Positions 1-51,811 of a stretch of DNA of 51,811 nt are shown here, in pieces. This DNA is from Ruminococcus flavefaciens (GTDB lineage: Bacteria; Bacillota; Clostridia; Oscillospirales; Ruminococcaceae). The stretch lies in the NCBI GenBank assembly GCA_023667045.1, contig JAMPAU010000001.1, positions 1,112,783 through 1,164,593 of the forward strand. The letters are read 5' to 3'. Position numbers and translations under genes: made by a program. The notes under the pieces are model-generated. The model was not told where the DNA came from and ran no database searches. It worked only from the letters and a program-made list of their open reading frames with translations. Each line of letters begins with the position of its first letter. Positions within the stretch are counted from its first letter, which is position 1.

Positions 1-10
1 TGTATAATAA

Positions 11-34
11 AAAACGCCTGTTTTTAGGCGTTTT
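11..34 (-). terminator. Intrinsic terminator of tRNA-Ala
   Basis: A 9-bp perfect stem (arms 11-19 and 26-34, containing ACGCCT/AGGCGT) with a 6-nt loop lies just 3' of the tRNA on the minus strand. On that strand it is followed by a T-rich run (complement of positions 1-10). Confidence 0.85.
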
Positions 35-38
35 CAAA

Positions 39-114
39 TGGTGGAGCATAGGGGATTCGAACCCCTGACTTCCACACTGCCAGTGTGACACGCTCCCAAC
101 TGCGTTAATGCCCC
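39..114 (-). tRNA. tRNA-Ala (anticodon GGC)
   Basis: Read on the minus strand this is a 76-nt cloverleaf with encoded CCA. The acceptor stem GGGGCAT pairs with ATGCTCC with one G-U. The D-arm contains AGTTGGGAG. The anticodon stem TCACA/TGTGG closes the loop CTGGCAG, which places GGC at positions 34-36. The T-arm carries GGTTCGAATCC. Anticodon GGC reads GCC and GCU, so it is an alanine tRNA. It has its own promoter at 123-151 and a terminator at 11-34, so it is monocistronic. Confidence 0.93.
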
Positions 115-122
115 ATGTGTAT

Positions 123-151
123 ATAATATCACATATTTTGCAGAATGTCAA
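123..151 (-). promoter_or_regulatory. Promoter of tRNA-Ala
   Basis: On the minus strand TTGACA (complement of 146-151) is followed by a 17-bp spacer and TATTAT (complement of 123-128). A TGA directly before the -10 makes it an extended -10. The whole element is nearly identical to the promoter at 51083-51111. Confidence 0.75.
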
Positions 152-170
152 GAATTTTCTAGAAAATATA

Positions 171-200
171 TTGACAAAAAAATCTGTGTTATGGTATAAT
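171..200 (+). promoter_or_regulatory. Promoter of the GH8 gene
   Basis: TTGACA at 171-176, an 18-bp spacer and TATAAT at 195-200 preceded by TGG (extended -10). It lies about 50 bp before the ATG at 249. Confidence 0.75.
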
Positions 201-248
201 ATTTTTAGTAAGTTTCCCCTAAATATATTTCTAAGAGGAGATTTTATT

Positions 249-1640
249 ATGAATATTTTAAAGAAAGTGACAGCTTTTATTTTCGCACTTGTAAGTATAT
301 CGTCAATGAGTAATATGTATTCAGAAGCAAGTGGTGAAAAAGGAATATTTACGGAAGAAACAGTTGATTTTTATAATTACTGGAAAGAAAAATATATAGT
401 TCTGGATAAGTATACTGATGACAATCAGTATTATGTATGGTACAGCGATATTCCTTATTCGGACGACAACACCGGTGTGGAAGTTACTGTTTCAGAGGCA
501 CACGGCTATGGTATGCTCATTACGGCAAGCATGGCTGAATATGACGACAGTGCCAAAGAGATTTTTGACGGTATGTATGCTTATTATAAGTCGCACTCCA
601 GTGAAATAGGTCTGAACCTCATGGCGTGGCAACAGACCGATAACGGTTCAGCAATTGTTAATTCTTTGGGTGCTGATTCTGCTACAGACGGCGATATGGA
701 TATAGCTTATGCCTTGCTTATAGCCGACAGCGTATGGGGCAGTGACGAGGGTATTAATTATAAGCAGTCTGCAATAGACATTATCAACGACATAATGGAA
801 TATGAAGTCAATAAGAAAAACTGGACTTTACAGCTCGGTGACTGGGTTTAGTGGGCTGAAGATACTGACCCTATGTTTTATGCAACAAGACCCTCTGATT
901 TTATTGTGCAGTATATGCCGTTGTTCGCTGAGGTGACAGGCGACGACCGCTGGCTGAATGTTTATAACAGTACGTATACTATTATTAATAATATAGTGGA
1001 CGAGTACGGCAAGGCGATTTTACCGGACTTTATCATAGCAAGAGAAATAGATAAATTTAATCCAGCTCCTCCTAATTTCATTGAGAGCGAATATGACAAT
1101 TGCTACTATTATAATAGTTGCCGTACCCCTTGGCGTATAAGTATGGATTATCTTATCAACGGAAACGAAGACGCTAAAAAGTTCGCTGATACTATAACGT
1201 CATTCATTACATACTTGACATACGATGACCCTTCAGAAATAAAAGCCGGTTACAGACTTGACGGCACGCCGATTGAGGATTATGACGATTTATGCTTTAC
1301 CGCACCTTTTTTGATTGCTAGTACTTGCAGTGATAATGAAGAATGGCACGACGCTGCACGTTATACTGTTCTGAACTATGGCGAGGACGTATATTATGGC
1401 GATACTATTAAAATGCTCTGTCTTATGGTAGATGACGGTGGCTGGATTGTTCCCGATATTTCGGGCGATGTAAACGGAGACGGCAGATTTACTGTTGCAG
1501 ATGTCGTGACAATGCAGAATTATCTTCTCGGTAAAAATTCCCTCACCAACTGGAAAGCCGGAGATATAAATAATGATAATATTATTGACGTATTTGATTT
1601 ATACTTTATGAAAAATATGATGATTTCAGCTAATCACTAA
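249..1640 (+). pseudogene. GH8 endoglucanase with C-terminal dockerin, interrupted by in-frame TAG
   Basis: Secreted beta-glucanase of glycoside hydrolase family 8. The ATG at 249 has AGAGGAG upstream and begins a signal peptide (MNILKKVTAFIFAL). The proton-donor region is SEAHGYGM (Glu83). The GH8 signature ATDGDMDIAYAL follows around residues 145-156, with Asp147 and Asp149. Codon 201 is TAG (849-851). After it the same frame continues with WAEDTDP and TRPSDF, typical GH8 sequence, to 1640. Residues from about 406 form a type I dockerin with two calcium loops (GDVNGDG and GDINNDN), so the intact enzyme would dock to a scaffoldin cohesin. There is no frameshift, only the single amber codon. 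It is either a recent pseudogene, a sequencing error or a readthrough gene. Without readthrough the product is a 200-residue fragment lacking the dockerin. Confidence 0.88.
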
Positions 1641-1765
1641 AACAGATATTTTTAAACATATTAATGATTGAAATTTTTTAATAGAAAAATTATATTTATT
1701 TTTGTTGAATTGCATAAACTATACCCTCTGTAATTATTCATATTGCTGAATTTGGTGGAAAGTTA

Positions 1766-1794
1766 TTGACATTAGACAAAATTGATGATATAAT
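1766..1794 (+). promoter_or_regulatory. Promoter of the pilus locus
   Basis: TTGACA at 1766-1771, a 17-bp spacer and TATAAT at 1789-1794 with TGA just before it. It lies about 95 bp upstream of the first pilin gene, which leaves a leader with no obvious terminator. Confidence 0.75.
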
Positions 1795-1890
1795 CACTAT
1801 ATTGAGTAAACTAATAGTACAGTTTGACTAAAAACAATATACTTGCCATGATAAAAAAATTTGCAAAGAAGGGCAGGATGAAGATATTTT

Positions 1891-3168
1891 ATGCTTTTAA
1901 AGAAATCTAAGTTATTTAGTATCATTGTATGCGTAGTTACTGTTTTGTCACTGTTTTCTTTGACTATTCCGAATGTTGCGAATGCTGACGGTGATAAGTC
2001 GCTTACTCTTGTATGTGTCAGCGGTGATACAGTACTTAAGGGAATAAAGTGGAAACTTTATAAAGTCGGCGTGAGAACAAACAACAGCAGAAATTTTTCT
2101 CAGACAGGCGACTTTGCAGGTATTCAGGTGAATCTCCGAAGACTTACAGAGGATAAGGTTAACGAGGCGGCAGCTACCTTTCAGGGTTATGCGATAGCCA
2201 ACGATATACCCCCATTGAGAGAAGCGGAAACAAATGAACGTGGCGAAGTTGAGTTTTCTGGTCTTGACGCTGGTCTCTATCTGATATCGGGAAAACTTCT
2301 GAAGATTGATTCTCATTACTATGTGCCTACCACTTCACTTATTGAGATTAAGGAAGATGATGAAAACCTCAGATATGATGCTTACCCGAAATTTGAGTAT
2401 GAGGTAATGAATGATACACCACGTCGTTATACAGTGCGAAAAGTATGGACTGGTGATGAAGAATTTATTGACGGTCGTCCGTCATCTGTAACGATTGCTA
2501 TTTACAAAGATGAAGAATTTTATGATTCTGTTGTTCTTAATGATGAAAACAGTTGGAGGTACAGCTGGGTTGATTCTGCCGGTTCTTCATGGATAGCAAT
2601 GGAAAAGGACGTTCCGGAGCATTATGAATTAAACATTAAATATGATTCTTCACGTTATATTATTGAAAATATATATTCTGAAGAACCATTTACGACTACT
2701 ACAGTACAAAACAGCGGTACAACAACTACTACATCACAGCCCAAAGGCAGTGAAACATCAACTACAACTACTGCGACAGTCAGCGGATTGACGGTTACAA
2801 ATTCAAGAACCACAACTACAACAGCAACAGTTAGTGGGCTGACAGTTACAAATTCAAGAACTACTACCACAGCTACAACAACCGATGATGTAGGTAATGG
2901 TACAGTTTCAAGAACACGTACAACTGCCACAACTCAGAATAACGATAAGGTTACAACAACTACTCGTTATAACGGCGGTGGCAGTGGCGGAAACGGTGGC
3001 GGCTCGGGTGGTGGAAACGGCTCGGGCAATGGAAGTGGTTCGGGTAGCAGTGGTAAATTGCCACAGACCGGACAGCTTTGGTGGCCTGTTGTTCCGCTCT
3101 CAATAGGCGGTATCCTGCTTATTGCGATAGGTCTTGTGATAAAAGCAAGAAAAAAATCAGAGAGTTGA
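1891..3168 (+). CDS. LPQTG-anchored pilin-like surface protein with CnaB domain
   Basis: Surface protein of 425 residues. A signal peptide covers about residues 1-32 (ends NVANA-DG). An N-terminal pilin-like domain ends in GEVEFSGLDAGLYLIS, a pattern like the E-box region of isopeptide-forming domains. A CnaB-like domain starts near RRYTVRKVWTGD. A long Thr-rich linker follows, containing a near-exact tandem repeat around ATVSGLTVTNSRTTTTT, then a Gly/Ser/Asn-rich stretch. The C-terminus is a sorting signal: LPQTG, a hydrophobic segment and KARKKSES. It is first in a pilus locus with sortase C, so it is probably the tip or wall-anchor pilin; which one is inference. The linker repeats could vary in number by slippage. 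Confidence 0.85.
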   Translation: MLLKKSKLFSIIVCVVTVLSLFSLTIPNVANADGDKSLTLVCVSGDTVLKGIKWKLYKVGVRTNNSRNFSQTGDFAGIQVNLRRLTEDKVNEAAATFQGYAIANDIPPLREAETNERGEVEFSGLDAGLYLISGKLLKIDSHYYVPTTSLIEIKEDDENLRYDAYPKFEYEVMNDTPRRYTVRKVWTGDEEFIDGRPSSVTIAIYKDEEFYDSVVLNDENSWRYSWVDSAGSSWIAMEKDVPEHYELNIKYDSSRYIIENIYSEEPFTTTTVQNSGTTTTTSQPKGSETSTTTTATVSGLTVTNSRTTTTTATVSGLTVTNSRTTTTATTTDDVGNGTVSRTRTTATTQNNDKVTTTTRYNGGGSGGNGGGSGGGNGSGNGSGSGSSGKLPQTGQLWWPVVPLSIGGILLIAIGLVIKARKKSES

Positions 3169-3192
3169 TTTTCCTGAAAAGGAGTTTGAAGT

Positions 3193-3396
3193 ATGACTGA
3201 CAAAGAACTACATAAGCTTAAACGTCCGGAACTGCTTGAACTGCTTTTCTATATGCGTAAGGAAATAGACAGTCTTCAAGAGGAAAATGAAAATCTGAAA
3301 AAGCGGATTGAAAATTCAGAAAAAAACCGTGAAATGCTTGAAAAGATATTCAGTGTGGTTTGTTCCGGAGAAAATGAAAAGGAGTCCGGTGCATGA
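3193..3396 (+). CDS. Small coiled-coil protein in pilus locus
   Basis: Sixty-seven residues, cytoplasmic, with no signal peptide. AAAAGGAG precedes the ATG at a good distance. Residues about 22-58 (MRKEIDSLQEENENLKKRIE and on) show a clear heptad pattern with Glu, Asn and Lys at exposed positions, so a coiled coil is likely. It overlaps the signal peptidase gene by 4 bp (ATGA), so the two are translationally coupled. I do not recognise a named family. Its position between two pilus genes suggests a role in pilus expression or assembly, but that is inference from context. Confidence 0.75.
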   Translation: MTDKELHKLKRPELLELLFYMRKEIDSLQEENENLKKRIENSEKNREMLEKIFSVVCSGENEKESGA

Positions 3397-3986
3397 GCAG
3401 ACGTTCAATGAATATTTCAAAGGAGAATCTGCCTACAGCGGAGCAGTTTGATTCGGAACTTAAAAACATTAAATACCGCAAGAATTTTACGAGAATATTA
3501 AGAAGTACAGTATCGTCACTTATTGTTGTGGCGGCGGTTGCTGTGCTTGTTGCGATGCTCCTGTTGCCGATTCTTAGGGTTACAGGGTCGAGCATGGCAC
3601 CTACTATGCAGAATGACGAACTCGTTGTATGTTCAAAGAGGAGTAACTTTAAATCCGGTGATATAGTGGCATTCTACTATAACAACAAGATTCTTTTAAA
3701 GAGGGTTATAGGGACTGCCGGCGATGTGATAGACATCAAGGAAGACGGTACGGTTTATGTTAACGGCGAGGTTCTTGAAGAGCCTTATGTGAATGAAAAA
3801 TCCTTAGGCACGTGCGACATCAGTCTGCCGTATCAAGTACCGGACAACAGAATCTTTGTTATGGGCGACCACAGGTCAGTTTCTATTGACAGTCGGTCTA
3901 CTACAGTCGGCTGTATAGCGGACGAGTACGTTATTGGCAGAGTTATTTTCCGGCTATGGCCATGGAAAAGTATTGGTATAATATGA
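3393..3986 (+). CDS. lepB: Type I signal peptidase of the pilus locus
   Basis: Membrane-bound S26 signal peptidase, 197 residues. One N-terminal transmembrane helix (about residues 36-58) is followed by box B GSSMAPTM with catalytic Ser67, then ILLKRVIG with general base Lys103, and box E VMGDHRSVSIDSR. Both catalytic residues are present, so it should be active, unlike SipA-type pilus chaperones that lack them. The start overlaps the previous gene by 4 bp. It likely processes the signal peptides of the neighbouring pilins, since pilus loci often carry a dedicated signal peptidase. Confidence 0.93.
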   Translation: MSRRSMNISKENLPTAEQFDSELKNIKYRKNFTRILRSTVSSLIVVAAVAVLVAMLLLPILRVTGSSMAPTMQNDELVVCSKRSNFKSGDIVAFYYNNKILLKRVIGTAGDVIDIKEDGTVYVNGEVLEEPYVNEKSLGTCDISLPYQVPDNRIFVMGDHRSVSIDSRSTTVGCIADEYVIGRVIFRLWPWKSIGII

Positions 3987-4028
3987 TTTTTTTGATTGAT
4001 GAAGTAAATGTCAGAGGAGGGAGCTTCA

Positions 4029-4211
4029 TTGAAGAGATTTCAATCTATAGTACAAAAATACATCGCAAATCATGAAAAGCATGAGAAATATCCCGCCGGA
4101 GTATCAGCTCCTATGGCATATAGTAACCCCAAAAATGAATCCTATATATTGGATTGCATACTGTCCTTTGCCGGCGGAAAGGAGGTAAGTGGCATTGCGT
4201 TGCGGGCATGA
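4029..4211 (+). CDS. Small hypothetical ORF in pilus locus
   Basis: Sixty residues from a TTG at 4029, which sits 7 nt after a strong AGGAGGG. An in-frame ATG at 4008 has no ribosome binding site. The product starts MKRFQSIVQKYIANHEK, is mixed-charge and soluble, and has no motif I know. A second short frame with its own AAAGGAGG (4178-4185) starts at TTG 4195 and overlaps the end of this one by 17 bp. The pair could be one gene broken by a frameshift, or leader peptides of the major pilin. Coding status is uncertain. Confidence 0.4.
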   Translation: MKRFQSIVQKYIANHEKHEKYPAGVSAPMAYSNPKNESYILDCILSFAGGKEVSGIALRA

Positions 4212-4266
4212 TTTTATGTTTGTCGCAGCCGACGGAATCTTTAGCAAAAGACGCAGAATCCCATAA
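4195..4266 (+). CDS. Possible 23-residue leader peptide before the major pilin
   Basis: TTG at 4195 lies 9 nt downstream of AAAGGAGG (4178-4185) and opens a 23-codon frame whose peptide ends in SKRRRIP. It overlaps predicted RNA hairpins at 4211-4269, so either translation or RNA folding could influence the pilin mRNA downstream. The evidence is only the ribosome binding site; the AAAGGAGG may simply encode Gly-Lys-Glu-Val of the overlapping frame. Confidence 0.25.
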   Translation: MRCGHDFMFVAADGIFSKRRRIP

Positions 4267-4309
4267 AATAAATCACACGTGCAGGACTGTGGCTGGTTCT
4301 CAGTACTGC
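4211..4309 (+). promoter_or_regulatory. Structured leader upstream of the major pilin gene
   Basis: An 8-bp closing stem pairs ATTTTATG (4211-4218) with CATAAAAT (4262-4269). It encloses two hairpins, GTCG-CAGC-CGAC (4222-4233) and TCTTT-AGCA-AAAGA (4239-4252), giving a three-way junction. A second hairpin, GCAGGACTG with CAGTACTGC (4281-4309), follows. The pilin start is 41 nt further on. I could not match it to a known riboswitch class. Confidence 0.4.
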
Positions 4310-4350
4310 TAAACCCAATCCCAAAAATATTTTTTAAAGGAGAAAATACT

Positions 4351-6000
4351 ATGAAAAAAACAAAAAAACTGGCGGCTATGATAGCTGCTCTTACTCTTTC
4401 AGCTTGTTCTATCGCTCCTATGGCTATGACTGCTTCAGCAGATGATACACCATCAACAACAATTACTATGAAAGACGGTACAGAGACTAATACTACATCT
4501 ACTTTTGTAGCTTTCAAAATTTTAAATGCATCTGTTAGTGGTGAGGCTTATAATTATACTGTTAATCCGACTTATAGAAATGTACTTAAAACAGCTTTAA
4601 ATGTTACAGCTACAGATGATAGCGAGGCAGATGCAGCTATTATTACAGCTTTAGAAAAGCTTGACACAGAAGGTATACGTACAACTGCTGATACAATTTA
4701 TAAAAGTATTAAAACTGGAAATATGACTCCTGATAAAACTGCTAAAGACGGCGTGTTTAGTGATGTTGAACAGGGTTATTATCTCATTGCTGAAACTGCA
4801 CTTAGTTCTGACAATACAGAAGGTACAATGTCGTTGGTTATGGTAGATACCATGGGTGAAGATAACCTTGAGGTAACTACTAAAAAAGCAGGTCCGTCAT
4901 TCCAGAAAAAACTTAAGGATGTAAATGATTCTGTGGCAAATAGCCTTACTGATTGGCAGGACAGTGCAGACTATGATATCGGTGATGCTGTTCCTTTCCA
5001 GCTTAAAGCTACTCTTCCCGCTGACTATGATAAGTATGACCACTATAAACTCGTATTCCACGATGATTTAAATAAGAATGGTGAGAATAACGTGTTTGAT
5101 TTTGATGCAAATTCAGTTGTAGTTTATGCCGATTTAGATAAAGATGGTGTATGTGATGAGGGCGAAGAAATCAGCACTGCTACTACAAATACTACAGTTG
5201 GAACATCACACACTACTGGTTTTGATTGTGATTTTGAAGTTACAATCGCTGACCTTAAGGCTGAAGCTTTGAGTTCTCTTAATATTACAAAGGACACACC
5301 TATTTATGTTGAGTATACAGCAACATTAAATAGTAATGCTGCACTGGGTAAGACTGGTAACTGGAATGATGCTTATCTTGAATACTCCAACAATCCTTAC
5401 AATGACGGCACAGGTGATACTGACACTACAAGCAAGACACCTGTAGATACTGTTGTAGTATTTACATATAAGACAGTAGTTGACAAGGTTAAAATGAATG
5501 GTACAATTCCTGAATCATTGGCAGGTGCCGTATTTAAACTTGAAAAGTATGATGTAGCAAGCAAGACTTGGGTTGAAAAAACTTTAGTGACATCTGAAGA
5601 TGGTACATCATTCTCAATCACAGGTATTGATGACGGTAACTACAGATTATCAGAAACAACTGCACCTAACGGATATAAAGCTATAGATGGATATATTGAG
5701 TTTACTGTAACAGCAGAACATACTACAGACGGAGATAAGTCAACACTTGCATTAACATCATTGACTGGTAATGTAACAGACGGTGAGATTAATATTCAGA
5801 ATCTTAGTGCAAGTAAAGAAATGGAAGTTGATACAGATTTGTCTACTCTCAAAGCTAAGGTTATCAATACATCAGGCTCTGAACTTCCTTCAACCGGTGG
5901 TATCGGTACAAAAATCTTCTACCTCGGCGGTGGTGCTATGGTAGCAGTAGCTGGCGTATTCCTCATCACAAAGAAGAGAATGGGCAAAAGCGAAAACTAA
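4351..6000 (+). CDS. Major pilin backbone subunit, LPSTG sorting signal
   Basis: Secreted, sortase-polymerised pilin of 549 residues. The ATG at 4351 follows AAAGGAGAAA; an upstream in-frame ATG at 4279 lacks a ribosome binding site and would bury the signal peptide. The signal peptide ends TASA-DD near residue 30. The middle region alternates beta-rich domains, including the acidic calcium-like stretch DLDKDGVCDEG. A C-terminal CnaB/SpaA-type domain begins GAVFKLEKYD and contains the E-box YRLSETTAPNGY, whose Glu catalyses the isopeptide bond. The end is LPSTG, a hydrophobic helix and KKRMGKSEN. Size, E-box and the adjacent sortase C mark it as the shaft subunit. Confidence 0.9.
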   Translation: MKKTKKLAAMIAALTLSACSIAPMAMTASADDTPSTTITMKDGTETNTTSTFVAFKILNASVSGEAYNYTVNPTYRNVLKTALNVTATDDSEADAAIITALEKLDTEGIRTTADTIYKSIKTGNMTPDKTAKDGVFSDVEQGYYLIAETALSSDNTEGTMSLVMVDTMGEDNLEVTTKKAGPSFQKKLKDVNDSVANSLTDWQDSADYDIGDAVPFQLKATLPADYDKYDHYKLVFHDDLNKNGENNVFDFDANSVVVYADLDKDGVCDEGEEISTATTNTTVGTSHTTGFDCDFEVTIADLKAEALSSLNITKDTPIYVEYTATLNSNAALGKTGNWNDAYLEYSNNPYNDGTGDTDTTSKTPVDTVVVFTYKTVVDKVKMNGTIPESLAGAVFKLEKYDVASKTWVEKTLVTSEDGTSFSITGIDDGNYRLSETTAPNGYKAIDGYIEFTVTAEHTTDGDKSTLALTSLTGNVTDGEINIQNLSASKEMEVDTDLSTLKAKVINTSGSELPSTGGIGTKIFYLGGGAMVAVAGVFLITKKRMGKSEN

Positions 6001-6038
6001 TCCGGACAAAAATATTAACGCAACAGTATAAATGACTT

Positions 6039-6066
6039 ACTGCCGACGGAGAAATCTGTCGGCAGT
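6039..6066 (+). promoter_or_regulatory. Stable hairpin between pilin and sortase genes
   Basis: A perfect 9-bp stem, ACTGCCGAC/GTCGGCAGT, with a 10-nt loop and no T-run after it. It is not a standard terminator. In this position it could protect the 3' end of the pilin mRNA or lower sortase expression relative to pilin. Confidence 0.55.
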
Positions 6067-6089
6067 ATCTGTGAAAGGAGGTCGCATGA

Positions 6090-6968
6090 GTGAAGAAAAA
6101 ATCAGGTGTTGTTTCAACAATCCTATTGACAGTCATGTTGCTTGTGGGGCTCTCCGTAATGCTGTACCCCACTGTCAGCGACTGGTGGAACACAAGAGAA
6201 CAGCGTGCGGCTATTGCAAGTTATGAGCGTATTATTACTGAAATGGACAACAGCGAATCAGAAAGAATGATACAGCAGGCTCACGAATACAACGAAAAGC
6301 TAAATGAGGTCTTTGCACCGTTCACGAATTATGAACAGATTTCGGATTATGAAGATATTCTGAATATTTCGGGAACGGGCGTTATGGGCTATATCTCGAT
6401 ACCATTTATCAAGGTAGAACTGCCTATATATCACGGCACAAGCGAAGAAGTCCTCAACATAGCAGCAGGACACCTTAAAGGCTCGTCGTTTCCGGTAGGT
6501 GGAAATAACACCCATGCGGTTATCTCGGCACACAGAGGTCTGCCCTCCGCAAGGCTTTTCACTGACCTCGACAAGCTTGTAGAGGGAGATACTTTCACAA
6601 TAAACGTACTGGGTGAGGTTTACACATACGAGATTGAAAAAATCCTTACAGTTCTGCCCGACGAAATAGACAAGCTGGAAATTATTCCCAACGGCGATTA
6701 CGTCACTTTGATGACCTGCACGCCTTACGGAATAAACACCCACAGACTGCTGTTGCGTTCACACCGCATAGAAACTACATACCACTATGACGCAAAAGTA
6801 GTTGCAGACGCTGTGCAGGTAGACCCTATGCTTGCAGTACCGGCAATAGCCTTGCCGTTTCTGATAATTCTTATATGTTTCTGGGCTGTGAGTAGTAAAA
6901 ATAGAACAACAGTTTCCGGCAAACGTGTATTTGAAATGGTCATAAATAAAAATGAACCGCAGTCATGA
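6090..6968 (+). CDS. srtC: Class C (pilus) sortase
   Basis: Membrane transpeptidase, 292 residues, which joins pilin subunits through their LPxTG motifs. GTG at 6090 is chosen because AAAGGAGG (6075-6082) is at correct spacing and the frame opens with MKKKSGVVSTILLTVMLLVG, an N-terminal membrane anchor. Catalytic residues are His148 (ISAHRGL), Cys210 (TLMTCTPYG) and Arg223 (LLLRSHR). A second membrane segment near the C-terminus (about 247-268) is typical of class C enzymes. It follows the two pilin genes it serves. Its stop codon lies inside the terminator shared with ispF. Confidence 0.95.
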   Translation: MKKKSGVVSTILLTVMLLVGLSVMLYPTVSDWWNTREQRAAIASYERIITEMDNSESERMIQQAHEYNEKLNEVFAPFTNYEQISDYEDILNISGTGVMGYISIPFIKVELPIYHGTSEEVLNIAAGHLKGSSFPVGGNNTHAVISAHRGLPSARLFTDLDKLVEGDTFTINVLGEVYTYEIEKILTVLPDEIDKLEIIPNGDYVTLMTCTPYGINTHRLLLRSHRIETTYHYDAKVVADAVQVDPMLAVPAIALPFLIILICFWAVSSKNRTTVSGKRVFEMVINKNEPQS

Positions 6969-6983
6969 AAACTGCGGTTTTTT
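6955..6983 (+). terminator. Terminator of the pilus locus, shared with ispF
   Basis: AACCGCAGT (6955-6963) and ACTGCGGTT (6971-6979) form a 9-bp stem with a T6 run. It overlaps the srtC stop codon and may also act on the convergent ispDF transcript. Confidence 0.85.
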
Positions 6984-6984
6984 G

Positions 6985-7461
6985 TTATTTCTTAATCATA
7001 AGCACGACAGCGTGTGCAGATATGCCGAGTTTTTCACCAGTAAATCCAAGTTTTTCCTCTGTGGTGGCCTTAACGCTCACCTGTGATATATCACAACCGC
7101 ATACTTTGGCGATGTTTTCACGCATGGCGACAATATGTGGTGCAAGTTTCGGGGCTTGTGCAATAATTGTAGAGTCAATATTTCCGACGGTATAACCTTT
7201 TTCGTCGATTATACGACAAACCTCACGCATAAGTTTCATACTGTCCGCACCCTTGAATTTTTCGTCAGTATCTGGGAAAAGGTGTCCTATATCGCCGAGT
7301 GCCAACGCTCCCAGCATAGCGTCCATAATGGCGTGTACAAGCACGTCTGCATCTGAGTGACCTAAAAGCCCCTTGTCGTGTGGAATGTCAACACCGCCTA
7401 AAATGAGTTTTCTGTTTTCAACAAGTTTGTGTACGTCATAGCCGTGACCGATTCTGAACAT
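6985..7461 (-). CDS. ispF: 2-C-methyl-D-erythritol 2,4-cyclodiphosphate synthase
   Basis: Enzyme of the non-mevalonate isoprenoid pathway, converting CDP-ME 2-phosphate to the cyclodiphosphate with release of CMP. It is 158 residues, the normal family length. The N-terminus [12 protein letters not shown] holds metal ligands Asp9 and His11; [16 protein letters not shown] and [11 protein letters not shown] are also typical. The start at MFRIG has AAAGGA upstream; an ORF extension to 7494 runs inside ispD and is not used. It begins 1 nt after the ispD stop, so the two are co-translated. Confidence 0.96.
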
Positions 7462-7462
7462 T

Positions 7463-8143
7463 TCATACATTCCTTTCAAAAAGTATTTCCGCAATCTGAA
7501 TATCTTCCGGAGTAGTTATTTTAATATTGGTATAGTCGCCTGTTGTCATGCAGACTTTACCGCCGATAGCCTCGACAAGCTGACAGTCATCTGTGAAATC
7601 TAGACCGTGTTCAAGGGCAAAGTCAATGCCCTCAAAGTAAAGCTTGCGTTTAAAGACCTGTGGGGTCTGGGTGATGTAGAGGAATTTTCTTGGCGGAGTA
7701 TCGATAATCAGACCGTCTTCAACCATTTTGATAGTATCCTTGACCGGAACACCCAGAGTAGCACCGCCGAAAACAGAAGCGTCTCTGATAGTTTTTTCTA
7801 TGTGTTCGGGCTTTACGAGAGGTCTTGCACCGTCATGAACCGCTATCAGTTCAGTGTCCTTTGAAATGCATTTCACGCCGTTGATAACGCTCTCCTGACG
7901 TGTAGCACCTCCGGCGGTACAGACTTTAAGTTTTGTTATATTGGCTTTTTCAGCCTCCTCACGTATAGCCGGAATGTCGCTCTCACGGGCAACTATTATA
8001 ATTTCGCTTACGCTTTGGCACTTTTCAAAAGCCTGCATTGTCACGCCTATAACGAGACGTTCACCCAGAGGCATAAGAATCTTATTTACTCCGCCCATAC
8101 GTGTTGAGTTTCCAGCACAGACTATCACAACAGATGTATTCAT
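7463..8143 (-). CDS. ispD: 2-C-methyl-D-erythritol 4-phosphate cytidylyltransferase
   Basis: Transfers CMP from CTP to MEP, the third step of the MEP isoprenoid pathway. It is 226 residues. The nucleotide-binding motif is [13 protein letters not shown], followed by VHDGARPLV and the C-terminal [13 protein letters not shown], all diagnostic. AAAGGAG precedes the start. It is the first gene of the ispDF operon, driven by the promoter at 8175-8203. Gene order D then F is common; fusion into one protein occurs in other bacteria but not here. Confidence 0.96.
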
Positions 8144-8174
8144 ATTTTATCTCCTTTGTTATTTTATATAAATT

Positions 8175-8203
8175 ATTATAATATATATGGTGAAAATTGT
8201 CAA
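8175..8203 (-). promoter_or_regulatory. Promoter of ispDF
   Basis: Minus strand TTGACA (complement of 8198-8203), a 17-bp spacer and TATAAT (complement of 8175-8180), about 30 bp upstream of the ispD start. Confidence 0.75.
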
Positions 8204-8207
8204 ATCC

Positions 8208-8260
8208 AATGTGAAAAAAATGACAGGAATTTTCACATTTTCTTCAACCATGTGAAAAAA
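8208..8260. repeat. TGTGAAAA inverted repeats between ispD and htrA
   Basis: AATGTGAAAA (8208-8217) and its exact complement TTTTCACATT (8230-8239) are 12 nt apart. A third copy, ATGTGAAAAAA, lies at 8250-8260. The set sits in the divergent intergenic region just behind the ispD promoter, so it could be an operator for htrA, for ispD, or for both. Confidence 0.5.
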
Positions 8261-8382
8261 TCCGCACATAATATTCGTTAAGATTATACACAAACCGCAA
8301 ATTCATTTCACAGTGCCGATTTATAATACAATCATACTAAAGAACACAAACAAGGCACTTATGAAAGGAACGTGATTTTATC

Positions 8383-9627
8383 ATGAATGAATATAATAAC
8401 ATAAATCTTAACGAGGACAACTCACAGAAACCCAAAAAACACACTCTCCGCAAGGCAACCGCTTTTCTTATGGCTATGGTTCTTGTTTCCGGAGGCTCTA
8501 TAGCAGTTTACCGTGAACTTGCCGAAAAACCTGTTTCAGCCGTATCAGAGAGCAATGAGAGCAAGTCCGGCAGTAAATCATCTTTTTCAGCCGAGATGAT
8601 GAGCCTTATCAATACAGCGGACGATTCCGGCGAGGTACTCTCCACAGAAGAAATCGTGCAGAAAGTTCTTCCGTCAGTAGTTGGCGTTGAATCACAGTTT
8701 ACGGTTACATCATCAAACAACGGCTACTACTATGGTTTCGGAAATATGCCGTCAACTTCCAGTGCTACTGGAACAGGCACAGGCGTTGTAATCACTGACG
8801 ACGGCTACATAGTTACAAACGCCCATGTTATATATGACAGCGAATATGGTGCAGGACTGGCAGACAGCATAAAAGTTCTCATGAACGACGACAACAGTTA
8901 TGACGCTGATGTAGTAGGTTATGACACGGACTGCGATCTTGCTGTACTGAAAATAGAAGTCTCCGGACTTACTCCGGCAGAGTTTGGCGACAGTGATAGT
9001 CTCATGCTCGGCGAATCCGTTATAGCTATCGGCAACCCTCTTGGCTTTGACCTTATGAATACTGTAACAAGCGGTATTGTTTCCGGTCTCAACAGAAACA
9101 TCACTATCAACGACAAGGCTATGAACCTTATTCAGACAGATACGGCTATAAATTCCGGAAATTCCGGCGGTCCGCTGATTAATAAATACGGACAGGTTAT
9201 AGGCATAAATTCCTCTAAGATGTCATCAAGCTACGGCTCGGCAAGCATTGAGGGTATAGGATTTGCCATTCCGTCAAATGAGACTTCAAAAATCATTGAT
9301 GACCTCATGGCATACGGCTATGTTACCGGCAAGCCACAGCTTGGTATAAGCTGTCAGAATGTAACGGAAACTGTCTCACAGATGTACAATATGCCGATGG
9401 GCGTTTACGTTACGGAAGTATCTGAAGGCAGTGCCGCTGATAAAGCTGGTTTGCAGTCGGGGGATATAATAGTTGCAGTGGACGGCAAGGACGTTGAGAC
9501 AGCCGAAGAACTCAACGCACAGAAGAATACCCACTCGGCAGGCGACACTATTGAAGTTACTTACATAAGAAACGGCAGGGAAAAGACCGCTGAAATCACC
9601 CTCGACGAACTTAAAAAAGACAACTGA
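8383..9627 (+). CDS. htrA: HtrA/DegP-like trypsin-fold serine protease with PDZ domain
   Basis: Membrane-anchored quality-control protease, 414 residues. A short cytoplasmic segment and a transmembrane helix (about residues 25-45) place the protease outside the cell. The catalytic triad is His148 (VTNAHVI), Asp185 (DCDLAVL) and Ser261 (GNSGGPL). A PDZ domain (about 320-410) contains GVYVTEVSEGSAADKAGLQSGDIIVAVDG. A Gly/Tyr/Ser-rich loop (NNGYYYGFGNMP) precedes the protease core. GAAAGGA lies upstream of the ATG. It is a single gene with its own terminator; inverted repeats at 8208-8260 may regulate it. The exact paralogue name (HtrA, HtrB or YycK) cannot be decided. Confidence 0.95.
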   Translation: MNEYNNINLNEDNSQKPKKHTLRKATAFLMAMVLVSGGSIAVYRELAEKPVSAVSESNESKSGSKSSFSAEMMSLINTADDSGEVLSTEEIVQKVLPSVVGVESQFTVTSSNNGYYYGFGNMPSTSSATGTGTGVVITDDGYIVTNAHVIYDSEYGAGLADSIKVLMNDDNSYDADVVGYDTDCDLAVLKIEVSGLTPAEFGDSDSLMLGESVIAIGNPLGFDLMNTVTSGIVSGLNRNITINDKAMNLIQTDTAINSGNSGGPLINKYGQVIGINSSKMSSSYGSASIEGIGFAIPSNETSKIIDDLMAYGYVTGKPQLGISCQNVTETVSQMYNMPMGVYVTEVSEGSAADKAGLQSGDIIVAVDGKDVETAEELNAQKNTHSAGDTIEVTYIRNGREKTAEITLDELKKDN

Positions 9628-9657
9628 TTATTACTTCTCCTTTAATTATATATCGGA

Positions 9658-9686
9658 AAAAGACTGTCTGCAAACGGCGGTCTTTT
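9658..9686 (+). terminator. Terminator of htrA
   Basis: AAAAGACTGTC and GGCGGTCTTTT form an 11-bp stem with two G-U pairs and a 7-nt loop. The T residues lie mostly within the 3' arm. Confidence 0.6.
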
Positions 9687-9754
9687 CTGCGTTATGGAAA
9701 GAAATATCATTTTCAATAGTCTTAAAGAAATATCTTGAAAAGTTTTTGTTGTTC

Positions 9755-9783
9755 TTGACTAATCAAATCTGGTGTGATATAAT
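9755..9783 (+). promoter_or_regulatory. Promoter of the AAA-nuclease pair
   Basis: TTGACT at 9755-9760, a 17-bp spacer and TATAAT at 9778-9783, with TGTGA directly before the -10. The start codon is 57 bp downstream. Confidence 0.75.
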
Positions 9784-9840
9784 AAGTCTAAGGTCTGTTA
9801 TTTGCAGAACCTAAAAATTTATTAAGGACGTGATTTTTTT

Positions 9841-12800
9841 ATGTCATCTAAAACCATTTCTATGATTAAAAGCACTTCAACAGCAGATAAGAAACTGATG
9901 TCAATTGTTGCACAGTTTTACATGAAATTGCCGGAAGAAGTCATTGACCATGCAATCGAAAATCTTAGCCGTGACGCAAAGCGAAAAGTAAAAAAAGAAA
10001 AGCAGACTGATAAAAAAATACTTATGGCTCTTAATTTGTCTGCTAATAAATTTGCTGACGAAATTTATCAATATCAGCGTGGCAGTATATTATTTTCGCC
10101 CGACGCTGAATATGAGGATATTCTTAATTCATATAACGGCGAAAACTGCATAATGAATACCGTACTTATTCTGAAAAAATGCTGTGACGGCTCTTTTGAA
10201 ATGAAAACAATGGCGGATTTTCTGAAATCAGAACAGTTCACTAAAACCCTCACAGACAATTATAATAACTATGAAGAAACTACTGAAACTGAAGATATTC
10301 CGGAGGAAGAACTTCCGGAAGAAATCGATGAAATCTCAGAAGTACCCGAAGACGAAACCGAAACTGAACCCGAAACAGAATACATTCTGGAGACTGATAT
10401 AAAATCAGACGAAATTTTTACCGTGCCGGAGTTTACAGAAGAAATTAGTGGTGTTGCCGAAGAAATAAGTCTGAAAGTACCGGAAAAAGTTCCGGAAAAG
10501 ATTCAGGAAAAAACCGAATCCGCACCAGTACCCGAAAAGAAAAAATCAAAGGAAACATATTATATAGGTCATATTGAAAAACGTGAAACATATTATAATT
10601 TCGCTCCTCAGTATAAGCTCGAAAAAACTTCTTCAAGGAGAAATCTTATAGAACTCCGACAGGTTGCTGAAACTTTTCCCCCTAATGGCACTATAAACCT
10701 TTCTTATGTACGTTCCGGAGTTTCACAGAGCCAGAAAATAATTGAAAAACTCGACCTTCAGAATACTTTTGCAATTGCATTTGATGAGAGCATTCTTGAA
10801 GAAAACATCAATTACCTTACAGGTGAAAAGCACGGCGATGTCAACCTTAAGATAGACTTGCAGAAAGAATTTGACAATAACCGCAATGCTACTACTTTTT
10901 TCAAGAAAATCGGCGATTTGAAAATTCACAGAATAGCTGAAACAAGCGAGTTTATCCCCGACAGCAGACTTTTCAAGGACTATATTGAAGTAAGCAACGA
11001 TTTTGCACAGGGTGAATGGATTCTTTTACGTCGCTTTAATGACGGTGATGATGTTTCCGCTTATGTGGATATATCCGGACCTTACAGGGTTGATAAAAAT
11101 AATGGCAAGACATATATTCAGCCGAAAGCCGAAAAATCCGGCTATATGATTAACTGCTATAATCAGGATAAGTTAGCATTCGGCATGAGCGAAAGGCAGG
11201 AGTTTGGCTGTGACCCTGTATGTATTCCCTTTGCAGTAGTTGAAGATGAATTTAAGTATAAAAAAGATATTATTTCAGATGAACTGCTTATTAAGTGCAT
11301 ACTCGCCGAAGCCTCAAAGGACTTTTTGAATATAATAAAGAAAAAACCGGAAGAAATGGCTGAAATACTGAGCAGGTCGGCTTTTATCTCAAAGAATATT
11401 CCCGACGAAATAAAGGCTGAGAGACTTGCAAGAGTACGCAAGCTTTTTGCGGATATTCAGAACTATACCGCTGAACAGAAAAAGATTGCTGAAACTTTCC
11501 TGCACGGCTACAGCACGGACAGCGAAATAAAGGAGATTCTTTCAGAAATCATAACATCAAGTCCGGAATTTAAGAGCTTGCAGAAAGAGGTTGAAAAGAA
11601 ATCGAAAGCTGTAAAGACCGCAAAGGCTGAACCTAAGGTTATAACGGTTGACACTGCAAAGACAAAGAAAATTATTGACAGCAATGCGGAAATACAGGAA
11701 CTTGAAAAGAAAATAGCTGAACTTAAAGAACAGTATTCGGCTTTGTCGTCTTACGGCGATATTATCAAGGACATTGAATATCAGAAAGGCATAAGGGCAT
11801 TTCTTTCTGAGGAAAATTCAAGACTTCAGCACAAAAACAGCGAGATAAAAGGAAAGATAAAGTCCACTATCACTGAGCAGGCTAACGAGGTGGGAATAGC
11901 CTTTGACCCGTATGTTTCAAATGCAATGCTTGAAGCGGCAAGTCAGTGGAACAGAAAACAGGAAACGGAGATTTATAAGAGTGCGGTATCATATATTGTT
12001 GAAAAGACAAAAACCTGTCGTCATATGGAAAAAACTGAACTCCGTGACTATCTTATTGATTATGTAAAGCAGTACAGAAATTACAGCACAAATGATATAA
12101 TAAATATGTACGTCTGTATCACACAGGGATTCCTTACGGTATTTTCCGGTCTGCCCGGCACTGGAAAGACTTCTGTCTGCAATATCATAGGAAACAGTCT
12201 CGGTCTTACGGATTTTGGAAACGGCGAAATAAATTACAACCGTTTTGTACCTGTTGCAGTAGAAAAGGGCTGGTCTTCCAAAAAAGACCTCATCGGCTAT
12301 TATAATCCTCTCACACAGAAATACGACAAGAGCAACCGTCGGCTTTATGATTCTCTCATGGTACTTAATGAAGAAAAAGACGACTCGCCTTTTCCGTATC
12401 TTGTGCTTCTTGACGAGGCTAACCTCAGTCCTATGGAATACTATTGGGCAGACTTCATGCAGATTGCCGATAAGTATGACAACAGCGAGGCATATATAAA
12501 TATAGGTCTTGAAAATGACATATATATTCCCGATACACTGCGTTTTGTGGCAACTATAAACAACGACCAGACAACAGAGACTCTTTCGCCGAGACTTCTT
12601 GACCGTGTATGGATTATAAAACTTCCCGATTCTGATATTAAGGAAGAAATACCATGTCCGGCTGAAAAGATTTTCTGGAAAGACCTTTCTGAAACATTCG
12701 GCACTGTTTCTTCTGAAAGTAAGATAAGCTGTGAATCGCTCCTTGAACAGATATTCAGGCTTTTCCAGAATTTCGGAATGGCAGTCAGTCCAAGAATACA

Positions 12801-13065
12801 GTTAAGTATGAGACGTTACATACTTTCTGCACGTGAAGTTATGGAGAGCGTAAACGGCATAACTCCGGAATATATAGCAGTAGACTATGCCGTTATGCAG
12901 AGACTTCTTCCGAAAATAAACGGTCATATCAAGATGTACAGGGAGTTTTTCGACAAGCTTATATTTATCTGCAATACTAATCACCTTGACATGACAAAAA
13001 ATGCACTCGAAGAAATGAAGAATAATTCATCAAGAAATATGGGATACTGTCAGTATCTTTCCTGA
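9841..13065 (+). CDS. McrB-type AAA+ ATPase with long N-terminal region
   Basis: Predicted nucleotide-driven motor of a two-gene restriction-like module, 1074 residues. The C-terminal quarter is a McrB-family AAA+ domain: Walker A GLPGTGKT (770-777), Walker B LVLLDEANLSP (Asp858, Glu859), and the sensor and arginine-finger region FVATINNDQTTETLSPRLLDRVW. The N-terminal part has a helical segment (1-145), an acidic Glu/Pro-rich linker (about 145-235), a beta-rich region (about 240-450) and a coiled coil (about 590-700). No known DNA- or methyl-binding domain is visible to me. The next gene, 14 nt downstream, is the matching nuclease. The nearby ter genes suggest a stress-linked or defence role, which is inference. 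The gene is intact. Confidence 0.85.
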   Translation: MSSKTISMIKSTSTADKKLMSIVAQFYMKLPEEVIDHAIENLSRDAKRKVKKEKQTDKKILMALNLSANKFADEIYQYQRGSILFSPDAEYEDILNSYNGENCIMNTVLILKKCCDGSFEMKTMADFLKSEQFTKTLTDNYNNYEETTETEDIPEEELPEEIDEISEVPEDETETEPETEYILETDIKSDEIFTVPEFTEEISGVAEEISLKVPEKVPEKIQEKTESAPVPEKKKSKETYYIGHIEKRETYYNFAPQYKLEKTSSRRNLIELRQVAETFPPNGTINLSYVRSGVSQSQKIIEKLDLQNTFAIAFDESILEENINYLTGEKHGDVNLKIDLQKEFDNNRNATTFFKKIGDLKIHRIAETSEFIPDSRLFKDYIEVSNDFAQGEWILLRRFNDGDDVSAYVDISGPYRVDKNNGKTYIQPKAEKSGYMINCYNQDKLAFGMSERQEFGCDPVCIPFAVVEDEFKYKKDIISDELLIKCILAEASKDFLNIIKKKPEEMAEILSRSAFISKNIPDEIKAERLARVRKLFADIQNYTAEQKKIAETFLHGYSTDSEIKEILSEIITSSPEFKSLQKEVEKKSKAVKTAKAEPKVITVDTAKTKKIIDSNAEIQELEKKIAELKEQYSALSSYGDIIKDIEYQKGIRAFLSEENSRLQHKNSEIKGKIKSTITEQANEVGIAFDPYVSNAMLEAASQWNRKQETEIYKSAVSYIVEKTKTCRHMEKTELRDYLIDYVKQYRNYSTNDIINMYVCITQGFLTVFSGLPGTGKTSVCNIIGNSLGLTDFGNGEINYNRFVPVAVEKGWSSKKDLIGYYNPLTQKYDKSNRRLYDSLMVLNEEKDDSPFPYLVLLDEANLSPMEYYWADFMQIADKYDNSEAYINIGLENDIYIPDTLRFVATINNDQTTETLSPRLLDRVWIIKLPDSDIKEEIPCPAEKIFWKDLSETFGTVSSESKISCESLLEQIFRLFQNFGMAVSPRIQLSMRRYILSAREVMESVNGITPEYIAVDYAVMQRLLPKINGHIKMYREFFDKLIFICNTNHLDMTKNALEEMKNNSSRNMGYCQYLS

Positions 13066-13079
13066 CGGGGAGTATATCT

Positions 13080-14849
13080 ATGAAGTTACTATTAAAATCA
13101 CAGAATCACGGTTCTGCTGAAATACCCATGCATGAAGAAGACATTATGTCTTTTCAGGAAAAAGATGACCTGCTCGCAAGCAGTATATATGTATACAACG
13201 ACGATGAATATAATTGTTTTTCGCTTATTGACAGCAGTGAATATATTTCTGATTTCTATATAAATGACGAGGCAGTACAGACAGAACGCACTGACGCTGT
13301 AAAAAATATCTATGAGTTTGGCGAGGATAAGAGGATTTTTATGCAGTGTTTCGGCGTGGTGCAGATAAAAGCCGTAATCTCCGGAAAAGTCTATGTTTCA
13401 GACAGCATTTCCATTATGGTGACCTATAACAGCCGTAACAAGAATGTCATAAAGATGATTGACTATATATACGACAAGGGCGAGGAGTACCTTTACGGTG
13501 ACTATATAAGCCTTGACGAAATCGGCGAAAACGGCAATATGTCTATCGAATCAAAATTCAGATTTCTTGACGGCGTGATAGAAATATACGAGCAGTTCTT
13601 TACTTATTTTCAGAGTTCGCCGAAAACTAAACAGATAACCGGTGAAACTGTAGGAAAGTTCTATAAGCTTGATTCAGTTTCACCTAAAACAATACAATAT
13701 ATAGCTTCCCACCCTGAAGAACTTTATGAAGTTGATTTCAGAACAGGAATAACTTACGGGAAAAGAAATTTTCAGCCAGAAAATACACTTATTTCAAGCG
13801 TTTCATACACTCGCAACGTATATGAAAACAGTGTTGTTATGAGTTTCATATCGACTATAATTTCAGAACTGGAGCGTTCAAGGGAGGATATTGAAAATAC
13901 CTCTGATACGGAAGACGTTTATCGTTACGGTCAGTATTTTGAATCAAAGAAATATATATATCGTTTCAGAAAAAAATCCTCTGCCGAGTATATCAGAAAA
14001 ATTGATGAATATATTGAACACTTTCAGATGTTGTGGTTCAGATACAGAAAGATATTCAATGCGGACGATATTTATATAGACTATCTGCCCGAATATACCG
14101 ATACTTTCCGGCTTGTAACGCCCTACAGGGCAGTATATCAGAAGATATACGAGTGGTTTCAGTACGGCGGACACAGTTCGGCAAAGAGTCAGCTTCTTCT
14201 CAGCTTTATTTCAACAAGCAAGATATATGAATATTACTGTCTCATAAAGCTGATAGTAACTATGCGTGAAGAAATGAACTGCACTCTTATTGAAGAAAAA
14301 ACAGAGAGATTTGAGTATGCTGAAACAAAGCACTATTCAAATACCTACTGTAATAATACGTTCTTTTTCCGGAGCGGTGACGGCAGTGAAATAACCCTCT
14401 ATTTTCAGCCGGTAATATACGGCAAAATATCCTTTCCGAGACCTAACGATATTATGCTTTACCGCAACAGGTTTGCGAGCATAACCAGTTGCAAGGGCAA
14501 TACCTATACGCCGGATTATCTTATCAAAGTAAGCCGTAACGGTTCGTCAAAGTATGTCATCATGGACGCTAAATTCAGCTCCATGCAGACTGTTGAAAAC
14601 GACAGGCTTATTGAACTCGTTTACAAGTATCTCTTTTCAATAAGCACTTTGGACGAAAATGACAGGATTGAAGGCATGATGGTGCTTTGCGGAAAAGATG
14701 TCCCTGAAAACAAAGTATACAATCTGCATGATATATCAGAAAGTATGAATAAATGTGTAACTCCTTTTTCGTATATTGTAAATCTTTCCGGAGCTGATAC
14801 CGGAGACAATACCGTTATAAAAGACGTACTTTCACAGATTATGCAATAG
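13080..14849 (+). CDS. DUF2357-type PD-(D/E)XK nuclease, partner of the AAA+ ATPase
   Basis: McrC-like partner of 589 residues. The C-terminal third carries a PD-(D/E)XK nuclease core: TPDYLIK with Asp479 and VIMDAKFSS with Asp496 and Lys498, the spacing expected of this fold and of DUF524 proteins. The larger N-terminal region resembles DUF2357 proteins, which usually sit beside McrB-like ATPases. GGGGAG precedes the ATG, and it follows the ATPase gene by 14 nt. It would cut DNA (or possibly RNA) when the ATPase is activated; substrate and methyl dependence cannot be read from sequence. Assignment to DUF2357/DUF524 is from memory of the family and should be checked by a profile search. Confidence 0.8.
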   Translation: MKLLLKSQNHGSAEIPMHEEDIMSFQEKDDLLASSIYVYNDDEYNCFSLIDSSEYISDFYINDEAVQTERTDAVKNIYEFGEDKRIFMQCFGVVQIKAVISGKVYVSDSISIMVTYNSRNKNVIKMIDYIYDKGEEYLYGDYISLDEIGENGNMSIESKFRFLDGVIEIYEQFFTYFQSSPKTKQITGETVGKFYKLDSVSPKTIQYIASHPEELYEVDFRTGITYGKRNFQPENTLISSVSYTRNVYENSVVMSFISTIISELERSREDIENTSDTEDVYRYGQYFESKKYIYRFRKKSSAEYIRKIDEYIEHFQMLWFRYRKIFNADDIYIDYLPEYTDTFRLVTPYRAVYQKIYEWFQYGGHSSAKSQLLLSFISTSKIYEYYCLIKLIVTMREEMNCTLIEEKTERFEYAETKHYSNTYCNNTFFFRSGDGSEITLYFQPVIYGKISFPRPNDIMLYRNRFASITSCKGNTYTPDYLIKVSRNGSSKYVIMDAKFSSMQTVENDRLIELVYKYLFSISTLDENDRIEGMMVLCGKDVPENKVYNLHDISESMNKCVTPFSYIVNLSGADTGDNTVIKDVLSQIMQ

Positions 14850-14880
14850 GAAATATTTTTATATACTTCCATAATAATAC

Positions 14881-14910
14881 TTGACAGATTTATAAAAAAT
14901 ATGGTATACT
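14881..14910 (+). promoter_or_regulatory. Promoter of the rhomboid-YceG-TelA-TerD genes
   Basis: TTGACA at 14881-14886, an 18-bp spacer and TATACT at 14905-14910 with TGG before it. It separates the ter block from the AAA-nuclease pair, so the two may be separate transcripts or linked by readthrough; no terminator is visible between them. Confidence 0.75.
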
Positions 14911-14956
14911 TTAATTGATTTGATTTTTATTATTCGAGACTGCGGAGAAAATATAT

Positions 14957-15547
14957 ATGAGTAAAAATGATTCACATAAATCCGGCGGAAAGATAGCTTT
15001 CAACTCGCCTGTTGTACTGGGATTTACTGCAATATGTCTGGTGTCACTTCTGCTGAGTATGGTCACGCATGGTGCAAGCAATAACCTTATGTTCAGCGTT
15101 TACCGTTCATCACTGCTTGACCCTTTCACATATGTGCGGTTTTTCGGTCATGTATTCGGTCACGCCTCATGGGAGCATTTTATCAATAATATCATGTATA
15201 TTCTGCTTATAGGACCTCTGCTTGAAGAAAAATACGGCAAGACTGAAATGATTATGATTATTGCGGTCACTGCACTTGTTACCGGACTTATAAATTTCAT
15301 ATTTTTCCCACACGTCTGTCTTTTAGGAGCAAGCGGAGTTGTTTTCGCTTTTATTCTCCTTTCGTCTTTTACGAGTTTTCAGAATGGAAAAATACCGGTT
15401 ACTTTCTTGCTTGTTGCGGTCATATATATCGGACAGCAGGTATACAACGGAGTTTTTTCACACAATAATATTTCAGAGCTGACACATATAATCGGCGGAA
15501 TCGTCGGCTCGGCTTTCGGTTTCGCTGAAAATAAAATCAAGAGGTGA
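14957..15547 (+). CDS. Rhomboid family intramembrane serine protease
   Basis: Membrane protein of 196 residues with about six transmembrane helices. Rhomboid hallmarks are HFINNIMYI (oxyanion Asn region), the catalytic serine motif GASGV (Ser126) and the catalytic histidine ELTHIIGG (His177) followed by the G-x3-G helix. Both members of the Ser-His dyad are present. It cleaves transmembrane helices of partner proteins; none is known here. It starts the second transcript of the locus, and the YceG-like gene begins 7 nt after its stop, so the two are probably co-translated. A rhomboid in a ter cluster is unusual to my knowledge. Confidence 0.93.
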   Translation: MSKNDSHKSGGKIAFNSPVVLGFTAICLVSLLLSMVTHGASNNLMFSVYRSSLLDPFTYVRFFGHVFGHASWEHFINNIMYILLIGPLLEEKYGKTEMIMIIAVTALVTGLINFIFFPHVCLLGASGVVFAFILLSSFTSFQNGKIPVTFLLVAVIYIGQQVYNGVFSHNNISELTHIIGGIVGSAFGFAENKIKR

Positions 15548-15554
15548 CGTGTTA

Positions 15555-17945
15555 ATGTTTCAGCATATAAAAATCGGTTCTCTTGATGACTATTTCTTGA
15601 ATCTGAATCAGAGAAACGGCAACAGCGTATTTTTTTACAGGATAAATTCCTACAGCGAAAAGATATGGGACTTTCTGTGCAGATACTACGATGAGGCACG
15701 GAAAAACGGCGTTATAATTGACGGGCGTATTCCTAATGTAGACCAGAATCAGCTTTCATACTACTATGAAATGATGGGCGAAGATTTCAGCATGGATAAG
15801 CAGTTTATAATGACAAGTCTGCAAAAGTGGCTACCAAGAATGAACGCAATCCAGCGTAACGAGATAAGCGGTGCTATGTACGATGTACTCTATGGACTGT
15901 CCTTAAAAGGAAAAAATCAGAATATTTTAAAAAACGCATATATAAAGTTCATGTGCTGGCTGTATTACAGGTTTGAGAGCCTAACAAGCCGTCTCGGTGA
16001 AAATAGTCTGCCTAAAATATTCTGCAACGGTATAGGCAGTCATTATGAACTCATGCTTTTGTCTATGCTTTCGGGTGCAGGCTGTGATATAGTCCTTGTA
16101 CAGACTGCTGGAAACACTCAGTATGACAGTTACGACCCGACTTCCGAAATCTCAGACATATGGGCAGATACTGGTACTTCTTTTCCGGCTGACTTTTCAG
16201 TGAAAAAGATACAGCAGGCTGTTGCAGAAAAAATCAATGCCGTGAGCGTATGCGGACAAAAACCGGCTTATACGGTTGAGACAAACGGCTGGGCAAGGGG
16301 CGATGGATTAGATGATATACTTACACCGCCGTCCAAAAGAATTGAAATCCCCGACGTTATCGGTAATATATTCTATCAGATAAACGGCGTATACAGTCGT
16401 GCAGACTATGTAAATGAACTTATTTCTTTCAGAAATACTCTTAACTCTCAGAAAAGGAACTTTATAGTTGTAAACGGCGAAATTGACGAGCCATCATATG
16501 AGGAAATTTCGGCTATAAAAAGAAGTAATTACAGTAGTCCGGCAATGGCAGTCACTGAACTGGCAAGAAATATAAACTCATTACAGGATTCCAAACTACA
16601 GCAGATGATAAGATATGAATTTTCTCAGATTATGCTTAAATATTCCGGAGATTATTCTATAAACAGGTTTGTCAATATGTGCGTGTACGTCCTCTGCTGG
16701 CTTAAAAGGTGGCAGAAACAGCTTTTTTCCAACTGGAAGAAAGATTCTCTGCCGTGCTTTGTATTCTTTAACTGTTCTATGGACGAAAACCAGTCGGCTT
16801 TTGCTGAGATTCTTTCAGCACTTCCGGTTGACGTGCTTATACTTAATCCAGCAATGAAAAATATCTATCAGATAAATAATCAGAATTTAGTGGAGTTTAC
16901 TTATGACAGTCCGCTTGATATTGAGGCATTCCCCGACGGCGTGGCAATGAGAGCCGGAACTGTTGCATATCATGCAGAGCGTGAACTTGATACCCTTATG
17001 TATCAAGATACCGGAATATACCGAAATCATCAGTATGCAAAAGCTTCTTCAATAGTTCTTGATACTATGTTTGAGGAAATTGAAATACTTTGGAATGAAG
17101 AACTCAAATACCGCCCTAATTTCTCGACAGAAAACGGCGAGGTTATGATACCGGTATTTTTTGCAAAAGTCTCCGGTGTAAAGGACGGCAATGTAAAAGC
17201 CTACTGGCAGTTTGTCAAGAGACTTATGACGGAAGATACTGTTGTGATAAACGGCTATCAGAGAACTACTGCAAATCCGCACTCAGCAAACGCCAACGTT
17301 TATTCAAGCGGAAGTATGAATACACGTTCTCTCGGTAGCGTGAACCCTTATTCACTTGGCAACGCTAATCCGTATTCTGCCAATGTACGCAGTACAGCTC
17401 CGGCACAGCAGGGGAATACCTCACAGTCGGCGGTTGCTTTCTGGAAAAACGGCGTTTTACAGCGTACAGCTATAAAAAACAGTCCTAACTATCAGTATAA
17501 AGTTTTAAGGGAAGAAATGCAGGAGCATATTCTTGATAAATTGCAGATGCTCATTGAAAGCCGTATAATAAAAGGAACTTTTGAAAACGGCATGGAATAC
17601 AAGATAATCTCCACAATTCTTGACCTTGACAAAGAAATAGTCAGAAAATTACAGAATTTTGATTTTACAAAGAAAAATCCGAAAGTTCTGTATATAAACA
17701 CAGGTGAAAACGCCATAACGGTTGAGCAGGCTATTGTTATGGAGTTTCTAAGTATGGCGGGATTCGACATACTATTTATAATCCCGACCGGTTACTGTAA
17801 TGTTGAAAATCATTACAGTCGGTCAATAATAAGTGAACATCAGACAGGTGAATATATGTATGATATGAAATACCCTGATTTTTCACGTATCTCAGCAGGG
17901 TCACGCCAGCCGTGGCACAAAAAATTATTCGGAAGAGGTGTTTGA
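15555..17945 (+). CDS. YceG-like protein (Ter-associated biosynthetic module)
   Basis: A protein of 796 residues, larger than Bacillus YceG (about 540). The ATG at 15555 sits well spaced from AAGAGGTGA; the GTG at 15549 is too close. It contains three similar alpha/beta units, each a Pro, a hydrophobic strand ending in Asn, a helix and a strand ending in Asp: LPKIFCNG (about 153), LPCFVFFN (about 400) and NPKVLYIN (about 709). The first two are also preceded by a shared CWL motif. An Asn/Ser low-complexity stretch with NPYS repeats (about 573-620) separates the second and third units. YceG-family proteins are proposed to work with TelA in making a small molecule in Ter systems; no activity is proven. 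The telA gene starts 1 nt after its stop. Confidence 0.7.
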   Translation: MFQHIKIGSLDDYFLNLNQRNGNSVFFYRINSYSEKIWDFLCRYYDEARKNGVIIDGRIPNVDQNQLSYYYEMMGEDFSMDKQFIMTSLQKWLPRMNAIQRNEISGAMYDVLYGLSLKGKNQNILKNAYIKFMCWLYYRFESLTSRLGENSLPKIFCNGIGSHYELMLLSMLSGAGCDIVLVQTAGNTQYDSYDPTSEISDIWADTGTSFPADFSVKKIQQAVAEKINAVSVCGQKPAYTVETNGWARGDGLDDILTPPSKRIEIPDVIGNIFYQINGVYSRADYVNELISFRNTLNSQKRNFIVVNGEIDEPSYEEISAIKRSNYSSPAMAVTELARNINSLQDSKLQQMIRYEFSQIMLKYSGDYSINRFVNMCVYVLCWLKRWQKQLFSNWKKDSLPCFVFFNCSMDENQSAFAEILSALPVDVLILNPAMKNIYQINNQNLVEFTYDSPLDIEAFPDGVAMRAGTVAYHAERELDTLMYQDTGIYRNHQYAKASSIVLDTMFEEIEILWNEELKYRPNFSTENGEVMIPVFFAKVSGVKDGNVKAYWQFVKRLMTEDTVVINGYQRTTANPHSANANVYSSGSMNTRSLGSVNPYSLGNANPYSANVRSTAPAQQGNTSQSAVAFWKNGVLQRTAIKNSPNYQYKVLREEMQEHILDKLQMLIESRIIKGTFENGMEYKIISTILDLDKEIVRKLQNFDFTKKNPKVLYINTGENAITVEQAIVMEFLSMAGFDILFIIPTGYCNVENHYSRSIISEHQTGEYMYDMKYPDFSRISAGSRQPWHKKLFGRGV

Positions 17946-17946
17946 A

Positions 17947-19110
17947 ATGGGAATTGACCTTTCAAGAGCAAAACCACAGGCAAACGAAAATACTGTTACA
18001 GCACAGCCGGAAGTTATACAACAGCCGGAAGTTGAGGTTGTACAGCAGTACGATATAGTTGCCGACAGACAGGAAATGAATAATCAGCTTGTAGGTTCAG
18101 AAGAAGTTGACAGGCTCGCAAGCGAGATTGTTATTGATGACATGACAACTATCGTATCATTCGGTGCAGACGCAGCAGATGAAATCTCAAAGGCTTCTGA
18201 TGTCGTACTCAACAGCATGAGCATGACGCAGATTAACGACTCCGGTCAGATGCTTACAGCACTTGCCAAAATTATGGAGCAGTTTGACATTGACGAAATC
18301 AAGGAAGAACCGGGTTTCTTTAAGAAGATGTTCGGCAATGCTAAAAAGCAACTGGAAAAAATCCTTAACAAGTATCACACTATGGGCGACGAGGTTGACA
18401 AAATCTATGTTCAGCTCAGAAAGTATGAAGACGAAATCAAGCAGGCAAACAAAAAGCTCGACCAGATGTTTAACGCAAACGTTGAATACTACCACAAGCT
18501 TGTAAAGTACATTCTCGCAGGTGAACAGGGCTGTAGGGAGATTGAGGCATACCTCGAACAGCGTAGACAGGATATGGCTACTACCGGCGATAATTCTATA
18601 CAGTTTGAAATCCAGAATCTTGAACAGGCTCTTATGATGCTTGAACAGAGAACACAGGATTTGAGAACGGCAGAGAGCATAGCTATGCAGTCCGTACCTA
18701 TGATAAAGATGATGTCATTCAGCAATATGAATCTTGTCAGAAAAATCAACTCTGCATTTATCGTAACTCTACCTGTATTCAAGCAGGCACTCGCACAGGC
18801 TATGATGCTTAAACGTCAGAAGATACAGGCTGAGGCTATGTCGGCTCTTGACGAAAAGACAAATGAAATGCTTATCAAAAATGCACAGAATACCGTTGAG
18901 CAGTCCAAGATGATAGCAAGAATGGCTTCCGGAAGTTCAATAAAGATTGAAACTCTTGAAAAGTCATGGCAGACTATCATGAACGGTATCGACGAAACAA
19001 GACAGATTCAGGAAGACGCACGCAAACAGCGTAAAGACGACCAGATTAAACTTCAGGCTATCAAGAATGATTTCAACAAGAGATACAGTATGCCTAACAG
19101 CAACAAGTAA
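17947..19110 (+). CDS. telA: TelA/YaaN family toxic anion resistance protein
   Basis: Cytoplasmic protein of 387 residues, normal for TelA. GGAAGAGG (17931-17938) fixes the ATG at 17947; a GTG at 17938 overlaps that site. After a variable N-terminus (to about residue 60, with Gln/Glu/Pro repeats such as QPEVIQQPEVEVVQQ) the protein is mainly long helices, including GFFKKMFGNAKKQLEKILNKY and a Gln/Met-rich middle. Family members affect tellurite and antimicrobial resistance, and they co-occur with TerD and YceG. It sits between these genes here, in the same order class as the Bacillus yceCDEFGH cluster but rearranged. A degenerate copy of its last 98 residues follows directly. Confidence 0.88.
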   Translation: MGIDLSRAKPQANENTVTAQPEVIQQPEVEVVQQYDIVADRQEMNNQLVGSEEVDRLASEIVIDDMTTIVSFGADAADEISKASDVVLNSMSMTQINDSGQMLTALAKIMEQFDIDEIKEEPGFFKKMFGNAKKQLEKILNKYHTMGDEVDKIYVQLRKYEDEIKQANKKLDQMFNANVEYYHKLVKYILAGEQGCREIEAYLEQRRQDMATTGDNSIQFEIQNLEQALMMLEQRTQDLRTAESIAMQSVPMIKMMSFSNMNLVRKINSAFIVTLPVFKQALAQAMMLKRQKIQAEAMSALDEKTNEMLIKNAQNTVEQSKMIARMASGSSIKIETLEKSWQTIMNGIDETRQIQEDARKQRKDDQIKLQAIKNDFNKRYSMPNSNK

Positions 19111-19142
19111 TTTTTTCCGTTATGGGAATTTTCAGCAGAAAA

Positions 19143-19168
19143 TCCGGACTTTTTTAAAAAAGTCCGGA
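19143..19168. repeat. Perfect 26-bp palindrome after telA
   Basis: A 13-bp perfect dyad: TCCGGACTTTTTT followed immediately by its complement, with no loop. It lies 33 bp after the telA stop and 3 bp before homology to telA resumes. It lacks a trailing T-run, so it is not a classic terminator. It may be an operator, an RNA processing site or a scar of the duplication. Confidence 0.7.
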
Positions 19169-19170
19169 AA

Positions 19171-19470
19171 CATCAGAAGGCACAGGCAAAAAATATTTCA
19201 GTCCTTGACAAAGAAACAAACAAAATGCTTGTTAATTTACAGCAAAATACTGCTGAACATTCTCAGATGATAGCAAAAATGACATCTGAGACATCTATCA
19301 AGGTTGATACTATTGAAACACAATGGAATGCTAATATGAACGCTGTAAGCGGAGTACGGAAGATTAACGAAAATGCACGTATTCAGCATAAAAGCGAACA
19401 GTCAAGACTACAGGCTATCAAGGATAGTTTCAATAGTTTTTATACCATGCCTTATTCAAAAAAACAAAGG
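19171..19470 (+). pseudogene. Remnant duplicate of the telA C-terminus
   Basis: The frame reads [20 protein letters not shown] to YTMPYSKK and aligns without gaps to the last 98 residues of the adjacent TelA, with about half of positions identical (for example LQAIK, MIA, SIK). It has no start codon with a ribosome binding site. No stop occurs within it, and the codon matching the TelA stop is CAA, so the frame runs open into terD at 19483. It is an old partial tandem duplication. The lack of stops may be chance or may reflect selection for a TelA-TerD fusion. Confidence 0.75.
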
Positions 19471-19482
19471 AGGATTCTGATT

Positions 19483-20064
19483 ATGCCTATAAATCTTTCA
19501 AAGGGTCAGAAAATTGACCTCACAAAAACAAATCCCGGTCTGAAAAACATAATGGTAGGTCTCGGCTGGGACGTTAACCTTTTCGATTCCGGTTCAGCTT
19601 TTGACCTTGATGCAGCCGCTTTTATGGCTGGTGCTAACGGCAAGTGTCCGAAAGATACGGATTTCATTTTTTACGGAAATCTCAAACATTCTTCCGGCTC
19701 TGTTGAACACATGGGCGACAACCTCACCGGCGAGGGAGAGGGCGACGACGAACAGATTAAAATAGACCTCTCTAAAATTCCGGCGAATATCGAAAAAATC
19801 GCCTTTACTGTAACTATATACGACGCTGAAAACAGAAGACAGAATTTCGGTCAAGTATCTAATGCCTTTATCAGAATCGTCAATATCGACACTAATGAAG
19901 AACTTATCCGCTATGACTTGGGTGAGGATTTCTCTATTGAAACGGCTGTCGTTGTCGGCGAACTCTACAAGCATAACGGCGAATGGAAGTTCAACGCCAT
20001 AGGAAGCGGTTTTCAAGGCGGACTTGCCGCACTGTGCGGTCATTACGGAATTGACGCAGAATAA
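19483..20064 (+). CDS. terD: TerD family calcium-binding protein, copy 1
   Basis: Cytoplasmic stress protein of 193 residues. TerD domains fold as a beta sandwich with bound calcium. AAAGGAGG at good spacing sets the ATG at 19483, although the frame is open upstream into the telA remnant. Motifs are [43 protein letters not shown] (acidic calcium site) and the C-terminal [11 protein letters not shown]. It is very similar to copy 2, which points to tandem duplication. TerD proteins are linked to tellurite, phage and oxidative stress resistance; the real signal is unsettled. Confidence 0.95.
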
Positions 20065-20099
20065 TTCTGAAATAAATTTATATAAAGGAGTTTTTTAAT

Positions 20100-20681
20100 A
20101 TGCCAGTTAGTTTAAGCAAGGGACAGAAAATCAGTCTCACAAAGGGAAATCCCGGACTTAAAAAAGTTGTTGTAGGTCTCGGCTGGGACGTTAACGCCTT
20201 TGATACAGGTTCAGCTTTTGACCTCGATTCTTCCGCTTTTCTTCTTACAGATTCTGGAAAAGTTTCAAAGCCTGAGGACTTTGTTTTCTATGGAAATCTC
20301 AATCACCCGTCTGGAGCTGTTTCACACTGTGGCGACAACCTCACTGGAGCAGGCGACGGCGACGACGAACAGATTAAAATAGACCTCTCTAAAGTTCCGG
20401 CAGAAATCACAAAGATTGACTTCACCGTTACTATCCACGAGGCAGAGGCAAGAAGACAGAATTTCGGACAGGTAGGTAATTCTTTCATAAGAATATACAA
20501 CGAGGAAACAGGCGAAGAAATTCTCCGCTATGACTTGGGCGAAGATTTCTCTATTGAAACTGCCGCTGTATTCGGCGAACTCTACAAGCACGGCGACGAA
20601 TGGAAATTCAATGCTATTGGTTCTGGCTATCAGGGCGGACTTGCTGCACTCTGTGGTGCATTCGGCGTTGATGTTGAATAA
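20100..20681 (+). CDS. terD: TerD family calcium-binding protein, copy 2
   Basis: A second 193-residue TerD protein. AAAGGAG lies upstream of the ATG, and the gap to copy 1 is 35 nt. Motifs repeat those of copy 1: [60 protein letters not shown] and [13 protein letters not shown]. All acidic calcium ligands I can identify in copy 1 are kept. It is probably cytoplasmic and co-expressed with its neighbours. Retention of paralogues side by side is usual in ter and yce loci, where they may form mixed complexes. Confidence 0.95.
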
Positions 20682-20699
20682 GATATGGAGTTTTTGGAA

Positions 20700-21287
20700 A
20701 TGGCAGTTAGTTTAATGAAAGGGCAGAAAATAAGTCTGTCAAAAGAATGTGCAGGTCTTTCAAGTGTTACCGTTGGTCTTGGCTGGGACGAGGCACAGAA
20801 GAAAAAGGGGCTTTTTTCAAGAAAAGAACGTGCGATAGATTGTGACGCATCTGCAATTCTCCTCACAGACGGAAAACTTGCCGGCAAAGAAGATATTGTT
20901 TATTACGCACATCTCAATCATAATTCCGGAAGTGTAGTACACAGAGGTGACAACCTCACTGGTGCAGGCGAGGGCGACGACGAGCAGATTATGGTTGACC
21001 TTGCACGTGTTCCGCACAATGTAGACAGGATAGTTTTTGTTGTTAATATCTATCAGGCTGTACAGCGTGGACAGCATTTCGGTATGATAAAAAACGCATT
21101 TATCAGAATTGTTGACAACAGAAACAACACCGAGATATGCCGTTACAACCTTACAGATGATTACAACGGCTGTATGGCTATGATTTTCGGCGAAATATAC
21201 AAGCATAACGGCGAATGGAAGTTCAATGCTGTGGGACAGGGTACAGCAGACCCCGGTCTCAGCGAACTTGCCAACAGATTCAGATAA
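20700..21287 (+). CDS. TerD family protein, divergent copy 3
   Basis: A 195-residue TerD homologue. The ATG at 20700 is preferred because GGAG lies at 20687-20690; an earlier ATG at 20685 overlaps that site. It keeps LMKGQKISLSK, GLGWDE and [15 protein letters not shown]. Between GLGWDE and the second acidic motif (AIDCDASAILL) the usual acidic loop is replaced by a basic one, QKKKGLFSRKERAI. The C-terminus GLSELANRFR also differs from the GGLAALCG of copies 1 and 2. The basic loop could bind nucleic acid or another partner, which is inference. It is the last gene of the locus, before the terminator at 21295. Confidence 0.92.
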   Translation: MAVSLMKGQKISLSKECAGLSSVTVGLGWDEAQKKKGLFSRKERAIDCDASAILLTDGKLAGKEDIVYYAHLNHNSGSVVHRGDNLTGAGEGDDEQIMVDLARVPHNVDRIVFVVNIYQAVQRGQHFGMIKNAFIRIVDNRNNTEICRYNLTDDYNGCMAMIFGEIYKHNGEWKFNAVGQGTADPGLSELANRFR

Positions 21288-21294
21288 AAAACTT

Positions 21295-21328
21295 CCGGCA
21301 TGGGAAAAGCTCCTGTGCCGGTTTTTTT
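21295..21328 (+). terminator. Terminator of the ter locus
   Basis: CCGGCA (21295-21300) pairs with TGCCGG (21316-21321), with an inner GGGA/TCCT helix, followed by T7. Confidence 0.85.
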
Positions 21329-21521
21329 GAAAAACATCAGCAAAATAAATGCAACAATTTTAAAATTTATACGACTAAGTAGTGAAAATATATTTTCAGA
21401 AAAAATAAGTTGGTATACAGAAAGTTTTATTAAGAATATCTATAAATTATTGTCTTTGTGACAAAAAGATGTTGGAAAAGTGATTTTTTATTAAATAAAT
21501 GATTACAATTTATTCTGCACC

Positions 21522-21550
21522 TTGACAAAACGTTCTGATTTGTGTATAAT
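21522..21550 (+). promoter_or_regulatory. Promoter of the cohesin-like lipoprotein gene
   Basis: TTGACA at 21522-21527, a 17-bp spacer and TATAAT at 21545-21550 preceded by TGTG. Confidence 0.75.
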
Positions 21551-21616
21551 TATTATTGAGATGTACGGAATTGATTTTCCGTTAATTAAGCACTTTTTAA
21601 TGAAAGGGAATATGTT

Positions 21617-22564
21617 ATGAATAACTTCAAAAAAAGAATTATTGCACTGATTGCTCTTACCTGTGTTGCACTTTCAGCTTTTGCAGGCTGTGCAGATAAA
21701 GAAGAAAGCAGTGATACCTCTAGTAAAAAATTAAACAGCAGTGAAAGCAGTGAGGTATCTGAAGAACCTATGACAGCTATGCCTTTCCAGTGGGGCGAGC
21801 AGAAAGACAACGGTATAACTATTGACGGCGTTGATATAAATAATGACGACCCCGTTAAAGCTGACCATGTAGACCCTACTAAGTCCGCTGATGAGTCTTC
21901 TGCTGTTGGCAGTGATACACAAGACACTACTGCCTATATAGCAGGTGAGCCGATTACTGAGATTGTTGCGGTTACTGAGGCTAACGGTGAGGCAGTTACA
22001 GAAGCAAACGGCGAACCTGTTACAGAAGTGAAAACTATCACTAATGCAACCCCAGAGCCGACCGCTAATAATGATAACGGCAATGGAAACAGCAACAGCA
22101 ATACAAGCTCTGATTATGTTTCCAATACAAAGGGTATGTATGCACTCTGGATTGATATTTCTAAAAATGAAAACTTCGTATTTAACGATTCTGTTATAAA
22201 GATTACATTTAAGGTAAAGGAAACAGCTCCAGACGGCATTTATAATATTTCAATAAGCCCCGACCTTTCTTCAATTGAGGGTCAGACTGTAGACCCCGAT
22301 ACTATTGTTAACGGCTCTATTCAGGTCGGCAACGGCTCGGCTGTCTCAGCTGACCAGGCACTGAACGGCTTCTCAATTTACGGCGATAACATAACAGCAA
22401 AACAGGGCGATACAGTAGAGTTTTCTATCAATATGAAAGACAATCCGGGTCTTGCCGCTCTCTGTATGTGGTACTACTATGACAGCAATGCTCTTGAAGT
22501 TATCGACTGCGTACCGGACGGAGAATTTGCAGAAGTTTCTAAAAACAGCACTCAGACAGGCTGA
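21617..22564 (+). CDS. Lipoprotein containing cohesin-like halves in permuted order
   Basis: Exported lipoprotein of 315 residues. The signal peptide ends in lipobox AFAGC (Cys24 or 25), so it is tethered to the membrane. A low-complexity linker follows with the repeat TEANGEAVTEANGEPVTE and Asn/Gly/Ser runs. From about residue 172, YALWIDISKN, ITFKVKETAPDGIYNISIS and TIVNGSIQVG resemble the C-terminal half of a cohesin. The next part, ITAKQGDTVEFSINMKDNPG and AALCMWYYYDSNALEV, resembles the N-terminal half of a cohesin, and the protein then stops. It may be a circularly permuted cohesin or a collapsed pair of tandem cohesins. A role in holding dockerin enzymes at the cell surface is inferred. 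Confidence 0.65.
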   Translation: MNNFKKRIIALIALTCVALSAFAGCADKEESSDTSSKKLNSSESSEVSEEPMTAMPFQWGEQKDNGITIDGVDINNDDPVKADHVDPTKSADESSAVGSDTQDTTAYIAGEPITEIVAVTEANGEAVTEANGEPVTEVKTITNATPEPTANNDNGNGNSNSNTSSDYVSNTKGMYALWIDISKNENFVFNDSVIKITFKVKETAPDGIYNISISPDLSSIEGQTVDPDTIVNGSIQVGNGSAVSADQALNGFSIYGDNITAKQGDTVEFSINMKDNPGLAALCMWYYYDSNALEVIDCVPDGEFAEVSKNSTQTG

Positions 22565-22577
22565 TAACTCAGAATTA

Positions 22578-22608
22578 ACCGATACTATAAAAAAGTATCG
22601 GTTTTTTT
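22578..22608 (+). terminator. Terminator of the lipoprotein gene
   Basis: ACCGATACT (22578-22586) and AGTATCGGT (22594-22602) form a 9-bp perfect stem followed by T7. Confidence 0.88.
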
Positions 22609-22945
22609 ATGTTTGAATATGCTCCAAAAAGCAATACTCTTGCCGAAAACGGTAAAATCAGTTAATCTTAAATCTGCTGATGTGATTGTGGAGTATGGCT
22701 CTGGTATTTTCTCTTTTATATGTGAACTGGTAGTACGCCATAAACTCGAAAAGTTTTTTTGCAATTAGTTTAATTTTTATGTCATTAACGGTAGTATAAA
22801 GAATGTAAATGATTATCTTAAAAGATGAGGTTTTAGGCACGCTGATTATATTATGATTTCTTTTTTACAAATCCATCTGAAAAAATATTTTGAATGCAAT
22901 AAAAAAAGCTATAGGCAGTAAAAGACAGACATAATTCAGAAATTA

Positions 22946-22979
22946 ACCGATACTATAAAAAAGTATCGTTTTTTTTTTT
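22946..22979 (+). terminator. Second copy of the same terminator
   Basis: The stem CGATACT/AGTATCG with the same loop and a longer T-run. It repeats the element at 22578 with one base change that opens the stem base. There is no obvious gene before it. Confidence 0.7.
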
Positions 22980-22987
22980 AATTTCTA

Positions 22988-23016
22988 TTGACAAACCAGT
23001 AATAATCTGATATAAT
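22988..23016 (+). promoter_or_regulatory. Promoter of cysK
   Basis: TTGACA at 22988-22993, a 17-bp spacer and TATAAT at 23011-23016 with TGA before it, 60 bp upstream of the start codon. Confidence 0.75.
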
Positions 23017-23075
23017 AAATTCATACTATTTATATAGGTCTTATAAACAATTTATATCACAAAGGAGTGCTTACT

Positions 23076-24002
23076 ATGAAAATCTATAAATCCGTTACTG
23101 ATTTAATCGGCAGAACACCTCTTATGGAACTCGTAAATACCGAAAAGGCTAACAATCTTGAGGCAAAGCTTATTGCAAAACTCGAATATTTTAATCCTGC
23201 CGGAAGTGTCAAGGACAGAGTAGCAAAGATGATGATTGATGACGCTGAAGAAAAAGGTATACTTAAACCCGACAGTGTTATTATTGAACCAACAAGCGGA
23301 AATACCGGTATCGGTCTTGCATCTGTTTCAGCTTCGAGAGGTTACAGGCTTATTATAACTATGCCCGAAACTATGAGCATTGAACGCCGTAACCTTATGA
23401 AAGCCTATGGTGCGGAACTCGTCCTTACTGACGGCAAAAAGGGCATGACAGGTGCTATCCAAAAGGCTGAGGAACTCGCTAAGGAAATACCAAACAGCTT
23501 TATTCCGTCGCAGTTCTCAAACCCTGCTAACCCTAAAGCCCATGAACTTACTACAGGCGTTGAAATATGGGAAGATACTGACGGAAAAGTGGATATATTC
23601 GTTTCGGCGGTAGGCACTGGCGGTACAATCAGCGGTACAGGTGCTTATCTTAAATCTAAAAACCCCGATATAAAGGTTGTAGCGGTTGAACCGGCAGGCT
23701 CTCCGGTAATTTCCGGCGGTAAGGCAGGAGTTCACAGGATTCAAGGTATAGGTGCTGGGTTTATTCCGGAAACTCTCAACACAGATATTTTTGACGAGGT
23801 TATAACCGTTACCGATGAGGACGCTTTTGAGCAGGGCAGAAACGTCGTAAGAAACGAGGGTATTTTAGTGGGAATTTCTTCCGGCTCTGCTATATGGGCA
23901 GGACTTCAGCTTGCTAAAAGACCAGAAAACAAGGGCAAAAATATTGTTGTGCTTCTTCCAGATACTGGCGAAAGGTATCTGTCCACACCTATGTTTGACT
24001 GA
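23076..24002 (+). CDS. cysK: Cysteine synthase (O-acetylserine sulfhydrylase)
   Basis: PLP enzyme making cysteine from O-acetylserine and sulfide. It is 308 residues, the family norm. The PLP lysine lies in [11 protein letters not shown]. The substrate loop is [12 protein letters not shown], the phosphate-binding loop is [10 protein letters not shown], and the C-terminal [11 protein letters not shown] is also typical. AAAGGAG (23061-23067) fixes the ATG at 23076; an upstream GTG overlaps it. It is convergent with an Rrf2/IscR-type regulator gene, and the two share a terminator. Cysteine supplies sulfur for Fe-S clusters, so the pairing makes sense, but control of cysK by that regulator is inferred only. 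Confidence 0.95.
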
Positions 24003-24005
24003 TAT

Positions 24006-24036
24006 AAAAGACTGCCATAATCGGCAGTCTTTTTTT
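24006..24036 (+). terminator. Bidirectional terminator between cysK and the Rrf2 gene
   Basis: AAAAGACTGCC and GGCAGTCTTTT form an 11-bp perfect stem with a 6-nt loop and T-runs on both strands. Confidence 0.88.
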
Positions 24037-24038
24037 GA

Positions 24039-24473
24039 TTATATGCAGTAGTGGTCACCGCTGTTTATGCATTTGTCGGCGAGATTCTGAATAGTTATTC
24101 CGTCAAGGTAGTCAGTGATAAGTTTATAGAGTTCTTCCCATATATGAATTGTAACACACTCGTTGATACGTTCACAGTCGTTTGGTTCGTATTCAAGACA
24201 AGCCACTGGTGCAAGACTTCCCTCTGTTGCTTTGAGAACTGCCCCTACCGTATGGTTTTCGGGTTTTCCGTTTATCATGTAACCGCCCCTGTTGCCTCTG
24301 CTTGTTTTGAGGATACCGCTTTTATTCAGCAGAGGTACTATCTGTTCAAGATATTTTTTTGAGATATTTTGACGTTCAGAAATATCTTTAAGCGAAACAT
24401 ACCCTTCGCTCTGGTGCAGGGCAATATCCACCAGCATTCTGAGTGCGTAACGTCCTTTAGTAGAAATTTTCAT
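24039..24473 (-). CDS. Rrf2 family regulator with likely Fe-S cluster (IscR-like)
   Basis: DNA-binding regulator of 144 residues. The N-terminal winged helix has MKISTKGRYALRMLVDIA and the recognition region NISKKYLEQIVPLL. The middle segment CLEYEPNDCERINECVTIH places three Cys and a His close together, as in IscR-type proteins that bind a [2Fe-2S] cluster; the spacing is C-x7-C-x5-C-x3-H. CymR-type Rrf2 proteins lack this Cys set. GGAG lies upstream of the start. Neighbours are cysK (convergent) and the trp operon (divergent). Sensing of Fe-S or redox state is inferred from the cysteines. Confidence 0.9.
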   Translation of the reverse strand: MKISTKGRYALRMLVDIALHQSEGYVSLKDISERQNISKKYLEQIVPLLNKSGILKTSRGNRGGYMINGKPENHTVGAVLKATEGSLAPVACLEYEPNDCERINECVTIHIWEELYKLITDYLDGITIQNLADKCINSGDHYCI

Positions 24474-24572
24474 TGTCTTATGCTCCTTTCATTATATATT
24501 ACTATTATACCATAGGATTTGTATGATTTCAACAGGATATAAAAGTTAAAAAATAAAATAATCTTATAACTC

Positions 24573-24601
24573 TTGACAAATCCGTTTTACAGTGATATAA
24601 T
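24573..24601 (+). promoter_or_regulatory. Promoter of the trp operon
   Basis: TTGACA at 24573-24578, a 17-bp spacer and TATAAT at 24596-24601 with GTGA before it. Transcription should begin near 24608, at the start of the T-box leader. Confidence 0.8.
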
Positions 24602-24607
24602 ACTCTC

Positions 24608-24893
24608 ATAAGTAAACCGCTGACGTGAGAGTAAAAATAATCATGATTCCACAGAGAGCCTGCGTTGCTGAGAGTCGGGTGAAAAACAGATTATTATAAT
24701 GGGTCACTGAGGGTGCAGTCAAATGAATTTATTTCAGAGTACTCTGCAACGTTACGACGTGCGTTAACCGTCAGGAATATGTCAGTATTCCGTTAAAGTG
24801 CATGGTCTATGCCATGAATCAAGGTGGTACCACGGATAAGACTTTATTCGTCCTTGACAGATTGTAGCTATCTGTCGGGGGCTTTTTTATTTC
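24608..24893 (+). promoter_or_regulatory. Trp-specific T-box leader with terminator
   Basis: Leader RNA that binds uncharged tRNA-Trp and then lets transcription continue into trpE. The T-box sequence AAGGTGGTACCACGG is at 24821-24835. Stem I pairs GTGA (24625-24628) with TCAC (24704-24707) and AATAATC (24636-24642) with GATTATT (24689-24695). Between these helices lie AGTA (24630-24633, the loop E motif) and a TGG codon (24700-24702) in the specifier position, so tryptophan is the effector. The terminator stem CCTTGACAGAT/ATCTGTCGGGG at 24852-24881 is followed by a T-run. The antiterminator uses the T-box sequence instead. The structure was drawn by hand. Confidence 0.93.
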
Positions 24894-24916
24894 TGTAAAT
24901 TTTTGGAGGTGCATTT

Positions 24917-26386
24917 ATGAACTTTTTACCTGAATTTAATAAGGTCATGGAAATAGCCAAAACCGGAAAGTATGATATTTTGCCGGTAAGCTGTGAAATC
25001 ATGTCCGACATCTGCACGCCTATTGAGGCAGTAAGAATACTGAAGAACGTTTCCGCACACTGCTATATGCTTGAATCGGTCGCTGACAAGGAAAAATGGG
25101 GCAGATATACTTTTATGGGTTTTGACCCTAAGCTTGAAATTACCTGCTCCGGAAACGACATCACCATAGGCGACATTAAAATGAAATCTGAAGACCCCCG
25201 TCAGCAGATTAGACAGATTCTTTCTTCCTACAGAAGTCCGAAGTTTGATTATCTGCCATCATTTACCGGCGGACTTGTCGGATATTTTTCATACGACTTT
25301 TTAGGCTATTCAGAGCCGTCTGTACGCATTAAAACCGAAGACACGGAGAATTTCAAGGACGTTGACTTAATGCTTTTCGACAAGGTAATAGCTTTTGACA
25401 ACTTCCGTCAGAAAATTATCCTCATAGCTAACATGAATCTCAGCGAGCCGGAAACCTCTTACAAAAAGGCACAGCTTGAACTCAAACAGCTTGCCGAACT
25501 CCTCCGCAACGGCGAAAAATCCAAAGAGCCTGCCGGACATCTCACCAGTGAAGTTACTCCGCTTTTCAATCAGGAAAAGTATTGTGAAATGGTCGAAAAA
25601 GCAAAGCACCATATTCATGAGGGCGATATTTTCCAGATAGTTCTTTCTAACAGATTAAGTGCGGGTTTTGAGGGAAGTTTGTTCAATACCTACCGTGTAC
25701 TCAGAACTATCAACCCGTCGCCGTATATGTTTTACTTTTCGGGTACTGACGTTGAAATAGCCGGAGCTTCTCCGGAAACTCTCGTTAAACTTGAGGACGG
25801 CGTACTGCATACTTTTCCATTGGCTGGCACTCGTCCGAGAGGTAAGACAGAACAGGAAGACCTTGAACTTGAAAGGGGTCTGCTTGCCGACGAAAAAGAA
25901 CTTGCAGAGCATAATATGCTTGTTGACTTAGGTCGCAATGACTTAGGAAAAATAAGTAAATTCGGTTCTGTACAGGTCGAAAAGCTCCACAGCATTGAAC
26001 GCTATTCGCACGTTATGCATATTGGTTCAACGGTAAGGGGCGAAATAATAGAAGATAAGTTTGACGCTCTCGACGCTGTAAGTGCCGTATTGCCTGCCGG
26101 AACTCTTTCCGGAGCTCCGAAAATAAGGGCGTGCCAGCTTATTGCAGAACTCGAAAACAACAAGCGTGGAATATACGGCGGTGCTATCGGATATATTGAT
26201 TTTACCGGCAACCTCGACACCTGCATAGCTATCAGAATAGCTTACAAGAAAAACGGTAAGGTTTTTGTACGGAGCGGAGCAGGTATTGTGGCGGATTCTG
26301 TACCGGAAAAGGAATATCAAGAGTGTATCAACAAGGCAAGAGCGGTTATAAACGCCCTTGAACTCGCAGAGGAGGCAGACTTATGA
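24917..26386 (+). CDS. trpE: Anthranilate synthase component I
   Basis: Converts chorismate plus ammonia (from TrpG) to anthranilate, the first step of Trp synthesis. It is 489 residues. CYMLESV near the N-terminus matches the LLES feedback site for Trp, so allosteric inhibition is likely. The catalytic domain shows YSFDFLGYS-like GYFSYDFLGYS, IFQIVLSNR, PLAGTRPRG, HNMLVDLGRNDLG and AVLPAGTLSGAPK, all typical. GGAGG lies before the ATG. It is the first gene after the T-box and overlaps trpG by 4 bp (ATGA). Confidence 0.96.
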   Translation: MNFLPEFNKVMEIAKTGKYDILPVSCEIMSDICTPIEAVRILKNVSAHCYMLESVADKEKWGRYTFMGFDPKLEITCSGNDITIGDIKMKSEDPRQQIRQILSSYRSPKFDYLPSFTGGLVGYFSYDFLGYSEPSVRIKTEDTENFKDVDLMLFDKVIAFDNFRQKIILIANMNLSEPETSYKKAQLELKQLAELLRNGEKSKEPAGHLTSEVTPLFNQEKYCEMVEKAKHHIHEGDIFQIVLSNRLSAGFEGSLFNTYRVLRTINPSPYMFYFSGTDVEIAGASPETLVKLEDGVLHTFPLAGTRPRGKTEQEDLELERGLLADEKELAEHNMLVDLGRNDLGKISKFGSVQVEKLHSIERYSHVMHIGSTVRGEIIEDKFDALDAVSAVLPAGTLSGAPKIRACQLIAELENNKRGIYGGAIGYIDFTGNLDTCIAIRIAYKKNGKVFVRSGAGIVADSVPEKEYQECINKARAVINALELAEEADL

Positions 26387-26970
26387 TTTTACTGATTGAC
26401 AATTATGACAGCTTTTCATATAATCTTTATCAGCTTATCGGTGAAATCTGTCCGGATATAAAGGTTATCCGCAACGACGAGATGACCGTTGAGGAGATAG
26501 AAAAGCTCGCTCCGGACAGAATTATAATCTCTCCCGGACCGGGCAGACCGGAAGACGCTGGCGTTATAATCGAGTGTGCAAAAACAGTATGTCAGAAAAT
26601 TCCAACGCTTGGCGTGTGTCTCGGACATCAGGCTATATGTTCGGCATACGGAGCTGAAATAACCTATGCTAAAAAACTTATGCACGGCAAACAGTCTGTG
26701 ATAACTTTTAATGAAAACTGTCAGCTTTTCAAGGGCATTGACACAAACGCCCCTGTCGCCCGTTATCATTCTCTTTCGGCAGACCCCGAAACAATTCCGG
26801 ACTGCTTAGAGGTTACAGCGGTTGCAGACGACGGCGAAATTATGGCTGTAAAGCACAAGGACTATAATATTTTCGGCGTGCAGTTTCACCCAGAGTCGAT
26901 AATGACACCCGACGGAAAAATTATGCTTGCTAATTTTATTAATATGAACGGAGATGAATGCAATGATTAA
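26383..26970 (+). CDS. trpG: Anthranilate synthase component II (glutamine amidotransferase)
   Basis: Class I glutamine amidotransferase of 195 residues, which supplies ammonia to TrpE. The nucleophile elbow GVCLGHQAI holds the catalytic Cys, and FHPESI holds the catalytic His and Glu. [12 protein letters not shown] forms the oxyanion region. It overlaps trpE by 4 bp and the start of trpD by 8 bp, so subunit ratios are probably set by coupling. It is not fused to trpD, unlike in enterobacteria. Members of this family can also serve aminodeoxychorismate synthase (PabA); a shared role is possible, since no other amidotransferase lies in the window. Confidence 0.95.
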
Positions 26971-27982
26971 AGAAGCTATTATGAAAATCGTTGACAAAAA
27001 GGACTTGACATACGACGAGGCTTATCAAGTTGTATCTGAAATAATGTCCGGTAAGACCACCCCCACACAGAATGCCGCATTTCTTTCAGCACTTTCCACA
27101 AAAAGCACCAAAGCCGAGACAATCGAGGAAATAACAGGCTGTGCAGCCGCTATGCGTGATTCAGCTCTGAAGTTTGAAAACGACCTTGATTTACTGGAAA
27201 TCGTCGGCACTGGCGGAGACAATGCACAAAGTTTCAATATCTCGACTACTTCCGCACTTGTTATAGCGTCGTCGGGTATTCTCGTTGCTAAACATGGCAA
27301 CCGTGCGGCATCTTCTCTTTGCGGTACGGCTGACTGTCTGGAGGCTCTCGGTGTGAATATCGACCTTGAACCCGAAAAATGCCGTCAGCTTTTAAATGAA
27401 GTAGGATTCTGCTTTTTCTTTGCACAGAAGTATCATACGTCAATGAAATACGTTGGTTCTATAAGAAAAGAACTCGGTATACGCACGGTATTTAATATTC
27501 TCGGACCTCTCACCAATCCGGCAAACCCGAAAATGCACCTGTTAGGCGTTTACGACAAGTCGCTTGTTGAGCCGGTAGCGGAAGTTCTCATGAAACTTGG
27601 TTCAAAGAAAGGCATGGTAGTTTACGGCACGGATAAGCTCGACGAAATTTCAATGAGTGCCTCTACAGCGGTATGCGAATACAAGGACGGCTGGATTAAA
27701 AACTATGAAATCACTCCAGAGCAGTTCGGATTTGAGAGATGTTCAAAGGACGATTTAAAGGGCGGTACTCCCTCTGAAAACGCTGAAATCACAAGAAAAA
27801 TCCTCAGCGGTGAGATTAAGGGACATAAGCGTAACGCCGTACTCCTCAATGCCGGAAGTGCTATCTATATCGGCGGTAAGGCTGACAGCATGGCAGACGG
27901 CGTAAAGCTTGCCGGTGAACTTATCAACTCCGGAAAGGCTCTTGCTACTCTTGAAAAACTCATTGAAGTTTCCAACAGTTGA
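26963..27982 (+). CDS. trpD: Anthranilate phosphoribosyltransferase
   Basis: Joins anthranilate to PRPP, the second Trp step. It is 339 residues. The ATG at 26963 is chosen because GGAGAT (26950-26955) is 7 nt upstream; another ATG at 26954 is too close. The PRPP and magnesium loop is [17 protein letters not shown], followed by KHGNRAASS and [20 protein letters not shown], which are diagnostic. The start overlaps the end of trpG. It is the third gene of the seven-gene trp operon; trpC follows after 10 nt. Confidence 0.95.
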
Positions 27983-27992
27983 GGTGCGGAAT

Positions 27993-28775
27993 ATGACTAT
28001 TCTTGATAAACTCGCCGACCATGCACGTGAACGTGTCGGAATCGCTAAACAGAAAATTTCCGCCGACGAAATAAAAGAACTTGCTTTATCTCTGCCGACT
28101 GGAGCTTTTGAGTTTGAAAAGGCACTCAGAAAAGATGATATTTCATTTATATGTGAGTGCAAAAAGGCTTCTCCCTCAAAGGGCATTATTGCGGAGGACT
28201 TCCCATATCTGCAAATCGCCAAAGACTATGAAAAGGCAGGTGCTGACTGTATTTCAGTTCTCACAGAGCCAAAGTGGTTTTTAGGTCACGACGAATATTT
28301 AAAGGAGATAACACAGAATGTCTCAATACCTTGTATACGCAAGGATTTCACCGTTGACGAGTATATGATTTACGAAGCTAAACTTTTAGGTGCAAAAGCC
28401 GTATTATTGATATGTTCGATTCTCGACGGCGGACAGATTAAGGAATATATAAAAATATGCGACAAACTGGGTATTTCCGCACTCGTCGAGGCTCACGACG
28501 AAACCGAAATAAAAACCGCTGTTAACTCCGGTGCAAGAATCATAGGAGTTAACAACAGGAATTTAAAAGATTTTACTGTTGATACAGGTAACAGCAGACG
28601 TATGAGAGAATTAGTTCCAGCAGATATAATTTTTGTCTCGGAAAGCGGTGTGAAAACTGCTGACGATATAAAACTTCTCCGTGAATCCGGTGCTGACGCT
28701 GTGCTTATCGGTGAAACCCTCATGCGTGCAGACGACAAAACCGCAAAGCTTGCCGAACTGAAAGGGAATATATGA
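27993..28775 (+). CDS. trpC: Indole-3-glycerol phosphate synthase
   Basis: TIM-barrel enzyme of 260 residues that closes CdRP to indole-3-glycerol phosphate. The ATG at 27993 follows GAGGTG; an earlier in-frame start would extend 28 residues into trpD. Key motifs are ICECKKASPSKG (catalytic Lys), VLTEPKWFLG, RKDFTVDEYMIYEAK, GVNNRNLKDF and VSESGVKTADD. TrpC is not fused to TrpF here. It overlaps trpF by 4 bp (ATGA). Confidence 0.95.
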   Translation: MTILDKLADHARERVGIAKQKISADEIKELALSLPTGAFEFEKALRKDDISFICECKKASPSKGIIAEDFPYLQIAKDYEKAGADCISVLTEPKWFLGHDEYLKEITQNVSIPCIRKDFTVDEYMIYEAKLLGAKAVLLICSILDGGQIKEYIKICDKLGISALVEAHDETEIKTAVNSGARIIGVNNRNLKDFTVDTGNSRRMRELVPADIIFVSESGVKTADDIKLLRESGADAVLIGETLMRADDKTAKLAELKGNI

Positions 28776-29374
28776 CTAAAATAAAAATGTGCGGTCTTAG
28801 CCGTCCGTGCGATATTGAATATGCTAATGAGGTTATGCCGGAGTATGTAGGTTTTGTTTTTGCGGAAAAAAGCAAGCGGTATGTTTCGCCGGAAAAAGCC
28901 TGTGAACTCCGGAAAAACCTTGACAGAAAGATAACTCCGGTGGGGGTTTTCGTCAACGCTGATATTGATTTCATAGCAGGACTAGTTGAAAGTAAAGCTA
29001 TTGATATAGTACAGTTGCACGGCACGGAAGACGAGCATTATATTGAAAACCTCAGAAAAGTTATATCTGTGTCGGTGATACAGGCTTTCCGGATTGAAAA
29101 GCCGGAGGATATTAATAAAGCCGTACAATCTCCGGCAGACTATATACTGCTTGATTCGGGCGGAGGTTCGGGAAAGACTTTCGACCACTCACTTATAAAA
29201 AATATAAACCGTCCTTATTTTCTTGCCGGAGGACTTACCCCCGAAAATGTCGGTGAGATTTCCGACAGACTACAGCCCTATGCGGTAGATGCGAGTTCAT
29301 CGCTTGAAACGGACGGTTACAAGGATATTAACAAAATGAGGGCTTTTGCTTGCTCCCTCAGAAGAAAGGATTGA
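28772..29374 (+). CDS. trpF: Phosphoribosylanthranilate isomerase
   Basis: TIM-barrel isomerase of 200 residues that converts PRA to CdRP. KIKMCGLSRPCDIEYA holds the catalytic Cys7. GFVFAEKSKRYV, VGVFVN, IDIVQLHGTED and LAGGLTPENV follow the family, and the C-terminal phosphate site is AVDASSSLETDGYKD. A start overlapping trpC and a 6-nt gap to trpB place it mid-operon. It is a separate gene, as is usual in Firmicutes. Confidence 0.95.
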   Translation: MTKIKMCGLSRPCDIEYANEVMPEYVGFVFAEKSKRYVSPEKACELRKNLDRKITPVGVFVNADIDFIAGLVESKAIDIVQLHGTEDEHYIENLRKVISVSVIQAFRIEKPEDINKAVQSPADYILLDSGGGSGKTFDHSLIKNINRPYFLAGGLTPENVGEISDRLQPYAVDASSSLETDGYKDINKMRAFACSLRRKD

Positions 29375-29380
29375 TTTGAT

Positions 29381-30565
29381 ATGTCAAAAGGCAGATTCGG
29401 CGTACATGGCGGTCAGTACATTCCGGAAACTCTCATGAACGCTATCATAGAACTTGAAAACGCCTACAATCACTATAAACACGACCCCGATTTCAACCGT
29501 GAATTAAGGGATTTACTCGATAATTATGCCGGCAGACCGTCATTACTTTACTATGCGGAAAAACTCACCCGTGAACTCGGTGGAGCTAAAATTTATCTCA
29601 AACGTGAAGACCTTAACCATACAGGTTCGCACAAGATAAATAATGTTCTCGGACAGGCTCTGCTTGCCAAAAAAATGGGTAAGACACGTCTGATAGCCGA
29701 AACGGGAGCAGGTCAGCACGGTGTTGCAACTGCCACAGCGGCGGCACTTCTTGACATGGAATGCGTTGTTTTTATGGGAGAGGAAGATACAAAACGTCAG
29801 GCACTCAACGTTTACAGAATGAAGTTATTAGGTGCGGAAGTTATTCCGGTAAAGTCCGGCACTGCCACCCTTAAGGACGCAGTTTCTGAAGCTATGAGAG
29901 AATGGACTTCACGTATCAGTGATACGCATTATTGTTTAGGTTCAGTAATGGGTCCTCACCCTTTTCCTACTATCGTGCGTGATTTTCAAGCTGTAATTTC
30001 AATGGAATCAAGAAGTCAGATTCTCGAAAAAGAGGGCAGACTTCCCGACGCTGTAATTGCCTGTGTCGGTGGCGGGTCTAACGCTATAGGAAGTTTCTAT
30101 CACTTTATACCCGACGAAAGAGTACGTCTCATTGGCTGTGAGGCTGCCGGACGTGGTATTGATACTTTCGAGACAGCAGCTACTGTAAATACCGGAAAAA
30201 TAGGCATTTTTCATGGCATGAAGTCATATTTCTGCCAGGACGAATACGGACAGATTGCACCTGTTTATTCAATTTCAGCAGGTCTTGACTATCCCGGTGT
30301 TGGTCCGGAACACGCATACCTCCACGATATAGGACGTGCTGAATATGTCCCAGTTACCGACGACGAGGCAGTAAACGCCTTTGAGTATCTCTCACGCACT
30401 GAGGGAATCATTCCGGCTATAGAATCAGCACACGCTATAGCTTACGCCATGAAACTCGCTCCCACTATGGACAAAGACCAGATTATTATTGTTACCGTTT
30501 CCGGACGTGGAGACAAGGACTGTGCAGCTATAGCACGTTACAGAGGGGAGGATATTTATGAGTAA
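29381..30565 (+). CDS. trpB: Tryptophan synthase beta chain
   Basis: PLP enzyme of 394 residues that condenses indole with serine. The PLP lysine is in [41 protein letters not shown] and the phosphate loop [10 protein letters not shown] are typical of the TrpB1 class that pairs with TrpA. The indole passes through a tunnel from TrpA. The start follows AAAGGATTG. The end overlaps trpA by 8 bp, which fits tight coupling of the alpha and beta subunits. Confidence 0.97.
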
Positions 30566-31328
30566 TATAAAAAAGGCTTTCGAGAACGGCAAGGCTTTTA
30601 TACCGTTTATTACGTGCGGAGACCCCGATTTAGAGACTACCGGAAAAGTAGTCCGTGAGGCTGTCGCAAACGGAGCGGATTTAATCGAACTGGGCATACC
30701 TTTTTCCGACCCGACAGCAGAAGGACCAGTTATTCAAGGTGCTAATATCCGTGCATTAGCAGGCGGAGTTACTACAGACAAGATTTTTGATTTTGTCGCC
30801 GAACTCCGCAAGGACGTTAAAATACCTATGGTCTTCATGACATACGCTAACGTTGTATTTTCGTATGGTGCAGAGCGTTTCATGAAAAAGTGTGTTGAGA
30901 CAGGCATGGACGGCATTATACTACCCGATATACCTTTTGAGGAAAAGGGCGAGTTTACGGAAATCGCCAGACAGTACGGCATTGATATGATTTCACTGGT
31001 AGCACCTACTTCCGAAAACCGCATAGCCATGATTGCCAAAGAAGCAGAGGGCTTTATATATGTTGTTTCAAGTCTCGGAGTTACTGGCACACGTACTGAA
31101 ATAACTACCAATATCGGCGATATAGTTTCAGTTATCCGTGAAAATACTGATGTTCCGTGTGCTGTAGGTTTCGGAATATCCACGCCGGAGCAGGCTAAGA
31201 AAATGGCTGGGCTTTCCGACGGTGCTATAGTAGGTTCGGCAATAATAAAGATTATCGAAAAATACGGCAAGGATTCGCCTGAATACGTCGGCGAGTACGT
31301 CAAGAGCATGAAAGACGCTCTCCGCTGA
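30558..31328 (+). CDS. trpA: Tryptophan synthase alpha chain
   Basis: TIM-barrel lyase of 256 residues that releases indole from indole-3-glycerol phosphate. Catalytic Glu lies in [19 protein letters not shown], and the catalytic Asp in [21 protein letters not shown] and the phosphate-binding GFGISTPEQ and [10 protein letters not shown] are also present. GGGGAGG lies inside the end of trpB. It is the last Trp enzyme of the operon, with a cupin gene 9 nt further on. Confidence 0.97.
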
Positions 31329-31337
31329 GGTCTGTTT

Positions 31338-31646
31338 ATGAACAATTTTATTACACCGCCTAATCATGCCAATTTCAAGGCAAAGAAACTTTTCGGCGAA
31401 ATGGGTACTGTTATTGACGGCTCAATAGCTTATATTGGTTTGGACGGCGGAGGACCTACAGAACTTCATACCCATGAACACAATCACCTTTTTATCGTGA
31501 CCAAAGGCGAGGCGAAAATTAAACTTGCCGACCGTGAAGTAATCCTGAAAAAAGACGAATCATTTTTAGTTGAGGGTAAAATTCCGCACTCCGTATGGAA
31601 CAACATACAGGACGAAACTGTAATGATTGGTATTTCATTAAAATAA
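31338..31646 (+). CDS. Small cupin protein at the end of the trp operon
   Basis: Single-domain cupin of 102 residues. The first cupin motif is ELHTHEHNHLFIVTKGEAKIKL, with His residues able to bind a metal. The second is PHSVWNN, giving a further His. The start follows TGAGGT, 9 nt after trpA, and the operon terminator comes directly after, so it is co-transcribed with trp genes. Its function is unknown; small cupins bind or modify small ligands. A role in sensing or handling a Trp-pathway compound is possible but only inferred from position. Confidence 0.88.
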   Translation: MNNFITPPNHANFKAKKLFGEMGTVIDGSIAYIGLDGGGPTELHTHEHNHLFIVTKGEAKIKLADREVILKKDESFLVEGKIPHSVWNNIQDETVMIGISLK

Positions 31647-31650
31647 TAAA

Positions 31651-31678
31651 AAATCCCCTTTTTACAGGGGATTTTTTT
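31651..31678 (+). terminator. Terminator of the trp operon
   Basis: AAATCCCC (31651-31658) and GGGGATTT (31667-31674) flank an 8-nt loop and are followed by T residues. It reaches the stop codon of the convergent gene. Confidence 0.88.
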
Positions 31679-32087
31679 ATGTGAAGTCTTCGATTCTATA
31701 GCTAGGACTTAGTTCGTAAATTCTGAACCAGTGACACCATTTGTCAGTAAGATAGCATGAAAAACTATCAGAATTATTTTCGTTTTCATAATAGAAAACA
31801 GTACCCATCTGTTCAGATAATGAATATCCTTTTTCTGAAAAAACATCATCATATATATAGTCGTGCCGTCCGATAACAACGCTGTTGTCCTTGCCATTGC
31901 AACGCACAGTAACTCCCTTGCTTAAATGAAAGTAGACAAGCGTTGTCTCCGGAAGTTTATTTATCCCGTAGCCGTATTCCTTGAGGTATTTTAAGATACA
32001 CATTTCAGTTGCGACAAAGAAAACAACCAATATACTAAGAATAACTGCAATAATTTTTTTTATTTTTAATAATTTCAAAATAATCAC
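31677..32087 (-). CDS. Hypothetical membrane-anchored protein
   Basis: An N-terminal transmembrane helix (IIAVILSILVVFFVATEM) is followed by about 100 mostly polar residues expected outside the cell, including two Cys near the C-terminus (FSCYLTDKWCHW) that could form a disulfide. I recognise no family. The GTG at 32087 has no clear ribosome binding site. TTG at 32078, giving 133 residues, follows AGGTGA and may be the real start. It lies 18 bp after the CE3 esterase gene in the same direction, so it may be cotranscribed. Confidence 0.6.
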   Translation of the reverse strand: MIILKLLKIKKIIAVILSILVVFFVATEMCILKYLKEYGYGINKLPETTLVYFHLSKGVTVRCNGKDNSVVIGRHDYIYDDVFSEKGYSLSEQMGTVFYYENENNSDSFSCYLTDKWCHWFRIYELSPSYRIEDFT

Positions 32088-32105
32088 CTACCAAATCCGG
32101 AACTT

Positions 32106-33290
32106 TTATGTTATTGATATTATTTCGCCATTGTATTCTATAGTGGTTGGTTCGTCATCGGTGCTAAGGTCTATAACTGCACTATTTACGGCTTTATGAA
32201 TCGTGGAGGCTGTTGAATTTACAGACTGAACTTTTTGGGGTTGCATATTTTTTTCAATGAATAACTGCCTTAAAAGTGTTAAGTCGAAACTGTCAAGAGT
32301 TCCGTCTTCGTTTATGTCAAACAGGGAATAGTTTTCTTCGGTAATCTGGTGATTTTCACGACCTAAAAGATAATTGGACAATGAAACAAGGTCTGCCACT
32401 CTGTAGGGTGCTTCTGCTGTTGAGTCCACTTTATCTATGAAATTTTTATTATCAAAATATTCCCAGATAGTTGCAGACCACATGAGACCTATTCCATTGT
32501 AGGCTTTTTCATTAGGATGTACGCCGTCCTCAAGAATATTATCTTTCAGCTTGGTCTCCCTTGTCAGACGTTCATAAATATCTGCAAATTCAACATTTTT
32601 TCCCTCGTCTTTCAGCTTTTCAACAAGCACTGGTATAGAATTATTATACTTATCGACATAGGAGTTTATTATCTCGTTGAAGTCTTCCGGTGTGTTGCTG
32701 AATTTTTCGTCGCCGTAAGCCCAGCACCAGTCATAGACCTCTACAGCGTCGATATGCGGAATATTGCTCACAAATATAACGGTATCGTCACTGGTGTTTT
32801 CGTTTATGTAGTTTATGAGGTTTTCGAGACGGTCTGTTATGCCGTCATTGTAGGCACTGAGAATATCGTTAGTGCCAATCTGCAACATAATAATATCGGG
32901 GTCGTAAGTCTGTAAATAATCTCCCTCTTTGAGAGTTTCAAGGATTCCCTGACGTGTTTCAGTGCCGTCCATATACTGAATGGCGTAACCGCTGTAACCG
33001 CAGTGGTCTGTATCGTAAGTACGTGTTGTGCCGTTGTGTTCATAAGTGTCCGGATAGTCAGAGTTAGGACCTACCATATCAAAATCATATTCCCAGCTGT
33101 TTCCGAACCAGTAGCAGAAGTATTTCCTGTAACCGCCCGACGACTGATAACCATGCGTTATTGAATCTCCTATGGGCATGATTTTTAAAGTCTGGTCGCT
33201 GATTTTTTCGTCTTCTGCAATGGCAACGGTCGGCATAAGCGTAAACACCATAGTTACCGCTGATATGAGAGATATAATTTTTCTTTTCAT
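32106..33290 (-). CDS. Secreted SGNH esterase (CE3-like) with dockerin
   Basis: Secreted enzyme of 394 residues, most like carbohydrate esterase family 3 (acetylxylan esterase). The signal peptide ends VAIA-ED. The SGNH core has block I IMPIGDSITHG (catalytic Ser), block III IGTND, and block V EDGVHPNE (catalytic Asp and His). From about residue 300 a dockerin begins: the first helix is RVADLVSLSNYLLGR, but its calcium loop is degenerate; the second loop, DINEDGTLDSFD, is intact. A short tail follows. The enzyme probably removes acetyl groups from xylan while docked to a scaffoldin. AAAAGGAG lies upstream. Substrate is inferred from family. Confidence 0.88.
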   Translation of the reverse strand: MKRKIISLISAVTMVFTLMPTVAIAEDEKISDQTLKIMPIGDSITHGYQSSGGYRKYFCYWFGNSWEYDFDMVGPNSDYPDTYEHNGTTRTYDTDHCGYSGYAIQYMDGTETRQGILETLKEGDYLQTYDPDIIMLQIGTNDILSAYNDGITDRLENLINYINENTSDDTVIFVSNIPHIDAVEVYDWCWAYGDEKFSNTPEDFNEIINSYVDKYNNSIPVLVEKLKDEGKNVEFADIYERLTRETKLKDNILEDGVHPNEKAYNGIGLMWSATIWEYFDNKNFIDKVDSTAEAPYRVADLVSLSNYLLGRENHQITEENYSLFDINEDGTLDSFDLTLLRQLFIEKNMQPQKVQSVNSTASTIHKAVNSAVIDLSTDDEPTTIEYNGEIISIT

Positions 33291-33342
33291 GTTGTTAGCT
33301 CCTTTTTCAGTAGATTTATTTAGTTTTTATATTTGGTTTTTC

Positions 33343-33495
33343 TTATGAAATAATTTCAAAACATTCAGGCGGAAAAAGATAATCTTCATTTATTTCCGTC
33401 ATAATCCTGTACCAGCCTTTTTCGATTGAAATAACTTCATATATTTTTCCGTGTCGGATTGCGACAAGGTCTTTTCCAATATATTTTACTTTCAA
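33343..33495 (-). CDS. Small hypothetical protein, 50 residues
   Basis: TTG start at 33495 follows GGGAG, which overlaps the stop of the upstream gene. The frame runs 50 codons (MKVKYIGKDLVAIRHGKIYE and on, ending CFEIIS). The sequence alternates beta-strand-like segments, much like a small SH3-type barrel, though I cannot name a family. The 2-nt gap to the 148-residue gene upstream suggests a co-translated pair. TTG start and small size make it easy to miss. Confidence 0.6.
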   Translation of the reverse strand: MKVKYIGKDLVAIRHGKIYEVISIEKGWYRIMTEINEDYLFPPECFEIIS

Positions 33496-33497
33496 AT

Positions 33498-33944
33498 TTA
33501 CTCTCCCTGCTGTAATTCTTTATCTGATTTCATTGTTTTATATTTCCAATGTACGTGGTCATTACTATTATATATTTTATCTATGTCTTCTTTGGTATAG
33601 TACCAGTCCATTTCGTCATAATAAATAGTATCAGGATGAAGTTGCATATATTTATGCAAAATTTCAAGTACTATTTCCTCACAATTCCATGTTTCTTCAA
33701 TATCAACTACACAATTTAAATTATTGTCTATCCAGTTTATATGCCAATTTTCTTTACGGTCATTAAGACCATATAAACGCATTATAAAGCCAATTTCATT
33801 TTTATCAACACTTATTGAACAGTAATCTTCTCCATTTGTATCTTCATTCCAGTCATAATAGCTATAATGAAGACTATTTAATATATCGATGATTTCTTTT
33901 TTTACTATAGATAATTTTTCTCCATTTATTTTTCTTAAAAACAT
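33498..33944 (-). CDS. Hypothetical acidic protein, 148 residues
   Basis: Soluble protein rich in Asp, Glu, Trp and Tyr (for example ENWHINWIDNN and YYDEMDWYYTKED). No signal peptide or membrane helix. TAGGAG precedes the ATG. I recognise no family; the size, acidity and isolated small partner recall immunity-type proteins of polymorphic toxin systems, but no toxin is near, so this is only a possibility. It is followed by the 50-residue gene. Confidence 0.7.
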   Translation of the reverse strand: MFLRKINGEKLSIVKKEIIDILNSLHYSYYDWNEDTNGEDYCSISVDKNEIGFIMRLYGLNDRKENWHINWIDNNLNCVVDIEETWNCEEIVLEILHKYMQLHPDTIYYDEMDWYYTKEDIDKIYNSNDHVHWKYKTMKSDKELQQGE

Positions 33945-34042
33945 TCCAGATACTCCTATAATTCAACATCTCCTCTCAATCTTATTTTAACATTAAAATA
34001 ATAATCTGTCAATAAAAAATTATGATAGCCACAGCAAACATC

Positions 34043-34072
34043 TTGTATTTTACCGGAAAAATATGTTATAAT
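34043..34072 (+). promoter_or_regulatory. Promoter of adhE
   Basis: TTGTAT at 34043-34048, an 18-bp spacer and TATAAT at 34067-34072. This predicts a leader of about 100 nt that contains the Rex-like site. Confidence 0.65.
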
Positions 34073-34129
34073 ATAAACAGTGCAGGAAATGAAAGCCGGA
34101 AGTATGAAAACTTTTGTGCATAGTCATGG

Positions 34130-34147
34130 TTGTTAAAAAAATAACAA
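34130..34147. promoter_or_regulatory. Rex operator in the adhE leader
   Basis: TTGTTA-N6-TAACAA, an 18-bp inverted repeat matching the Rex consensus TTGTTAA-N4-TTAACAA at 16 positions or more. Rex is a repressor that leaves DNA when NADH is high. The site lies downstream of the promoter, so bound Rex would block elongation. Confidence 0.75.
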
Positions 34148-34181
34148 TCTCTGCATAATAAAAATGTACTGGAGGAATAGT

Positions 34182-36815
34182 ATGGATAACAGAAACTATG
34201 AAATAGTTGACAGCGTTGAAAAGCTCGAAAATGCTATTGAACGTGTCCGCAAGGCACAGAAAGTATTTTCGACGTACACACAGGAGCAGGTTGACAGGAT
34301 TTTTCTTGAGGCTACTTTAGCTGTCAACAAGGCACGTATACCTCTCGCCAAACTCGCTGTTGAGGAAACAGGCATGGGTATTGTTGAAGACAAGGTGATT
34401 AAAAATCACTATGCTTCTGAGTACATTTACAATAAATACAGAGATACTAAAACCTGTGGTATCATTGAGGAGAATAAGGCGTACGGCACTAAGAAAATTG
34501 CCGAACCAATAGGAGTTATTGCCGCTGTAATCCCGACCACTAACCCCACTTCTACAGCTATCTTTAAAACACTCCTCGCCCTCAAAACCCGAAACGGTAT
34601 TATAATAAGTCCGCACCCACGTGCTAAGAAATCAACAATAGAGGCTGCTAAAATAGTTCTCGAATCTGCCGTAAAAGCCGGAGCTCCGGAAGACATCATA
34701 GCATGGATAGATGTACCAAGTCTTGAAATGACTAATCTTGTCATGCGTGAGGCGGATATTATTCTTGCCACTGGTGGTCCAGGAATGGTAAAGTCGGCGT
34801 ATTCAAGCGGTAAGCCAGCACTGGGCGTTGGAGCAGGAAACACTCCGGCTATTATCGACGATTCGGCAGATATTGTACTTGCTGTAAATTCGATAATCCA
34901 TTCAAAGACTTTCGACAACGGCATGATTTGTGCATCTGAACAGTCAACAATAGTCCTTGATTCCGTATACGATAAAGTTAAAGCGGAATTTTCAGCGAGG
35001 GGCTGTTACTTCCTTGACGAAGAAGAAAAAGAAAAAGTTCGCAAGGCTATTTTAATAAACGGTTCACTCAATGCTAAGATAGTAGGACAGAGTGCCTTCA
35101 GAATTGCTGAAATCGCCGGTGTGAGTGTTCCGGAGGGTACTAAAATTCTCATAGGCGAGGTTGAAAGCACTGAACTTTCAGAGGAGTTCGCACATGAAAA
35201 ACTCTCGCCTGTCCTTGCAATGTACAGAGCAACAGACATTCAGGACGCTTTTTCAAAGGCTGAACAGCTTATAGCAGATGGCGGTTATGGTCATACGTCT
35301 TCTATTTACCTTGACGTGAAAACCCAGCAGGAAAAGCTTGATGAGTTCCAGAGCAGAATGAAAACCTGTCGTATTCTTGTTAACACACCGTCGTCGCAGG
35401 GCGGTATAGGTGACTTGTATAATTTTGACCTTGCACCGTCGCTTACACTGGGGTGCGGTTCGTGGGGCGGAAACTCCATAAGCGAAAACGTAGGCGTGAA
35501 ACATCTTCTGAATATAAAGACCGTTGCGGAGAGGAGAGAGAATATGCTGTGGTTCAGAACACCCGAAAAAATATATATGAAACGTGGCTGTCTGCCTATG
35601 GCACTCGACGAACTCGGCACGGAAATGGGCAAAAAACGTGCATTTATAGTCACTGATAAATTTCTTTACGAAAACGGCTATACCCGTCCGATAACTGACA
35701 AGCTCGAATCAATGGGCATTCAGTATGCGGTATTTTCTGATGTTGAGCCAGACCCTACTCTTGAAAGTGCTGAAAACGGTGCAAAGCAGATGACGGCATT
35801 CAAGCCCGATGTAATAATAGCACTCGGCGGTGGTTCGGCTATGGACGCAGGCAAGATTATGTGGGTTCTGTATGAACACCCCGAAGCTGATTTCATGGAT
35901 ATGGCTATGCGTTTTATGGATATAAGAAAGAGAGTATATAAATTCCCGAAAATGCGTGAAAAAGCCTCTTTTGTGGCTATTCCTACATCTGCCGGAACTG
36001 GTTCAGAGGTAACGCCTTTTGCGGTAATCACTGACGGAAAAACAGGTATAAAATATCCGCTTGCCGACTATGAGTTACTGCCGGATATGGCAATCATTGA
36101 TATTGATTTTCATATGTCAGCTCCGAAAAGTCTCACATCTGCATCGGGCATTGACGCTGTAACCCATGCCATTGAGGCTTACGGTTCAATGATGGCTACA
36201 GACTTCACGGACGGTCTCGCACTCAAGGCTTTGAAGATTATATTTGAATATCTCCCGATAGCCTATGAAAATCCGTCAGATACTGTGGCACGTGAAAAAA
36301 TGGCTAACGCTTCTACTATGGCTGGCATGGCTTTTGCGAATGCGTTTTTAGGCGTGTGTCACTCTATGGCTCATAAACTCGGAGCTTTCCACCATTTACC
36401 GCACGGAATAGCCAACGCCCTGTTGATAGAAGACGTTATGCGTTTCAATTCCTCTGAAACTCCTGCTAAAATGGGTACGTTCTCACAGTACGGACACCCT
36501 CATACCCTTGCACGCTATGCGGAAATAGCTGATACTCTCGGTCTTGGCGGTAACAGCGACAGCGAAAAACTCGATAACCTCATAAATGCTGTCCGTGAAC
36601 TCCGCCACAAAATAGGCATAAAGGACACCATAGCAGATTACGGCATTGATGAAAAGTACTTTCTTGACCGTCTCGACGAAATGACAGAGCAGGCTTTTGA
36701 TGACCAATGCACAGGTGCTAACCCACGCTATCCGCTTATGAACGAAATAAAACAGATGTATCTTAACGCTTACTACGGAAAGACTTTTGAAGAAAAAGAA
36801 TATCCCGTAAACTGA
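34182..36815 (+). CDS. adhE: Bifunctional acetaldehyde-CoA/alcohol dehydrogenase
   Basis: Fermentation enzyme of 877 residues that reduces acetyl-CoA to acetaldehyde and then ethanol with two NADH. The ATG at 34182 follows TGGAGGA; an ATG at 34164 lies before that site. The N-terminal aldehyde dehydrogenase half has the catalytic Cys in NGMICASEQS. The C-terminal iron alcohol dehydrogenase half has GGGSAMDAGK, PTSAGTGSEVTPFAV and the metal site HSMAHKLGAFHHLPHG. The enzyme forms spirosomes in relatives. A Rex site in the leader suggests derepression at high NADH, which fits its role in redox balance. Confidence 0.97.
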   Translation: MDNRNYEIVDSVEKLENAIERVRKAQKVFSTYTQEQVDRIFLEATLAVNKARIPLAKLAVEETGMGIVEDKVIKNHYASEYIYNKYRDTKTCGIIEENKAYGTKKIAEPIGVIAAVIPTTNPTSTAIFKTLLALKTRNGIIISPHPRAKKSTIEAAKIVLESAVKAGAPEDIIAWIDVPSLEMTNLVMREADIILATGGPGMVKSAYSSGKPALGVGAGNTPAIIDDSADIVLAVNSIIHSKTFDNGMICASEQSTIVLDSVYDKVKAEFSARGCYFLDEEEKEKVRKAILINGSLNAKIVGQSAFRIAEIAGVSVPEGTKILIGEVESTELSEEFAHEKLSPVLAMYRATDIQDAFSKAEQLIADGGYGHTSSIYLDVKTQQEKLDEFQSRMKTCRILVNTPSSQGGIGDLYNFDLAPSLTLGCGSWGGNSISENVGVKHLLNIKTVAERRENMLWFRTPEKIYMKRGCLPMALDELGTEMGKKRAFIVTDKFLYENGYTRPITDKLESMGIQYAVFSDVEPDPTLESAENGAKQMTAFKPDVIIALGGGSAMDAGKIMWVLYEHPEADFMDMAMRFMDIRKRVYKFPKMREKASFVAIPTSAGTGSEVTPFAVITDGKTGIKYPLADYELLPDMAIIDIDFHMSAPKSLTSASGIDAVTHAIEAYGSMMATDFTDGLALKALKIIFEYLPIAYENPSDTVAREKMANASTMAGMAFANAFLGVCHSMAHKLGAFHHLPHGIANALLIEDVMRFNSSETPAKMGTFSQYGHPHTLARYAEIADTLGLGGNSDSEKLDNLINAVRELRHKIGIKDTIADYGIDEKYFLDRLDEMTEQAFDDQCTGANPRYPLMNEIKQMYLNAYYGKTFEEKEYPVN

Positions 36816-36829
36816 AAGGAGGAAACAAA

Positions 36830-37579
36830 ATGAATACTGAAAATATAATCGCTGAGAGAATTAACAAGAAAATCTATCGTGACGGCGACAAGGTGATAAA
36901 GCTCTTCAATGAGGATTACTCACGGTCGGACGTTCTCAATGAGGCTCTCAACCATGCACGTGCGGAAGAAACAGGTCTTAATATTCCGGAACTCTATGAG
37001 GTCACTCGCATAGACGGCAGGTGGGCTATTGTCATGGAGTATATCGAGGGCGAAAATTTAGCAGACCTTATAGCTTCAAATCCGGCAAAATACGACGAAT
37101 ATATGAATCTTTTCGTTGATATTCAGCTTGAAATCCATTCAAAACGCTCACCGCTTTTAAGTCAGCTGAAAGACAAGATGAACAGAAAAATATCTCTCAC
37201 GGAGCTTGACGACACAACAAAATACGAACTCTATACACGCCTTGCAAGTACTCCAAACCACAATAAACTCTGTCACGGAGACTATACCCCCTCAAACGTC
37301 ATTATAAAGCCCGACGGCACGCCGTATATACTGGACTGGTCGCACGCTACTCAGGGCAATGCTTCGGCAGACGTTGCAAGAACCTATCTGCGTTTCTGTC
37401 TGAAAGGCAATATAGAGGGTGCTGAAAAATACCTTGACCTTTTCTGTCAGAAAACCAATACCGCAAAGAAATATGTTCAGTCATGGTGTCCGATAGTAGC
37501 CGCTTCTCAGTCCGTGAAGAAGAACCAGAAAGAGAGGGATATACTGCTTTCGTGGGTGAACGTTGTTGACTACAGCTGA
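36830..37579 (+). CDS. APH-type small-molecule kinase
   Basis: Protein-kinase-fold phosphotransferase of 249 residues in the APH (aminoglycoside phosphotransferase-like) family. The catalytic loop is LCHGDYTPSNVII (Asp and Asn), and the metal-binding Asp is in YILDWSHATQG. The N-lobe has YRDGDKVIKLF with the ATP-contacting Lys and MEYIEGENLADLI as hinge. AAAGGAGG lies upstream. It follows adhE by 14 nt, so it may be cotranscribed. The substrate is unknown; family members phosphorylate choline, sugars or antibiotics, so a resistance role should not be assumed. Confidence 0.85.
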   Translation: MNTENIIAERINKKIYRDGDKVIKLFNEDYSRSDVLNEALNHARAEETGLNIPELYEVTRIDGRWAIVMEYIEGENLADLIASNPAKYDEYMNLFVDIQLEIHSKRSPLLSQLKDKMNRKISLTELDDTTKYELYTRLASTPNHNKLCHGDYTPSNVIIKPDGTPYILDWSHATQGNASADVARTYLRFCLKGNIEGAEKYLDLFCQKTNTAKKYVQSWCPIVAASQSVKKNQKERDILLSWVNVVDYS

Positions 37580-37583
37580 TTTT

Positions 37584-37613
37584 AAAAAGGGCAGGGAAAA
37601 CCTGTCCTTTTTT
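37584..37613 (+). terminator. Terminator of the adhE-APH unit
   Basis: AAAGGGCAGG and CCTGTCCTTT pair with one G-U around a GAAAA loop, followed by T residues. Confidence 0.85.
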
Positions 37614-37634
37614 CTTTTAATTTGTTTTTATCTA

Positions 37635-37663
37635 TTGAAATTGTACAGAATAAGTGATATAAT
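37635..37663 (+). promoter_or_regulatory. Promoter of the VanY-like lipoprotein gene
   Basis: TTGAAA at 37635-37640, a 17-bp spacer and TATAAT at 37658-37663 preceded by GTGA. Confidence 0.7.
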
Positions 37664-37694
37664 ATTTTATTATAAACGAAAAGGAAGTTTTTTT

Positions 37695-38717
37695 ATGAAA
37701 AGAAAAATTATTCCTGTATTGCTTTTTGCGGTCTTGTGTACTCTTTCGGCTTGCGGAAAAGAAGATACGGGACTTGAAAACTCATTCATTGTGAACGAGG
37801 GTTCTGTGAGTGAAAATACAGAAAATATTTCGTCTGAAAGCATACAGACTACTGAAAAAAACGGCTATATCATTACTACAACAACTACCACTACCACCAC
37901 TACTACTATCGCAACTGACGAATCCGGAAATCCCATTGTAGAAACTGTAACGGCAGTACCGGAAACTCCGCCCGAAACTGTGCCGGAAACTCCTGCTGAA
38001 CCTGTAACAATACCGCCGGAAGAAATACCTACGGCTGAAACACCCTCTGAGCCGTCGGTTATAGATTATACCCCGTCAACCGCTCCGGCTAGTTCGCCCG
38101 CCTCAACCGCTGTACTTCCTGCCGACGCTCCGACAGAATGGGACTATAATTATGGTCCTGCCCCTGTGGTGTATGATATTCCCGGTATAAAATATATAGA
38201 CAACGTTCTTATTGCCAATAAATCATACAGTCTGCCAGCTGACTTCTACCCCGAACTTGATTATACCTGTCTTAATCAGTTCTATAAATTGCAGAATGAT
38301 GCATCATATGAGGGACTGAATATATATCTGTCGTCCGGATTCCGTTCATATGACTATCAGAACGAAATATACAACAACTATGTGGCAATGGACGGTCAGG
38401 AAGTAGCCGACACCTATTCTGCACGTCCCGGACATTCTGAACATCAGTCGGGTCTTGCTATCGACGTTAACCAGATTGACGATACTTTTATAGGCACTCC
38501 GGAGGCTATATGGCTTGAACAGCACTGCTATGAGTATGGCTTTATTCTGCGTTATCCTCAGTCCAAACAGGATATAACCGGCTATAAATATGAATCATGG
38601 CATATACGCTATGTCGGCACTGATTTGTCTTATAAGATTCACGCAAAGGCTGTGGAGATGGGCGACCCGTATCTTACGCTTGAAGAATATTTCGGCATTG
38701 ATTCATATTATCATTGA
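37695..38717 (+). CDS. VanY-like D-alanyl-D-alanine carboxypeptidase lipoprotein
   Basis: Peptidoglycan-trimming M15B metallopeptidase, 340 residues. The ATG at 37695 follows AAAAGGAAG. The signal peptide ends in lipobox LSACGK (Cys20), so the protein is membrane-tethered. A low-complexity linker has a run of eleven Thr and Pro/Glu/Thr repeats (about 55-155). The catalytic domain shows LSSGFRSYDYQ, zinc ligands in SEHQSGLAIDV (His and Asp) and SWHIRYVG (His), and catalytic Glu in YESWH. It removes terminal D-Ala from stem peptides. No other vancomycin-resistance genes are near, so this is a housekeeping enzyme. Confidence 0.92.
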   Translation: MKRKIIPVLLFAVLCTLSACGKEDTGLENSFIVNEGSVSENTENISSESIQTTEKNGYIITTTTTTTTTTTIATDESGNPIVETVTAVPETPPETVPETPAEPVTIPPEEIPTAETPSEPSVIDYTPSTAPASSPASTAVLPADAPTEWDYNYGPAPVVYDIPGIKYIDNVLIANKSYSLPADFYPELDYTCLNQFYKLQNDASYEGLNIYLSSGFRSYDYQNEIYNNYVAMDGQEVADTYSARPGHSEHQSGLAIDVNQIDDTFIGTPEAIWLEQHCYEYGFILRYPQSKQDITGYKYESWHIRYVGTDLSYKIHAKAVEMGDPYLTLEEYFGIDSYYH

Positions 38718-38723
38718 TTTCAC

Positions 38724-38754
38724 AAAAATCCTGCTTGCAAGGGTGGGATTTTTT
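38724..38754 (+). terminator. Terminator of the VanY-like gene
   Basis: AAAAATCC (38724-38731) pairs with GGATTTTT (38746-38753), with T residues after it. Confidence 0.75.
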
Positions 38755-38756
38755 GC

Positions 38757-38785
38757 TTGCTTTTTTCACAGCTTTGTTATATAAT
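38757..38785 (+). promoter_or_regulatory. Possible promoter of the DUF1846 gene
   Basis: TTGCTT at 38757-38762, a 17-bp spacer and TATAAT at 38780-38785. The -35 is weak. Confidence 0.45.
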
Positions 38786-38816
38786 AAATATTAAGATTAT
38801 TTAGGAGGTATTTTTT

Positions 38817-40286
38817 ATGGCTATCAGTAAAATCGGTTTTGACAATGAAAAGTATTTAAGTATGCAGTCCGAACACATCAGAGAGAGAATCGCACAGTTT
38901 GGCGACAAGCTCTATCTTGAGTTCGGCGGTAAGCTATTTGACGATTACCATGCTTCAAGGGTTCTGCCGGGATTCAAGCCGGACAGCAAGTTACAGATGC
39001 TCTTACAGCTTAAAGACGAGGCAGAAATTGTTATCGTCATCAATGCCGGAGACATCGAAAAGAACAAAGTAAGAGGAGACCTCGGCATAACCTACGACGT
39101 TGACGTTATACGTCTCTTTAATGTATTTACAAAAATCGGTCTCTATGTAAGCAGTGTGGTTCTTACCCAGTACGAAAAAAAGCCCTCTGTAGACGCTTTT
39201 CAGAACAGGCTTGAAGCTCTCGGCGTAAAGGTATACCACCACTACCATATTGACGGCTATCCCTCAAACCTCAAACGCATTATAAGCGACGACGGTTACG
39301 GAAAGAATGACTACATTGAAACTTCACGCCGTCTTGTTGTCGTAACCGCTCCCGGTCCGGGCAGTGGCAAAATGGCAACCTGTCTGTCTCAGATTTACCA
39401 CGAACACAAGAGAGGTCTCAATGCCGGATATGCTAAGTTCGAGACTTTCCCGATATGGAATATACCGCTCCGCCACCCTGTCAATATCGCCTACGAGGCT
39501 GCTACTTCAGACCTTAATGACGTTAACATGATTGACCCATTTCACCTTGAAGCTTACGGAAAAACTACCGTAAACTACAACCGTGATATTGAAATTTTCC
39601 CTGTACTTAACGCTATGTTTGAGAATATTTTAGGCGAATCTCCGTATAAGTCCCCTACAGATATGGGCGTTAATATGGCAGGCAACTGCATTATAGACGA
39701 CGAAGTTGTAAGCCGTGCATCAAAGGACGAAATTATAAGGCGTTATTACGTGGCAATGTGCGATAACCGCAAGGGTCTTATTTCCGGAGACGAAGTGTAC
39801 AAGCTTGAATTACTCATGAAACAGGCTAAAGTTACTCCCGACGACAGAAAGGTTGTATCGGCTGCACTTGCACGTGAAAAGGAAACAAACGCTCCGGCTG
39901 CTGCTATGGAACTCCCCGACGGCACTATAATTACCGGACGTACTTCTGATATGCTTGGTGCGTCGTCTGCACTACTCCTCAACGCATTGAAACATTTCGG
40001 CGGTATTCCGGACAACGTTCTCATGATGTCACCGCACGTTATCGAGCCTATCCAGAATCTTAAAGTTGAACATCTCGGCAACAACAATCCCCGCATACAC
40101 ACCGACGAAACTTTAATAGCACTTTCAATCTGTGCCAACACCGACCCCAACGCTAAAAAAGCTATGGAACAGATTTCTAAACTTCGTGGCTGTGAGGTTC
40201 ATTCTACAGTTATTCTTTCGGCAGTAGACGAGAGGATTTTCAAACGTCTCGGCGTAAATCTGACGTGTGAACCTAAGTATCAGTAA
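38817..40286 (+). CDS. DUF1846 family protein with P-loop-like motif
   Basis: Conserved cytoplasmic protein of 489 residues, the normal length for DUF1846. It begins AISKIGFDNEKYLSMQSEHI. A nucleotide-binding-like motif, TAPGPGSGKMATCLSQ (about 180-195), resembles a P-loop. HHYHIDGYPSNLKRI and NMAGNCIIDDEVV are typical conserved stretches. AGGAGG lies upstream of the ATG. The family is widespread in Firmicutes and structures exist, but no biochemical function is settled to my knowledge. A 144-residue gene begins just after its stop. Confidence 0.9.
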   Translation: MAISKIGFDNEKYLSMQSEHIRERIAQFGDKLYLEFGGKLFDDYHASRVLPGFKPDSKLQMLLQLKDEAEIVIVINAGDIEKNKVRGDLGITYDVDVIRLFNVFTKIGLYVSSVVLTQYEKKPSVDAFQNRLEALGVKVYHHYHIDGYPSNLKRIISDDGYGKNDYIETSRRLVVVTAPGPGSGKMATCLSQIYHEHKRGLNAGYAKFETFPIWNIPLRHPVNIAYEAATSDLNDVNMIDPFHLEAYGKTTVNYNRDIEIFPVLNAMFENILGESPYKSPTDMGVNMAGNCIIDDEVVSRASKDEIIRRYYVAMCDNRKGLISGDEVYKLELLMKQAKVTPDDRKVVSAALAREKETNAPAAAMELPDGTIITGRTSDMLGASSALLLNALKHFGGIPDNVLMMSPHVIEPIQNLKVEHLGNNNPRIHTDETLIALSICANTDPNAKKAMEQISKLRGCEVHSTVILSAVDERIFKRLGVNLTCEPKYQ

Positions 40287-40287
40287 T

Positions 40288-40722
40288 ATGAAGTACATAC
40301 TATACCTGCATAAAGGCTTTAAAAGCAATGATATTTCTTTTACTTTTGGTATGTCAAAACAGGAAGTCCATGACCTAATGGGCAAAGAACCGGAATATAT
40401 CATGAATACACTGGAATATTACGATGATTTCAGAGTTGACTATGACACCGATGACAAAGTATCTGCCTTTGAGTTCTTTTCGTGGGCGGACGTTGTGCTT
40501 GAAAATGATGACTTCCCCGACCTAAAAGGCATAAACCTGTTTTCTATTTCCAACAGTAAATTAGACCGGACTATAAAAAAGCATGATAGTTCCGCAGAAG
40601 TGGACGGCGTGGGGATAGTTTCCCTTAAATATGGAATAGGCACGTACTGTGAAAACTCAGACAGTGAACCAAGCGACACAGTAATTATTTTCAGAAAAGG
40701 CTATTATGACAGTCTGTTATAA
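40288..40722 (+). CDS. Hypothetical protein, 144 residues
   Basis: Soluble acidic protein starting MKYILYLHKGFKSNDISF. The first segment, GFKSNDISFTFGMSKQEVHDLMG, resembles the start of small proteins with an SmpA-like helix-turn, but I am not sure. No signal peptide. The ATG at 40288 is 2 nt after the DUF1846 stop, with no strong ribosome binding site, so translation may depend on coupling. A terminator follows at 40735. Confidence 0.65.
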   Translation: MKYILYLHKGFKSNDISFTFGMSKQEVHDLMGKEPEYIMNTLEYYDDFRVDYDTDDKVSAFEFFSWADVVLENDDFPDLKGINLFSISNSKLDRTIKKHDSSAEVDGVGIVSLKYGIGTYCENSDSEPSDTVIIFRKGYYDSLL

Positions 40723-40734
40723 GATTTTATAATA

Positions 40735-40776
40735 AAAATTCCGCACTGCTTTTTACGGCAATGCGGAAATTTTTTT
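40735..40776 (+). terminator. Bidirectional terminator
   Basis: AAATTCCGCA and TGCGGAAATTT flank an internal loop, with T-run on the plus strand and A-run on the other, between convergent genes. Confidence 0.8.
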
Positions 40777-40779
40777 GTG

Positions 40780-41067
40780 TTATTCTGTTATGATTTCGCC
40801 TGTATTAAGGTATACTGAAAAATATTCCGGTAAACCGTCCGGACTGTCCAGTGAAATCATGACAGACTGCTTATTGTCCAAATCAAAACGCAGATAATCT
40901 TCATTATATTGTACGCCGGAAATAGTGCAGTTTACTGCCGAATGAAATGTTTCAGAACTGACATGACCATATATATTGATAGTTCCCTTATCGGTTAGAA
41001 TCTGCCAGTAGTCATGTGTGCGGTTTATTCCGGTAATTTCTGCACCGATTAGTTTTTCAAGCAACAT
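40780..41067 (-). CDS. Hypothetical protein, 95 residues, coupled to aroG
   Basis: Small soluble protein with beta-strand-like pattern (GAEITGINRTHDYWQILTDKG and on). Its ATG shares one base with the aroG stop (TGATG), so it is translationally coupled to aroG. I do not recognise the family. It is the last gene of the aroC-aroG unit, before the terminator at 40735-40776. A link to aromatic synthesis is inferred only from coupling. Confidence 0.75.
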   Translation of the reverse strand: MLLEKLIGAEITGINRTHDYWQILTDKGTINIYGHVSSETFHSAVNCTISGVQYNEDYLRFDLDNKQSVMISLDSPDGLPEYFSVYLNTGEIITE

Positions 41068-42095
41068 CAGAGCAGGTCTGCAATTTCATAGATGAGCTTT
41101 TCGGACTTCTCCCAGCCAAGACATGGGTCTGTAATGGACTTGCCGTAGATATTCTCGCCGATTTTCTGTGAACCGTCCTCGATATAGCTTTCAATCATAA
41201 GACCTTTGACGAGTTTTTTAATATCGTTGCTGTGTCTCATGCTGTGGAGGATTTCCTTAGCAATACGAATCTGTTCGTTGTACTGCTTGCCGGAGTTTGA
41301 GTGGTTTGTATCAACTATCAGTGCCGGATTTAATAAGTTTTTCTGTGCATACGTATCAGAAAGTCTGATTAAGTCTTCATAGTGGTAGTTCGGGAAAGAG
41401 TTACCTCTGTCATCAACATATCCACGAAGTATAGCGTGTGCATAAGGGTTGCCGTCGCTCTTAGCCTCGCAACCTCTGTAGATAAAAGCGTGGGAGTGCT
41501 GTGCAGCGGTTATGGCGTTCATCATTACAGAGATGTCACCAGACGTGGGGTTTTTCATGCCGACGGGGATATTGACACCGCTTGAAACAAGCCTGTGCTG
41601 TTGGTTTTCTACAGACCTTGCACCTATTGCGACATATGCGAGCAAGTCGTCAAGGTAGCTGTAGTTTTCGGGATAGAGCATTTCGTCTGCACTAGTAAAG
41701 CCTGTTTCAGCCAAAGCCCTTATATGCAGGTTGCGGACAGCCACCACACCGCTTTTGAGGTCGGGCATACCTGTGGGGTTAGGCTGGTGGAGCATACCCT
41801 TGTAACCGTCGCCGGTAGTACGTGGTTTGCCTGTGTAGATTCTCGGAATGATAAAAATTTTATCCTTTACCTTTTCCTGTACCTCACGGAGACGGCTTAT
41901 ATAGTCAAGCACACTGTCTTCACGGTCTGCTGAACAAGGTCCTATAATAAGAATAAACTTGTCTTCTTCACCACTGAAAATTTTTTTGATTTCCTCATCA
42001 CGCTGTGCCTTGATGTCGATAAGTTCCTGAGAAAGAGGGTTTGCGGATTTTATTTCGTCGGGGTGGGGGAGTTCCCTTATAATATTCATAGCCAT
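41067..42095 (-). CDS. aroG: 3-deoxy-7-phosphoheptulonate synthase (AroG type)
   Basis: First enzyme of the shikimate pathway, condensing PEP with erythrose 4-phosphate. It is 342 residues of the AroG/F/H class. Motifs are LIIGPCSADRED, PRTTGDGYKGMLHQPNP, GARSVENQQHR, GMKNPTSGD and DTNHSNSGK. AAAGGAAG upstream favours the ATG at 42095; a start at 42116 would lie inside that site. It lies 24 nt after aroC on the minus strand, so early and late shikimate steps are in one unit. AroG-type enzymes are usually feedback-regulated, but which amino acid inhibits this one cannot be read here. Confidence 0.95.
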   Translation of the reverse strand: MAMNIIRELPHPDEIKSANPLSQELIDIKAQRDEEIKKIFSGEEDKFILIIGPCSADREDSVLDYISRLREVQEKVKDKIFIIPRIYTGKPRTTGDGYKGMLHQPNPTGMPDLKSGVVAVRNLHIRALAETGFTSADEMLYPENYSYLDDLLAYVAIGARSVENQQHRLVSSGVNIPVGMKNPTSGDISVMMNAITAAQHSHAFIYRGCEAKSDGNPYAHAILRGYVDDRGNSFPNYHYEDLIRLSDTYAQKNLLNPALIVDTNHSNSGKQYNEQIRIAKEILHSMRHSNDIKKLVKGLMIESYIEDGSQKIGENIYGKSITDPCLGWEKSEKLIYEIADLL

Positions 42096-42119
42096 AGTTA
42101 AAAAACTTCCTTTCATTGA

Positions 42120-43211
42120 TTATTCAGCTAACCAGTCAGTGCCGTATCTGAGTGCCAACTGGTCGCATAAAACGAGTGCAGTCACGCTGTCAATAACAAC
42201 TCTTGCACGGTGAACTATTGCGGGGTCGTGGCGACCTTTTATCTGTAGGGTGGTATTCTGCATGGTGTTGAGGTCTATAGTTTCCTGTTCCTTGTAAATG
42301 GACGGAGTAGGTTTCACAGCGGTACGGAAAACAATAGGCATACCGTTAGTTATACCGCCGAGAATACCGCCGTTGTGGTTGGTTTTAGTGCAGACTTGTC
42401 CGTTTTCTGAGAAGTAAGCGTCATTTGCTGTACTGCCGTTTTTGTCTGCTATATCGAAACCGTCGCCGAACTCAACGCCCTTTACTGCCGGAACACTGAA
42501 AAGTATATGAGCCAGTACGCCCTCTATAGTATCGAACCATGGTTCTCCCACACCTGCCGGAAGACCTGTAACGACAGTTTCAAGAGTACCGCCCACGCTG
42601 TCGCCGTTTTGTTTAGCCTTTTCGATTTTTGCTGTCATTTCGGACTTTGCATTTTCGTCAAGTACTGCAAAGTCAAGACCGTTCAAGGTGTTTATATCGT
42701 CTGTGAGATTATCGAAATCCCTGTCACGTACTCCTGCACACGTCAGTATGTGAGTACCGATATAGATTCCCTTTTTTCTGAGGGCTTTTATAGCAACCGC
42801 ACCGGAGGCAACAAGTCCGGCTGTTATACGTCCGGAAAAATGCCCACCGCCTCTGAAGTCTTGATAGCCGTGATACTTCATCTGTGCGGTATAGTCGGCA
42901 TGACCGGGGCGTGCCTTGTAAGCGAGTTCGCCGTAATCCCTGCTTCTTGTGTCGGTGTTTTCGATAATAAAAGTAATCGGCGTGCCGGTAGTCTTGCCGT
43001 TGAAGACACCGCTGACAATCTTTACTTTATCAGCTTCACGGCGTGCAGTAGACAATGCCCCTACGGATTTTCTTAGTTCCATTTGCGAGGCTATGAAATC
43101 TTCATCAACCTCAATGCCGGACGCTAAACCGTCAAGGACTGCACCTATCATAACGCCGTGACTTTCACCAAAAATAGTAACCGAAACGCTTTCACCAAAT
43201 GTATTTTTCAA
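42120..43211 (-). CDS. aroC: Chorismate synthase
   Basis: FMN-dependent lyase of 363 residues that makes chorismate from EPSP, the last shared step of aromatic synthesis. Signatures are GESHGVMIGAVLDGLASG, RARPGHADYT-like KARPGHADYTAQ, DFRGGGHFSGRITA and RHDPAIVHRARVV. These include the family histidines. AGATGATTT precedes the start. It heads the aroC-aroG-small gene unit from the promoter at 43232. Its product feeds TrpE, encoded at 24917. Confidence 0.97.
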   Translation of the reverse strand: MKNTFGESVSVTIFGESHGVMIGAVLDGLASGIEVDEDFIASQMELRKSVGALSTARREADKVKIVSGVFNGKTTGTPITFIIENTDTRSRDYGELAYKARPGHADYTAQMKYHGYQDFRGGGHFSGRITAGLVASGAVAIKALRKKGIYIGTHILTCAGVRDRDFDNLTDDINTLNGLDFAVLDENAKSEMTAKIEKAKQNGDSVGGTLETVVTGLPAGVGEPWFDTIEGVLAHILFSVPAVKGVEFGDGFDIADKNGSTANDAYFSENGQVCTKTNHNGGILGGITNGMPIVFRTAVKPTPSIYKEQETIDLNTMQNTTLQIKGRHDPAIVHRARVVIDSVTALVLCDQLALRYGTDWLAE

Positions 43212-43231
43212 ATTAAATCATCTCCCACGAA

Positions 43232-43260
43232 ATTATAACATATATTGCCGTTTATGTCAA
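43232..43260 (-). promoter_or_regulatory. Promoter of aroC-aroG
   Basis: Minus strand TTGACA (complement of 43255-43260), a 17-bp spacer and TATAAT (complement of 43232-43237). It overlaps the end of coaBC, so aroC-aroG is transcribed on its own as well. Confidence 0.75.
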
Positions 43261-44463
43261 CGGATTGTTTCTTTTGTACAACTCATTCAGCTTGGTAAGG
43301 ATTATTCCGGCTACCTGTTCTTTCGGCATAATCGGGAGTTCCTCTATGCTGTCGCTTGTTATGAGCGTAACAATATTTGTATCAGTGCCGAAACCAGCTC
43401 CGGCGGTTTTCAGAGAGTTTGCACAGACCATATCACAGTTTTTTCTTTCAAGTTTTTTCTGTGAGTTTTCGATAACGTTCTCAGTTTCCATAGAAAAACC
43501 GCATATAACCTGTCCTTTGGGTTTGGCTTTGCCGATATATTGCAGTATATCTTTAGTGCGTTTCAGCGGTATTGACATATCGTCATCAGATTTTTTTATT
43601 TTGTTGTCGGCTGTCGTGAACGGCGTATAGTCGGCAACCGCTGCTGATTTTATTATAATATCAAAGTCTGAATGACGTACTGTCACTTCACGGAACATAT
43701 CTTCTGCTGATTCTGCCTTTATGAGATTGACGAACATAGGCGGTTGAATATCAGTGTGTCCGGCGATTACTGTAACGTCCGCACCACGCAACATAGCTAT
43801 TCTTGCGAGTGCAAAGCCCATTTTACCAGTTGAGTGGTTAGTGATGAAACGCACAGGGTCTATGTTTTCACGGGTAGCACCTGCCGTAATCATTATTTTT
43901 CTGCCTTGCAAATCCTTTTCAAAGGCGATTTCACGGATTACGTATTCAAGGAGCGTTTCCTCATCGGGAAGTTTTCCGTCACCTATGTCACGGTTGGCGA
44001 GCATACCATTGACGGACGGTATTATTTCATAGCCGAATTTTTTCAGTTTATTAATATTGTCCTGTACGATAGGATTGTGCAACATATTGTGATTCATTGC
44101 CGGAGCTATTATTTTTCTGCACGGACAAGCCATGACAGTAGTAGTCAGCATATCGTCCGCAATGCCGTTGGCTATTTTTCCGATTACGTTGGCAGAAGCC
44201 GGAGCAATCATTACAACGTCTGCTTTTTTTGCTATGGCGACGTGTTCAACACTGTACTGGAAGTTCCTGTCAAAAGTATCTATAAGGCATTTGTTCTGTG
44301 TGAGGGTCTCGAAAGTCAGAGGGTGTACAAAGTTTGTAGCATTTGGTGTCATTGCTACGTGGACTTCCGCACCCAGTTTGGTGAGCATACGTGCGAGGTT
44401 GCATATTTTATATACCGCTATAGAGCCGGAAACTCCCAGCAGTACGGTTTTTCCTTTAAGCAT
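43252..44463 (-). CDS. coaBC: Bifunctional phosphopantothenoylcysteine decarboxylase/synthase
   Basis: Two-domain CoA enzyme, 403 residues. The N-terminal CoaC flavoprotein has [10 protein letters not shown], the catalytic His in [27 protein letters not shown] and the Cys loop near [15 protein letters not shown]. The C-terminal CoaB domain (from about 185) has [25 protein letters not shown] and the KxKK-like NKIKKSDDD. It makes phosphopantothenoylcysteine and decarboxylates it to 4'-phosphopantetheine. A 142-residue unknown gene lies 14 nt upstream. coaX, another gene of the pathway, is nearby on the other strand. Confidence 0.96.
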
Positions 44464-44477
44464 TTTAAATTCTCCTT

Positions 44478-44906
44478 TTATATTGATTCATAATGTGAAA
44501 ATAAATTTTCAAAACTTTTAACCGCCTGCTTTTCAAACCCTATTGAAACATAGTCGTCAGCATAATTAAGTGTAATGAAATATTCGTCCTCTGCGACGTT
44601 TTCCGGAAGTCTTAACCATATCTTATAGCATAGTCCGGAAAAAGTTTTTATATCCATTTTGTGATATAGCTTTTCAAGATATTCAGCGAGATATTTTTTG
44701 TATAGTTTATTATTTATTTTTCTGAAATCAGCGTGGTTTGTGATATAGATTATGCTTTCTGAAATATTTCCGGAGAGCAATTCGAGTTCAAGCAGGGTGT
44801 TGTCGTCGGGATTTTCAAGGAAAAGCGAGTCAAGTTTTTTCTGATATAGTTTTTCCGCTGTCGGATTTAAGTCTGCAAAAATACCACAGATAAATAATTT
44901 TTCCAT
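44478..44906 (-). CDS. Hypothetical protein, 142 residues, upstream of coaBC
   Basis: Mostly helical protein with Lys- and Leu-rich stretches such as KLYKKYLAEYLEKLYHK. No signal peptide or membrane helix. AAGAGGTGA upstream supports the ATG at 44906 over the GTG at 44915, which overlaps that site. I recognise no family. The 14-nt gap to coaBC suggests one transcript. Confidence 0.7.
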   Translation of the reverse strand: MEKLFICGIFADLNPTAEKLYQKKLDSLFLENPDDNTLLELELLSGNISESIIYITNHADFRKINNKLYKKYLAEYLEKLYHKMDIKTFSGLCYKIWLRLPENVAEDEYFITLNYADDYVSIGFEKQAVKSFENLFSHYESI

Positions 44907-45026
44907 AAAAATCACCTCTTATAATATTTTACAGTATATCGGGCTTTTTGTCAATCTTATTTATTTTTGTGAATTACTGGATTTTTTCCGTGCAGTATGC
45001 TATAATAGTCATCAAGGGGGAGTATC

Positions 45027-45713
45027 ATGAAAAGGCTTAAATACAGACATATTTTTTTAGGACAGTCCGTACCTGTGATTTTTTCAATGTTTGTTGCGAG
45101 TTTAGCAATTATAGCAATATCAGATATTGTGCTTAGAAAAATGGAAGACGGTTTTATGTATCTTCCAGTCGGAAGTGTTGCGGTTATATTATTAACGCTT
45201 GTCATTGACTATTTTATAATACATCATCTTACGCCGGACGAAAAAAAGAAAATTGCCGGAGCAAGTCCGCCGGAATGGAAAAGACTTCCCGACGAAATGA
45301 AAAGTAAATTCCAGACAAACAAAAAAGCCTTTCTTTTTGCTGTTGCAATAGTTTTGGGATTTGAAATTGCAGTTGCTTTTTTCGTGTTGCTGTCAGAGGG
45401 GGCTAAGACTATGCTTATAACTTTTGCGGTTATTGTATCGGCAACAATAATATTTTGTGCGTTTTTTGCCGTATGGGAGCATATATGGGCAAATATGGAC
45501 GATTCAGCCGTATATACAAAAATTGAAATAGACCACTCGTTTAAGGGGGAACGCCGAAAACAAGGAGGTCGAAGAAAATTTATAGTATTCTATCTTCCCG
45601 ACGGAAAATACGTCCTTGAAACAGACAGCGATTTTATACCGGCAAATATTGTTGTAATAAAGTATAAGTGTTTCATACGTTGGGAAGATGCAAATAAATT
45701 TTATATAATTTAG
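45027..45713 (+). CDS. Hypothetical membrane protein, four helices
   Basis: Integral membrane protein of 228 residues with about four transmembrane segments (about 9-31, 45-64, 106-127 and 132-152), two short loops and a C-terminal soluble domain with a basic stretch (KGERRKQGGRRKF) followed by beta-like VFYLPDGKYVLETD. AAGGGGGAG precedes the ATG. Overall form resembles membrane proteins with a C-terminal YcxB-like domain, which is a guess. It is 14 nt upstream of coaX, so the two may be co-transcribed. Confidence 0.75.
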   Translation: MKRLKYRHIFLGQSVPVIFSMFVASLAIIAISDIVLRKMEDGFMYLPVGSVAVILLTLVIDYFIIHHLTPDEKKKIAGASPPEWKRLPDEMKSKFQTNKKAFLFAVAIVLGFEIAVAFFVLLSEGAKTMLITFAVIVSATIIFCAFFAVWEHIWANMDDSAVYTKIEIDHSFKGERRKQGGRRKFIVFYLPDGKYVLETDSDFIPANIVVIKYKCFIRWEDANKFYII

Positions 45714-45727
45714 GAGGATTTTTAATT

Positions 45728-46507
45728 ATGCTTTTAGCTGTAGATATTGGAAATACAAATATAGTTTTCGGTTGCGTGAACGACGAAAACCAGGTTATTC
45801 TTTTTGAGAGGATTGCAACCAATCATCAGGCAACCGCTACTGAATACGCCGTACTGATAAAAAATATCCTTGAAATGAACGGTTTCAGTGTGAGCGATAT
45901 AAACGATTCTATAATGTCATCTGTTGTGCCGTCTGTGACCGGAACTGTCACCAGTGCAATAAAGAAACTTTTCGGCATTGACGTAATGACAGTAGGTCCG
46001 GGAGTGAAAACAGGTCTCAATATACTTATCGACAATCCGGCACAGTTGGGCAGTGACCAGGTTGTAGACGCTGTAGCCGGAATTAATCAGTACCCTGTAC
46101 CTCAGATTATCATTGACATGGGAACGGCTACTACTGTATCAGTGGTTGACGGCAACAGAAACTATCTCGGCGGTCTTATTATTGCCGGAATGGGTACGGC
46201 TACTAACGCCCTCACCTCAAAGACCGCACAGTTGCCGAGAATAAACTTTGAAGTCCCCGAAAAAGTAATAGGCACTAACACTATCGACTGCATGAAAAGC
46301 GGTATGATGTACTCCAACGCCTGTGCTTTGGACGGAATTATTGAACGCATAGAAGAAGAGTTAGGCGAAAAGTGTACCGTCGTGGCAACCGGAGGTCTTG
46401 CGGAAATAGTCGTGTCTCTGTGCAGACGTGATATTATTCTTGACAAAAGCCTGCTGATAAAGGGTCTTACTATTATTTACAGAAAGAACAAGTCAAGGAA
46501 AAATTAA
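45728..46507 (+). CDS. coaX: Type III pantothenate kinase
   Basis: First enzyme of CoA synthesis, phosphorylating pantothenate. It is 259 residues. MLLAVDIGNTNIVFG is the phosphate-binding motif with catalytic Asp, PQLGSDQVVDAVAG-like AQLGSDQVVDAVAG and IIDMGTATTVSVVDG are typical of the ASKHA fold, and GTNTIDCMKSGMMYSNA follows. AGGAGG lies upstream. CoaX enzymes need a monovalent cation and are not inhibited by CoA. A 148-residue gene starts 2 nt after its stop. Confidence 0.96.
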   Translation: MLLAVDIGNTNIVFGCVNDENQVILFERIATNHQATATEYAVLIKNILEMNGFSVSDINDSIMSSVVPSVTGTVTSAIKKLFGIDVMTVGPGVKTGLNILIDNPAQLGSDQVVDAVAGINQYPVPQIIIDMGTATTVSVVDGNRNYLGGLIIAGMGTATNALTSKTAQLPRINFEVPEKVIGTNTIDCMKSGMMYSNACALDGIIERIEEELGEKCTVVATGGLAEIVVSLCRRDIILDKSLLIKGLTIIYRKNKSRKN

Positions 46508-46509
46508 TC

Positions 46510-46956
46510 GTGAAAAAAATATTAAAAGTCATTGCAAAGACTGTAAAAATCATTTCGGTGACTTTAGGCGTGATTGTTGCAATCTTGGTAGCGTTATATT
46601 TTATACCAATTAAGTTTACCATACAGCCGGAAGATATTGACTATACAAAGGAATTTTACATAGTCTATTTCATTACACCATACAGCACGGACAGCGGTTG
46701 TTATGTATGCGGTACACGTGAAAATATTTCATTGCCGTATGATGAGTGTTTTGGTGTTGAGTTATCCGGTGCAGACCCACGGGAAGCTATAGGCAATCAT
46801 ATATGTCGGTGTGCCTTGACTAAATTTGTCGTTTACGGAAGCCTTGACGGGAAAAATCTTCATGCGGACAAATGGGACGTTCTGGAAAGAATAGACGGCA
46901 GAACTCATGAAAAATACCTTACTGTATACGACTATATAGATTTTGACAATTATTAA
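46510..46956 (+). CDS. Hypothetical membrane-anchored protein, 148 residues
   Basis: N-terminal helix (IISVTLGVIVAILVALYFI) followed by an extracytoplasmic domain with four Cys, CYVCGTREN and CFG with NHICRCALT, which could bind metal or form disulfides. GTG start at 46510 follows AAGGA, only 2 nt after the coaX stop, so coupling is likely. No known family. The broken ankyrin gene follows after 21 nt. Confidence 0.7.
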   Translation: MKKILKVIAKTVKIISVTLGVIVAILVALYFIPIKFTIQPEDIDYTKEFYIVYFITPYSTDSGCYVCGTRENISLPYDECFGVELSGADPREAIGNHICRCALTKFVVYGSLDGKNLHADKWDVLERIDGRTHEKYLTVYDYIDFDNY

Positions 46957-46977
46957 AAAATCAGAAAAGGAGAATAT

Positions 46978-47373
46978 ATGAGTTATAATTTAGGCAGAGA
47001 CGAAATCTTCTGGAGACTGGGACATGAAAAATCTGACGAATTATTAGATGAACTTAATCATCTTGAAAACGTAAACTTTCAAGATGAGCGAGGTATTTCT
47101 TATTTATAAGTCGCCTGTAGAAGTCAGTATGCAGAGGCAGTTGAAATTTTATTGAAAAACGGTGCAAATCCAAACCTTACAGATAATTGCGGAAATAATC
47201 CGGTTTTATCTGCTTTAGGAATAAAAAATGACAATAACACAAAAATATTGGAAATGTTTTTAAAATATGGGCTTGACCTAAATATGCCACATAGAAATTT
47301 TACTTTAAAAGAGGTAATTGAATCGTTTGAAGAAGATGAATGGAATACTTTAATAAATAAGTACAAAAAATGA
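46978..47373 (+). pseudogene. Ankyrin-repeat protein gene with in-frame TAA
   Basis: AAAAGGAG supports the ATG at 46978. After 43 codons (MSYNLGRDEIFWRLGHEKSD to GISYL) a TAA at 47107-47109 interrupts the frame, which then continues VACRSQYAEAVEILLKNGANPNL, a clear ankyrin repeat, to 47373. The consensus at the stop is YLH-x-AC, so the stop replaces the conserved His. With the stop reversed the protein would be 131 residues. It is a recent pseudogene, or the downstream part is translated separately. No frameshift is seen. Confidence 0.8.
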
Positions 47374-47377
47374 TATT

Positions 47378-48634
47378 TTAGATTTTATCAAGTGCATTGA
47401 CAAACTCTTTATACATATACAGCGAACCTAAAGCAATAAGTGGCAGATTTTTTTCTTTGGCATAGGAATATGCAGATTCAACGCCCCTTTCGAGTTTATG
47501 GAATGCACACGCAGGTATGCCCTTAGCTGAAAAAGTTCCGGCAAGTGTCTGACAGTCAAGCGAACGTGGGTTATCGGGCTTTACCGTGAAAACACAGTCG
47601 GTATATTTTCCGAGCATATCGGCATATAGGTTGTACTCCTTGTCTGCCATAACCCCTATGAGCAGGACGACACGGCTTTTGAAGTATGTTTCGATACTTT
47701 CGGCTGTGCGTGAAATACCGTCGGGGTTGTGAGAACCGTCGAATATGACAGGCGGATTTTGCCGGAGAACCTCAAAACGTCCGTGCCACTTTGCATTATT
47801 CAGACCGTCGGTTATGGCTTTGTCGGGAATAGTGAAACCTTGATTTCTGAGAATCTCAATGCATTGCAGGACGTTAAAGGCGTTATCAAGCTGATACGTG
47901 CCGAGCAGTGAGAGGTTTATTTTCAAGCCGTTGTATGTAAAGTCTGTTCTTGAAAGACTGTATTCGGCTTTTATGTCGTGAGGGATTGCCGTAAAGAGTT
48001 CAGCGGACTTTTCGGTTGCAGTTTTTGTTATTATTTCGGGGACTTTATCACCGCCGAAAAATATCGGTCTGCCGTGCTTTATTATTCCGGCTTTATGGCA
48101 GGCTATTTCTTCTATAGTGTTTCCTAAAAAAGCCGTGTGGTCTTTTCTTACGTTTGTTATGACCGACAGTACAGGCGAATCTATAATATTAGTTGAATCT
48201 GTATCACCGCCCATACCGCATTCCACAACGGCAATACCGCACTTCTTACGGTAGAAAAGTTCAAACGCAACCGCTGTGAGTATCTCAAATTCAGTGGGCT
48301 TGTCGTTCATGGATTCGCACACAGGATAGACAATATCCATGATTTCAGTGAAGTCTTTTTCGGTTATTTCCTTGCAGTCTATGCGGAAACTGTCGGTAAT
48401 TCCGGTGAGGGCAGGAGAGGAAAATCCACCTACCTTATATCCGGCACTTTTCAGCACAGATGTCAGCATGGCACTGAAAGAACCTTTTCCGTTAGTGCCA
48501 GAAACATGGATTATTTTGGTTTTATTCTGAGGATTACCGAGTTTTTCCATAAGTGCTGAGATTCTTTCCAGTCCGAGACATATTCCACGACCGGAAGATT
48601 TTTTTAAATAATCAATATATTCATTGTAGTTCAT
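47378..48634 (-). CDS. folC: Folylpolyglutamate/dihydrofolate synthase
   Basis: ATP-dependent ligase of 418 residues that adds glutamate to folates (and to dihydropteroate in bifunctional forms). The P-loop is HVSGTNGKGSFSAM. The metal site follows in AVVECGMGGDTDSTN, and FDGSHNPDGI is the conserved C-terminal motif. AAGAAGTGG lies upstream of the start. It is convergent with the ankyrin gene; the two stop codons are only a few bases apart, with no visible terminator. Confidence 0.95.
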   Translation of the reverse strand: MNYNEYIDYLKKSSGRGICLGLERISALMEKLGNPQNKTKIIHVSGTNGKGSFSAMLTSVLKSAGYKVGGFSSPALTGITDSFRIDCKEITEKDFTEIMDIVYPVCESMNDKPTEFEILTAVAFELFYRKKCGIAVVECGMGGDTDSTNIIDSPVLSVITNVRKDHTAFLGNTIEEIACHKAGIIKHGRPIFFGGDKVPEIITKTATEKSAELFTAIPHDIKAEYSLSRTDFTYNGLKINLSLLGTYQLDNAFNVLQCIEILRNQGFTIPDKAITDGLNNAKWHGRFEVLRQNPPVIFDGSHNPDGISRTAESIETYFKSRVVLLIGVMADKEYNLYADMLGKYTDCVFTVKPDNPRSLDCQTLAGTFSAKGIPACAFHKLERGVESAYSYAKEKNLPLIALGSLYMYKEFVNALDKI

Positions 48635-48740
48635 AATTCCACTTCTTTCATAAATATTTTAATAATTATAGCATTTAATAACAGCATTTGTCAAGGTGAA
48701 AGAAATTCTGAATTTTCTGAAAAAAATTTCCGGAAAAGCC

Positions 48741-48769
48741 TTGACAAGCTGTCCGAAAAGTGATATACT
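48741..48769 (+). promoter_or_regulatory. Promoter of rpsF-ssb-rpsR
   Basis: TTGACA at 48741-48746, a 17-bp spacer and TATACT at 48764-48769 preceded by GTGA. Confidence 0.8.
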
Positions 48770-48795
48770 TATTAAAGTATCGTTCATACGATGCT

Positions 48796-48829
48796 TATTA
48801 TCCTTGCCCATAGTGAGTTGTGGGCATAA
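48796..48829 (+). promoter_or_regulatory. Hairpin in the rpsF leader, possible S6:S18 site
   Basis: TGCCCA (48805-48810) pairs with TGGGCA (48821-48826), and an outer ATTA/TAAT stem is offset by a TCCT bulge. S6-S18 operons often carry an autoregulatory hairpin here. I see the stem and bulge but not the full consensus. Confidence 0.4.
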
Positions 48830-48851
48830 TTCAGAAGGAGGTGTATTTTTA

Positions 48852-49148
48852 ATGGCAAAGGTATCCGCTAAGTATGAAGTAATGGTTGTTTTCAGCCTCA
48901 AGAACGGTGAAGAACCCATGAAGGCTCTCGTTGAAAAGTTCAAGGAGAGAATCGAAAGACACGCCGAAGCTGTTGAAGTCAATGAAGATTGGGGTAAGCG
49001 TAAGCTTGCATATCCTATCGAGGACGAAACAGAGGGTTACTATGTAATCTATACTTTTGTGTCTAAGCCCGAATATCCGGCAGAACTTTCAAGACGTCTC
49101 AATATCACTGACGGCGTTCTCCGTTCACTCGTTACTGTTATCGAATAA
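48852..49148 (+). CDS. rpsF: 30S ribosomal protein S6
   Basis: Ribosomal protein of the small-subunit platform, 98 residues. The ATG at 48852 follows AAGGAGG; an upstream in-frame start would run through the leader. MAKVSAKYEVMVVFSLKNGE and WGKRKLAYPIEDETEGYYVIY match S6. It dimerises with S18, encoded two genes downstream. Gene order rpsF-ssb-rpsR is standard in Firmicutes. Confidence 0.97.
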   Translation: MAKVSAKYEVMVVFSLKNGEEPMKALVEKFKERIERHAEAVEVNEDWGKRKLAYPIEDETEGYYVIYTFVSKPEYPAELSRRLNITDGVLRSLVTVIE

Positions 49149-49172
49149 TTTATATTTTAAGGAGGCGGTCAA

Positions 49173-49742
49173 ATGAATAAGGTTATTTTAATGGGCAGAC
49201 TTACTGCTGACCCTGTACTCAGACAGACGCAGAGCGGTTCTGTATCATGTGGTTTCAGAATTGCTGTAAGCCGTAGATTTGCTAACAAGCAGACCGGCGA
49301 AAGAGAAGCAGATTTTATTCAATGTACGGCTTGGGGTCAAACAGCAGAATTTGTTAACCGCTACTTTAAAAAGGGTAGTATGATTTGTGTTGAAGGACAG
49401 CTCAGAAGCGGTAGTTATCAGGACAGAAATCACCCTGATGTCACTCACTATACAACAGATGTATATGTTGATAATGTTGAATTTACAGGCTCTAAAGCTG
49501 AAACAGGCACAGCTGGCGGTAATAATTACAACAACGGCTATAATAATTATGGCGGTAATAATTATTCCGTACCACAGGGCAATTATAATGCTCCGCCACA
49601 GAATAACTATCAGCCTCAGAATGATTACAGCAATAATTATTCTGCACCTGCACAGACTAATGCACCCGATAATAACAGTATGTCTTATGGCAACATAAAC
49701 GATTACGAGGAAATTCTCAGCGACGGCGACGTGCCGTTCTGA
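49173..49742 (+). CDS. ssb: Single-stranded DNA-binding protein
   Basis: OB-fold protein of 189 residues that coats single-stranded DNA in replication and repair. The OB domain covers about 1-110: MNKVILMGRLTADPVLR, ADFIQCTAWGQTAEF and KGSMICVEGQLRSGSY. An Asn/Tyr/Gln-rich disordered linker leads to the acidic tip EILSDGDVPF, which binds partner proteins. AAGGAGG precedes the ATG. It lies between rpsF and rpsR in the same operon. Confidence 0.97.
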   Translation: MNKVILMGRLTADPVLRQTQSGSVSCGFRIAVSRRFANKQTGEREADFIQCTAWGQTAEFVNRYFKKGSMICVEGQLRSGSYQDRNHPDVTHYTTDVYVDNVEFTGSKAETGTAGGNNYNNGYNNYGGNNYSVPQGNYNAPPQNNYQPQNDYSNNYSAPAQTNAPDNNSMSYGNINDYEEILSDGDVPF

Positions 49743-49777
49743 GTGAACGAACCCAACTATTTACGAAAGGAGTGTGC

Positions 49778-49795
49778 CACGTCCTCAGCGACGTG
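49778..49795 (+). promoter_or_regulatory. Hairpin between the rpsR ribosome binding site and start
   Basis: CACGTC (49778-49783) and GACGTG (49790-49795) form a 6-bp stem around CTCAGC. AAAGGAG (49766-49772) lies before it and the ATG (49807) after it. The folded stem would bring the two closer. Confidence 0.5.
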
Positions 49796-49806
49796 CGAGT
49801 TTGATT

Positions 49807-50049
49807 ATGGAAAAGGAAAGAAATTCCCGTCCCTCAAAGAAGCCACGCAAGAAGGTTTGTATGTTCTGTGCTGACAGAATTGAGAGAATTGATTATAAGG
49901 ACCTTGCCAAGCTCAGAAAGTGCATGACAGAGAGAGCTAAGATTCTCCCCAGACGTGTAACTGGTACTTGTGCATTTCATCAGCGTGAACTTACAGTAGC
50001 CGTAAAGAGAGCAAGACAGATAGCTCTGCTCCCTTACATCAGCGACTGA
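49807..50049 (+). CDS. rpsR: 30S ribosomal protein S18
   Basis: Small-subunit protein of 80 residues that binds S6. [34 protein letters not shown] and RQIALLPY match the family; CxxC marks the zinc-type form. ATG at 49807 gives the usual length. A GTG at 49774 would add 11 residues but lies 1 nt from AGGAG, too close. The ribosome binding site is separated from 49807 by a hairpin. A terminator follows. Confidence 0.93.
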
Positions 50050-50058
50050 TTATAAAAA

Positions 50059-50091
50059 AAAAGGGGAGGTATTCTGTGCCTCTCCTTTTTG
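50059..50091 (+). terminator. Terminator of rpsF-ssb-rpsR
   Basis: AAAGGGGAGG pairs with CCTCTCCTTT (one G-U) around a loop with T5 following. Confidence 0.8.
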
Positions 50092-50104
50092 TTTGGTTAG
50101 TTGA

Positions 50105-50287
50105 ATGTATGATAAATGTAGCTTATGTATGATAATCAGCTATTATAAATTCCTTTCGTGTAGAACTAAAAAAGTTATAAAGGTTTTTATATTTTGCTTC
50201 ATATCATACATAGCTACTTTTCAAAATTGTTAAATTAGGCTATAATTAGCCAAAAAATAACAATGTATGATAAAATTTATCATACAT
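50105..50287. repeat. Five copies of ATGTATGATA, direct and inverted
   Basis: Plus-strand copies lie at 50105, 50125 and 50263; minus-strand copies at 50202 and 50278. The last two form a 25-bp palindrome (50263-50287) with 12-bp arms. The copies at 50125 and 50202 extend outward to a 16-bp inverted repeat that includes GTAGCT. It looks like a protein-binding array or a small mobile-element relic. Confidence 0.7.
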
Positions 50288-50318
50288 AAAAAAAGCAGTT
50301 GCATGAAAATAAATATGT

Positions 50319-50352
50319 AAAAAACGCTCCTACGGCATCATGAGGAGCGTTT
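50319..50352 (-). terminator. Terminator of the DUF378 gene
   Basis: AACGCTCC (50323-50330) and GGAGCGTT (50344-50351) form an 8-bp stem with a T-run on the minus strand. Confidence 0.85.
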
Positions 50353-50363
50353 AGCAGGGATTG

Positions 50364-50582
50364 TTACCGGTTGTTGCCGTTGTAGGCGAGTGCTTCGTCT
50401 TTTCTGAAAAGCAGAGAAATGCACCACACCGCCGATATTGCTACAAGAATGTAGACTGTCCGGCTCAGAAGACTTCCCGCACCGCCGAAAAGCCATGCGA
50501 CGAGGTCAAATTCAAAGATACCGACCAATCCCCAGTTTATTCCCCCGATTATAAGGAGAATAAGTGCAAGTTTGTCCCACAT
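50364..50582 (-). CDS. DUF378 small membrane protein
   Basis: Membrane protein of 72 residues with two helices. LILLIIGGINWGLVGIFEFDLVAWLFG and LSRTVYILVAISAVW are the family signature (Asn-Trp-Gly in the first helix). GAGGTG precedes the start. Function is unknown. The gene stands alone, with its own terminator. Confidence 0.93.
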   Translation of the reverse strand: MWDKLALILLIIGGINWGLVGIFEFDLVAWLFGGAGSLLSRTVYILVAISAVWCISLLFRKDEALAYNGNNR

Positions 50583-50713
50583 ATTGAGAACACCTCTTTA
50601 TTCGGGATTTTTATGACGATGTTCATTGACGGTCTGTAGATGTCCGTCCGCAGAAATCAACGTCTGCTTTTATTATGGCACGTAAAAGCCGTGATATTCA
50701 TTCTTGTTTATGG

Positions 50714-50745
50714 AAAAAAGAACCCTGCTGTATGGCAGAGTTCTT
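50714..50745 (-). terminator. Terminator of the HPr-like gene
   Basis: AAGAACCCTGC and GCAGAGTTCTT pair with one mismatch around a short loop; on the minus strand T6 follows. Confidence 0.8.
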
Positions 50746-50771
50746 GAATGTGTATGTATGCTGTTAAGATT

Positions 50772-51002
50772 TTATTTTACTATGAATTTTTCAATCTCCT
50801 TGAAAAAGTCTTCAGCGTCGTCTGTGTGTGCGTCAAGCTCAATCGGCTTGGAGAGGTCGAGGCTGAAAATACCCATGATTGACTTAGCGTCAACAGCGTA
50901 TCTTCCAGAAACGAGGTCAATGTCGAAGTCGTAACGCATTACGATAGTAACGAACTCCTTTACATCATTGATTGCCTGGAGAAAAATTTTTGTCTTTGTC
51001 AT
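50772..51002 (-). CDS. HPr-like protein without the PTS histidine (Crh-like)
   Basis: HPr-fold protein of 76 residues. The regulatory Ser46 region is kept as DAKSIMGIFSLDLSKP. The N-terminal active-site region, which in HPr is GLHARPA with His15, is replaced by LQAINDVKEFVTIV with no His anywhere near. It therefore cannot carry phosphate in the PTS and may act as a regulatory partner like Crh of Bacillus. AGGAGG precedes the ATG. Its promoter nearly copies that of the tRNA-Ala gene. Confidence 0.88.
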   Translation of the reverse strand: MTKTKIFLQAINDVKEFVTIVMRYDFDIDLVSGRYAVDAKSIMGIFSLDLSKPIELDAHTDDAEDFFKEIEKFIVK

Positions 51003-51082
51003 AAAAATGAGCCTCCTGTTCAGGATTAGTGTTGTTTTTTACTGTTTATTGCTTTTTCACGGCTTTTCCCGACCGCAACTAT

Positions 51083-51111
51083 ATAATATCACGGATTTTG
51101 CTGAATGTCAA
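51083..51111 (-). promoter_or_regulatory. Promoter of the HPr-like gene
   Basis: Minus strand TTGACA (complement of 51106-51111), a 17-bp spacer and TATTAT (complement of 51083-51088) with GTGA before it. About 30 of 33 bases match the tRNA-Ala promoter at 123-151, including the spacer. Confidence 0.75.
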
Positions 51112-51274
51112 GCCAATTCAAGCAATTTCGTCAATTTGATGTAATAAAATATTCAATGTAAACTTCTTTTTATTCAGAACGAATAATTATTTATAGTGCA
51201 TAAAAATGACCTGTAGTTTTTGTGCAGTATTAACATGACGAATAAAAGGATAAATTGTGGTAATTAGGTGAAAT

Positions 51275-51811
51275 ATGTATAAAGTATTTTTTATTACTTT
51301 TGGCTGTAAAGTCAATCAGTATGAAACAGAATGTATGAAAACGGCATTCCGGAAAAAAGGTTTTGAGATTTCCGGAAAAATAGACTGTGCAGACATTGTT
51401 GTTATAAACTCATGCACGGTCACGGAGTACGGCGACAATGACGTGCTGTCATCTTTGCGTAAGGCAAGAAAAAAACTCCCGACGGCTGTCATAGCACTTA
51501 CGGGCTGTTATCCGCAGGCTGACAGAAAATCCGCTGAAAACCTCTCAGAAGCAGATATAGTCACCGGCACTAAAAACCGCTCCGAAACAGTATCGCTTGT
51601 CATAGAGTGCCTTGAAAAGCGTGCAAGGAAAATACAGGTTGCGGATTATTCAAAGGGCGATACATTTGAAAGTCTCGATTTTCCGCAGTTTGAAAACAAT
51701 ACACGCACCTTTATGAAGATTCAAGACGGCTGTAATCAGTTCTGCACGTACTGTATAATACCGTATGCAAGGGGACGATGTCGTTCACGGAGTATTGAAT
51801 CATTAAGGGCA
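51275..51811 (+). CDS. mtaB: tRNA methylthiotransferase MtaB, 5' part
   Basis: Radical SAM enzyme that adds a methylthio group to t6A37 of tRNA. The frame runs off the window after 179 codons. AGGTGA supports the ATG at 51275. The N-terminal cluster cysteines are in FFITFGCKVNQYE, INSCTVTE and LTGCYPQ. The radical SAM motif is CNQFCTYC. FGCKVNQYE and the start of the core favour MtaB over MiaB (which has TYGCQMN). About 250 residues are missing at the end. Confidence 0.9.
   Translation, partial: MYKVFFITFGCKVNQYETECMKTAFRKKGFEISGKIDCADIVVINSCTVTEYGDNDVLSSLRKARKKLPTAVIALTGCYPQADRKSAENLSEADIVTGTKNRSETVSLVIECLEKRARKIQVADYSKGDTFESLDFPQFENNTRTFMKIQDGCNQFCTYCIIPYARGRCRSRSIESLRA

Follow-up and report, generated by a model that had tools for sequence, protein, structure and literature searches.

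Distribution of roles in the ter model

The mechanism by which ter proteins protect against phages, colicins and toxic compounds is a long-standing question. According to the available part of the published model (PMC7824862), PRTases and HAD enzymes carry out signal synthesis, TerB and TerD are possible sensors, TerC is the membrane component, and TelA and TerF contribute sub-membrane structures. The stretch of DNA analysed here, referred to as the window, comprises 51,811 nt of a 3.64 Mb genome that is 99.99% complete and carries a compact set of ter genes directly behind a McrB/McrC-type pair. Do the pair and the ter genes work together, or are they merely inherited together? Which enzymes, if any, make a signal in such genomes?

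Organization of the locus

An earlier note, made from the letters alone, had proposed a run of eight genes, and an ORF check combined with Pfam confirms their identity, coordinates and strand. All are on the + strand and encode a McrB-like AAA+ protein (9841..13065), a McrC-like protein (13080..14849), a rhomboid intramembrane protease whose motif is intact (14957..15547; Pfam, alignment), a YceG_bac protein matched in three Pfam stretches (15549..17945), TelA (17938..19110), TerD1 (19483..20064), TerD2 (20100..20681) and TerD3 (20685..21287), the last with a Pfam match from residue 6 on. A terminator-like hairpin follows on the same strand (21295..21321). Promoter-like sites, each with 11 of 12 consensus bases, are found on the + strand 5' of McrB (9755..9783, conserved in 10 aligned loci) and 5' of the rhomboid (14881..14910, conserved in 14 aligned loci), the second where the earlier note had placed a promoter. 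Since the pair and the ter core each have a conserved promoter of their own, separate transcripts are possible.

DNA comparison reveals that the 3' end of TelA is partly duplicated (19168..19464, + strand); the copy is 69% identical to the original over 267 bp and has an open frame that runs on into TerD1. A longer TerD1 ORF, from 19225, starts within this duplicate; the TerD1 start is at 19483. The TelA-TerD1 junction in most other loci has short gaps only, and in locus L087 it holds an unrelated lipoprotein-like ORF.

The McrB-McrC pair

The McrB-like protein comprises a helical N-domain, a disordered linker (residues 142-235), a beta-rich part, a coiled coil and the AAA+ module. Its AAA Pfam match lies slightly below the cut-off; Walker A and Walker B are intact in the alignment. 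Predicted helices 606-687 and 690-723 would form the long coiled coil, in a model of low to middling confidence. The McrC-like protein combines DUF2357 with an intact PD-DxK nuclease (DUF2357 and PDDEXK_7 are slightly above the Pfam cut-off), and the nuclease residues Pro478, Asp479, Asp496 and Lys498 are invariant across 12 aligned rows. The motif Asn907-x-Asp909 (NxD) is present in all ten aligned McrB rows in place of the NxxD GTPase signature of classical McrBC, which is why we do not file the pair under that heading. On motif and domain architecture the pair is a predicted NxD-type McrBC nuclease, and by analogy we infer that it cuts foreign nucleic acid.

The NxD signature defines a branch of McrBC that includes the CoCoNuTs and CoCoPALMs, as set out in the available text of PMC11090510. 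The window pair resembles the systems described there in the NxD motif, the long coiled coil before the AAA+ module and the DUF2357 partner. It differs in having Gln or Arg after the motif where Glu or Asp is usual, in its intact PD-DxK site, and in that no HEPN or TerY-P partner is seen. The main text of that paper mentions neither TerD nor TelA nor a rhomboid. Domains of CoCoNuT type (CSD/OB, Ig, zinc ribbon, HEPN) gave no Pfam hit in the block and may be below Pfam's reach. In PADLOC the two proteins match the paired candidate models PDC-M26A (McrB, 3e-21) and PDC-M26B (McrC, 6e-4), with partial coverage only, over residues 525-875 of 1074 and 352-502 of 589, respectively.

Linkage of the pair to the ter genes

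Three surveys of overlapping genomes covered 119 relatives, 125 genomes of the genus and the genome_contigs collection (84,980 species). Among the 119 relatives, the McrC search matched 12 genomes, nine with a close McrC (at least 64% identity, the window's own genome included) and three with a distant one (38%). YceG was found in 21 relatives. In all nine genomes with a close McrC it shares the McrC contig, at a distance of a few kb, and it is absent from the three with a distant McrC. Twelve of the 21 YceG genomes are without the pair; AAA-only hits at about 30% identity, in a search matching 40 of the 119 genomes, were not scored as the pair. In the genus set 18 genomes have a McrC match, 15 close (at least 57%, own included) and the same three distant. 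The rhomboid and YceG are directly 3' of the close McrC in 15/15 genomes, one of these McrC (in G518) being a fragment at a contig end, and neither gene occurs within 1.5 kb of McrC in the three distant genomes. The genome_contigs scan gave 27 relatives. Rhomboid, YceG and TelA are all present at the 13 close loci, and ter genes are present at none of the 14 distant loci within the flanking DNA scanned, some of it short (5.1 kb for L097, 3.6 kb for L099).

Because every one of the 15 genomes with a close McrC has rhomboid and YceG directly downstream, the link between pair and ter genes is no chance sighting. The association put forward in the earlier note therefore stands among close relatives (15/15); it does not extend to distant pairs (0/14), nor to the YceG genomes without the pair (12/21). 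The close relatives are mostly labelled Ruminococcus, with two labelled Clostridia bacterium and Alistipes senegalensis. Distant McrB/McrC pairs were also seen on three IMG/VR contigs (L146, L147 and L148), which fits mobility of the free-standing form.

The ter core and the signal-synthesis enzymes

What does the ter region look like where the pair is missing? There are 12 pair-less YceG loci, and the gene 5' of YceG is visible in ten of them (L068 and L069 end near a contig edge). In five of these ten, all within the genus, that gene is a rhomboid, and by gene order the rhomboid is part of the ter core in the genus. The core is rhomboid-YceG-TelA with three TerD genes, and other members of the genus have rhomboid-YceG-TelA without McrBC. 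Recurrent in pair-less YceG genomes are C-C_Bond_Lyase, StiP with PELOTA, PRTase_2 with TRSP, and a HAD phosphatase.

A genome-wide search covered StiP, C-C lyase and PRTase_2. StiP occurs in 16 of the 119 relatives: ten of the 12 pair-less YceG genomes, none of the nine that carry the pair and six of the 98 without YceG. C-C lyase and PRTase_2, counting hits over the cut-off, are each present in 10/12 pair-less YceG genomes. None of the three enzymes was found over the cut-off in the nine pair-bearing genomes, which are 68 to 99.99% complete. A Fisher exact test of StiP against the pair gives p 2.2e-4 with shared ancestry ignored, a value that overstates the pattern because the nine genomes are one clade, so that in effect a single gain and a single loss are counted.

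YceG and the signal module are not strictly linked. StiP shares the YceG contig in five of its ten pair-less YceG genomes and is on another contig in the other five, in addition to its presence in the six relatives without YceG. The sister of the pair-linked YceG clade, genome G035, has rhomboid-YceG-TelA on a 6 kb contig with no McrBC alongside, and StiP, C-C lyase and PRTase_2 are all on a different contig from YceG. Two pair-less YceG genomes, G066 (a fragmented MAG) and G083 (100% complete), have no StiP; G083 has one weak PRTase_2 hit, containing a stop. Since these two are without both StiP and the pair, loss of the module is independent of the pair.

A TerC search that matches 9 of 14 control genomes found nothing in the 21 YceG genomes. 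For that reason, and because abbreviated ter operons are published (PMC7824862, available part), we call the locus a ter variant and not a full system. At L062 (genome G024) and L063 (G028), SbcC/SbcD-like genes, called by clustering and by Pfam, respectively, are within a few genes of TerD and YceG; both genomes carry StiP.

Comparison with known systems

The title of the 2012 paper of Anantharaman, Iyer and Aravind on Ter-dependent stress response systems reportedly names a nucleic-acid-processing theme. As far as the accessible descriptions of such systems go, the window is alike in having TelA with TerD and in placing ter genes next to a nucleic-acid-processing system. It is unlike them in that PRTase_2, StiP and C-C lyase (0/9 genomes) and TerC (0/21) were not found, that a rhomboid stands ahead of YceG, and that the partner is a McrBC-type pair.

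In B. subtilis we take yceH to be of the TelA family and yceC to yceE to be of the TerD family. In the part of PMC3498285 available, yceG and yceH belong to one stress-regulated operon, yceCDEFGH, and the window likewise has yceG together with yceH. The listed operon differs in having neither rhomboid nor McrBC, and its YceF is a TerC protein (PMC12096827, available part), of which none was found here. Among the matches listed, no title or abstract joins McrBC, TerD, TelA, YceG and rhomboid, and the ter gene contexts of 2012 may include similar arrangements. DNA-processing partners of ter loci are already known, as are NxD McrBC systems; what is unusual here is the pattern of substitution.

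One clade and one chromosomal site

A YceG tree, from which proteins of 600 aa or less at pair-linked loci and of under 700 aa at other loci were excluded, places the 14 pair-linked YceG in a single clade with support 100/100. HtrA is upstream of the pair in nine of the ten named loci with visible upstream sequence, which makes this one shared site. Downstream, Rrf2 is present in 8/8 loci of sufficient length, and CysK in six of these eight (not in L079 and L082). Given such figures for HtrA and Rrf2, the synteny of unrelated neighbours matches that of the pair-ter block itself. A search for HtrA in 70 genomes of the genus found eight with at least 78% identity, and all eight carry the pair. 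With one clade, mostly one site and housekeeping flanks that are equally conserved, adjacency is no proof of cooperation.

At the tenth locus, L085, an ORF that we judge by eye from its sequence to be transposase-like (L085:3-527) is directly 5' of McrB. A 48-residue stretch after TerD3 in L087 (L087:18743-18949) is 83% identical to it. The two observations hint at possible insertion-sequence activity at the block edges. At L117 (G044) Trp genes lie beside a HtrA homologue in an order unlike that of the window; the DNA separating them contains neither ter genes nor McrBC.

Within the clade (7 to 12 loci per gene), mean pairwise identity is lowest for McrB (62%) and McrC (65%), then 69% for a cohesin-type gene, 70% for YceG, 77% for Rrf2, 80% for TerD3, 81% for HtrA, 82% for the rhomboid, 84% for IspF, 86% for TelA, 87% for CysK and IspD, 90% for TerD1 and 91% for TerD2. 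Mirror-tree comparisons used the 9 of 12 loci with all 11 genes, HtrA distances being removed, and 4,999 permutations; partial Mantel tests are liberal. The positive control, McrB-McrC, gives a partial r of 0.77 (p 0.0002), and McrB-YceG gives 0.60 (p 0.0002). Values are 0.38 for McrC-rhomboid (p 0.015), 0.37 for McrC-TelA (p 0.027), 0.26 for McrC-YceG (p 0.07; range 0.25-0.32), 0.24 for McrB-rhomboid (p 0.11) and 0.21 for McrB-TelA (p 0.16; range 0.20-0.24). YceG-TelA, a pair expected to correlate, reaches 0.14 (p 0.22; range 0.11-0.19). Removal of both HtrA and TerD2 gives -0.54 for McrB-TerD1, -0.68 for McrC-TerD1 and 0.37 for McrB against the neighbouring cohesin-type gene. The results are mixed and exploratory, and point at YceG as the first partner candidate for McrB.

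Do the pair and the ter core cooperate?

Cooperation is plausible. We read the locus, with a confidence that stops just short of even, as a ter variant belonging to a single Ruminococcus clade, in which an NxD McrBC nuclease occupies the place that signalling genes usually hold beside the core. The PRTase, StiP and C-C lyase of most YceG relatives are the proposed makers of a nucleoside-like alarm signal. In this clade these enzymes were not found and the predicted NxD pair is fixed directly 5' of the core, with its own putative promoter, which hints at nuclease cutting as a stand-in for chemical signalling. From McrBC biology, McrB would form a ring, find its target via the parts ahead of the coiled coil and drive McrC to cut nucleic acid. 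By the ter model in the literature, a sub-membrane layer of TerD, TelA and YceG would react to envelope attack, and the rhomboid may be its membrane component, TerC not having been found. The likeliest arrangement would set the nuclease ring next to this envelope-facing layer. Pair and core may then act in a common response: the ter layer would detect entry or slow it, and the nuclease would be the executor that replaces a diffusible signal. This is the least supported step of the scheme. The model of the earlier note survives in part: sensing by the ter proteins and cutting by the nuclease are still plausible, and its small molecule made by YceG found no support. It is unlikely that the coupling is tighter still, such that rhomboid-YceG-TelA-TerD senses envelope attack and positions or unleashes the NxD McrBC at the site of entry. 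This would come about by proteolytic release or by direct YceG-McrB contact, and a tethered executor would have been swapped in for the diffusible nucleoside-like signal.

Could the two parts simply be independent neighbours? A free-standing NxD McrBC pair may have landed once beside a ter/YceG operon, where the chromosome is stable, and been co-inherited since without cooperating, a serious prospect that we also place somewhat below even. That the pair and core have stayed together in 15/15 genomes, despite divergence of McrB and McrC to a mean identity of 62-65%, sits awkwardly with it, as do the McrB-YceG mirror-tree signal and the fact that signal enzymes are missing exactly in the pair-bearing clade. 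Nevertheless, none of the 14 distant free-standing pairs has ter genes in the flanking DNA scanned, pair and core have conserved promoters of their own, the flanks equal the block in synteny within a single clade, and G066 and G083 are without the signal module yet gained no McrBC. It is very improbable that the pair has instead taken on a housekeeping role, in division or maintenance of the envelope for instance, with the ter core in the same envelope function. Every clade member seen has the pair, which is not the patchy distribution of a defence gene, and PcdA offers a precedent for co-option of McrB (PMC10602043, available part). However, PcdA is without the Walker A motif and a McrC partner; we rejected a PcdA-type co-opted McrB, with its degraded Walker A and missing McrC, since both features are intact here.

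A lineage that has kept the ter core, with a nuclease pair fixed alongside and none of the proposed signal enzymes found, presents a clean test case. Are TerD, TelA and YceG functional without the signal? Is a nuclease able to replace it? A second testable lead is that the rhomboid may partner YceG in genomes in which no TerC was found.

Other genes in the window and genome

Window positions 4279-6968, 5' of IspF and IspD, hold what by eye we take from the sequence to be a surface protein whose C-terminal signal is of the sortase type, with a sortase-like gene after it. The same genome has three more TerD genes at two other sites, L074 (G000:C46:24001-44000) and L075 (G000:C40:1-13702), where they adjoin AIM24-family proteins. 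At L074 there is, in addition, an ORF grouped with P-type ATPases by clustering.
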